NCBI GenBank assembly: GCA_902772725.1 | Contig: CACYBS010000313.1 | Coordinates: 1-37,744 of the forward strand | DNA: 37,744 nt | Origin: Erysipelothrix rhusiopathiae | GTDB lineage: Bacteria; Bacillota_I; Bacilli_A; Erysipelotrichales; Erysipelotrichaceae | Direction: 5' to 3' | In this document: piece after piece, positions 1-37,744 of the stretch | Layout: each line of letters begins with the position of its first letter | Position numbering within the stretch: the stretch's first letter is position 1 | The notes under the pieces: model-generated | What the model was told of the DNA's origin: nothing | Database searches by the model: none | What the model saw: the letters and a program-made list of their open reading frames with translations, nothing else | Program-made: the position numbers and the translations under genes

Positions 1-1
1 A

Positions 2-1654
2 ATCTTATTCTCGATTGGTTATGGACCGGATGAAAAAGGCCGTATTTCCATGAACTTTGGACCTATTAATAAGTCGGGCGGGCAAAAGCGATTAAATGTT
101 GCGTTCTCCAGAGCCCGTATCACAATGACGATTTTCTCAAGTATTTATTCAACGGATATCCGAGTTACCGAGAATTCTCCGGAAGGATTGAGGGCGTTTA
201 AAGAATTCTTACGATATGCAGAAGGTCATGAGCTGTATCAAGATGAAGCTGTAAAGACTGAAGAAAAGACAAAAGAAGGTGTCCTTCAAAGCGTATGCCA
301 AACCATTACGGATTGCGGTTATCAATGTATTCCTTTGGTCGGTCATTCGGATTTCCATGTGGATATTGCGGTAGTTGACCCATTTGATCCAACCAAATAT
401 ATGATGGGTATTTTATTGGATGGTGAGGGTTATCGTCAGACAAAGAACACCAGAGATAGAGAAGTAGCCCAAATCGGAGTCTTAAAAAATCTTGGCTGGA
501 CGATTCATAGGATATGGACTATTGACTGGTGGGATAATAGGGACCGTGAATTGAAGAAGCTGGAAGCTCTTTTAGAGAAAGCGAAGGTTCAATCCGAGAA
601 GCAGTTTGAAGCAAACGAAAAGAAAAAACAAGCTGCTAAGAAGCTTCAAAAGGATGAACAGGCTTTAAAAGAAGAACTTGAGAAACAGGCAGCAGAAATC
701 ATGGCTGAAAGTGCAGATACAGAAGAGATTCAAGTTGAAGACGCAGTATTAACACCACCTAAAGTTCAAAGTGAAGACATACAGATGCCACAGATTCCTG
801 AAGTGTCAAAACCGCAGGATATATCTGAAGAGGAAAGTGATTTAACGCAAACAGAAGCTGTTCCACAGATTGAAATACCGGAATCTGTTAAGTCCATGCC
901 GTTAATGGATCAGCAGGATGACGTTTCGGAAAACAGCGATGATGAATCTAATCAAATAATCGAAAATGAGATTTCTTCAACAGAAGAGATACCGCGGGTA
1001 TTTGAAGTAGATCCATTAGTGGATGAAGCCGTGTCAGAACAGTCGGATGATTCATCAATAGAAGCTGTTCAAGAAGAATCTGAAGAAAGTCAAGCGATAG
1101 AAATTGTTCCGGTTCCATATGTATTTGCTCCGGAATCTGATTTGAAATTAAGTTTGGATGAATATATTTCAACCGGCCGTAAACAGGAAATCGGACAGAG
1201 GGCATTAGAAATCGCTCAGGCTGAGGCACCGATTCTCAAAGATATTCTGATTCGAAAGATAATGACATCTTTTGGCATAAATAAGAGTAATTCTGCATTA
1301 GAAGCTACAGAGAAAGCAATTAAATCTGTGAAGATAAAATCTCAGAAGCAGAAAGGTATGGTTTTCTGTTGGGCACCGGATCAAGATCCAAAAGCTTATT
1401 ATGGCTTGCGTATCAGTAATGAAAGATCGGGGAATGAGATTTGTCCGCAGGAAATGCGTAATGCGGCAGTTTATGCTCTAAAGACCAAAGGAGAGTTAAC
1501 AAAAGATGATTTGGTGAAAGAAATGTCCAGAGTGTTTGGTTACAAACGCTTAGGACCAAAACTGGAAGCAGCACTGTTAGTCGGTGTTCAATATGCCAGA
1601 TCTACGAAAGCTATCGCATCTGCCCCTGCAGGCAAATATAAGCTCCCGGAGTAA
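2..1654 (+). CDS. SF1 helicase C-terminal part with Vsr-like nuclease and DUF3320 domains (5' truncated by window)
   Basis: The frame is open from base 2, so the gene begins before the window; the internal ATG at 50 is not the start. The first residues carry late superfamily 1 helicase motifs, including the GGQKRLNVAFSRAR segment that holds the motif VI arginine finger. About 90 to 165 residues after the ATG at 50 is a Vsr/MTES_1575-type restriction-endonuclease fold: FHVDIAV, then a GILLDGEGY strand, a RDRE helix and an IHRIWTIDWW strand. A long acidic, Glu/Ser-rich low-complexity linker follows (roughly residues 200-370), then a DUF3320-like domain with the WAPDQDP motif and a C-terminal winged-helix-like segment. 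Known relatives are large DUF4011/SF1 helicase proteins found in defence islands. It precedes a type I restriction cluster but ends in its own terminator, so it is probably a separate transcription unit. Family assignment is confident; the biological target is not known. Confidence 0.85.
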   Translation: MLFSIGYGPDEKGRISMNFGPINKSGGQKRLNVAFSRARITMTIFSSIYSTDIRVTENSPEGLRAFKEFLRYAEGHELYQDEAVKTEEKTKEGVLQSVCQTITDCGYQCIPLVGHSDFHVDIAVVDPFDPTKYMMGILLDGEGYRQTKNTRDREVAQIGVLKNLGWTIHRIWTIDWWDNRDRELKKLEALLEKAKVQSEKQFEANEKKKQAAKKLQKDEQALKEELEKQAAEIMAESADTEEIQVEDAVLTPPKVQSEDIQMPQIPEVSKPQDISEEESDLTQTEAVPQIEIPESVKSMPLMDQQDDVSENSDDESNQIIENEISSTEEIPRVFEVDPLVDEAVSEQSDDSSIEAVQEESEESQAIEIVPVPYVFAPESDLKLSLDEYISTGRKQEIGQRALEIAQAEAPILKDILIRKIMTSFGINKSNSALEATEKAIKSVKIKSQKQKGMVFCWAPDQDPKAYYGLRISNERSGNEICPQEMRNAAVYALKTKGELTKDDLVKEMSRVFGYKRLGPKLEAALLVGVQYARSTKAIASAPAGKYKLPE

Positions 1655-1675
1655 AAAAGTAATATTAATGAAATG

Positions 1676-1698
1676 AGCCGATCAAAATCGGCTTTTTC
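1676..1698 (+). terminator. Rho-independent terminator after the helicase gene
   Basis: A GCCGAT/ATCGGC stem with a four-base loop is followed by a T-run. It lies about 20 bases after the helicase stop codon and separates that gene from the type I operon. Confidence 0.8.
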
Positions 1699-1817
1699 AT
1701 ATTTATGATAGAGATTAAGGGTAACACCCAAAAAGGTCTATTTATTCTATATCATATCTTTAGTATAATTTTATATATCAGGATATAAATTACGATGAAA
1801 ACTCAAAAAAGCCGTTT

Positions 1818-1833
1818 TGGTTATCGATAACCA
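1818..1833. promoter_or_regulatory. Operator O1, perfect 16-bp palindrome
   Basis: TGGTTATCGATAACCA is a perfect palindrome with a central CG, ending immediately before the -35 hexamer of the type I operon promoter. A near-identical copy lies 50 bp downstream, centre to centre. A 16-bp dyad with a central CpG is typical of LacI-family regulators, but no such regulator is encoded in this window, so the binding protein is unknown. Confidence 0.75.
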
Positions 1834-1862
1834 TTGACAAAACTGTGAGCAAGTCATATTAT
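1834..1862 (+). promoter_or_regulatory. Promoter of the type I restriction-modification operon
   Basis: The -35 TTGACA (1834-1839) is a perfect consensus. A 17-base spacer leads to the -10 TATTAT (1857-1862). An alternative -10, TATAAT at 1860-1865, would have a 20-base spacer. The promoter is sandwiched between two palindromic operators, which implies tight repression and possibly looping. Confidence 0.75.
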
Positions 1863-1867
1863 AATGG

Positions 1868-1883
1868 TGGTTATGGATAACCA
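1868..1883. promoter_or_regulatory. Operator O2, imperfect copy of the 16-bp palindrome
   Basis: TGGTTATGGATAACCA differs from O1 at one central base. It covers the predicted transcription start and ends directly before the AAGGAG ribosome binding site at 1885-1890, so a bound repressor would block the polymerase. Confidence 0.75.
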
Positions 1884-1898
1884 AAAGGAGAATGATGT

Positions 1899-3650
1899 AT
1901 GCCTTATTTAACGAAAAAGATTGTAGAAAACACAAAAATTCAAGAAGAAGCTAAGGCGGCTATTAAAGAACTGGAATCCTCAAATATCTTTAGATACGCA
2001 ACAGGGGACAGAAGTATGATTCCGGTTTTAGCAGCTTACCTTTTATATCGTGTACAGCTATTGGAGAATCCTTCAACTATTACTTATGAAGAGATTATGG
2101 AAAATTATCGATTAAACATTGATGAAGAGGTATTGCCTGCAATAAGACAGTATATAACAGAACAAATTTGGGGAGAAATTAAGCCGCTAGTTGAAAAATA
2201 TTCTTCTGAGGCAATGGCATTAGTCGCTTTCGCGTATGATTTAGATTCAAGGGGCAGAGAATACAGCACTCCAACATCCATTGTTAAATTAGCTGCAAGA
2301 ATATTAGATATTCAGCCGGGTGAAAGAGTTGCTGATTTATGCTGTGGTACAGGTGCTTTCATCAACTATGTTAATTTGGAAGTACCAGAAGCTACTTACA
2401 CAGGATATGAAATTAATTCTTATTATAGAGCGATTTCAAAAATTAGATCAGAATTAATCAGTCATGAAACTGAAATTATTCTGCAAGATGTTTTTTCAAT
2501 AAATCTTGAAACAACTCCTAAATATGACAAAATATTTGCGAACTATCCTTTTGGATTACGATTTAATAATTTAAGTGGCGGTAATAAATTGATGGAAGAA
2601 CTTGCTTCAAAATGTCTTAGACATCGAAGAGTACATTCTTCAGATTGGGCTTTTAATTACTTGATTCATAATTTGTTGGCCGAAAAAGGAAAAGCGGTTG
2701 CGATTATGACCAATGGCAGTACATGGAATACTATGGATGAACCTGTACGAAAGTATTTTGTGGAACAGGGAATTATTGAAGCTGTAATCACCTTGCCAAA
2801 AAACATGTTTAGTTATATGAGTGTTTCAACAACAATGATTGTTATCAGCAGCAATAATAAAGACATCAGATTTGTGGATGCGACAAATATTTGTCAGCAG
2901 GGAAGAAGAATGAACGAATTCTCTGATGAAGATATAGATACGATTATGACAGCTTTAACTGAGGATACAGACTTTAGCAGAAAAATTACATTGAATCAGT
3001 TGAAAGAGAATGAATATACTCTGAGTTTAAGCCGATATCTTGACAGCAATATTGAAATTGAATATCCAGAGACATTTGAAACTGTCATTAAAAAAATTAC
3101 ACGAGGCGCTCCTTGCAACGCAAAGCAGTTGGATGATATGGCTTCTGAAGAACCAACAAACATGCAGTATTTGATGATTTCAAATATTCAAGACGGCATC
3201 ATTGATAAAAACTTAAAATATTTGTCATATATTGATCCTAAATTTGAGAAATATTGCTTAAACAACAATGATTTAATTCTTTCTAAGAATGGATACCCAT
3301 ATAAGGTAGCTGTTGCATCAGTAAATAAAGGCCAAAAAATATTGGCAAATGGTAATTTGTTCATTATTGAAGTGGATGCCGAAAGAGTAGATCCATATTA
3401 TCTTAAGGCCTTCTTTGAAAGTGAAAAGGGTATCGCAACTCTTAAAAGCATAACGGTGGGTGCAACAATCCCGAACATCGGTATTGATAAATTATCCAAA
3501 ATAAAAGTGCCGGTTCCACCTATGGAAGAACAAAGAAGAGTTGTTAATAAATATCTAGAGACTCTAGACGAAATAGAAGTGCTTAAATTACGAATGGAAA
3601 AAGCAACAAGTCGCTTACGTCATATATTTGATGAAGAGGGTGGTGAGTAA
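1899..3650 (+). CDS. Atypical N6-adenine DNA methyltransferase fused to a type I specificity (TRD-like) domain
   Basis: This 583-residue protein has a helical N-terminus like HsdM, then a Rossmann methyltransferase core. SAM-binding motif I is DLCCGTGAF near residue 146, preceded by a REYSTPTSIV segment matching the HsdM (E)FYTP region. Catalytic motif IV is NYPF near residue 214, where HsdM proteins have NPPF. Residues about 400-583 resemble one half of an HsdS subunit: a recognition domain with NNDLILSKNG and ATIPNIGIDKL motifs, then the PPMEEQRRVV helix that acts as the conserved spacer. This is the first gene after the operator-controlled promoter, with AAGGAG eight bases before the ATG. 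The fusion resembles a nuclease-free type IIG layout. It may be a second methyltransferase of the cluster or a non-catalytic recognition protein; NxPF/Y also occurs in active enzymes such as Erm, so activity cannot be ruled out. Confidence 0.8.
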   Translation: MPYLTKKIVENTKIQEEAKAAIKELESSNIFRYATGDRSMIPVLAAYLLYRVQLLENPSTITYEEIMENYRLNIDEEVLPAIRQYITEQIWGEIKPLVEKYSSEAMALVAFAYDLDSRGREYSTPTSIVKLAARILDIQPGERVADLCCGTGAFINYVNLEVPEATYTGYEINSYYRAISKIRSELISHETEIILQDVFSINLETTPKYDKIFANYPFGLRFNNLSGGNKLMEELASKCLRHRRVHSSDWAFNYLIHNLLAEKGKAVAIMTNGSTWNTMDEPVRKYFVEQGIIEAVITLPKNMFSYMSVSTTMIVISSNNKDIRFVDATNICQQGRRMNEFSDEDIDTIMTALTEDTDFSRKITLNQLKENEYTLSLSRYLDSNIEIEYPETFETVIKKITRGAPCNAKQLDDMASEEPTNMQYLMISNIQDGIIDKNLKYLSYIDPKFEKYCLNNNDLILSKNGYPYKVAVASVNKGQKILANGNLFIIEVDAERVDPYYLKAFFESEKGIATLKSITVGATIPNIGIDKLSKIKVPVPPMEEQRRVVNKYLETLDEIEVLKLRMEKATSRLRHIFDEEGGE

Positions 3651-3651
3651 A

Positions 3652-4182
3652 TTGTTGAGTATTGAAGAGCTGAGCGAGTTAGAAGAATCTCTTAGAATGG
3701 AATTAGAAGAAAATTTACTCACAATTTTGACAAAACTAAATAGAACAGGACAATTAGAAGAGTTGTTGTCATTGCTTGGATTAAAAGAATTATTGTACGG
3801 TAATAATTCGTACCAGGTATTTAAAACCGGTCAGATTCTCGTAATTGGACAGTCTAATGTGAAAGAAGATGTTTTGTTATCTGTAGCTGGAAAATACGGA
3901 ATTGATAAAAGCAGAGTTGAATTGCATCTAGAGTATGAAGTTGGGATTAAGTTTGACTTTAAGAAAACGCAATGGAATCCAAACTATTCTGTGATTTTAG
4001 TGGGGCCTCTACCACATAGCGGGATCTCTAAAGGTGATCATAGCAGTGTGATAACTGCAATTGAAAAGGAAGAGGGATATCCACCGGTTGTAAGGCTTGG
4101 AACAAACTCTTTACATATTACAAAAAGTGACTTTAGAAAGAAACTAAAAGAACTGTTAGATAACGGAATTATACTTGCGTAG
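3652..4182 (+). CDS. Small protein of unknown function in the type I operon
   Basis: The reading frame is open from at least 3628, but the GGGTGGTGAG ribosome-binding-like stretch at 3638-3647 points to TTG at 3652 or 3655 just after the stop of the preceding gene. ATG at 3631 inside that gene is an alternative. The product is about 176 residues. Its N-terminal 45 residues are charged and Leu/Glu-rich, probably helical. The rest alternates strand and helix, with GQILVIGQS, NYSVILVGPLPHSG and a C-terminal helix SDFRKKLKELL. I recognise no family, helix-turn-helix or nuclease motif. Tight coupling between the methyltransferase fusion and hsdM suggests that it works with them, perhaps as an adaptor or accessory subunit. 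Confidence 0.7.
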   Translation: MLSIEELSELEESLRMELEENLLTILTKLNRTGQLEELLSLLGLKELLYGNNSYQVFKTGQILVIGQSNVKEDVLLSVAGKYGIDKSRVELHLEYEVGIKFDFKKTQWNPNYSVILVGPLPHSGISKGDHSSVITAIEKEEGYPPVVRLGTNSLHITKSDFRKKLKELLDNGIILA

Positions 4183-4200
4183 TTATAGGGAGGGAATAAT

Positions 4201-5703
4201 ATGCCACAAAATAATGCGAATGTTGGATTTGAAAAACAAATCTGGGATGCTGCCTGTGTCTTATGGGGACACATTCCGGCAGCAGAATATAGAAAGGTTA
4301 TTATTGGGCTTATCTTTTTGAAGTATGTTTCAACAGCTTTTGACCGACGGTATAAAGTTTTAGTTGAAGAGGGGGAAGGATTTGAAGATGACCCAGACGC
4401 ATATGCAGAAGAAAATGTATTCTTCGTTCCAAAAGAAGCAAGATGGGACACTATCGCTTCTAATGCCCATACTCCAGAAATTGGAACCGTTATAGATAAA
4501 GCCATGATAGCCATTGAGCAAGACAATCCCAAACTAAAAAATGTTTTGCCTAAAAATTATGCAAATCCGGACTTGGATAAAACTGTTCTTGGTGATGTTG
4601 TAGATATCTTTACAAATATGGATATGGATGATACGGATGAAAGCAAAGACCTTCTGGGTAGAACTTATGAATACTGTATTATGATGTTTGCATCTAAAGA
4701 AGGTGCAGGTGGAGGAGAATTCTATACTCCTTCAAGCGTTGTTAAGACGTTGGTATCGGTTTTAAAACCATTTGATAATTGTCGAGTATATGATCCATGC
4801 TGTGGTTCTGGAGGTATGTTTGTACAGAGTGCACGTTTTGTACAGGCTCATTCCGGAAAGCGCGGAACTGTTGCGGTATATGGACAGGAAGCCAATGCAG
4901 ATACTTGGAAAATGGCAAAGATGAACATGGCTATCCGGGGTATTGATGCAGATTTTGGCCCTTATCAGGCAGATACTTTCTCCAATGATCTTCATCCACA
5001 TTTAAAGGCTGATTTCATCTTAGCGAATCCTCCATTTAACTACCATCCATGGGGACAGGAAAAATTGACTGAAGATTTAAGGTGGAAGTATGGTCTTCCT
5101 CCTGCCGGCAATGCCAACTATGCATGGATCCAGCACATGATATATCACCTTGCGCCTAATGGAAAAATAGGGCTTGTATTAGCCAATGGTGCATTATCTA
5201 CACAGACTTCAGGCGAAGGTGAAATAAGAAAGAAAATTATAGAAGATGATCTTGTGGAAGGTATTGTTGCATTACCTACACAATTGTTTTATAGCGTTAC
5301 GATTCCGGTAACATTATGGTTTATTACCAAGAATAAGAAGCAAAAAGGTAAAACGTTGTTTATCGATGCCAGAAAAATGGGTCATATGGTAGATAGGAAA
5401 CATCGTGATTTTGATGATGAGGATATCCAAAAGATCGCAGATACATTTGAAGCATTCCAGAATGGTACATTGGAAGATGTAAAAGGTTTCTGTGCTGTAG
5501 CTACTTTAGAAGATATTGCCAAACAGGATTACATTCTTACTCCTGGTAGATATGTCGGTATTGAAGAACAGGAAGATGATGGAGAACCATTTGAAGAGAA
5601 AATGGCAAGATTAACTTCAGAGTTGTCTGAAATGTTTAAAAAGTCTCATGAATTGGAAGATGAGATTCGTAAAAAACTGGGAGCAATAGGATATGAAGTG
5701 TAA
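4201..5703 (+). CDS. hsdM: Type I restriction-modification methyltransferase subunit HsdM
   Basis: This 500-residue protein has the usual HsdM length. The N-terminal helical domain (HsdM_N) includes the WGHIPAAEYRKVIIGLIFLKY segment, partly near residues 22-42. The methyltransferase domain has GGGEFYTP near residue 170, SAM motif I DPCCGSGGMF near 198 and catalytic motif IV NPPF near 276. Two HsdM bind one HsdS to methylate adenine in a bipartite site. A ribosome binding site, AGGGAGG, lies a few bases before the ATG. The 3' end overlaps hsdS1 by 11 bases, so translation is coupled. The NPPF motif is intact here, in contrast to the methyltransferase encoded two genes upstream. Confidence 0.95.
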   Translation: MPQNNANVGFEKQIWDAACVLWGHIPAAEYRKVIIGLIFLKYVSTAFDRRYKVLVEEGEGFEDDPDAYAEENVFFVPKEARWDTIASNAHTPEIGTVIDKAMIAIEQDNPKLKNVLPKNYANPDLDKTVLGDVVDIFTNMDMDDTDESKDLLGRTYEYCIMMFASKEGAGGGEFYTPSSVVKTLVSVLKPFDNCRVYDPCCGSGGMFVQSARFVQAHSGKRGTVAVYGQEANADTWKMAKMNMAIRGIDADFGPYQADTFSNDLHPHLKADFILANPPFNYHPWGQEKLTEDLRWKYGLPPAGNANYAWIQHMIYHLAPNGKIGLVLANGALSTQTSGEGEIRKKIIEDDLVEGIVALPTQLFYSVTIPVTLWFITKNKKQKGKTLFIDARKMGHMVDRKHRDFDDEDIQKIADTFEAFQNGTLEDVKGFCAVATLEDIAKQDYILTPGRYVGIEEQEDDGEPFEEKMARLTSELSEMFKKSHELEDEIRKKLGAIGYEV

Positions 5704-6193
5704 ACTGGGAGATATCGCTGAAATAACAATGGGTCAATCCCCTAAATCTCAATATTATAACTCAGATGGAGTAGGAATGCCTTTTTTACAAGGGAATCGA
5801 ACTTTCGGAGATAAATACCCTACTTTTGATACTTGGACTTCAATGACAACAAAGGTTGCAAAAGCTGGAGATGTTATTATGAGCGTTCGAGCACCGGTCG
5901 GAGATTTAAATATTACTCCCATAGATTTCTGCTTGGGTAGAGGAGTTTGCTCTATTAGAATGAAAAACGGAAATCAAGAGTTTTTATATTACTTGTTAAA
6001 ATATTATGTGCCACAGTTGGTCAATAAAGAAAGTGGTACCGTATTTGGATCAGTTAATCGTAATGATATTTTTGGACTTGAAATTGATATTCCAGAAAAC
6101 TTTGCGATCCAGAAAAAGTTATCTGATTTCTTGTCAATTATTGATGATAAAATACAGCTTAATAAGCATATAAACAAGAATTTAGCAGCTTAA
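5693..6193 (+). CDS. hsdS: HsdS1, half-length specificity subunit in the truncated phase
   Basis: The 166-residue product is the N-terminal half of an HsdS: one recognition domain (LGDIAEITMGQSP start, SVRAPVGDLNI) and one conserved spacer helix (QKKLSDFLSIIDDKIQLNKHINKNL). It stops two residues after INKNL because the following DNA is an inverted C-terminal cassette. Full-length HsdS is about 375-420 residues. The gene overlaps hsdM by 11 bases. Exchange at the repeats 6170-6185 and 6825-6840 would join residue 164 in frame to 211 residues of the cassette, giving 375 residues. Half-size HsdS proteins can dimerise to give a functional palindromic specificity in known systems, so this state need not be inactive. 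I do not regard it as a decayed pseudogene because the reading frame and repeats are intact. Confidence 0.9.
   Translation: MKCKLGDIAEITMGQSPKSQYYNSDGVGMPFLQGNRTFGDKYPTFDTWTSMTTKVAKAGDVIMSVRAPVGDLNITPIDFCLGRGVCSIRMKNGNQEFLYYLLKYYVPQLVNKESGTVFGSVNRNDIFGLEIDIPENFAIQKKLSDFLSIIDDKIQLNKHINKNLAA
6170..6185 (+). repeat. Recombination site A (direct orientation)
   Basis: ATAAACAAGAATTTAG encodes INKNL at the end of the HsdS1 spacer helix. It is identical to site C at 8424 and inverted relative to sites B and D. Confidence 0.85.
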
Positions 6194-6840
6194 AGGTTGA
6201 GCTCAGATGTATCCAGTTCTCCAGACATAAGCTTAGGCAAGAGTATATCCCTTAACTCTTCAAGCCGTTGGTTTTCTATCTGGTTTGCATATATTAACCG
6301 CCTAATACTAGTTAAGGTAGCTGAAATTTCGCCTTGTGTCTCAATAGAAGCATAAGGCACTACAATTGACGCCATATCTGCATAATTGCCTTGTGGAAAC
6401 GTTCCAGAACGTGACTCTGTTTTTAACGTGAACTCCGCTTCAACATCTGGAAGTAGAAGGTACTGATATAACATGGCAGGCGAAACTTTTGCTTCAATCA
6501 CACGGATCACCATTAGCCGTGTTGATGCGATATATTCGGAAGCATCAAACTGAACAAAACCATAATGATGATTTCGTGGTCTAATTTCTGAATAGAGGAC
6601 GTCACCCGATTGGAATCTCTTTTTGAAATGACCTTTCAAATCCTCATTAGGCACTAATGGTGCTATAGGGAAAACCCCTTCAGTAACATCACTACTATTA
6701 AGAAGATGAACCATCTCCTTGTTAACGGGAGTGTAGTCTAATATATTGTCAGACAAATCACTTATCGTACACTTATCTGAGCAAGAGTCAGTCCACTCTT
6801 CAAAAACAAGTGCAGCTTGCTGCTCTAAATTCTTGTTTAT
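6190..6840 (-). CDS. hsdS: Silent HsdS C-terminal half (cassette C1), inverted
   Basis: Read on the minus strand this encodes INKNLEQQAALVFEEW, then a recognition domain, a second spacer helix (ETQGEISATLTSIRRLIYAN) and the canonical HsdS C-terminus LRDILLPKLMSGELDTSELNL, partly matching the HsdS2 end LRDTLLPRLMSGEIDVSDINF. The first ATG at 6756 gives 188 residues, but the homologous frame starts at the repeat near 6840. Upstream of the repeat on this strand the frame loses HsdS similarity and meets a TAG at 6883-6885, so there is no N-terminal half here. No ribosome binding site is evident, so it should be silent as drawn. Its stop codon overlaps the stop of hsdS1 tail to tail (shared TTAA at 6190-6193). 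Confidence 0.85.
   Translation of the reverse strand: MNKNLEQQAALVFEEWTDSCSDKCTISDLSDNILDYTPVNKEMVHLLNSSDVTEGVFPIAPLVPNEDLKGHFKKRFQSGDVLYSEIRPRNHHYGFVQFDASEYIASTRLMVIRVIEAKVSPAMLYQYLLLPDVEAEFTLKTESRSGTFPQGNYADMASIVVPYASIETQGEISATLTSIRRLIYANQIENQRLEELRDILLPKLMSGELDTSELNL
6825..6840 (-). repeat. Recombination site B (inverted orientation)
   Basis: CTAAATTCTTGTTTAT on the plus strand is the exact reverse complement of site A. It marks the start of the silent cassette C1. On the minus strand it continues as AG, as does site C, giving 18 matching bases to the hsdS2 site. Confidence 0.85.
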
Positions 6841-6869
6841 AATAGCGGATTCGCAATAATAAATGTCAT

Positions 6870-6895
6870 TTGTTATTGTTCTCTATAAATAACAA
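6870..6895. repeat. Inverted repeat in front of the recombinase gene
   Basis: TTGTTATT (6870-6877) and AATAACAA (6888-6895) form 8-base arms around a 10-base loop, just before the recombinase ribosome binding site. It could be an operator or a small RNA hairpin that limits recombinase translation. Confidence 0.4.
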
Positions 6896-6909
6896 TATGG
6901 AGAATCAAT

Positions 6910-7890
6910 ATGAAAAAACAAATTATTAATGAAGTGTTACAAAAAATGCTGTCCGAACTAAATAATGGCCAACTTAATCAATTAAAAAATGCGCTGGATT
7001 CTGTCTTAACAAGATTTGATATTCTTGATGATGAATCAGACATTCAATCCAGCATCGAACTACAAGAAAAGTTTTTAGAGGCAAAAAGAATTGAAGGATG
7101 TTCTGATAAAACTATCAATTATTATAAAAAAACAATTTATGATTTGCTACTTGGTGTTGATAAAGAAGTTATACATATTACAACAGAGGATCTAAGAAAA
7201 TATTTGACAGATTATCAGACAAATAAAAAGATCAGTAAAGTAACGGTAGACAATATAAGAAGAATACTTTCCAGTTTCTTTTCATGGCTTGAGGATGAAG
7301 ACTATATATTAAAAAGTCCGGTAAGAAGAATTCATAAAGTAAAAACTAACCTGATTGTTAAAGATACATATAGCGATGAAGAATTAGAGCAAATGAGAGA
7401 TTCTTGCGATGAACTTAGAGACCTTGCGATGATTGACATGCTTGCATCTACTGGTATGCGAGTTGGTGAAATGGTTTTATTAAACAGAAACGATATAGAC
7501 TTTAATGAGAGAGAATGCGTCGTATTCGGTAAAGGAAATAAGCAAAGAATTGTTTATTTTGATGCTAGAACAAAAATTCATCTTCAGAATTATTTAAACA
7601 GTAGAACAGACAACAACGAAGCGTTATTTGTTTCATTAAGATCTCCATTTACTAGATTAAGTATCGGAGGAATCGAGTCGAGGATTAGAGATATTGGCAA
7701 TAATTTAGGACTTCAAAAAGTTCATCCTCATAAATTTAGACGAACATTAGCTACAGTTGCGATTGATAAAGGAATGCCTATAGAGCAATTGCAACAATTA
7801 TTGGGACATAAAAGAATTGATACAACATTGCAGTACGCAATGGTCAAACAGAGCAATGTTAAGAATGCTCATAGAAAATTTATTGGATAG
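6910..7890 (+). CDS. Tyrosine recombinase controlling hsdS inversion
   Basis: This 326-residue XerC/XerD-like integrase has an N-terminal SAM-like DNA-binding domain (about residues 55-150) and a C-terminal catalytic domain. All active-site residues can be placed: Arg184 in TGMRVGE, Lys208 in FGKGNKQR, His274 and Arg277 in HKFRR, His300 in LLGHK and nucleophile Tyr309 in LQYAMV. A weak GGAG lies before the ATG. It sits between the inverted cassette and hsdS2, 14 bases before the latter. In known phase-variable type I loci (for example the pneumococcal SpnIII locus) a recombinase of this kind in the same position inverts hsdS halves. The repeats on both sides support that role here; XerC/D chromosome-dimer resolution is unlikely from the context. 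Confidence 0.9.
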   Translation: MKKQIINEVLQKMLSELNNGQLNQLKNALDSVLTRFDILDDESDIQSSIELQEKFLEAKRIEGCSDKTINYYKKTIYDLLLGVDKEVIHITTEDLRKYLTDYQTNKKISKVTVDNIRRILSSFFSWLEDEDYILKSPVRRIHKVKTNLIVKDTYSDEELEQMRDSCDELRDLAMIDMLASTGMRVGEMVLLNRNDIDFNERECVVFGKGNKQRIVYFDARTKIHLQNYLNSRTDNNEALFVSLRSPFTRLSIGGIESRIRDIGNNLGLQKVHPHKFRRTLATVAIDKGMPIEQLQQLLGHKRIDTTLQYAMVKQSNVKNAHRKFIG

Positions 7891-7904
7891 AAAGGGCTTG
7901 AAGT

Positions 7905-9125
7905 ATGAAATGGAAAACATGTACGATTGGCGATATAGGAAATGTTGTCGGAGGGGCGACACCTTCAACAAAGAAAAAAGAGAATTATGAAAACGGCAAT
8001 ATTGCTTGGATTACTCCCAAGGATCTTGCTGGGTTTTCCGAAAGATATATTTCCCATGGTGAAAGATTTATTACAGAAATGGGATTGAATTCATGCTCGA
8101 CTCAACTGATTCCTAAACATTCAGTATTATTTTCTTCGAGAGCACCGATTGGATATGTTGCCATAGCAGCTAACGAAGTATGCACTAATCAAGGGTTTAA
8201 GAGTGTTGTCCCTAATAAAGAGACTGATTATATGTTTCTTTATTATCTCCTAAAATATAGTAAGAAGAAAATTGAGAACATGGGGTCTGGAACGACTTTT
8301 AAAGAGGTGTCTGGCAACACAATGCGAGGGATTGAAGTAAAAATTCCAGAGTGTATCGAAGATCAGAAGAAGATTTCATCAATTTTATCATCTATAGACG
8401 ATAAAATTGAATTAAATCAAGCGATAAACAAGAATTTAGAGATGCAAGCCTTGGCGCTTTTCTGTCATTATTTTATAGACTATGAACCTTACGGTGGTAC
8501 TGCACCTTCGAACTGGATAGAGGTTTCCTTAGATGATGTGTGTGCTCGAATAACTGATGGATCACATTACAGTCCAGTTGATGCTCCTGGTGCTCCATAC
8601 CCCATGTATTCAGTTAAGGACATGGAGACTTACGGTTTCAATTCTTCTTCTTGCAAGCACATTACGGCAGAAGAGTTCCTTAAAATGCAGAAAAACGATT
8701 GTGTTCCAAGGCTCAACGACATCCTTGTCGCTAAAGATGGCAGTTATCTTAAAGAGATTTTCATATGCTCAGAAGAAAAAGATGAAGCTATCTTATCTTC
8801 AATTGCCATCTTTAGGCCTAACACAGAAATCATCATGCCCGAAATTCTTCTTTATCTCCTTAAGCATCCTTCGATTAGGAAGGATGTCGGGGATAACTAT
8901 GTATCCGGCTCTGCATTACCGAGAATTGTCTTAAAGGATTTCAAGAAATACACCTTTTTGCTTCCGCCAATGACAGAGCAGTTAAAAATTGGTTCCATTC
9001 TTAATGCTATAAAGATGGAAACGAAGTCAAATGTTGATGAAATTCAAAACTTATCAGCTCTAAGAGATACCCTTTTACCTAGGTTGATGTCTGGTGAAAT
9101 CGATGTTTCTGACATCAATTTCTAG
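7905..9125 (+). CDS. hsdS: HsdS2, full-length type I specificity subunit
   Basis: The 406-residue protein has two recognition domains. The first (TIGDIGNVVGGATPST start) is followed by spacer helix 1, QKKISSILSSIDDKIELNQAINKNL, ending at residue 178. The second (WIEVSLDDVCARITDGSHYSP) is followed by spacer helix 2, EQLKIGSILNAIKM, and the LRDTLLPRLMSGEIDVSDINF end. HsdS determines the bipartite DNA target and docks two HsdM. The recombination-site core lies at 8424-8439, exactly at the junction of the halves, and an imperfect inverted copy lies three bases past the stop. Inversion between them would cut the protein to 179 residues ending INKNLN, mirroring the present state of hsdS1. The two N-terminal recognition domains of hsdS1 and hsdS2 differ clearly, as do the two C-terminal ones, so four targets are possible. 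Confidence 0.93.
   Translation: MKWKTCTIGDIGNVVGGATPSTKKKENYENGNIAWITPKDLAGFSERYISHGERFITEMGLNSCSTQLIPKHSVLFSSRAPIGYVAIAANEVCTNQGFKSVVPNKETDYMFLYYLLKYSKKKIENMGSGTTFKEVSGNTMRGIEVKIPECIEDQKKISSILSSIDDKIELNQAINKNLEMQALALFCHYFIDYEPYGGTAPSNWIEVSLDDVCARITDGSHYSPVDAPGAPYPMYSVKDMETYGFNSSSCKHITAEEFLKMQKNDCVPRLNDILVAKDGSYLKEIFICSEEKDEAILSSIAIFRPNTEIIMPEILLYLLKHPSIRKDVGDNYVSGSALPRIVLKDFKKYTFLLPPMTEQLKIGSILNAIKMETKSNVDEIQNLSALRDTLLPRLMSGEIDVSDINF
8424..8439 (+). repeat. Recombination site C (direct orientation, inside hsdS2)
   Basis: ATAAACAAGAATTTAG is identical to site A and in the same reading frame (INKNL). Sequence on either side diverges from hsdS1 by scattered substitutions, so the short core is the conserved exchange site. 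Confidence 0.85.
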
Positions 9126-9127
9126 TT

Positions 9128-9140
9128 TAAATTCTTGTTT
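9128..9140 (-). repeat. Recombination site D (inverted, imperfect)
   Basis: TAAATTCTTGTTT matches 13 consecutive bases of the 16-base site in inverted orientation, starting three bases after the hsdS2 stop. The flanking positions of the 16-mer differ. Its placement matches that of site B relative to cassette C1. Confidence 0.6.
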
Positions 9141-9219
9141 CTGCGTGTAAGAACTACACTAAATACAACCAATTTTGATTTGTAAAACACTATAAATATT
9201 AATATCGGAGGTAAATAAT

Positions 9220-12200
9220 ATGCCGGGTATTTATACAGAAGCTGATTACGAACAATCAGTAATACAGCTATTCCAAGGAATGGACTATCAATATGTCTAT
9301 GGTCCAAATGTAGAAAGAGACTTCCGAAGTCCTTTATATGATGAGGTTTTGGAAGACTCTTTAGTGCGTCTAAATCGGAACCTTCCACGTAATGCAATTC
9401 AAGATGCACTATATAAACTGAGAAACTTTGAAAATGGCTCATTAGTACAAAAAAATGAAGTTTTTATGGACTATCTACAAAATGGTGTACCGGTCCGGTA
9501 TTTTGCTGATGGAGAAGAAAAATCTTCAATTGTTTACCTCGTAGATTATAAGAATCCAGACAATAACTCGTATATTATCGCAAATCAATGGACATTTATT
9601 GAAAACAGCACAAAACGGCCGGATGTAATCTTGTTTTTAAATGGATTACCTGTTGTTCTAGTGGAATTGAAATCGCCATCTAGAGAAGAAACAGATGCAT
9701 CTGAGGCCTATTTGCAGCTTCGTAATTATATGTTGGAGATTCCATCTATGTTTATCTATAACGCTATCTGCGTTATGAGCGATCACTTAACAAGTAAGGC
9801 AGGAACCATTACTTCAGGTGAAGATCGTTTCATGGAATGGAAAACCAAAGACGGCAGTTACGAAAATACACAATATGCTCAATTTGATACCTTCTTTGAA
9901 GGAATGTTTGAAAAAGAGCGACTGCTGGATATTATAAAAAACTTTATTTGCTTTTCAAATGATGGCATCAGCAAAATAAAAATCTTAGCCGGTTATCATC
10001 AATATTTCGCAGTTAGAAAAGCAATCGAATCTACAAAACACGCTACAGTTACCGATGGTAAAGGTGGTGTCTTTTGGCATACACAGGGCAGTGGAAAGTC
10101 CCTTTCCATGGTTTTCTACACTCATCTTTTGCAGGAAGCCTTGGACAGCCCGACTGTTGTTGTATTAACGGATAGAAATGACTTGGATGATCAATTATTT
10201 AATCAATTCTTTAAATGTAAGGAATTCCTCCGTCAGACACCGTTACATGCTGAAAGCAGAGAAAACTTAAAAGAATTATTATCGAAAAGAAAAGTAAACG
10301 GCATTATCTTTACGACAATGCAGAAATTTGAAGAGTCCCATGAGCCTCTTTCTGAAAGAAGAAATATTGTGGTAATGGCAGATGAGGCCCATCGTGGACA
10401 ATATGGCCTTTCTGAAAGAATAAAGTTAACAAAGAATGAGACAGGAGAAGATATTGCGAAAAAAGTAGTGGGAACTGCACGTATTATTCGTAACAGCCTT
10501 CCAAATGCTACATATATCGGATTTACAGGCACTCCAATCTCTCAAGCAGATAGAAATACACGGGAAGTGTTTGGCGATTATATCGATATCTACGATATGA
10601 CACAGGCAGTAGAGGATGGAGCTACTCGTCCGGTTTATTACGAAAGTCGTGTTATAAAACTTAAACTGGATGAGCCTACACTGAAACTAATCGATGACGA
10701 ATATGAAGCAATGGCCAATAATGCTGATCCAGAGCTTATTGAAAAAAGTAAGCGTCAATTGGGCAAAATGGAAGCTATTCTTGGAAATGATAGAACTTTA
10801 GATTCTTTAGTTGGTGATATTTTAGATCATTATGAAAACTATAGGGAAAACCTTCTGACAGGAAAGGCTATGATTGTTGCTTATTCTCGTCCGATTGCAA
10901 TGAAAATCTATCAAAAAATCTTAGAACTTAGACCGGGCTGGAAAGATAAAGTAAAAGTTGTTATGACAGGTAGCAACAAAGACCCGGAAGAATGGCATGA
11001 TATTGTGGGAAATAAGGCATATAAAGAAAGTTTAGCCATTTCATTTAAAGACAATGACAGTCCTTTTAAGATTGCTATTGTGGTAGATATGTGGCTGACA
11101 GGTTTTGATGTGCCTTCACTTGCGACAATGTACGTTTATAAACCAATGTCTGGACATAATTTGATGCAGGCAATAGCCCGGGTTAATCGTGTATTTAAAG
11201 ATAAAGAGGGTGGATTGGTTGTCGATTATGTAGGAATCGCCAGTGCCTTAAAGCAGGCTATGAATGATTATACAGTTCGAGACAGAAAAAATTATGGCGA
11301 TACCGATGTCGCAAAAGTCGCATATCCAAAATTTCTTGAAAAGTTGGAAGTCTGTCAGGATATTTTCCACGAATATGATTATTCAAAATTCTTGAATGGT
11401 ACTGAGCTGGAAAGAGCTAAGGCCATCAGCGGTGCGGTTAACTTCATAATGGATATAAAGCGTGAGAAAGATAGGGAAACTTTCTTAAAAGAGTCTTTTA
11501 TGCTAAGACAGGCATTATCTTTATGTTCATCGCTGGTTGAGGAGAAAGACCGGTTTGAAGCTGCTTTCTTTGAATCTATACGGGTATTGGTAAACCGCCT
11601 ATCCAGCCAGGGAGCCGGTTCAAGAATCTCCCTGCCGGAGATGAATCAGAGAATCAATGAACTTTTAAAGCAGAGTATAAAGAGTGAAGGCGTTATTAAT
11701 CTCTTTTCTGATGTACACGAAGAATTTTCGTTATTTGATCCACGGTTTTTGGATGAAATATCCAAGATGAAGGAAAAGAATCTTGCGGTTGAATTATTGA
11801 AAAAGCTTATTGCAGAACAGGTACAGATTTATCGTAGAACAAATGTCGTTAAGTCGGAGCTGTTTAGTGAAATCATTCAGAAAACAATGAATGCCTATTT
11901 GAATGGAATGTTAACAAACGAAGAAGTAATTCAGGAATTGCTGAATTTGGCAAAACAGATCTCGGATGCGAAAAAAGAAGGTGAACAGCTTGGATTGACT
12001 GCAGATGAGTTAGCTTTCTATGATGCCTTAACAAAGCCACAGGCTATTAAAGATTTCTATGAAAATGCTGAACTTATCGCTATTACTAAAGAACTTGCAG
12101 AAGCTTTGAGAAAAAATCGGACAATAGATTGGCAGAAAAGAGAATCTGCTCGCTCAAAAATGAGGATGATTGTAAAAAGACTTCTAAGGAAGCACAAGTA

Positions 12201-12291
12201 TCCACCTGAAGGCATGGACGATGCTGTTAAAACAGTAATTCTTCAATGTGAACTGTGGACTGATAATCAAGATATGTCTGTGAACGCATAA
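9220..12291 (+). CDS. hsdR: Type I restriction endonuclease subunit HsdR
   Basis: This 1023-residue protein is the DNA-cleaving, translocating subunit. The N-terminal PD-(D/E)xK nuclease has RPDVILFLNG and VVLVELKSP, giving the catalytic Asp and Glu-x-Lys (residues about 138-160). The SF2 motor has Walker A TQGSGKS near residue 289, DEAH in MADEAHRGQYG near 388, FTGTPI near 436, a DMWLTGFDVPSL motif near 623 and MQAIARVNRVF near 648. The helical C-terminus docks onto the methyltransferase. A GGAGG-type ribosome binding site lies seven to eight bases before the ATG. It follows hsdS2 by 94 bases, probably in the same operon. Cleavage specificity would change with each hsdS switch. No frameshift or missing motif is seen, so this is a complete restriction system. 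Confidence 0.95.
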   Translation: MPGIYTEADYEQSVIQLFQGMDYQYVYGPNVERDFRSPLYDEVLEDSLVRLNRNLPRNAIQDALYKLRNFENGSLVQKNEVFMDYLQNGVPVRYFADGEEKSSIVYLVDYKNPDNNSYIIANQWTFIENSTKRPDVILFLNGLPVVLVELKSPSREETDASEAYLQLRNYMLEIPSMFIYNAICVMSDHLTSKAGTITSGEDRFMEWKTKDGSYENTQYAQFDTFFEGMFEKERLLDIIKNFICFSNDGISKIKILAGYHQYFAVRKAIESTKHATVTDGKGGVFWHTQGSGKSLSMVFYTHLLQEALDSPTVVVLTDRNDLDDQLFNQFFKCKEFLRQTPLHAESRENLKELLSKRKVNGIIFTTMQKFEESHEPLSERRNIVVMADEAHRGQYGLSERIKLTKNETGEDIAKKVVGTARIIRNSLPNATYIGFTGTPISQADRNTREVFGDYIDIYDMTQAVEDGATRPVYYESRVIKLKLDEPTLKLIDDEYEAMANNADPELIEKSKRQLGKMEAILGNDRTLDSLVGDILDHYENYRENLLTGKAMIVAYSRPIAMKIYQKILELRPGWKDKVKVVMTGSNKDPEEWHDIVGNKAYKESLAISFKDNDSPFKIAIVVDMWLTGFDVPSLATMYVYKPMSGHNLMQAIARVNRVFKDKEGGLVVDYVGIASALKQAMNDYTVRDRKNYGDTDVAKVAYPKFLEKLEVCQDIFHEYDYSKFLNGTELERAKAISGAVNFIMDIKREKDRETFLKESFMLRQALSLCSSLVEEKDRFEAAFFESIRVLVNRLSSQGAGSRISLPEMNQRINELLKQSIKSEGVINLFSDVHEEFSLFDPRFLDEISKMKEKNLAVELLKKLIAEQVQIYRRTNVVKSELFSEIIQKTMNAYLNGMLTNEEVIQELLNLAKQISDAKKEGEQLGLTADELAFYDALTKPQAIKDFYENAELIAITKELAEALRKNRTIDWQKRESARSKMRMIVKRLLRKHKYPPEGMDDAVKTVILQCELWTDNQDMSVNA

Positions 12292-12349
12292 ATTGATAAG
12301 AGTTAAATTATATTTTAAGAATATTATAGAAATTAGGAGGTAGTGCTTT

Positions 12350-15300
12350 ATGGATATTGAACGCGGTCGAATAATCAATGACTTTATAGAGCCAAACAAG
12401 AAGCAATATATTATCCCTGTTTATCAACGAAATTATGAATGGTCTCGCGAACAATGTGTGAAACTGTTCGAGGATATCGTAAATGCGTATAAAAGGGATA
12501 AATCCCATTTTTGCGGATCGGTTGTATATGCTCAACTTCCTCCTAAACATGGAATCGATTACTATGTGATAGTTGACGGTCAGCAGCGATTAACCACAGT
12601 TTATTTGCTCATCAAGGCTTTAATCGATTGTGCTGAAACGGAAAAACAAAGAGAATCTTTATCTGAAAGCGTGATTAATAGAGATAAATTTGACACTTAC
12701 GATGTGGAGGAAGCCAGCAAATTAAAATTAAAACCAATTAAATCGGATAACCAGCAGCTATATCTCTTGATGGAAAACAAATATGATCAAATGGATAAAA
12801 GCAGTGGAATTTGGGTGAATTATTCTATTTTTAAAGAATTGATTCAAGAGCTTCTTGCGAAAGATCCTAACATGGATGTGAAGATGATATATAAAGGGAT
12901 AGAGAAGCTGGTTTGTGCGAAGATACGATTAGATCAAGGTGATAATGCACAGGAAATATTTGAGCGAATCAATTCTACCGGTGTCCCTTTAAGCTTATCG
13001 GATCAAATTCGAAATTATGTATTAATGACGGACGAAAACCAGGATAAGCTTTATGAAGATTATTGGTTAAAAGTTGAACATCTCGTATCCAAAGAAAATA
13101 TGACAGCTTTCTTCATGGACTATTTAAATTTCAAATTGGATGGATTCACCAAAGAAAAACAGGCATATGAAGATTTTAAAAAATTGTATGTGCAGGACAA
13201 ATATACAAACGAAGGCATGTTAAAAGAAATACTTCATTATGCAGAGTTTTATAATGTCTTCTTGAATGGCAGTTCAAGTTATTCGGGCACAATTAACGAA
13301 TCTCTCGAAGGGCTTAAATTATTAAATCAAACCACAGTATACCTTTTCTTGTTTAAGGTGTTTGATGACTATAAAGATGGTGTAATAAATCAGGAGGAAT
13401 TAGGTAAGATATTGCGCATGCTTTTAAATTACAGCATCCGTAGAACGATGTGTGATATTTCATCTAACTCGTTAAGAGGCATGTATAAAACGCTTTATAA
13501 CCGCGTATTTAACCAGGCAGAGAATAAAGAGCATTATTATGATTCTATCGTCTCATTCATGCTTCAATTGACATCTAGAGATGCCATTCCTACCGATGAT
13601 GAATTCGAATATGCCTTAATCAATAATAACCTGTATCGTAAACATGCTCTTTGTAAATATCTCTTGGTTGGAATTGAAAACCAAGGCAAAGAAAAGGTTA
13701 TGACGGACATGTTGAGTGTAGAACATGTAATGCCGCAGAATAAAAATCTATCAACTTCCTGGCAAAAGATGTTAGGTGATAACTGGATGGAAGATAAAGA
13801 TAGATGGCTCCATACGTTGGGTAATTTAACACTTACAGGATATAATAGCGAGCTTGGAGATAAACCGTTCCTTGAAAAGAAAAAGATGATTGAAGATAAA
13901 AATACAAAGATTGTTAATCTTTATTCAGATATTCAAGATAAAGTGGAATGGAATGCTAAGACGATACAAGAACGGGCTAAAAGGCTTTCAAAAGAGGTAA
14001 TGCGTTTATATCCGATTGATAAGCCAGCTAAATTAATCTCGTTTTCTGATCCAAGATATAAAGAGTATACGTGTGCAGAACCGAGCAACGCCACATATAA
14101 AGCTGTTAATTATTACGAGCTCGAAGGTGAAAGAGTAAGTACGGATAGTTTTGCGGATATGGTGCGCTCGGTGGCTAAGAAGTTATACGATAAAGACCCA
14201 TCTGTTATTGAACGTATGGCAAAAAATTTAGAGACCTTTAAAGACTGGATCAATCCTGTTTTCTCATACAATCCTAAAGATGTTAAAGGGACAGTAAAAC
14301 TGGAGGGAACTAACATTTTTATCAGCACGGGATATTCTGCTTATGATTGCGTAAGTTTTATCCGAGGATTATTAAGGAAATACGATTTGGATATCGAAGA
14401 AGATTTTGTGTACAGCGCAAGGTCTTATCAACCGAGTAAATCTGCGGATTCAGAAGAGGAAGGACGAAAAGTGATTCGTCGCAGTTATTGGGAATATGCT
14501 TTACCAATAATTCAGCGCGAAAACGCATATAGGAAAACTTATTTGAATTGTACTCCTACAACCAGCAATGAAACTAGGGGCTCTTTTGGAATAGCAGGAT
14601 TTGATGTGAGATGTGTTGCCAATTATGATGAAGCCAGAGTTGACTTATGGTTGGCAAGTAATGACACAAATAAAAATAAAGAAGCATATGATCTTCTATA
14701 TGAACATAAAGATGCTATAGAATCAGAACTTGGTGTTTCCCTGGGCTGGGGAAGAGGAGATGACTATAAGTCATCATGGATTGTTTATCACTTGAAAGAT
14801 GTTAGCATTACTAATAAACAAGACTGGGAAAAAATGGCTCAATTCCATGCAACGTGGAGTAATAAGATTTGTAATGCAGTATTACCGTATTTGAAAGCTC
14901 GATTCCATGGGAAAGCCACAGTAGAGGAATTTAGACAATCGTTACAATTATCAGAGTTGAATTATAGATGGGCGTTATCATGTCCTGATATTGAAGTAGA
15001 AATTGCAAAATGTGAAGAAGGCTGGATACGTTTTAAAACCAAATATATGGACTCTCTATTGCCTGCAATTGATGGATATTTAAGCGATTGGAAAACGTTC
15101 AGTCATTATTATTATGAGATTAGGAAGAAAAATAAAAATGAAATTAACATTCAGCTGGCAATTAATTTGACCAACCTTCCTGATCAGCAGAAAAATATAG
15201 TAGATAAAATATGTGAATTATTCCCGGATGGATATTCAGATGCGAAGTGGGAAGTTCCTTTTTCAACTAGAAGATATTCTGTAAAAGAACATTCAAAAGA

Positions 15301-15379
15301 GGAAGTTGAGCAAGTGTTGAATAAATATCTTGATGAAATTTGGGAATTTGAACAATCTTTAAAACATAATGAAATCTGA
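12350..15379 (+). CDS. GmrSD-like modification-dependent restriction nuclease (DUF262-DUF1524-DUF4268)
   Basis: The 1009-residue protein begins with a DUF262 (GmrS/ParB-like NTPase) domain: YIIPVYQRNYEW near residue 20 and the nucleotide-binding IVDGQQRLTT near 76. A DUF1524 (GmrD, His-Me finger) nuclease follows around residues 455-520, with SVEHVMPQ, LGNLTLTGYN and KPFLEKK motifs. A middle region resembles small recognition domains, and the C-terminus (from about residue 760) looks like DUF4268, a fold related to PD-(D/E)xK nucleases. Family members such as GmrSD and BrxU cleave DNA with modified (often glucosylated) cytosines and block phages that evade type I systems. It is 58 bases downstream of hsdR with an AGGAGG site. 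The TGA stop is followed by a strong terminator. Domain calls are confident; the modification recognised is unknown. Confidence 0.88.
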   Translation: MDIERGRIINDFIEPNKKQYIIPVYQRNYEWSREQCVKLFEDIVNAYKRDKSHFCGSVVYAQLPPKHGIDYYVIVDGQQRLTTVYLLIKALIDCAETEKQRESLSESVINRDKFDTYDVEEASKLKLKPIKSDNQQLYLLMENKYDQMDKSSGIWVNYSIFKELIQELLAKDPNMDVKMIYKGIEKLVCAKIRLDQGDNAQEIFERINSTGVPLSLSDQIRNYVLMTDENQDKLYEDYWLKVEHLVSKENMTAFFMDYLNFKLDGFTKEKQAYEDFKKLYVQDKYTNEGMLKEILHYAEFYNVFLNGSSSYSGTINESLEGLKLLNQTTVYLFLFKVFDDYKDGVINQEELGKILRMLLNYSIRRTMCDISSNSLRGMYKTLYNRVFNQAENKEHYYDSIVSFMLQLTSRDAIPTDDEFEYALINNNLYRKHALCKYLLVGIENQGKEKVMTDMLSVEHVMPQNKNLSTSWQKMLGDNWMEDKDRWLHTLGNLTLTGYNSELGDKPFLEKKKMIEDKNTKIVNLYSDIQDKVEWNAKTIQERAKRLSKEVMRLYPIDKPAKLISFSDPRYKEYTCAEPSNATYKAVNYYELEGERVSTDSFADMVRSVAKKLYDKDPSVIERMAKNLETFKDWINPVFSYNPKDVKGTVKLEGTNIFISTGYSAYDCVSFIRGLLRKYDLDIEEDFVYSARSYQPSKSADSEEEGRKVIRRSYWEYALPIIQRENAYRKTYLNCTPTTSNETRGSFGIAGFDVRCVANYDEARVDLWLASNDTNKNKEAYDLLYEHKDAIESELGVSLGWGRGDDYKSSWIVYHLKDVSITNKQDWEKMAQFHATWSNKICNAVLPYLKARFHGKATVEEFRQSLQLSELNYRWALSCPDIEVEIAKCEEGWIRFKTKYMDSLLPAIDGYLSDWKTFSHYYYEIRKKNKNEINIQLAINLTNLPDQQKNIVDKICELFPDGYSDAKWEVPFSTRRYSVKEHSKEEVEQVLNKYLDEIWEFEQSLKHNEI

Positions 15380-15393
15380 TCAATAAATAGAAG

Positions 15394-15436
15394 TCCGTCC
15401 TTCAGACTTATATACCTGATAGGGCGGATTTTTTTT
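15394..15436 (+). terminator. Terminator closing the defence island
   Basis: TCCGTCCT pairs with AGGGCGGA (one G-U pair) around a 19-base loop, followed by eight T. It ends the hsd/gmrSD transcription unit. Confidence 0.8.
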
Positions 15437-15477
15437 AAAATTTCACTATTTTTTCACTATTTTAATATAGCCTCACG

Positions 15478-15505
15478 AAAAAAGACGTCAAAATTTGACG
15501 TCTTT
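15478..15505 (-). terminator. Terminator of the enoate reductase gene
   Basis: AAAGACGTCAAA and TTTGACGTCTTT are perfect 12-base arms. Read on the minus strand the stem is followed by a run of six T, 15 bases after the stop codon of the reductase gene. Confidence 0.85.
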
Positions 15506-15520
15506 GATGGTATGAATTAC

Positions 15521-17449
15521 TTAAATTCGATTGGCAAGTTCAGCGGCTTGTGAGGTAGCTGTATTTGTCTTACCGGCTTTTAAAGCATCTCCAATCACAT
15601 ATACTTCTTTGACTAGATCTTTAATCTGGTCTTCAAGCGGATTGTAGGAAGTAGAACCTAAGGCAAGAATAATGTTGTCAAATCCACGGATTGTCTTGAT
15701 TTCTCCATCGATTTCATAATCGACACCATCACTGTATACCTTCGTAATCTTTGCGTTACAGATTCTCGGTACACCCGCAAGGCGGTTCATCAAGTGTTCT
15801 CTTGCACCGAGATAGAGATCCATGGCAATATCCGGAAGCTGATCGATGATGGTAGCCTGAATGTAATGTTCTCTTAAGAAATCTGCACATTCAGCCCCAA
15901 CAAGACCGCCACCTAAAATTAATGTATTACTTCCTGTCTGTACTTTACCTGCGATTACATCGATGGCCTTCAAAGCACCGGCTTCTTTCAAGCCTTCAAT
16001 GTTAGGTTCTAACGGTTTTGCTCCGGTTGCCAAAATCACAACATCCGGCTGTTCTTTTTGAATGAGCTCTTTTGTGACAGGTGTATTCAATACCATCTTT
16101 GTTCCGTATTTTTGGTTCATTGTGATCCAGAACTTGATGGCGGTTAGAATGGATTGTTTACAAGGCGGGAATGCACCGATGCGGTATTGACCGCCAAAGT
16201 GGTCATCCGCTTCGTAGATAGTAACATCGTATCCTCTTTTGGAAAGAAGCCATCCAGCTTCCAGTCCGGCCGGACCGGAACCGGCAATCAGAATTTTCTT
16301 TGCCTCTTTTGCAGGCTCAAAAGTCCATTCGCTTTCGTGTCCTGTGATCGGGTTAACAAGGCAGCTTGTAGGAAGAGGTGGTTCTTGCAGCATATTTCCT
16401 AAACATGCCTGCAAGCATCCGATACATTGAGAAATTTCATTAATTCTTCCTTCCTTGACCTTGTTCGGGAATTCCGGATCCGCTAAAGATCCTCTTCCTA
16501 AATCAACCATATCTGCTTTGCCGGTAGCGATAATATCTTCGGCAATTTCAGGTGTATTCACACGATTGACTGTAATAACCGGAATCGATACGGATTCTTT
16601 TACTGCTTTGGCATTGGCAGCATTGAATCCGGATTCAACATCAGAAGGAGCAGACATCCAGTTTAAGGAAGGGAAGGCACATACGGTAACTCCGATGGCA
16701 TCGAGTCCTGCTTCTTCCATATATCTTGCGAAAATCTTAGTATCGGCGATGGTCAGACCGCCGACAATTTTTTCATCGCCTGTAATTTTAGCGATAACCG
16801 GGAAATCCTTTCCGCATTTTTCTTTGATTGCCTTAATGATGTCGCAGACAAATTTTGCTCTGCCGGCAAGATCTCCGCCGTATTGGTCATAGCGTTTGTT
16901 GGAAAGCGGAGAAAGGAATTGGGCAATTAAGAAACCGTGGCCACAATGCAGTTCTACCGCATCGAGTCCTGCTTCTTTTGCACGATATGCAGCATTGGCA
17001 TAGCGTTCAATGGACTCATGGATTTCATCAATTGTTAATTCGTGAGGAACAACCGAGAATACCGGACATGCGATAGGACTTGGTCCGGATACCGGTGTTC
17101 CATCTGTTAACAGAGGATTGTTCTGTCTTCCGGAATCGTTGATCTGTACAGAGACTTTGGCACCATGTTTATGACAGCGTTCAGCCACTTCCTTAAATTG
17201 AGGGATAAACGCATCATCCCAAAGACCCGGCTGTGTGTTTGAGTTCAAGCCATTTTTGTTTACAGAGCTGGATTCAATCGTAATCAAACCAAAACCACCC
17301 TGTGCACGTTTTTCATAGTAAGCGAGCCATTGTTTGTCAGTAAAGCCTGAAAGTGAGCCGTGACCGGTACCCATTGCAGCAACCATGAAACGGTTTTTCA
17401 CTTCCATTGTCCCGATTTTGATTGGGGATAAGACATGATCAAATTTCAT
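15521..17449 (-). CDS. Old-yellow-enzyme-type NADH:flavin oxidoreductase (2-enoate / dienoyl-CoA reductase family; BaiCD/BaiH-like)
   Basis: The 642-residue protein has the three-part architecture of FadH, 2-enoate reductase and BaiCD/BaiH. Residues 1-330 form an FMN-binding TIM barrel (VELHCGHGFL, LSPLSNKRYDQYGG). A cysteine cluster CIGCLQAC plus a further Cys near residues 341-362 would bind a [4Fe-4S] cluster. Residues about 380-642 are an FAD/NAD domain with GSGPAGLEAG and a second nucleotide motif GGGLVGAE. These enzymes reduce activated C=C bonds using NAD(P)H. Divergent to it, 175 bases away, is a short-chain dehydrogenase with a MarR regulator, which suggests a shared oxidised/unsaturated substrate such as a steroid, bile acid or enoyl compound. 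The sequence alone does not identify the substrate, and there is no full bai operon here. Confidence 0.88.
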   Translation of the reverse strand: MKFDHVLSPIKIGTMEVKNRFMVAAMGTGHGSLSGFTDKQWLAYYEKRAQGGFGLITIESSSVNKNGLNSNTQPGLWDDAFIPQFKEVAERCHKHGAKVSVQINDSGRQNNPLLTDGTPVSGPSPIACPVFSVVPHELTIDEIHESIERYANAAYRAKEAGLDAVELHCGHGFLIAQFLSPLSNKRYDQYGGDLAGRAKFVCDIIKAIKEKCGKDFPVIAKITGDEKIVGGLTIADTKIFARYMEEAGLDAIGVTVCAFPSLNWMSAPSDVESGFNAANAKAVKESVSIPVITVNRVNTPEIAEDIIATGKADMVDLGRGSLADPEFPNKVKEGRINEISQCIGCLQACLGNMLQEPPLPTSCLVNPITGHESEWTFEPAKEAKKILIAGSGPAGLEAGWLLSKRGYDVTIYEADDHFGGQYRIGAFPPCKQSILTAIKFWITMNQKYGTKMVLNTPVTKELIQKEQPDVVILATGAKPLEPNIEGLKEAGALKAIDVIAGKVQTGSNTLILGGGLVGAECADFLREHYIQATIIDQLPDIAMDLYLGAREHLMNRLAGVPRICNAKITKVYSDGVDYEIDGEIKTIRGFDNIILALGSTSYNPLEDQIKDLVKEVYVIGDALKAGKTNTATSQAAELANRI

Positions 17450-17483
17450 TGTGTTCTCCTTTCGCCTATAGCCTATTTTCTAC

Positions 17484-17492
17484 ATTATAACA
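17484..17492 (-). promoter_or_regulatory. Extended -10 promoter of the enoate reductase gene
   Basis: On the minus strand TGTTATAAT is a perfect extended -10 (TGnTATAAT), about 35 bases before the ATG. No good -35 is visible at the expected distance, as is common for extended -10 promoters. Confidence 0.6.
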
Positions 17493-17555
17493 AAGAACTC
17501 ATAGGGACTGTTTTAGAATAGTTGGTATCTCTTAACTTTTTCATGCTATTAGTCC

Positions 17556-17584
17556 TTGATTCTTAACTCAATTCGTACTATTTT
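17556..17584 (+). promoter_or_regulatory. Promoter of the SDR-marR operon
   Basis: -35 TTGATT (17556-17561), 17-base spacer, -10 TATTTT (17579-17584). The start site would fall inside the inverted repeat at 17586-17611. Confidence 0.5.
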
Positions 17585-17585
17585 A

Positions 17586-17611
17586 AATTAGTAATAAAAA
17601 TATGACTAATT
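17586..17611. promoter_or_regulatory. Candidate MarR operator
   Basis: AATTAGT (17586-17592) and ACTAATT (17605-17611) form a 7-base inverted repeat over the predicted start site, directly before the AGGAGG of the dehydrogenase gene. The second gene of this operon encodes a MarR regulator, so autoregulation is a reasonable inference. Confidence 0.4.
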
Positions 17612-17624
17612 AGGAGGAATAAAG

Positions 17625-18425
17625 ATGAATCGTTTAAAAGATAAAGTCGCAATTGTTACAGGATCGACCAGCGGTATCGGAATCGGAATCGCAAGATTAT
17701 ATGCTGCTGAAGGTGCTCATGTAGTCATCTGCGGACGCCGTAAAGAAAAGGGAGAAGCTGTAGTTGAGCGTATTAAGGCAGAAGGCGGAAGTGCTTCTTA
17801 TCATTTCCTTGACTTAACCGATATAACTACCATTGAAACATTGATTGATGATACCGCAAAGACATACGGAAAAATCGATGTATTGGTAAATAATGCAGCC
17901 AATGTTGGTTTACCGGATGGAAGAGTAGATGAATTAACATTAGAAATGTGGGATAACATCTTCAACAGTGATATTCGCGGTACATTCTATGCCATTAAGT
18001 GTGTATTACCGTATATGCAGAAAAACGGCAAAGGATCTATCGTAAATATCGGTTCGATGGCATCCTGCGGAGGAGACCTTGGTGCAACCGCATATGCTTG
18101 TGCTAAAGCAGGTGTTGATATGTTAACAAGCAGTGTTGCCTTGCAGTATGGTAAGGACAATATCCGCTGCAACTGTGTAAGACCGGGCTTAATTGTTACA
18201 CCGGAAAATGATGCCTATGTATCCAAACAGTTAAAGGATATCTTCTTAAGCAACATCGAAGTAAACCGTTATGGCTGCCCTGAGGATATCGGACATATGT
18301 GCGTCTTCTTCGGTTCTGATGAAAGTGAATACGTTACAGGACAAATTATCAACGTGGATGGTGGAATGAACTCCCATGCACCAACCGTTGCTCAATTCAG
18401 ATCTGCCGGCTCCAGAACCTGGTAA
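17625..18425 (+). CDS. Short-chain dehydrogenase/reductase (SDR family)
   Basis: This 266-residue classical SDR has the cofactor motif TGSTSGIG near residue 13, NNAAN near 90, the catalytic Ser in VNIGSMAS and the catalytic YxxxK as YACAK near residues 156-160, then the conserved RPGLIVTPE segment and the C-terminal YVTGQIINVDGG. An Arg-Arg pair after the second strand (CGRRKEK) favours NADP(H). The family includes hydroxysteroid dehydrogenases and 3-oxoacyl reductases. It has an AGGAGG site, is divergent from the enoate reductase and overlaps the MarR gene by one base (TAATG). It probably oxidises or reduces a hydroxyl group on the same compound that the reductase handles. The substrate cannot be read from the sequence. 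Confidence 0.9.
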   Translation: MNRLKDKVAIVTGSTSGIGIGIARLYAAEGAHVVICGRRKEKGEAVVERIKAEGGSASYHFLDLTDITTIETLIDDTAKTYGKIDVLVNNAANVGLPDGRVDELTLEMWDNIFNSDIRGTFYAIKCVLPYMQKNGKGSIVNIGSMASCGGDLGATAYACAKAGVDMLTSSVALQYGKDNIRCNCVRPGLIVTPENDAYVSKQLKDIFLSNIEVNRYGCPEDIGHMCVFFGSDESEYVTGQIINVDGGMNSHAPTVAQFRSAGSRTW

Positions 18426-18853
18426 TGAAAGATACAGAAAGAAATCCTGCTAATTTAGCTTTTATGGCAGGTGAGATGTTTAATAATAAAATTACTTCGG
18501 TGTTCTGGTCCTCTTTTAAAGGAGAGTACGGACGCATTCAAGCTTCTGTGCTGGTATATCTTTATGACCATAGAAGGGCAAAGGCTTCGGATATTACCAT
18601 AGAGCTCAATGTCCCTAAGCAGCATATCTCTAAAATCATTAACGATTTTAAAGAGGAAGGCATGGTGGTAGAAGAAAAGGATGTTCAGGATAAACGCTCC
18701 CGCATTTTATCGCTTACTGAAAAGGGACTGAATTATATTCGTCAACATTTAGAAATGAGTAATCTAAGTTTCTATTCTCTGTTAGAGAGTATGAATGAAA
18801 AAGATCAAAAGGATTTTCTAAATGCGTTAGAGACAATTGTACGTGTTTTATAA
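18425..18853 (+). CDS. MarR-family transcriptional regulator
   Basis: The 142-residue protein has the MarR winged helix: helix-turn-helix around residues 55-85 (KASDITIELNVPKQHISKII) followed by the wing with KDVQDKRSRILSLTEKG, the signature DxRxxxLxLTxxG. Long N- and C-terminal helices would form the dimer interface. The ATG overlaps the stop of the SDR gene, so the two are translationally coupled. Regulators of this family usually bind an aromatic or lipid-like ligand and repress adjacent genes; the divergent reductase and the SDR are the likely targets. A terminator follows two bases after the stop. Confidence 0.9.
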   Translation: MKDTERNPANLAFMAGEMFNNKITSVFWSSFKGEYGRIQASVLVYLYDHRRAKASDITIELNVPKQHISKIINDFKEEGMVVEEKDVQDKRSRILSLTEKGLNYIRQHLEMSNLSFYSLLESMNEKDQKDFLNALETIVRVL

Positions 18854-18854
18854 G

Positions 18855-18880
18855 ACTGTCGTTTTTGCGACAGTTTTTTT
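18855..18880 (+). terminator. Terminator of the SDR-marR operon
   Basis: ACTGTCG and CGACAGT arms with loop TTTTTG, then a seven-T run. Confidence 0.88.
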
Positions 18881-19041
18881 CTTTTCGTAGATTTTGACGT
18901 AAAGGATATTAGGGGGATCGGTAGTCTGATGGAAGAAGGAAAGTTGTGGTTGAATTATTCAACTTCAAGTCATGGCAGGATGATTACATATGAATGAGTA
19001 TATCAGCACCGTAAACAGTCTTGTTTCTGTTGTTGTAATAT

Positions 19042-19059
19042 GGTACATCATAGTGTACC
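19042..19059. promoter_or_regulatory. Palindrome upstream of the ATC hydrolase promoter
   Basis: GGTACA (19042-19047) and TGTACC (19054-19059) form a perfect dyad with a six-base centre, ending five bases before the -35 box. The position suits an activator or a repressor of the two-gene operon. The rest of 18881-19041 holds no recognisable gene. Confidence 0.45.
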
Positions 19060-19063
19060 GCTA

Positions 19064-19092
19064 TTGAAACACATTGATAAGAACGATAAAAT
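19064..19092 (+). promoter_or_regulatory. Promoter of the ATC hydrolase-methyltransferase operon
   Basis: -35 TTGAAA (19064-19069), 17-base spacer and -10 TAAAAT (19087-19092), about 36 bases before the ATG. Confidence 0.6.
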
Positions 19093-19128
19093 ATCTTTAG
19101 TTAGTTATCACTGACGGGAGATATATGT

Positions 19129-19797
19129 ATGTCAAAGATGGATCAAGCAGTTAAAAACGCATTTATAAAATATACGGAGGAACATTATCCGGATGAAGCT
19201 GTTCAAATTATTGAACAAGCAGAAAAACTTTTTCCTGAAATGTATGCCAAGGCTCCTTATATTGGTGGGGATGAGAATCGAATGGCCTATAATCTGAATT
19301 TGATGATTTGGGCTGTTTCATTTTATGAAGCCTCAAATCACCGTATCGATGGTCCTGCAATTATAGACATGGCAAAAGGACTCTTCGGTAGATATCAATT
19401 TGTAGGAAGATTCATTAATGTAAACCACAAATGGCAGATGAATCTCATTCAAAAATTAATGTATAAAAAATATATTCCGTATGCCGAATTGGTGGATGAA
19501 AAGGTATCCAGTGGAGAGTGGAATAATACCTGGCGTATTCGAATTAACCCAAGAAATACGGAAGAAGGAGTTTGTTTTGATTTGGTTGGATGTCCTTTAG
19601 CAGATTACGCCAAAGCCAATGGATATGAAAGGCTGCTTCCATATTTATGTGCAACAGATCACTTGTTGCCGAAAATGGTACACGCGAAATTAATTCGTAC
19701 CCATACCTGCGCTACGGGAAGTGATTCCTGCGATTATTGGTATGTTGGCGATGAAAGCGATACTGCTAAAGAATATGCCGATGTACAGATGAAATAA
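19129..19797 (+). CDS. L-2-amino-thiazoline-4-carboxylic acid hydrolase family protein
   Basis: The 222-residue product matches the ATC hydrolase family pattern. It has a helical N-terminal half and a C-terminal half containing FDLVGCPLADYAKANG, then LCATDHLLPKMV and RTHTCATGSDSCDYWY, which supply the conserved Cys and Asp residues. The founding member opens the thiazoline ring of L-ATC on the route to L-cysteine, but most relatives are unassigned and often sit beside methyltransferases or regulators. It is cytoplasmic, with no signal sequence. It has its own promoter and is followed 12 bases later by a SAM methyltransferase, in what appears to be a two-gene operon. Family membership is likely; the reaction is uncertain. 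Confidence 0.75.
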   Translation: MSKMDQAVKNAFIKYTEEHYPDEAVQIIEQAEKLFPEMYAKAPYIGGDENRMAYNLNLMIWAVSFYEASNHRIDGPAIIDMAKGLFGRYQFVGRFINVNHKWQMNLIQKLMYKKYIPYAELVDEKVSSGEWNNTWRIRINPRNTEEGVCFDLVGCPLADYAKANGYERLLPYLCATDHLLPKMVHAKLIRTHTCATGSDSCDYWYVGDESDTAKEYADVQMK

Positions 19798-19809
19798 GGA
19801 GAGGTTGAA

Positions 19810-20433
19810 ATGTTTTGGGATAAAGTCGCAGGCGTTTATGATGTATTTGCCGATGTATATAACGGAAAAGTGAATCGGGTGATGTGTCGGGTTGTATCCG
19901 AACAAATTGGTAAAGAGGATCGTGTGTTAGAGTGTGCCTGCGGCACAGGACTTATCACAACCTGTATTGCACCTTTGTGCAAAGAAGTTGTCGCAACCGA
20001 TTTTTCAGAGGGGATGTTAAAACAGACCGAGAAGAAGTGTAGAAATTATTCAAATGTTCAAGTTGAATTTGCCGATATCACAAATCTTAAATATCCCGAT
20101 GCTTCCTTTGATGTCGTAATCGCAGCGAATGTGATTCACCTATTGGATGATCCAAGTCAAGCCTTATCTGAATTAAATCGGGTTTGTAAGGAAGATGGAA
20201 AAATCATCATTCCAACCTATGTCAATAAAGAGAAAACCGGTGAAACCGGAACCTTCGTGAAAACCATCGGGAAAGCTGGAGCTGACTTTAAAAGGCAGTT
20301 TACCTTTTCAAATTATAAGCAGTTTTTTGAAGAAGAAGGTTTTACAGATATTGATATACATCGTATTCCGGGGAGAATTCCCTGCGCTATTGCGGTTATC
20401 ACCAAAAAGAAAAATGAGGATCCAGCAGCATGA
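19810..20433 (+). CDS. Class I SAM-dependent methyltransferase
   Basis: This 207-residue Methyltransf_11-type protein has motif I VLECACGTGLIT near residue 40, the acidic end of strand 2 at ATDFSEGML near 62, FADITNLKYPDASFDVV near 93-108 (motif II) and a post-II segment VCKEDGKIII. The N-terminal YDVFADVYNGK stretch is typical of UbiE/small-molecule methyltransferases. A GGAGAGG site precedes the ATG. It is cotranscribed with the ATC hydrolase family gene, so a small thiol or heterocyclic acceptor is possible, but this is inference. Its TGA stop lies inside the loop of the terminator hairpin. Confidence 0.88.
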   Translation: MFWDKVAGVYDVFADVYNGKVNRVMCRVVSEQIGKEDRVLECACGTGLITTCIAPLCKEVVATDFSEGMLKQTEKKCRNYSNVQVEFADITNLKYPDASFDVVIAANVIHLLDDPSQALSELNRVCKEDGKIIIPTYVNKEKTGETGTFVKTIGKAGADFKRQFTFSNYKQFFEEEGFTDIDIHRIPGRIPCAIAVITKKKNEDPAA

Positions 20434-20444
20434 TCCTCATTTTT
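20411..20444. terminator. Bidirectional terminator
   Basis: AAAATGAGGATC and GATCCTCATTTT are perfect 12-base arms with a nine-base loop. T-runs follow on both strands, so it can end both the methyltransferase operon (plus) and the DUF4353 gene (minus). Confidence 0.85.
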
Positions 20445-20479
20445 CCTTTACTGGGAGGGAGACAATTTATTCTAAAACC

Positions 20480-23260
20480 TTATTCGGGCTGATCTTTGTT
20501 TTTACGTCTTCTGAATTTTGTTAAAAAGCCAAGTCCTAAGATAGATCCTGACATTCCGGCAATAGATGATGCGGAAGATAAATCTATTGCGGTATTAACA
20601 GACTTAGAAGAGCTTGATGAATTTTTAGATGGTTTCGATGAGCCTTTAGAAGACTTCGAAGAAGGTTTGTTCGAAGACATCGAACTTTTCTTAGAAGAGG
20701 AAGAAGGTTTTCCTTTGCGAGAAGAAGAACTTCTCTTGCTCTTTAAAGTTTTCTCCATATCTGAGTTCAACAAATCATTTAAAGTCTTGTCAACTACATC
20801 GTTTTCATTTGTCTCGGTCTGATCATCCACTTTAGCCACTTTTTCCTGGTTTTCTGTTTCCGGGTTTTGTGGGGAAGTCTGTTCACCATGCATAGCCGGC
20901 AGCTGGGCAGATTGTTCCTGGCCGGAAGCCGCTTCTGTGTTATTGATTAACAGGCTGTACTGACCATCTGTCAAAGTCTCACTTGCATATAGTACGCTGT
21001 TAGCTGATTTTTCTGCAGTAAAGGAATATACTACGTTTCCATTTTCATCAACGATAGAAACCAGATCATCTGCTTGAATTTGTACACCGTTTGTATTCAT
21101 CTGCATCATATCGGCATTTTCTAAAGTAGAATCAAACGCCATGGCATTCATTGGCATTTGAGGCATGGTACCGTCCTGTGGCATCTGAGGCATAGTACCG
21201 TCCTGCGGCATCTGAGGCATAGTACCATCCTGCGGCATCTGAGGCATAGTACCATCCTGCGGCATCTGAGGCATAGCGCCATCCTGCGGCATCTGAGGCA
21301 TAGCGCCATCCTGTGGCATCTGAGGCATAGTACCATCCTGCGGCATCTGAGGCATAGCGCCATCCTGTGGCATCTGAGGCATGGTGCCATCCTGCGGCAT
21401 TTGAGGCATAGCGCCATCCTGTGGCATCTGAGGCATGGTGCCATCCTGCGGCATTTGAGGCATAGCGCCATCCTGCGGCATTTGAGGCATAGTGCCATCC
21501 TGTGGCATCTGTTGGTTTGGATTCATTGGCTGGCCGTTCATCGGCATTCCTGCATTATATCCAAAGGCAACATAGTTACCGCTTGTAGGTGTTAAGGCCA
21601 TCTGATTTTGACCAACCAGTAATACAGTACCTCCACTGATCACAAACTCATCGGTAGGATTATCTCCATAATCAACAGCGCTGTTTTCACCCTGGGCTGC
21701 TCCATATACTACAACTGTTCCATCCGAAATATAAACAGAACCGTTGGAATCTAAACCATCGCCTTCGGCATTCACATAGATATCACCGCCGGAGATATCA
21801 ATCACATAGGCATAATTTGTTAAGTCGCTGTTAGCTGCATTGATTCCATCGTCGCTTGTCACGATATCATACGATCCGTTTTTAATATAAACAGAAGCGC
21901 CTTCCAAACCCTCTACCGCTGAGTAAATGTTTACTGTCGGTCCGTTTTCATCATCACCCAGCGTTAATACATAATCTGAATGAATCGCATCATCTCCGGC
22001 ATAGATATCGAGTGTGCCATCGGTAATTGTGATGTTTCCATCGGCGTGAATCGCATCTTCACAGGCATCAATATTATAATCGCCACCGTAGATCAAGATA
22101 TTGGCATCAGACTTGATACCCTTGGCACTGGAATCTTCATCTAAGTAGTCAATATTGGTATGTCCATCATAGGTTGTGATCACCAATGTTCCATCATAAA
22201 TCGTAAGATCCCCAGTCGCCTGAATGCCGTCACCCTGGGCATCGATAGTAATGATTCCATCGTTGATAGTAATGACACCTGCTGAATCGGTATCATCCTC
22301 ATCCGGCTCTGCTTTAATTCCGTCATTTCCTGCAGTAACATTCACAATACCTTTATTGATAATGACTTCATTATCGCTGGCAATTCCGTTATTGGTGGCA
22401 AATACATTTAGTGTAAGGTCTGCAGAATCGACAATGATTGTAGAAAGGGAAGCACCCTTAATACCGTTTTTACAGTCAGAACCATCAATATTTAAAGTGC
22501 CTGTACCATCTAATGTCAAAGTGGCACCTGATTTTACTTTGATGGCAGCTCCTTCAAAGTCATCACTGTCTTCATTGGCAATATCTTCTGCATCGGTAAT
22601 GGTCGAAGTTCCATCATTGATAATCGTAACTTCGCTGTTTTTACCAATTGTGATCGGAGCTGTTTCTGAATTCGACAATGTTAAGTTTTGAAGTTCCAGA
22701 ATAACTTCCTGCAAGCCCTTGGAAACTGTGATGGATCCTTCGGAACAGGTTCCGGTAATCGTATAGCTGCCTGTGGCAGTAATCGTTAGATTGGTACCGT
22801 CTACTGTTACACCTTCATCATATGTAGAAACAATTCCATCCTCTGAGAAGGTGATACTGTTTTCTGTTTGAGATACACTTTCTGAAGCTTCAACAGTGTC
22901 TGCTGTTTCTACGGTTGTTTCTATTTCCTCTTCCACAGCTTCTTCTGTTTCTGCGTTTTCTGTCTTGATTTCAGTTTCTTCTGTCTCTACAACCGTTTCT
23001 GTTTCTACAGTATCTTCTGTCTCTGTTGTTTCATTTACGGTAGTTTCTTCTGTTTCTTTATCTTTTTCATCTTCTTCTAATACAACTTCATCATTGGTTA
23101 ATTCTTTTGTATCTTTATCTGCTTCTTCAATCACGGCCGGTACTGTATCCGTTTCTTCGGCCATGATGATGTCGGATTTAGCTAATCCGGTTCCAGCTGC
23201 CAATAAGATTCCGGCAGCTGCCATACCCTTTGTAAAGGAATTTGTTTTAACTTTTTTCAT
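20480..23260 (-). CDS. Secreted, membrane-anchored DUF4353 carbohydrate-binding-like protein with tandem repeats
   Basis: The 926-residue protein starts with a signal peptide (hydrophobic MAAAGILLAAGTGLA). A Glu/Thr/Val-rich low-complexity stretch runs from about 35 to 140. Residues about 150-560 form the DUF4353 region, a right-handed beta-helix-like series of short repeats (for example VIINKGIVNVTAGNDGIKA, DDAIHSDYVLTLG) thought to bind carbohydrate. Thirteen tandem nonapeptides MPQDG(T/A)MPQ occupy about 585-701. The C-terminal part holds another small domain, then a Ser/Lys-rich tract, a short hydrophobic segment (GSILGLGFL) and a positively charged tail, which should anchor it to the membrane or wall. 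No clear LPxTG is seen. An AGAGAGGTG site precedes the ATG. It is a likely adhesin or wall-associated protein; the ligand is unknown. Confidence 0.8.
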   Translation of the reverse strand: MKKVKTNSFTKGMAAAGILLAAGTGLAKSDIIMAEETDTVPAVIEEADKDTKELTNDEVVLEEDEKDKETEETTVNETTETEDTVETETVVETEETEIKTENAETEEAVEEEIETTVETADTVEASESVSQTENSITFSEDGIVSTYDEGVTVDGTNLTITATGSYTITGTCSEGSITVSKGLQEVILELQNLTLSNSETAPITIGKNSEVTIINDGTSTITDAEDIANEDSDDFEGAAIKVKSGATLTLDGTGTLNIDGSDCKNGIKGASLSTIIVDSADLTLNVFATNNGIASDNEVIINKGIVNVTAGNDGIKAEPDEDDTDSAGVITINDGIITIDAQGDGIQATGDLTIYDGTLVITTYDGHTNIDYLDEDSSAKGIKSDANILIYGGDYNIDACEDAIHADGNITITDGTLDIYAGDDAIHSDYVLTLGDDENGPTVNIYSAVEGLEGASVYIKNGSYDIVTSDDGINAANSDLTNYAYVIDISGGDIYVNAEGDGLDSNGSVYISDGTVVVYGAAQGENSAVDYGDNPTDEFVISGGTVLLVGQNQMALTPTSGNYVAFGYNAGMPMNGQPMNPNQQMPQDGTMPQMPQDGAMPQMPQDGTMPQMPQDGAMPQMPQDGTMPQMPQDGAMPQMPQDGTMPQMPQDGAMPQMPQDGAMPQMPQDGTMPQMPQDGTMPQMPQDGTMPQMPQDGTMPQMPMNAMAFDSTLENADMMQMNTNGVQIQADDLVSIVDENGNVVYSFTAEKSANSVLYASETLTDGQYSLLINNTEAASGQEQSAQLPAMHGEQTSPQNPETENQEKVAKVDDQTETNENDVVDKTLNDLLNSDMEKTLKSKRSSSSRKGKPSSSSKKSSMSSNKPSSKSSKGSSKPSKNSSSSSKSVNTAIDLSSASSIAGMSGSILGLGFLTKFRRRKNKDQPE
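21158..21508 (-). repeat. Thirteen 27-bp tandem repeats
   Basis: The units run without gaps and each encodes MPQDGTMPQ or MPQDGAMPQ. The sixth residue alternates Thr/Ala in units 1-8, then runs Ala, Thr, Thr, Thr, Thr. Differences between units are mainly at a few wobble positions and the Thr/Ala codon. Copy number changes would stay in frame. Confidence 0.95.
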
Positions 23261-23401
23261 CTGTTACACCTCTCTTTACGGTGCCAAGTATAAAAAGCCA
23301 ACCTTAAAACACCCTTAAAAAAAGAAAAATTATACAGATAGTAACTAAATGTTGATTTGGTGTTAAAAAAATGATAATGTTTCTGTGTTTTCTTATATAA
23401 A

Positions 23402-23420
23402 CATTTTGTTTAGTAAAATG
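23402..23420. promoter_or_regulatory. Dyad upstream of the XRE-cupin regulator gene
   Basis: CATTTT (23402-23407) and AAAATG (23415-23420) flank a seven-base centre just before the GGAAGGGAG ribosome binding site. It could be the regulator's own operator; the 140 bases between here and the divergent DUF4353 gene contain no ORF. Confidence 0.35.
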
Positions 23421-23440
23421 AAACCGGAAGGGAGAAAATG

Positions 23441-23974
23441 ATGGAAATAGGAGGAAAGATTCGAGAGTTGAGAATCCAGAACGGACTCACTTTATCGGAG
23501 TTAGCTTCAAGATCTGAACTAACCAAGGGTTTTTTATCACAGCTGGAACGAAATTTAACCAGCCCCAGTATTGCGACCCTTGAAGATATTTTGGAGGCAT
23601 TAGGTACCAACTTATCGGAATTCTTTCAAAACACTGAGGAAGAACAGATTGTCTTCCATGAACAGGATTATTTTGAAGATGCACAGTCAGCGTATACGAT
23701 TGAATGGATCGTTCCCAACGCACAGAAAAATAAAATGGAACCCATTTTATTAACGCTTCATCCGGGGCAGTCATCTCATGAACTAACATTGGGTGACGGA
23801 GAAGAGTTTGGATATGTGCTGAAAGGAACCGTGCATTTGATTATGGATAATAGAAAGTATGTAATCAAGGCAAAAGAGACTTTCTATTTATCGAAAAGTA
23901 AGACGCATTATTTATATAATCCGGGAAAAACCGATGCCCGGGTTCTGTGGATCACAACACCACCGATGTTTTAA
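23441..23974 (+). CDS. XRE-family regulator with C-terminal cupin domain
   Basis: The 177-residue protein joins an N-terminal XRE helix-turn-helix (about residues 5-60: [21 protein letters not shown]) to a C-terminal cupin barrel (about 95-175: [43 protein letters not shown]). This PuuR-like arrangement is typical of regulators that sense small molecules, including polyamines. It stands directly upstream of potABCD, 17 bases from the potA start, and is probably cotranscribed with it and controls polyamine uptake. Two adjacent ATG codons (23438 and 23441) are possible; the second has the better seven-base spacing from the GGAAGGGAG site. Confidence 0.9.
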
Positions 23975-23991
23975 GAGAGAGGATATCAGCG

Positions 23992-25575
23992 ATGGAAAAT
24001 GAAAAAAATAAGATTATTCAGTTTAAGAATATCGTTAAGGAATTTGATGGTCAGGTTGTATTAAAGGGAATCAATCTGGATATATACGAAAATGAATTTG
24101 TGACATTACTGGGACCTTCCGGCTGTGGAAAGACCACCTTATTAAGAATTTTAGGCGGCTTCTTAGAACCGAATGAAGGAAAGGTTATTTTTAATGGAGA
24201 AGATATTGCCCAATTACCTCCTTATAAAAGAGAACTCAATACCGTATTCCAGAAATACGCTTTATTTCCACATATGAATGTATATGACAATATCGCTTTT
24301 GGTTTAAAGATTAAAAAGGTCTCCAAAGACGTTATTGAACAGAAAGTCATGCGTATGTTGAAGCTTATCAACCTGGAAGGTTATGCCGATCGAAATGTAA
24401 CGTCCTTATCCGGAGGACAGCAGCAGCGTGTTGCGATCGCAAGAGCACTTGTCAATGAACCAAATGTCTTACTGCTGGATGAACCGTTAGGTGCCCTGGA
24501 TTTAAAGCTTCGTAAAGAAATGCAGTATGAATTAAAGCGTATCCAGCAGGAAGTAGGTATTACCTTTATTTTCGTAACGCATGACCAGGAAGAAGCCTTG
24601 ACGATGTCGGATAAGATTGTCGTTATGAAAGATGGCGAAATCTTACAGGTAGGCTCACCGCAGGATATCTACAATGAACCGGTAAATAGATACGTTGCCA
24701 ACTTTATCGGTGAATCCAATATTGTAGAAGGACGTATGTTGGAGGATAAGCTGGTACGCTTTGATGATATTAATTTTGAATGCGTGGATGTCGGCTTTAA
24801 AGAAAATGAGCCGGTAGATGTCATAATTCGTCCGGAAGATATCGATATTGTCGATGTTGAAAAAGGAAAGATGACAGGTACCGTTGAAAGCGTGTTATTT
24901 AAAGGTGTGCACTATGAAGTTATGGTGGAAACCGTTCCGGGTACCCACGTTACCGTTAACATGCATGTGAAAAAGGATGAGGATGTAGTAAGTGCTGACG
25001 GAAAAGAAAAGATCAGCGCCAATGACTTCTATCTGGATATTGTCGATATGCGTGATATTGATGATGCCAGCATTATTACCCGTGCAGATGCACAGGCATG
25101 GAATCCGGATACGGATGAATATATTTCCATCGCTAAAATTGATACCAATTTAAAAGAAGAAATCGGTGAATACAACGTTACTTTCTCAACCGCAGCCGGA
25201 ACATCGGTTACCCGCAAAATCTGGGTTATCGACCAGGGTGTTGTTGAAAACAAAAAAGCCAACGAAGCTGTCAGTGCCTTTAACTTCTTTAAGACAGTTG
25301 CCGAGATCAAAGAATCTATGGCACTCGATACAGACTTAATGTTGTGGGCAAATGCACAGGGATGGAAATTAGATAATGAAGATGAAGCGATTGAAATCAG
25401 TGTAGACTATGATTTTGATCAGGATACGATTACCGAAGGTGTATATAAGGTTACCTTCTGGACTACAGGTAGAGAATTTAAAATCCATACAACAGATTTC
25501 GTAGAAGAAGGAAAGGAAGTCGGCCTTACCTTCTATCCGGAAGATATTCATGTAATGGAAAAGATGGGTTTCTAA
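23992..25575 (+). CDS. potA: Spermidine/putrescine ABC transporter ATPase PotA with an Ig-like insertion
   Basis: The ATPase part has Walker [10 protein letters not shown] near residue 41, the Q-loop FQKYALFPH, the [15 protein letters not shown] signature near 140 and Walker [12 protein letters not shown] near 160, then the His switch THDQEEAL. The C-terminal TOBE region begins normally ([38 protein letters not shown]) but is interrupted at about residue 340 and resumes with [15 protein letters not shown] at the end. The inserted ~170 residues contain two Ig-like units (AQAWNP...GEYNVTF and AQGWKL...GVYKVTF). The protein is 527 residues against about 350-380 for typical PotA. I chose the ATG at 23992 with an AGAGAGG site; the frame is open further upstream but overlaps the regulator gene. 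It should power polyamine import with PotB and PotCD. Confidence 0.92.
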
Positions 25576-26409
25576 ATGAAAAGCTTTCGCCAATTAGCGA
25601 TTCCATACATCATATGGTCGGCTTTGATGCTGGTTCTGCCGATGCTGCTGATTGTACTGTATTCATTCATGACGCAGGGAAACACCATCATTCCGTTTAC
25701 TATTACCTTTGAAAACTATATTAAATTTTTTACAGACCCGGATTTCTTATTGATTTTATGGCGTTCTTTGACAATCGCATTTAAGACAACAATTATCTGT
25801 TTACTTTTAGGATATCCGATTGCGTACTATATTTCCCGTACTTCGGAAAGTACCCAGAGAGTTCTTGTTCTGGCAATTACGCTTCCGATGTGGATCAATA
25901 TGCTGGTAAGAACCTATGCATGGATCGGATTATTATCCTCCGATGGATTGTTTTCAAGTATTTTAGGCTGGTTTGGATTTAAAAATACAGAGTTATTGTA
26001 TACCGAGGCAGCAGTACTCATCGGTATGGTGTATAACTTCTTACCGTTTATGATCCTGCAGATCAATACAGCTCTTACCAAGATGGATAAGTCACTGTTA
26101 GAGGCAAGTGCGGATTTAGGGGCCAATAAGTTTCAAACCTTCTGGCGTGTAGTATTCCCACTTTCTCTATCCGGTGTTGTCAGCGGTATCACCCTGGTGT
26201 TTTTACCGGCAGTCAGCTCCTTCTTTATTCCAAAGCTGTTAGGCGGAGGACAGTACTTCTTGATTGGTAACGTAATTGAAAACCAATTTATTACCGTTGG
26301 AGAATGGAACTTCGGTTCTGCGATTTCGGTTATCATGGCAGTTATCATGATGCTTCTGATGATGCTGGTAAGAAAAATCGATGCCAGAGTTGGAAAGAGC
26401 GAGGACTAA
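25576..26409 (+). CDS. potB: Spermidine/putrescine ABC transporter permease PotB
   Basis: This 277-residue inner-membrane protein has about six hydrophobic segments. The first is at residues 10-33 (IWSALMLVLPMLLIVLYSF). The cytoplasmic EAA loop that contacts PotA is seen as LLEASADLGANKFQTFWRVVFPL near residues 175-197, partly quoted. The ATG follows the potA stop directly (TAAATG), so translation is coupled. It is the usual length for PotB and pairs with the permease half of the next gene. Confidence 0.93.
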   Translation: MKSFRQLAIPYIIWSALMLVLPMLLIVLYSFMTQGNTIIPFTITFENYIKFFTDPDFLLILWRSLTIAFKTTIICLLLGYPIAYYISRTSESTQRVLVLAITLPMWINMLVRTYAWIGLLSSDGLFSSILGWFGFKNTELLYTEAAVLIGMVYNFLPFMILQINTALTKMDKSLLEASADLGANKFQTFWRVVFPLSLSGVVSGITLVFLPAVSSFFIPKLLGGGQYFLIGNVIENQFITVGEWNFGSAISVIMAVIMMLLMMLVRKIDARVGKSED

Positions 26410-28311
26410 ATGATGAAGAAAGAAAAAAGACCTGTTGGAAAAACATTGATGATTCTTTCCGTCATCTTCTTCTATCTGCCGATTGTATATATGGTGATCT
26501 TCTCATTTAACGATGGCAAGTCTTTGACGCATTTCACCGGCTTCTCTTTACGCTGGTATCAGGTAATGTTAAAGAGCCATGGCATGATGGAATCTTTGTA
26601 TATCACCATTGCGATTGCCGTTCTTGCTACGGGGATTTCAACGATTGCAGGAACCATTACTGCCATCGGACTTTCTTATTCGAAAAAGTTAGTTCGTGAG
26701 CTGGTTACCCAGGTTAACGATTTACCGTTGATGAATCCGGATATCGTAACCGCTATCGGCTTGATGTTGTTGTTTATAACCTTCCGGGTAGAAAAAGGCT
26801 TTGTGACGATGTTACTGGCACATATTGCCTTCTGTATTCCTTATGTGATGTTAAGTGTTATGCCACAGATCCGTAAATTGGATCCAAACGTTGGTGAAGC
26901 CGCAATGGACTTGGGAGCTACACCATGGCAGGCCCTCACAAAGGTTATCGTACCGCAGATTACGCCGGGTATTGTATCGGGTGCATTGATTGCCTTTACA
27001 ATGTCTTTCGATGATTTTATCATCTCGTATTTTGCGACCGGTCAGGGTGTAAAAAACCTTTCCATCATGGTCTACACCATGAGTAAACGTGTTAACCCAA
27101 GTATCAATGCCATCTCAACATTGGTTGTAGTGATGATTACCATCATTTTGATCGTTGTGAATGTAGCACCGCTGTTACGTAAAAAAAGAATGGAAATTAT
27201 GCCGAACCATTCACCAAAGCGCGGATGGAAGATTGGTGCTGCCCTTGTTACGGCAGCTGCGGTAGCTCTGGTGGCATTAAATCTAAATGGTGGAATCGGC
27301 AGCAAGAAATATGCCGGACAGACTTTGCATATCTATAACTGGGGCGAATATATGGGTGAAAACAGCATCACTGATTTTGAAGAGCTGACCGGAGCCAAAG
27401 TTGTGGAAGATATGTTTGATTCCAACGAGCAGATGTATATTAAGGTCGCCAACGGGGAAACTTATGACATCCTCGTTCCTAGTGACTATATGATCCAAAG
27501 ACTGATTTCAGAGGATTATCTTCAGAAGCTCGATAAGGATAAATTGGAAGGTGTAATGGATCTTTTAGACCCGGATGTATTAGGACTTCCGTATGATCCA
27601 AACAATGATTATTCGATTCCGTTCTATTGGGGAACCGTCGGTATTGTATACGACAAGACAAAAGTATCGGAAGAAGAGCTGGAAGAGCAGGGATTCAATA
27701 TCTTCCTCAATACGAAATATAAAGGGGATATTTACCTGTATGATTCGGAACGAGACTCCTTTATGATGGCTTTAAAAGCACTTGGATATTCCATGAATAC
27801 AGAAAGTGAAGCCGAGCTTCAAGAAGCGTATAACTGGCTGATTCAGTGTGTTCAGACCATGGATGCAGAAATCGTAACCGATGAAATTATCGACAATATG
27901 GCTCAGGGAAGAAAAGCACTTGGCTTAGTTTATTCCGGTGATGCGACCTATATCATGGCAGAAAATGAGGATATGGGATTCTATCTTCCGGAGAGCGGAA
28001 CCAATATCTGGAGCGATTCTATGGTCATTCCGAAGAATGCACCGAATCCGGAATTGGCTCATGAGTTCATTAAGTACATGTGTGAATACGATGCTGCTTA
28101 TGATAACTCAAGCTATGTAGGATATACATCTCCAAACTTAGAAGTAAAAGAAGAACTTTATGGAGAAGGCGGAGAGTATGAAGGAATTGATGCCTATATT
28201 CCTAGATCCGGCTATGAGTTGGATGAAGTCTTCGAATTTAATGACAACACACGCAAAACAATTGCGAATTTGTGGTCAAGAGTAAAGATTGCGGCATCCA
28301 ATGCCAATTAG
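26410..28311 (+). CDS. potCD: Fused permease and substrate-binding protein PotCD
   Basis: The 633-residue protein joins PotC (residues about 1-265) to PotD (about 300-633). The permease half has about six membrane segments and the EAA loop EAAMDLGATPWQALTKVIVP near residues 160-180. A further hydrophobic helix (IGAALVTAAAVALVALNL, about 275-293) then tethers the binding protein outside the membrane. The PotD part begins LHIYNWGEYM and contains DILVPSDYMI and IPFYWGTVGIVYDKT, residues characteristic of polyamine binding proteins. A Gram-positive cell lacks a periplasm, so covalent tethering replaces a lipoprotein anchor; such fusions are known in Firmicutes. The gene abuts potB (TAAATGATG), and either of two adjacent ATGs may be used. 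A terminator follows. Confidence 0.93.
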   Translation: MMKKEKRPVGKTLMILSVIFFYLPIVYMVIFSFNDGKSLTHFTGFSLRWYQVMLKSHGMMESLYITIAIAVLATGISTIAGTITAIGLSYSKKLVRELVTQVNDLPLMNPDIVTAIGLMLLFITFRVEKGFVTMLLAHIAFCIPYVMLSVMPQIRKLDPNVGEAAMDLGATPWQALTKVIVPQITPGIVSGALIAFTMSFDDFIISYFATGQGVKNLSIMVYTMSKRVNPSINAISTLVVVMITIILIVVNVAPLLRKKRMEIMPNHSPKRGWKIGAALVTAAAVALVALNLNGGIGSKKYAGQTLHIYNWGEYMGENSITDFEELTGAKVVEDMFDSNEQMYIKVANGETYDILVPSDYMIQRLISEDYLQKLDKDKLEGVMDLLDPDVLGLPYDPNNDYSIPFYWGTVGIVYDKTKVSEEELEEQGFNIFLNTKYKGDIYLYDSERDSFMMALKALGYSMNTESEAELQEAYNWLIQCVQTMDAEIVTDEIIDNMAQGRKALGLVYSGDATYIMAENEDMGFYLPESGTNIWSDSMVIPKNAPNPELAHEFIKYMCEYDAAYDNSSYVGYTSPNLEVKEELYGEGGEYEGIDAYIPRSGYELDEVFEFNDNTRKTIANLWSRVKIAASNAN

Positions 28312-28330
28312 ATGTTTAGTTTAAAATTAT

Positions 28331-28366
28331 GTCCGGAAGGGGAATACCTTTCCGGATGTTTTTTTA
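28331..28366 (+). terminator. Terminator of the pot operon
   Basis: TCCGGAAGG pairs with CCTTTCCGGA (one bulged T) around a short loop, followed by a seven-T run. Confidence 0.85.
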
Positions 28367-28795
28367 TTCCGGATATATAATGATGCCATATTTGTTTGTT
28401 GGATTGGGAAGTATGCTCAGTATTTCCTTTTCAAGAAAGAAATCGAGAATTTTTTCGAAATCTGTGGCATTTACCAATCGGCTTACACGGCTCGGCGGAT
28501 CTAAATGGAGATAATTAATCCTAAAATATAGATGAACCACATAAGAAATAAAATCACTAATTTGGATGAAATAAGACTCTGCGGAATCTTTTTCCATAAT
28601 ATCCTCAATCATGTTTTGGATGGATGTGTCAAAACATTTGCCGGACTTGTTATTAACAGAATTATATAGGTTGATAGCACGGGCAGTTTTTTTCATTTTA
28701 TTTACGCGCCCCTTAGCAGAAATAATTAAGTAATTCCAATCGGATTTGCTGATGTTATCAATTTGCTGGATATTATATTTTAATGCGTTTTCCAT
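28364..28795 (-). pseudogene. N-terminally truncated DUF3800 protein
   Basis: About 143 residues match the C-terminal half of DUF3800 proteins: LKYNIQQIDNI, LIISAKGRVNKMKKTARAINLYN, IEDIMEKDSAESYFIQISDFISYVV and a final IIIYPE. The N-terminal half, including the usual acidic DESG motif of this RNase H-like family, is missing. In-frame upstream sequence meets a TAA within about 25 bases of the ATG at 28795, and there is no convincing ribosome binding site. It is most likely a decayed remnant. DUF3800 proteins often occur in phages and defence regions. Confidence 0.6.
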
Positions 28796-28841
28796 AACGG
28801 ACAATTGATGAGTGTCTTAGCCTGTTATTCGCTTATTCATG

Positions 28842-28871
28842 AAAAAAAACGACAGCTATGATTCGCTGTCG
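28842..28871 (-). terminator. Terminator of the three-helix membrane protein gene
   Basis: CGACAGC and GCTGTCG arms with an eight-base loop; on the minus strand the stem is followed by eight T. It overlaps the stop codon. Confidence 0.85.
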
Positions 28872-30592
28872 GTTTCTTCATTTTGTGGATAGGCAATTGT
28901 CTTGATGATGCTGACATCTTCATACGGTGTATATTCAATCGTTACCGTATCACCATTCTTTAAGAATGCCACAACATCTTCATTCTTGGCAGAAACAGTT
29001 AATTTATATCGATTTCCCTGGTCATCTGTGATAAAACACTTCGATTTGTTTTCGACGATAAGAATTTGGACTTCTGCAACGGTGATATCCTTTGTTTGTG
29101 TTTCACCGGAGTCTTCATCTTCATCGGCTTTGGTTCCGATAAACTTTTTCTTTAAGGTTTCAAAGCCTTCATCCGATTCAATCGTAGCTACCTTTTGATA
29201 ATTGGTGGCATCTACCATGGCATACATCTTAATTAATCCGTTATCATCTTTTAAGGCCATCATATAGACCGGTTTACCTTTGACATTGACTAAAAGCGGG
29301 AAGGTGGAATTATATCCATAGTTTTTCACTTCACCTTCTGCCGAGCGCATGGCGCTGTATTCGTTTGCTCCTGCTGAAGCTATTTTCATAGCTTCATGGG
29401 TTCTTAGATTGACCAGTACAAATCCTAAGTTACTGGAATCACCGTTAGCGGAGGTAATACCGGAATAAATATAGATATCTCCGTTCTGCTCTAAATAGTT
29501 ATAACCTTCACTGGTTACCGTTACATTTTTCTGACCCAGTTTTGAATTCAGCCATCCATCTTTTAAGGATCCGTTATTGTCGACTTCCTGCATTACAAGC
29601 GATTCCGGATAAATGCGGTCAACCCATGTCGGGGCTTTGTCCACAGAATATTTGGTAGAATCACCGGTAATCGGGTCAAAGAGTACAACACCGGTAACCT
29701 GGCGCTTGGTAAGATATCCGGCATATGTATAAGTTGTACATACATACCACGGATGGCCTTCATCATCGATTTCAAAGGATGGACTGCCAAAGATGGTAGT
29801 AGGATATTGTATCTGCAGCTGACGGTACAGGTTCTGATTAAAATATCCGGAAGGAACATATTTCATTCCATCCAATCCTAAATCTTTTAATTTAACTAAC
29901 TCCGCTTCACCGGTTACCGAATTCACAAGAATGTAGGCAGGAATACCCTGTTCCTTGTTTCCCAGGTATTTAATAAAGCCGGCATATTCTAACGGTGTTA
30001 CTCTGTATACGCTGTTGCGGTAAGAGATCTGCGTATATTCATCACTGACTTCAAACTGGGAGACCAGTTCCGGCATTCTACCCATGACTCTGTCACCCAA
30101 TACTTCCGTGGATTCTCTGTCGATAATCGGTGTCTTTGTGAAATCCACTTCAGCTATTTCTTCAAATTCTACGTTTTGAATTTGAATACGGTTGGCAAAC
30201 TCTTTGGCATGAAAGATCGGGCCGCAAATAATCGGGGAGACAAATACCCATAAAAAGGCACCAACGGCAGTAATGCGGGCTAACCAGAAGAAAATCTTAG
30301 CAGCAGTATTTGGCTGCTGATTCTTACTGAAAAGAATTTCCGCCAGCGATCCCGGCTGATTGAGCTCACCGATGGCTCCTAACTGTAAAATCTTAAACAA
30401 GACATAAAAGATTGCAGCCCATAATAAGATGTCCGGCGAGAAAAGCGATAAGGCAGGAATTTGGATGTACCAGATTACTCCTGTAAGCACAGCCCATACA
30501 ATCAAGGCAATAAAGAATTTTTTGCGGGTCATGCCGCCAAAAGGCTTCTGCTGGCGGTTGACATGTATGTTTGGATTTGCTCTGTAAAACAT
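28856..30592 (-). CDS. Membrane protein with large exported domain, function unknown
   Basis: The 578-residue protein starts at the ATG at 30592, which has an AGAGGTGA site six bases away; the frame is open 13 codons further but without such a site. It has three hydrophobic helices near the N-terminus: FFIALIVWAVLTGVIWYI (about 23-40), ILLWAAIFYVLFKILQLGAI (about 55-74) and ITAVGAFLWVFVSPIICG (about 101-118). The remaining ~450 residues form a soluble region, probably outside, with repeated strands (YILVNSVTGEAELVKLKDLG, VTGVVLFDPITGDSTKYSV) that suggest a beta-rich fold, ending in a small OB-like domain (DITVAEVQILIVENKSKCFI). I do not recognise a family. It is transcribed alone and has its own terminator. 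Confidence 0.75.
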   Translation of the reverse strand: MFYRANPNIHVNRQQKPFGGMTRKKFFIALIVWAVLTGVIWYIQIPALSLFSPDILLWAAIFYVLFKILQLGAIGELNQPGSLAEILFSKNQQPNTAAKIFFWLARITAVGAFLWVFVSPIICGPIFHAKEFANRIQIQNVEFEEIAEVDFTKTPIIDRESTEVLGDRVMGRMPELVSQFEVSDEYTQISYRNSVYRVTPLEYAGFIKYLGNKEQGIPAYILVNSVTGEAELVKLKDLGLDGMKYVPSGYFNQNLYRQLQIQYPTTIFGSPSFEIDDEGHPWYVCTTYTYAGYLTKRQVTGVVLFDPITGDSTKYSVDKAPTWVDRIYPESLVMQEVDNNGSLKDGWLNSKLGQKNVTVTSEGYNYLEQNGDIYIYSGITSANGDSSNLGFVLVNLRTHEAMKIASAGANEYSAMRSAEGEVKNYGYNSTFPLLVNVKGKPVYMMALKDDNGLIKMYAMVDATNYQKVATIESDEGFETLKKKFIGTKADEDEDSGETQTKDITVAEVQILIVENKSKCFITDDQGNRYKLTVSAKNEDVVAFLKNGDTVTIEYTPYEDVSIIKTIAYPQNEETDSES

Positions 30593-30718
30593 AAAAATCA
30601 CCTCTTGTATTGATATTTCCAATATATGCATTAAATGGAATCAAGTCAAATCATCCATACGATAATTTTCCCAAAATTATGGAAAAACTCACATTTTTTA
30701 ACACGATATTATTAAAAT

Positions 30719-30747
30719 TTGATGACATCAATATAGTACTCTATAGT
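30719..30747 (+). promoter_or_regulatory. Promoter of the sstT leader
   Basis: -35 TTGATG (30719-30724), 17-base spacer, -10 TATAGT (30742-30747). Transcription should start near 30754, only a few bases before the ribosome binding site of the leader ORF. Confidence 0.55.
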
Positions 30748-30769
30748 TGTCCAAAGATAAGGACGCTAA

Positions 30770-30799
30770 ATGAAACAAAAACATAATCTCTCTCCCTAA
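30770..30799 (+). CDS. Possible nine-residue leader peptide
   Basis: ATG followed by eight codons and TAA encodes MKQKHNLSP. An AAGGA site lies six bases before the ATG. It lies between the promoter and a terminator in front of the sstT-like gene, the classical layout of an attenuation leader. The peptide is not strongly enriched in one amino acid, so which charged tRNA or signal it might sense is unclear. Confidence 0.4.
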   Translation: MKQKHNLSP

Positions 30800-30811
30800 A
30801 AAACATCAAGG

Positions 30812-30836
30812 ACAGCGCTAATTGGCGCTGTTTTTG
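30812..30836 (+). terminator. Terminator in the sstT leader (possible attenuator)
   Basis: ACAGCGC and GCGCTGT arms with a six-base loop, then TTTTTGTG. It lies 29 bases before the sstT start codon on the same strand, with no complete upstream plus-strand gene to terminate, so it should regulate the symporter gene or end a small RNA. Confidence 0.7.
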
Positions 30837-30864
30837 TGTTATTATTTTTTTACGGAGGTCTTTT

Positions 30865-32103
30865 ATGATTGAAAAGTATAATTCTACGAACCTGATCTTA
30901 AGAATCTTTATCGGTTTGGTATGCGGCACCATTCTTGCGTTAGTGATTCCGCAGGCTCATTTTATCTCACTATTTGGTGATCTCTTTGTAGGCTCATTAA
31001 AAGGAATTGCACCTATCCTGGTATTTGTGCTTGTTGCCAGCGCTCTGGCTACATCGAATTCCAAGGTGGACAGTCGTTTTGGTACAGTTATCTTTCTGTA
31101 TATGCTCAGTACGTTTTTGGCCGCAGTTACTGCAGTGGTTGGCAGTTTTCTATTTCCGCAGACGATGGTATTTACCGAAGCGGTGCTTGACAGTACACCT
31201 CCGGGAGGTGTAGCCGAGGTCTTAACAAATGTCTTAACAAATATTGTATCCAATCCAATAACCGCCTTGTCTTCAGGAAACTATATGGGTATCCTGTTTT
31301 GGGCTGTGTTATTTGGCTTGGCGATGAAAAAACTCGGTACACCGAATTCAAAAGAATTTTTAAATAACGTTTCCGATGGTGTTTCCCAGGTCGTACGCTG
31401 GATCATCAATATGGCTCCTTTTGGAATTATGGGACTTGCCTTTACCACGGTATCTCAAAATGGATTATCTATTTTTACGACTTACGGAAGCTTATTAGCT
31501 TTATTGGTGGGATGTATGTTAGTCGTGGCATTGGTGGTGGATCCATTTATTGCCTTCTTATTTTTGCGTGTAAACCCATATCCTCTGGTGTTTAAATGTT
31601 TAAAAGAAAGTGGTATCACGGCTTTCTTTACCCGCAGTTCAGCAGCTAATATTCCAATTAATATGGCTTTATGTGAAAGACTGGGTTTAGATAAGGAAAT
31701 GTATTCCGTGTCCATTCCGCTTGGTGCTACCATCAATATGGATGGTGCTGCGATCACAATTACTGTTATGACGCTGGCTGCAGCCAATACTTTAGGTATG
31801 AAGGTTGACTTTGCGACCGCACTAATCTTAAGTGTTATGGCAACGCTGGCAGCCTGCGGTGCATCCGGTGTTGCGGGTGGATCTTTACTGTTGATTCCGA
31901 TGTCCTGCTCACTATTTGGGATTCCGGCAGATATCGCCATTCAGGTTGTCGGTGTCGGCTTTATCATCGGTATCGTACAGGATAGTGTAGAAACGGCTTT
32001 GAACTCTTCAGGAGATGTCATGTTTGCGGCCACCGCAGAATATCATCAATGGATTAAAGACGGAAAACCACTCCCTGAATTTTTAGTGGGAAAGAAAAAA
32101 TAA
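30865..32103 (+). CDS. sstT: Serine/threonine:sodium symporter (SstT-like, DAACS family)
   Basis: This 412-residue membrane transporter belongs to the dicarboxylate/amino acid:cation symporter family. It shows the re-entrant loop and transport-core motifs: AFFTRSSAANIPINM near residue 252-266, which is characteristic of SstT rather than GltP, then SIPLGATINMDGAA near 287-300 and GASGVAGGSLLLIPMS near 332-347. It has about eight hydrophobic segments. SstT imports serine and threonine with Na+. A GGAGG site precedes the ATG. The leader ORF and terminator upstream suggest control by transcription attenuation. It appears to be transcribed alone. Confidence 0.9.
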   Translation: MIEKYNSTNLILRIFIGLVCGTILALVIPQAHFISLFGDLFVGSLKGIAPILVFVLVASALATSNSKVDSRFGTVIFLYMLSTFLAAVTAVVGSFLFPQTMVFTEAVLDSTPPGGVAEVLTNVLTNIVSNPITALSSGNYMGILFWAVLFGLAMKKLGTPNSKEFLNNVSDGVSQVVRWIINMAPFGIMGLAFTTVSQNGLSIFTTYGSLLALLVGCMLVVALVVDPFIAFLFLRVNPYPLVFKCLKESGITAFFTRSSAANIPINMALCERLGLDKEMYSVSIPLGATINMDGAAITITVMTLAAANTLGMKVDFATALILSVMATLAACGASGVAGGSLLLIPMSCSLFGIPADIAIQVVGVGFIIGIVQDSVETALNSSGDVMFAATAEYHQWIKDGKPLPEFLVGKKK

Positions 32104-32158
32104 GAATTGCGATTTTTCTTACTCTCTTATAGAATGGGGTTAAAGAGGTGTTATATTT

Positions 32159-32509
32159 ATGAAAAAATTATTGAAATCATTGTTCTTGGTGTTAGTTTTG
32201 GTTTTGGCAGGATGTGGCTCTAAACTTGCCAACTCCAAGTATCTGGGAACATGGGAAGCTTTTGAAGCTGAATATCAAGGCATTACCATGAAGGCGAGCG
32301 ATGTCTATGAAGAATTCTCAATGACATTTAAAGATGATGGATCATTTACTGTAACATTAAATGGAGACACAGAAAAAGGTAATTGGGAAGAAAAAGACGG
32401 TAAGGCAGTCTTAAAAGACAGCACTACAACAATGGAAGTAGAATTGAATGATGATGGCTATCTTGTAGTAGAGGAAAGCGGCGTCACACTATTATTTAAA
32501 AAGAAATAA
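32159..32509 (+). CDS. Small lipoprotein
   Basis: The 116-residue protein has a type II signal peptide with lipobox LAGC, lipidated Cys19. The mature part has a lipocalin-like or DUF5640-like pattern of alternating strands: KYLGTWEAFEAEY, FSMTFKDDGSFTVTLNG, KGNWEEKDGKAVLK, LLFKKK. Such small proteins are attached to the outer face of the membrane. An AGAGGTG site precedes the ATG. The function is unknown. Confidence 0.8.
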   Translation: MKKLLKSLFLVLVLVLAGCGSKLANSKYLGTWEAFEAEYQGITMKASDVYEEFSMTFKDDGSFTVTLNGDTEKGNWEEKDGKAVLKDSTTTMEVELNDDGYLVVEESGVTLLFKKK

Positions 32510-32532
32510 TTTATAGAGCAGAGAAATAATGT

Positions 32533-32559
32533 AGCAGTGGGATAAAACCCACTGCTTTT
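32533..32559 (+). terminator. Terminator of the lipoprotein gene
   Basis: AGCAGTGGG and CCCACTGCT arms around a six-base loop, then TTTT. The -10 element of the next gene begins immediately after it. Confidence 0.8.
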
Positions 32560-32560
32560 A

Positions 32561-32569
32561 TGTTACAAT
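32561..32569 (+). promoter_or_regulatory. Extended -10 promoter placed for a leaderless mRNA
   Basis: TGTTACAAT matches the extended -10 TGnTAnAAT. The expected start site seven bases downstream falls on the ATG at 32576. No consensus -35 is visible. Confidence 0.5.
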
Positions 32570-32575
32570 TCCTAT

Positions 32576-32905
32576 ATGGCAGTGCTCTATGTAAATTATT
32601 ATAATAACGAAGATTATGCGTTAGCGGTGATCAGTTCGCAGATTGCACTATATACCTTTGTGAAAGAACATGAAGGATATGAGTTTGTGGATAAATACCA
32701 CAAACAGATCATGATCTACGGAATTTCACCTAAATTTCAGGATGAAAAAGATGTATTAAAGCTGAAAGATCAAAGAATAGAGACATTATGTGATTATGTA
32801 CAAAGTCAGGGAATCAAAGTAATGATTCGTGATGTACCGGGAACTCCATGGAAACAATATACAACGATGAAGGATGTACATCGGGCAATTACACACAATT
32901 ATTAG
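32576..32905 (+). CDS. 109-residue protein of unknown function, probably leaderless
   Basis: The product is soluble with alternating strands and helices: AVLYVNYYN, YALAVISSQIALYTFVKEH, KQIMIYGISP, IKVMIRDVPG. I do not recognise a family. No ribosome binding site precedes the ATG; instead an extended -10 lies seven bases upstream, so translation probably begins at the 5' end of the mRNA. There is no better in-frame start downstream until residue 46. It ends nine bases before proC, whose AGGAGG site overlaps its stop codon region, so it is likely cotranscribed with proC and the phosphatase. Confidence 0.75.
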   Translation: MAVLYVNYYNNEDYALAVISSQIALYTFVKEHEGYEFVDKYHKQIMIYGISPKFQDEKDVLKLKDQRIETLCDYVQSQGIKVMIRDVPGTPWKQYTTMKDVHRAITHNY

Positions 32906-32914
32906 GAGGTTATT

Positions 32915-33706
32915 ATGAAACTATCGGTTATAGGCTGCGGAAATATGGCTTCCGCTATTATCGGAGGATTAATTTCCAAAGGAATTTTTGAAGCATCTAA
33001 TATTACTGCATCAGATAAATTAGACGCAGCAAGAACAAAGATGAAAGACACATATCATATCAAAACCATTGCGGAAAACAGTCTCTGCATAAAAGGTGGG
33101 GATATCGTGCTGCTGGCAGTTAAACCCAATGTCTTTTCTCTTGTAGCTCCCGAGTTAAAGGGGCACCTGGAAAATAAGCTGGTGATATCCATTATGGCAG
33201 GAAAGACGATCGAACAATTGGAAGAAGGACTTGGTAAGGATGTAAAGATTGTTCGTGTTATGCCAAATACCCCTGCTCTTGTAGGCGAAGGAATGATGGC
33301 CTATTGTCCAAACGAAAAGGTTAAAGAGGAAGAAATCGGCTTGATCGAGACGATTTTAAGTGCCTGCGGAAAAGTAGAAAGGGTACCGGAGTCGATGATG
33401 CCGGTTGTAACATCATTATCGGGAAGCTCACCTGCCTATGTTTATATGTTTATTGAAGCCATGGCTGATGCTGCTGTAGCCGATGGCATGCCGCGGGCCC
33501 AGGCTTACCAGTTTGCAGCCCAGACTGTTTTAGGCTCGGCAAAAATGGTCCTTGAGACAAACAGACATCCCGGTGATTTAAAAGATATGGTATGTTCACC
33601 GGGAGGAACCACCATCGAAGGGGTTGTCAAATTAGAGGAAAAGGGATTTAGAAGCTCTGTGATTGAAGCCGTTCGTGCATGTACCGATAAGGCAAAGAAG
33701 ATATAG
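32915..33706 (+). CDS. proC: Pyrroline-5-carboxylate reductase ProC
   Basis: This 263-residue enzyme makes the last step of proline synthesis, reducing 1-pyrroline-5-carboxylate with NAD(P)H. The N-terminal Rossmann fold has GCGNMASAIIGG near residue 7, VLLAVKPN near 69 and VRVMPNTPALVGEG near 112-125. The C-terminal dimerisation and substrate domain has the signature SGSSPAYVYMFIEAMADA near 167-184 and MVCSPGGTTIEG near 226-237. Length is normal. It has an AGGAGG site and lies between the 109-residue gene and a tyrosine phosphatase gene that starts one base after its stop. Confidence 0.95.
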   Translation: MKLSVIGCGNMASAIIGGLISKGIFEASNITASDKLDAARTKMKDTYHIKTIAENSLCIKGGDIVLLAVKPNVFSLVAPELKGHLENKLVISIMAGKTIEQLEEGLGKDVKIVRVMPNTPALVGEGMMAYCPNEKVKEEEIGLIETILSACGKVERVPESMMPVVTSLSGSSPAYVYMFIEAMADAAVADGMPRAQAYQFAAQTVLGSAKMVLETNRHPGDLKDMVCSPGGTTIEGVVKLEEKGFRSSVIEAVRACTDKAKKI

Positions 33707-33707
33707 T

Positions 33708-34478
33708 ATGGATTGTTCATTATTTCGAAAAGAAGTAAATCTTCGCGATTTGGGTGGATATAAGACAAAAGACGGACGGACCATAAAAAAAGGATGTTTT
33801 TACCGCTCAGCATCCCCGTGGTACATGAATATTGTGGAACGGAAAATTTTAAAGCAGTCCGATATTCAAGTCATCCTGGATTTACGGTCTAAAAAGGAAG
33901 TTGCCCGTCATCCCGATCCTGAGCTTGGCATTGAAATTCAAAATGTCGATGCAAGATTAGACCCGAAGGGAAATCCCTTGACATATCGATACCGTGTCCT
34001 GGCTTTGATGGCTATCAAAGAATTAAATTTTAAAATTATTGAATATTGCGTTGCCGGCTTTTGTGCAAGAGTGGTTTTCAATAATGGGGCTTATCAGCGG
34101 ATGTTTGATTTTTTAAAAACAGGGAAAGTGCCTTTTCTTTTCCATTGTGAACAGGGAAAAGACAGAACAGGAATGGCAGTTATATTGCTGCTGATGGCTC
34201 TTGGTGTAGATGAGCAAACCATCATATCGGATTATCTTTTAAGCAATGAATACGCAAGGGATAAGATTAAACCGCTTCGCAAGCATCGTTTTTTGATTGC
34301 CGCCAGCAAAAACTATGATGATTTAACGATGGTAGCAGAAGGTGTAATTCCTATCGGAGCAATCAGCGCCATTAATTCTGTAAAAGAAAGATACGGAACG
34401 ATTGAAGCGTATTTAGAAAAAGAAATGAATATGTCGCTTCAAGACATAGAGACGATGCGAAATACCTATTTGGAGTAA
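33708..34478 (+). CDS. Tyrosine/phosphoinositide phosphatase family protein
   Basis: The 256-residue protein has the N-terminal NLRDLGGYKTKDG motif near residue 10 and the catalytic P-loop HCEQGKDRTG near residue 145, the HCxxGKDRTG signature of the Y_phosphatase3 family (which includes bacterial LipA-, IphP- and MptpB-like enzymes). The Cys is the nucleophile and the Arg binds phosphate. The ATG is one base past the proC stop, so the two are coupled; the frame is open upstream but overlaps proC. No signal peptide is seen. The substrate is unknown. Confidence 0.88.
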   Translation: MDCSLFRKEVNLRDLGGYKTKDGRTIKKGCFYRSASPWYMNIVERKILKQSDIQVILDLRSKKEVARHPDPELGIEIQNVDARLDPKGNPLTYRYRVLALMAIKELNFKIIEYCVAGFCARVVFNNGAYQRMFDFLKTGKVPFLFHCEQGKDRTGMAVILLLMALGVDEQTIISDYLLSNEYARDKIKPLRKHRFLIAASKNYDDLTMVAEGVIPIGAISAINSVKERYGTIEAYLEKEMNMSLQDIETMRNTYLE

Positions 34479-34491
34479 GAAAGGAGGCATT

Positions 34492-36732
34492 ATGCACCAT
34501 AAAATTAAATATTATCTTTCTGCATTTATGTTAGGACTTCTTTTAGCCGGGCCGATTCAAGTTTTAGCTGAAGATCAGGAAATCTTGGAAACAACAGAAG
34601 AGCCGGCTGTTCTTGAAGAGGCGCCTTCAGAACAGGAAACGGAGCCTGTTGACCAGGATATCATCGTTCAGGAAGAAGAACTTGAAGAAGAGAACCTAAA
34701 TGCAGGACCGGGCACACCGAGCGTTCAGTATTATGCGCATGTTGAAAATATCGGCGATCAGGAAATGAAATCCGACGGTGAGATGGCAGGAACCGAAGGC
34801 CAGTCACTTCGTATGGAGGCAGTTACCATCTATCTGGATTCTGGATCATATGATGGAGGTATTGAGTATGCAGCCCATGTAGAAAACATCGGATGGCAAG
34901 ATCCCGTAAGCTCTGGAGAAATGGCCGGGACAGCCGGGCAGGCACTTCGGGTGGAAGCTATCAAAATATGGTTAACCGGAAATCTTTCTAATTATTATGA
35001 CATTTATTACCAGGCACACATCGAGGACTTTGGATGGCTTGGCTGGGCTAAGGATGGTCAATGTTCCGGAAGTGCCGGTTATGGAAAACGCATGGAAGCT
35101 TTCACCATTAAATTGGTAAAAAAAGGCGGAGGAACCCCGCCGACATATCCTGTCGAGCCATTTGTGGCCAATGGTATCAGTTATGATGCCCATGTAGCCA
35201 ATGTAGGCTGGCAGCCATATGTAAATGAAGGTGAAATGGCTGGTACGACCGGACAGGGGAATGCGGTTGAATCTTTTAGAATTAAACTGGAAAACCAACA
35301 GTATTCCGGTTCCATCAAATATGCGGCTAATGTAGTCGGGGAAGGCTGGCAGGCCGAAGTTACTGAAGATAAGATTGCGGGAACGGTAGGCCAATCAAAA
35401 CCGATCCAGGCTTTAAAGATTTCCCTGACAGGAGAGATGGCAAGCCATTACAGCGTATTCTACCGAGTTCATTCATCCAATATCGGATGGCAGGGCTGGA
35501 CATCCAACGGAAATGCGGCAGGGACATCCAATTACGGGCAGAGAATTGAGGCCATTGAGATTAAACTGATCGATAAATACGAAACCAAGCCACCGGTTTC
35601 CTCGGATGCTTATCTGGTAAATGATCTGGCATATAACGCGCATGTATCCAACATCGGCTGGCAGAATGTCGGTGTGGATGGAAGCTTAGCCGGAACAACC
35701 GGAATGGGATTACCGGTTGAGGCGGTACGGATCTATCTGGAAAACAAGGATTATACGGGAGATATCTTATACCGTACACAGATTCAGGATATCGGATGGG
35801 AATCCGGCTGGAAGAAAAATGGGGCTGTATCCGGTACTACCGGTCAAGCTAAACCGATCGAAGCAATTCAGATTAAATTAAGCGGAGAAATTGCCAATCA
35901 TTATGACGTTTATTATCGAACCCATGTTGCCAATTATGGATGGATGGCATGGGCATCCAATGGAACAACCTCAGGAACCGTAGGTTTTGCTTACCCGATC
36001 GAGGCGATCGAAATTACGTTATCCAAAGCTAAGACTGATAACATCAATACGATTACTTCTTTACAGTCCAATGTCGGTTATATCAACAACACCAAAGCGA
36101 GTGGATGGCAGAAGATCAATAACTGTAATTATTATTTCTATGATGATGGAACTCTTGCCCGTGATACTGTTGTATCGGATGGGGTTGTCGATAGTTTAGG
36201 ACGTAAAATTGAGGGAATTACCGTAGTAAACGGAATTATTCTAGTCAATAAGAAGCATGGATTACCGGGAAACTATGCACCGGGTGAAAACCCTGTGGCA
36301 GGTGCTCAGATTCGTCAGTTGATTGTCGATATGCAGAATCTGGGATACTTTATGTCCAATTATTACAGTGGATATCGAAGCTATGAAACACAAAACAATC
36401 TATATTGGTCTTATGTATATAGAGATGGACAGGCGGCTGCGGATTGGTATTCCGCAAGACCGGGTTATTCGGAACATCAAACAGGTCTTGCATTCGATCT
36501 AACTGATGGATACGGAAATCTGGTGACCAGAGAACCGGAAGTAAGCTGGATTCGTGCCAATGCGCATAAATATGGCTTTATCGTTCGCTATCTTGCGGAA
36601 AAAGAATATGTGACAGGTTATATGGCAGAACCATGGCATTTACGTTATATCGGCTCAAAGGCCAGCGATATTTATTACTCCGGATTGACCTTAGAAGAAT
36701 ACTTAGGCGTACCGGGCGGACCGAATTATTAA
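34492..36732 (+). CDS. Secreted ChW-repeat D-alanyl-D-alanine carboxypeptidase (VanY-like, M15)
   Basis: The 746-residue protein has a signal peptide cleaved near VLA-ED (26/27) and an acidic Glu/Pro-rich linker to about 75. Nine ChW (clostridial hydrophobic W) repeats follow to about residue 515, each with HVxNIGWQ-, G-MAGTxGQ- and EAIxIxL-type elements, arranged as three sets of three. A short wall-associated repeat-like segment (WQKINNCNYYFYDDG) leads to the M15B peptidase: YRSYETQ, SEHQTGLAFD near 661 with metal-binding His and Asp, and EPWHLRY near 714 with the catalytic Glu and third His ligand. It should trim the terminal D-Ala of peptidoglycan, held on the cell surface by the repeats. 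It lies 13 bases after the phosphatase gene with an AGGAGG-like site. Confidence 0.92.
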   Translation: MHHKIKYYLSAFMLGLLLAGPIQVLAEDQEILETTEEPAVLEEAPSEQETEPVDQDIIVQEEELEEENLNAGPGTPSVQYYAHVENIGDQEMKSDGEMAGTEGQSLRMEAVTIYLDSGSYDGGIEYAAHVENIGWQDPVSSGEMAGTAGQALRVEAIKIWLTGNLSNYYDIYYQAHIEDFGWLGWAKDGQCSGSAGYGKRMEAFTIKLVKKGGGTPPTYPVEPFVANGISYDAHVANVGWQPYVNEGEMAGTTGQGNAVESFRIKLENQQYSGSIKYAANVVGEGWQAEVTEDKIAGTVGQSKPIQALKISLTGEMASHYSVFYRVHSSNIGWQGWTSNGNAAGTSNYGQRIEAIEIKLIDKYETKPPVSSDAYLVNDLAYNAHVSNIGWQNVGVDGSLAGTTGMGLPVEAVRIYLENKDYTGDILYRTQIQDIGWESGWKKNGAVSGTTGQAKPIEAIQIKLSGEIANHYDVYYRTHVANYGWMAWASNGTTSGTVGFAYPIEAIEITLSKAKTDNINTITSLQSNVGYINNTKASGWQKINNCNYYFYDDGTLARDTVVSDGVVDSLGRKIEGITVVNGIILVNKKHGLPGNYAPGENPVAGAQIRQLIVDMQNLGYFMSNYYSGYRSYETQNNLYWSYVYRDGQAAADWYSARPGYSEHQTGLAFDLTDGYGNLVTREPEVSWIRANAHKYGFIVRYLAEKEYVTGYMAEPWHLRYIGSKASDIYYSGLTLEEYLGVPGGPNY

Positions 36733-36740
36733 AAAAACAG

Positions 36741-36777
36741 GGTGAAAACATGTAGATGCTGCATATTTTCACCTTTT
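36741..36777 (+). terminator. Terminator of the proC-carboxypeptidase unit
   Basis: GGTGAAAA and TTTTCACC arms with a 17-base loop, then TTTT. Confidence 0.75.
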
Positions 36778-36794
36778 AAATTATTAAATACATT

Positions 36795-36814
36795 AAAGAC
36801 CGAAGTGGTCTTTT
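36795..36814. terminator. Second small hairpin, terminator or operator
   Basis: AAAGACC and GGTCTTT arms with loop GAAGT, then a T. It lies between the terminator and the GntR promoter and could instead be a regulator site. Confidence 0.4.
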
Positions 36815-36846
36815 GCGACAAATTACACCTTTTCACGACAAAACCA

Positions 36847-36875
36847 TTGATATTTAAAAATTTATAACCTATTAT
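36847..36875 (+). promoter_or_regulatory. Promoter of the GntR-family regulator gene
   Basis: -35 TTGATA (36847-36852), 17-base spacer, -10 TATTAT (36870-36875). The -10 lies in a nine-base palindrome CTATTATAG (36869-36877), a possible autoregulatory site. Confidence 0.55.
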
Positions 36876-36919
36876 AGATTTACATTGTTTTGCGATACCA
36901 ATAGGAAGGGGTTATTGTC

Positions 36920-37642
36920 GTGGCCATTTTGAAAAAGGAACAGGGAAAACAAGCGTTGTATCTTCAATTGTGCGATATATACCGTAAAAAAATCGTAGAT
37001 GGAGAGTATAAAGTTGGACAGCGAATTGAGAGCGAAAAAGAAATCCAGGAATTATACGGGGTTTCCCGCATTACCGTTCGCCAGGCTATAGATGCACTTG
37101 AAAAAGAAGGCTATTTGATCAAGAAAAGAGGCTTAGGAACTTTTGTGGTTGGAAGCCGCAAGATTACCGGTGATATCTTCAGCAAACAGGGTTTTGAAGA
37201 AATCGCAAGAAATTCTGATGCAGAACCGGTCATCGCATCCAGTTCAATGGAGATTACTATTCCTCCTGAAGATATTCGAAACATCATGCATATGGGTATC
37301 AGCGAAAGCTGCATGATTTATAAAAAGGTCGGACAGGTCAGCGAAGTCAGAATCGCCTATATTGTGACATATGTTCCGATCCGTACCAATCTGCAGGATG
37401 AGAAAGAACTTGTCAGCTATATCGAGTCGGATACATTTAAAAATCCATATCGAACCGAGAATCAGATTATGGCTGTATTACCGGAAAAGGAAGTATACCA
37501 GTCTCTTCATATTGATTCCGGCCAGCCGATTTTCTTCCATCGAACCATATTGTATGATAAGGACGATGTGTTAATGGGAGTTGTTGATACATATTACCGT
37601 GGCGATATGTTCAGCTACACAGCACAGATGAATAAACAATAA
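36920..37642 (+). CDS. GntR/HutC-family transcriptional regulator
   Basis: The 240-residue protein has an N-terminal GntR winged helix (about residues 12-77: YLQLCDIYRKKIVDGEY, SEKEIQELYGVSRITVRQAI, GYLIKKRGLGTFV) and a C-terminal UTRA ligand-binding domain (about 95-235) ending YYRGDMFSYTAQM. HutC/UTRA regulators usually sense a sugar phosphate or amino acid derivative and control an adjacent catabolic operon, which probably lies beyond the window. The start is GTG, with AGGAAGGGG eight bases upstream. Confidence 0.9.
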   Translation: MAILKKEQGKQALYLQLCDIYRKKIVDGEYKVGQRIESEKEIQELYGVSRITVRQAIDALEKEGYLIKKRGLGTFVVGSRKITGDIFSKQGFEEIARNSDAEPVIASSSMEITIPPEDIRNIMHMGISESCMIYKKVGQVSEVRIAYIVTYVPIRTNLQDEKELVSYIESDTFKNPYRTENQIMAVLPEKEVYQSLHIDSGQPIFFHRTILYDKDDVLMGVVDTYYRGDMFSYTAQMNKQ

Positions 37643-37670
37643 GGGACCATATCAAGTGTAAACTGGTCCC
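37643..37670. repeat. Hairpin after the GntR gene
   Basis: GGGACCA (37643-37649) and TGGTCCC (37664-37670) pair around a 14-base loop, without a T-run, so it is a weak terminator or a 3'-end structure. Confidence 0.4.
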
Positions 37671-37711
37671 AAAGTCAAGGACAAAATGTTGACAGTTGAT
37701 CAGAAAGATAA

Positions 37712-37744
37712 CCGGCAGACTGCAGGAATAAACCAGTCTGCCGG
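37712..37744 (+). terminator. Probable terminator cut by the window end
   Basis: CCGGCAGACTG (37712-37722) and CAGTCTGCCGG (37734-37744) are perfect 11-base arms. Any following T-run lies outside the window. Confidence 0.55.

Follow-up and report, generated by a model that had tools for sequence, protein, structure and literature searches.

A putative inverting type I specificity switch with four recombination sites and a leader hairpin in Erysipelothrix rhusiopathiae, and its relatives in other bacteria

Switching of type I restriction-modification specificity is a known mechanism class, described for SpnIII, tvr, a Listeria locus and a Lactococcus 'shufflon'. In SpnIII (ivr/cod) of Streptococcus pneumoniae, PsrA/CreX swaps the C-terminal half of hsdS via a 15-bp inverted repeat (PMC4948785, PMC7096588). 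In SpnIV (tvr), expression of the recombinase TvrR is restrained by an RNA element (PMC6265443), and in the hsd locus of Listeria monocytogenes ST8 two hsdS genes flank an integrase and four variants were found among isolates (PMC4783014). The locus analyzed here lies in a 37,744-bp stretch of DNA from Erysipelothrix rhusiopathiae (the window). It resembles SpnIII in C-half exchange, a linked tyrosine recombinase and a short inverted repeat. However, SpnIII contains one expressed hsdS, silent donors and three kinds of repeat, whereas the window contains two N-halves, each able to be of full or half length, and a single core in four copies in place of the several inverted-repeat kinds that define the SpnIII/ivr subtype. 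The window shares hsdM, hsdS halves, a tyrosine recombinase and hsdR with tvr, but tvr has direct repeats, excision and reintegration, a transcriptional attenuator and toxin-antitoxin genes, whereas the window has a hairpin over a Shine-Dalgarno sequence; instead of the all-direct repeats and tvrAT of that subtype, sites in the order +,-,+,- and no gene between the second site (s2) and the recombinase were found. The Listeria ST8 locus differs in having two full, oppositely oriented hsdS genes and two kinds of inverted repeat (5′ and central). The 'shufflon' loci of the Lactococcus JM1 and JM2 plasmids (pMPJM1/pMPJM2) share the architecture of the window, with a recombinase of 62% identity, but differ in spacer and leader; the accessible part of the published account gives no sites, states or mechanism.

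The window was found to contain a complete type I locus with hsdM, hsdS and hsdR (Pfam, NCBIfam and PADLOC), organized as follows:

4201..5703, + strand: hsdM, type I methyltransferase subunit (HsdM_N, N6_Mtase; PADLOC MTase_I, E=1e-205)
5693..6193, + strand: hsdS1 N-terminal half, first recognition domain, N1 (Methylase_S, E=1e-19)
6190..6840, - strand: C-cassette X1, second recognition half (Methylase_S, E=3e-8; translation)
6841..6909, + strand: putative recombinase mRNA leader (fold z scores; covariance model match)
6910..7890, + strand: XerA-like tyrosine recombinase (PF00589, PF13495; NF040815; XerA 5hxy)
7905..9125, + strand: hsdS2, full length, N2 joined to X2 (two Methylase_S stretches, E=4e-48)
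8440..9126, + strand: C-cassette X2
9220..12291, + strand: hsdR, restriction subunit (HSDR_N and other domains; TIGR00348, 584 bits)

The cut hsdS1, the reversed C-half, the recombinase and the full-length hsdS2 described in the initial annotation were thus all located where it had placed them. The start of hsdS1 overlaps the stop codon of hsdM, and the gene terminates INKNL-AA-stop just beyond site s1, with a tail ('NL-AA-stop') that was also found in many relatives. X1 has no N-half of its own and is read from site s2 to a TAA stop. The convergent stop codons of hsdS1 and X1 overlap in TTAA (6190-6193), so that only a few bases lie between core and stop. The state of the window is N2-C2 on and N1 off. 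On translation, the N1C1, N1C2, N2C1 and N2C2 chimeras were all open across the junction, which bears out the earlier claim that every inversion keeps the reading frame. A promoter scan showed nothing exceeding chance.

The source genome consists of 404 contigs, is about 85% complete and has 5.5% contamination. It is therefore probably a MAG and not, as had been assumed, a single-isolate assembly. Among its other contigs no second orientation or alternative junction was found, so switching activity in this genome is predicted by homology, and methylation would then change with orientation.

Several neighbouring genes were recorded. Upstream, at 1899-4182, lie a gene that fuses an N6 methyltransferase with half a specificity domain and, after it, a small ORF with no assigned family; a relative of this pair is next to the Floccifex locus (L086; 37% and 47% identity), and Enterococcus columbae (L056) has part of it. 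A near-perfect inverted repeat at 1815-1886, TTTTGGTTATCGATAACCA / TGGTTATGGATAACCAAAA, surrounds a TTGACA...TATAAT-like promoter before the fusion gene and is likely an operator. A GmrSD-like DUF262 protein with DUF4268 downstream (12350-15379) and, upstream (50-1654), the C-terminal part of a large protein (PADLOC PDC-S37) make up a defence island. At 20480-23260 a large protein is encoded whose C-terminal part carries a lengthy tandem array of PQDG[TA]MPQM-type repeats.

Four copies of the 13-bp core AAACAAGAATTTA were found in the window, with alternating orientation:

6170..6185, + strand: site s1, exact 16-mer (13-bp core 6172-6184)
6825..6840, - strand: site s2, exact 16-mer
8424..8439, + strand: site s3, exact 16-mer
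9127..9142, - strand: site s4, core 9128-9140 intact, position and orientation conserved in relatives

The 16-mer ATAAACAAGAATTTAG was exact at 6170 (+), 6825 (-) and 8424 (+) and at no other place in the genome; s4 differs from it by two mismatches, both at the ends outside the intact 13-mer. With up to three mismatches to the 16-mer allowed, six matches were found in the window where 1.1 were expected, a count that 0 of 100 shuffles attained, while all other matches in the genome at up to two mismatches had exactly two. The weaker fourth site at 9127 is real, as relatives carry a site at the same place and in the same orientation. The three exact copies and the 13-base match at 9128 (-) listed earlier were hereby confirmed. 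After inversion at s4, N2 would terminate INKNL-N-stop. The additional variable hsdS sequence of the locus is accompanied by inverted repeats at a TRD border. A match at 8840 (-), inside the coding C-half of hsdS2 where relatives have no site, was rejected as a chance occurrence.

Across loci the core consensus was AAA[C/T]NNN[A/C]ATTTA, with inner arms TAAA and TTTA that are palindromic about a 6-bp middle. This middle differs between loci and is common within a locus, as expected of a tyrosine-recombinase crossover region. The spacer triplet (GAT, AAT, AAG and others) likewise varies between loci and is the same within a locus, which is partly a selection effect. A site was accepted only if it had at most one mismatch to the dominant 13-mer of its locus, and the within-locus core identity (100/103) thus follows in part from this rule, whereas the layout does not.

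The recombinase scored 244.4 bits against NF040815 (XerA-type; curated cutoff 220) and matched Phage_integrase (Pfam). Alignment with XerA (5hxy) covered R, K, HxxR, H and Y, in agreement with the catalytic residues reported initially. Hundreds of relatives were found, the best 80 of which showed 65-74% identity, from gut Bacillota and some other phyla. Relatives were present in about 4% of the genomes sampled from the family of L034 and the order of L031, and others were found on plasmids of Ligilactobacillus, Lactococcus and Enterococcus and on IMG/VR contigs. A second recombinase of the same superfamily in the source genome (L109; G000:C351:17874-18830; 57% identical), with hsdM and hsdR nearby, had an identical CAAATCCCGATTT core on each side as a direct repeat, an arrangement like that of tvr-like excision loci; one inverting and one excising specificity switch may coexist in the genome. 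Other sister recombinases (L113, L118, L119, L120, L265, L266 and L272; 55-61% identity) were surrounded by direct, not inverted, repeats with similar cores, often of two kinds. In a set of small genomes (L122, L125-L128, L130, L131, L133 and L136) the recombinase frame stayed open only with TGA decoded as an amino acid, in a Mycoplasma-like manner, and several of these retained core sites.

Each core site in the relatives was sorted by script according to its flanks (N-half, C-half, early-stop tail or intergenic). The four-site +,-,+,- order around the recombinase was found in 95 non-redundant, cleanly parsed loci, and the truncated-half architecture with the same tail was present in dozens of genomes, including complete genomes and complete plasmids. 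Four Lactococcus plasmids were 100% identical in flanks, module and cassettes. Among them, pJM2A and pUC073A showed N1-Ca with N2 off, pJM1A showed N1 off with N2-Ca, and pUCCL627F showed N1-Cb with N2 off, both of its cassettes being exchanged and reversed at the core compared to pJM2A and pUC073A. In pJM1A (L147, compared to L146) cassette a was seen on both sides, identical over 635 bp; this doubling may reflect either true copying of the cassette or an artefact of assembly. Besides, an 850-bp cassette was 100% identical but inverted at the core between MAG contig L103 and IMG/VR contig L160, in which the adjoining module was identical as well. The inversions that distinguish these variants of identical sequence break at the core, and inversion is thus observed in the family, not only inferred. 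Two Ruminococcus bromii-like genomes (L031 and L032) were 99.9-100% identical except for a replaced X2 cassette, which shows that cassettes are also exchanged between lineages. The conserved layout and the natural inversion states make the reading first proposed, an hsdS locus of two N-halves and two C-cassettes inverted by a recombinase, the best one.

By enumeration, pairwise inversions reach 16 states: 12 with one full hsdS, two with both and two with none. They give four full specificities in total, at most two simultaneously, and only three can be reached without s4, so the fourth site matters. The four full specificities by inversion that had been proposed held, but natural loci do not use the states equally. 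In the 88 loci with normal module orientation, hsdS1 was off and hsdS2 on in 46, the reverse was found in 35, neither was on in five and both in two; exactly one full-length hsdS was thus present in 81/88. Independent cassette flips would give half of the loci with both or neither (binomial 4e-17, relatedness ignored). The two C-cassettes were mirror images in 86/95 loci. In three of the nine exceptions (L074, L092 and L255) the two cassettes were 100% identical, which makes them duplications or assembly effects. The module was reversed in only 7/95 loci.

The interval between s2 and the recombinase was conserved in most relatives. An alignment of 63 leader sequences supported three helices: a hairpin (P1), a pseudoknot (P2) formed by the loop of P1 and a strand some 20 nt downstream, and a helix on the Shine-Dalgarno region (P3). 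Pairs changed on both sides were found at all six positions of P1, 4/7 of P2 and 3/9 of P3. Two-sided compensatory cells numbered 148, compared to 53.8 ± 7.8 when shuffled and 9-33 when slid, and RNAalifold recovered P2 on its own. By a strict rule the pseudoknot was detected in 69/95 leaders compared to 34/950 shuffled sequences, and the Shine-Dalgarno was covered by an uninterrupted helix of 7 bp or more in 54/95 leaders compared to 0/95. A covariance model built from the alignment gave 13 matches in 200 genomes from the family of L034. Seven preceded previously found recombinases; among the 12 matches inspected, one (L293) preceded a frameshifted recombinase and one (L298) a recombinase remnant, and with three (L297, L301 and L302) no recombinase was seen.

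The window leader matched the model at 6835-6913 (28.9 bits). It contains a 14-bp hairpin with one bulge (6874-6887/6896-6910) over the Shine-Dalgarno GGAG at 6899-6902, with fold z scores of -3.5 (75 nt) and -4.4 (45 nt). As the pseudoknot part of the family is missing, the window leader is a reduced member in which RNA control would depend on the hairpin. Structure and covariation suggest translational control of the recombinase by the leader. No Rfam match at gathering score was found for the window region or the searched leader-bearing loci of relatives, and at E up to 10 two leaders gave chance-level matches only. Unnamed candidate RNAs near integrases have been listed in human-microbiome RNA surveys (PMC8040213), and the leader may therefore have been sighted earlier without a label. 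A search for an 'xerDC' RNA motif led only to STAXI, which is described as tandem pseudoknots in two or three repeats (PMC2864571).

We consider it very probable that the locus is an inverting hsdS switch with two N-halves, two C-cassettes, four sites, a linked recombinase and, probably, hairpin-restrained translation. According to this model, two N-halves are fixed, N1 after hsdM and N2 after the recombinase, and two C-cassettes, X1 and X2, are movable. The joints between the halves fall in the central helix of HsdS, at a single recombination site present in four copies. The XerA-like recombinase would exchange DNA within the shared core, as the breakpoints in relatives indicate, so that a cassette flips or moves to the other N-half with the frame unbroken. 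Where an N-half abuts the tail end of a cassette, it would reach a stop a few codons on and give a half subunit; where it abuts the coding end, a full HsdS would result. The mRNA hairpin over the ribosome-binding site probably restrains translation of the recombinase, and perhaps also of the following hsdS2.

The single state seen and the missing alternative-junction contig would also fit a frozen locus, descended from a switching system, in which recombinase or sites are dead and N2-C2 is simply in use; the two end mismatches of s4 point the same way. We regard this as unlikely, because the recombinase is intact and retains every catalytic residue, s1 to s3 match one another over 16 bp and s4 agrees with them over the 13-bp core, and the silent N1 and C1 are still open frames, like the off halves of relatives. 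A pseudogene or assembly-chimera origin of hsdS1, as the fragmented and incomplete assembly might suggest, is highly improbable in view of the dozens of relatives with the same truncated half and tail. Movement of the cassettes chiefly by circle excision between direct copies and re-integration, with inversion secondary, is the route used by TvrR (PMC6265443). It would be compatible with s1/s3 and s2/s4 being direct repeats and with the similar direct cores around the sister recombinases, L109 included. The natural variants of this subfamily show reversed cassettes, however, and the strict +,-,+,- alternation is maintained in the parsed loci, and we judge a primarily excising system improbable. 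For the inverting switch, the rule that one hsdS is on could be caused by selection for one complete HsdS or by a recombination rule that loses directly oriented cassettes. Inertia by descent was rejected, as the on side is randomized on the recombinase tree (28 changes compared to 29.3 ± 2.5 when shuffled; no phylogenetic signal), which shows flips to be frequent on the time scale of the tree.

Those frequent flips are in line with selection for one, and only one, complete HsdS in each cell, in which case the rule would be uninformative about recombination mechanics. Cells without a complete HsdS lose methylation and protection, and cells with two would split HsdM between two subunits. On the other hand, the outer cassette of reversed-module loci is silent in either orientation and yet was mirrored in 5/7, plus L160, which is suggestive but not significant; we rate the selection explanation slightly below an even chance. 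Recombination of like with like (coding-coding and tail-tail ends) cannot by itself explain the mirror rule and was rejected in that form, since the on state could then never move from N1 to N2 and the on side is randomized on the tree. It is tenable only if rare cassette flips occur as well.

In the literature examined, no description of the one-on rule or the leader RNA was found. The architecture may be described in a survey of epigenetic invertons (Nucleic Acids Res. 2020). The broader interpretation, a widespread dual-cassette class with a mirror grammar, one specificity at once and a recombinase translationally controlled by a new class of cis-regulatory RNA, is in our view evenly balanced. 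If it holds, the RNA, an H-type pseudoknot beside a Shine-Dalgarno hairpin of which the window has a reduced version, could make the rate of epigenetic switching depend on a cellular signal. Inverting type I loci alter genome-wide methylation and which DNA a cell accepts, and the one-on architecture together with the leader makes the questions of switching rate and of one specificity at a time directly testable in non-pathogenic hosts, in dairy Lactococcus for the mechanics and in gut Bacillota for the leader.
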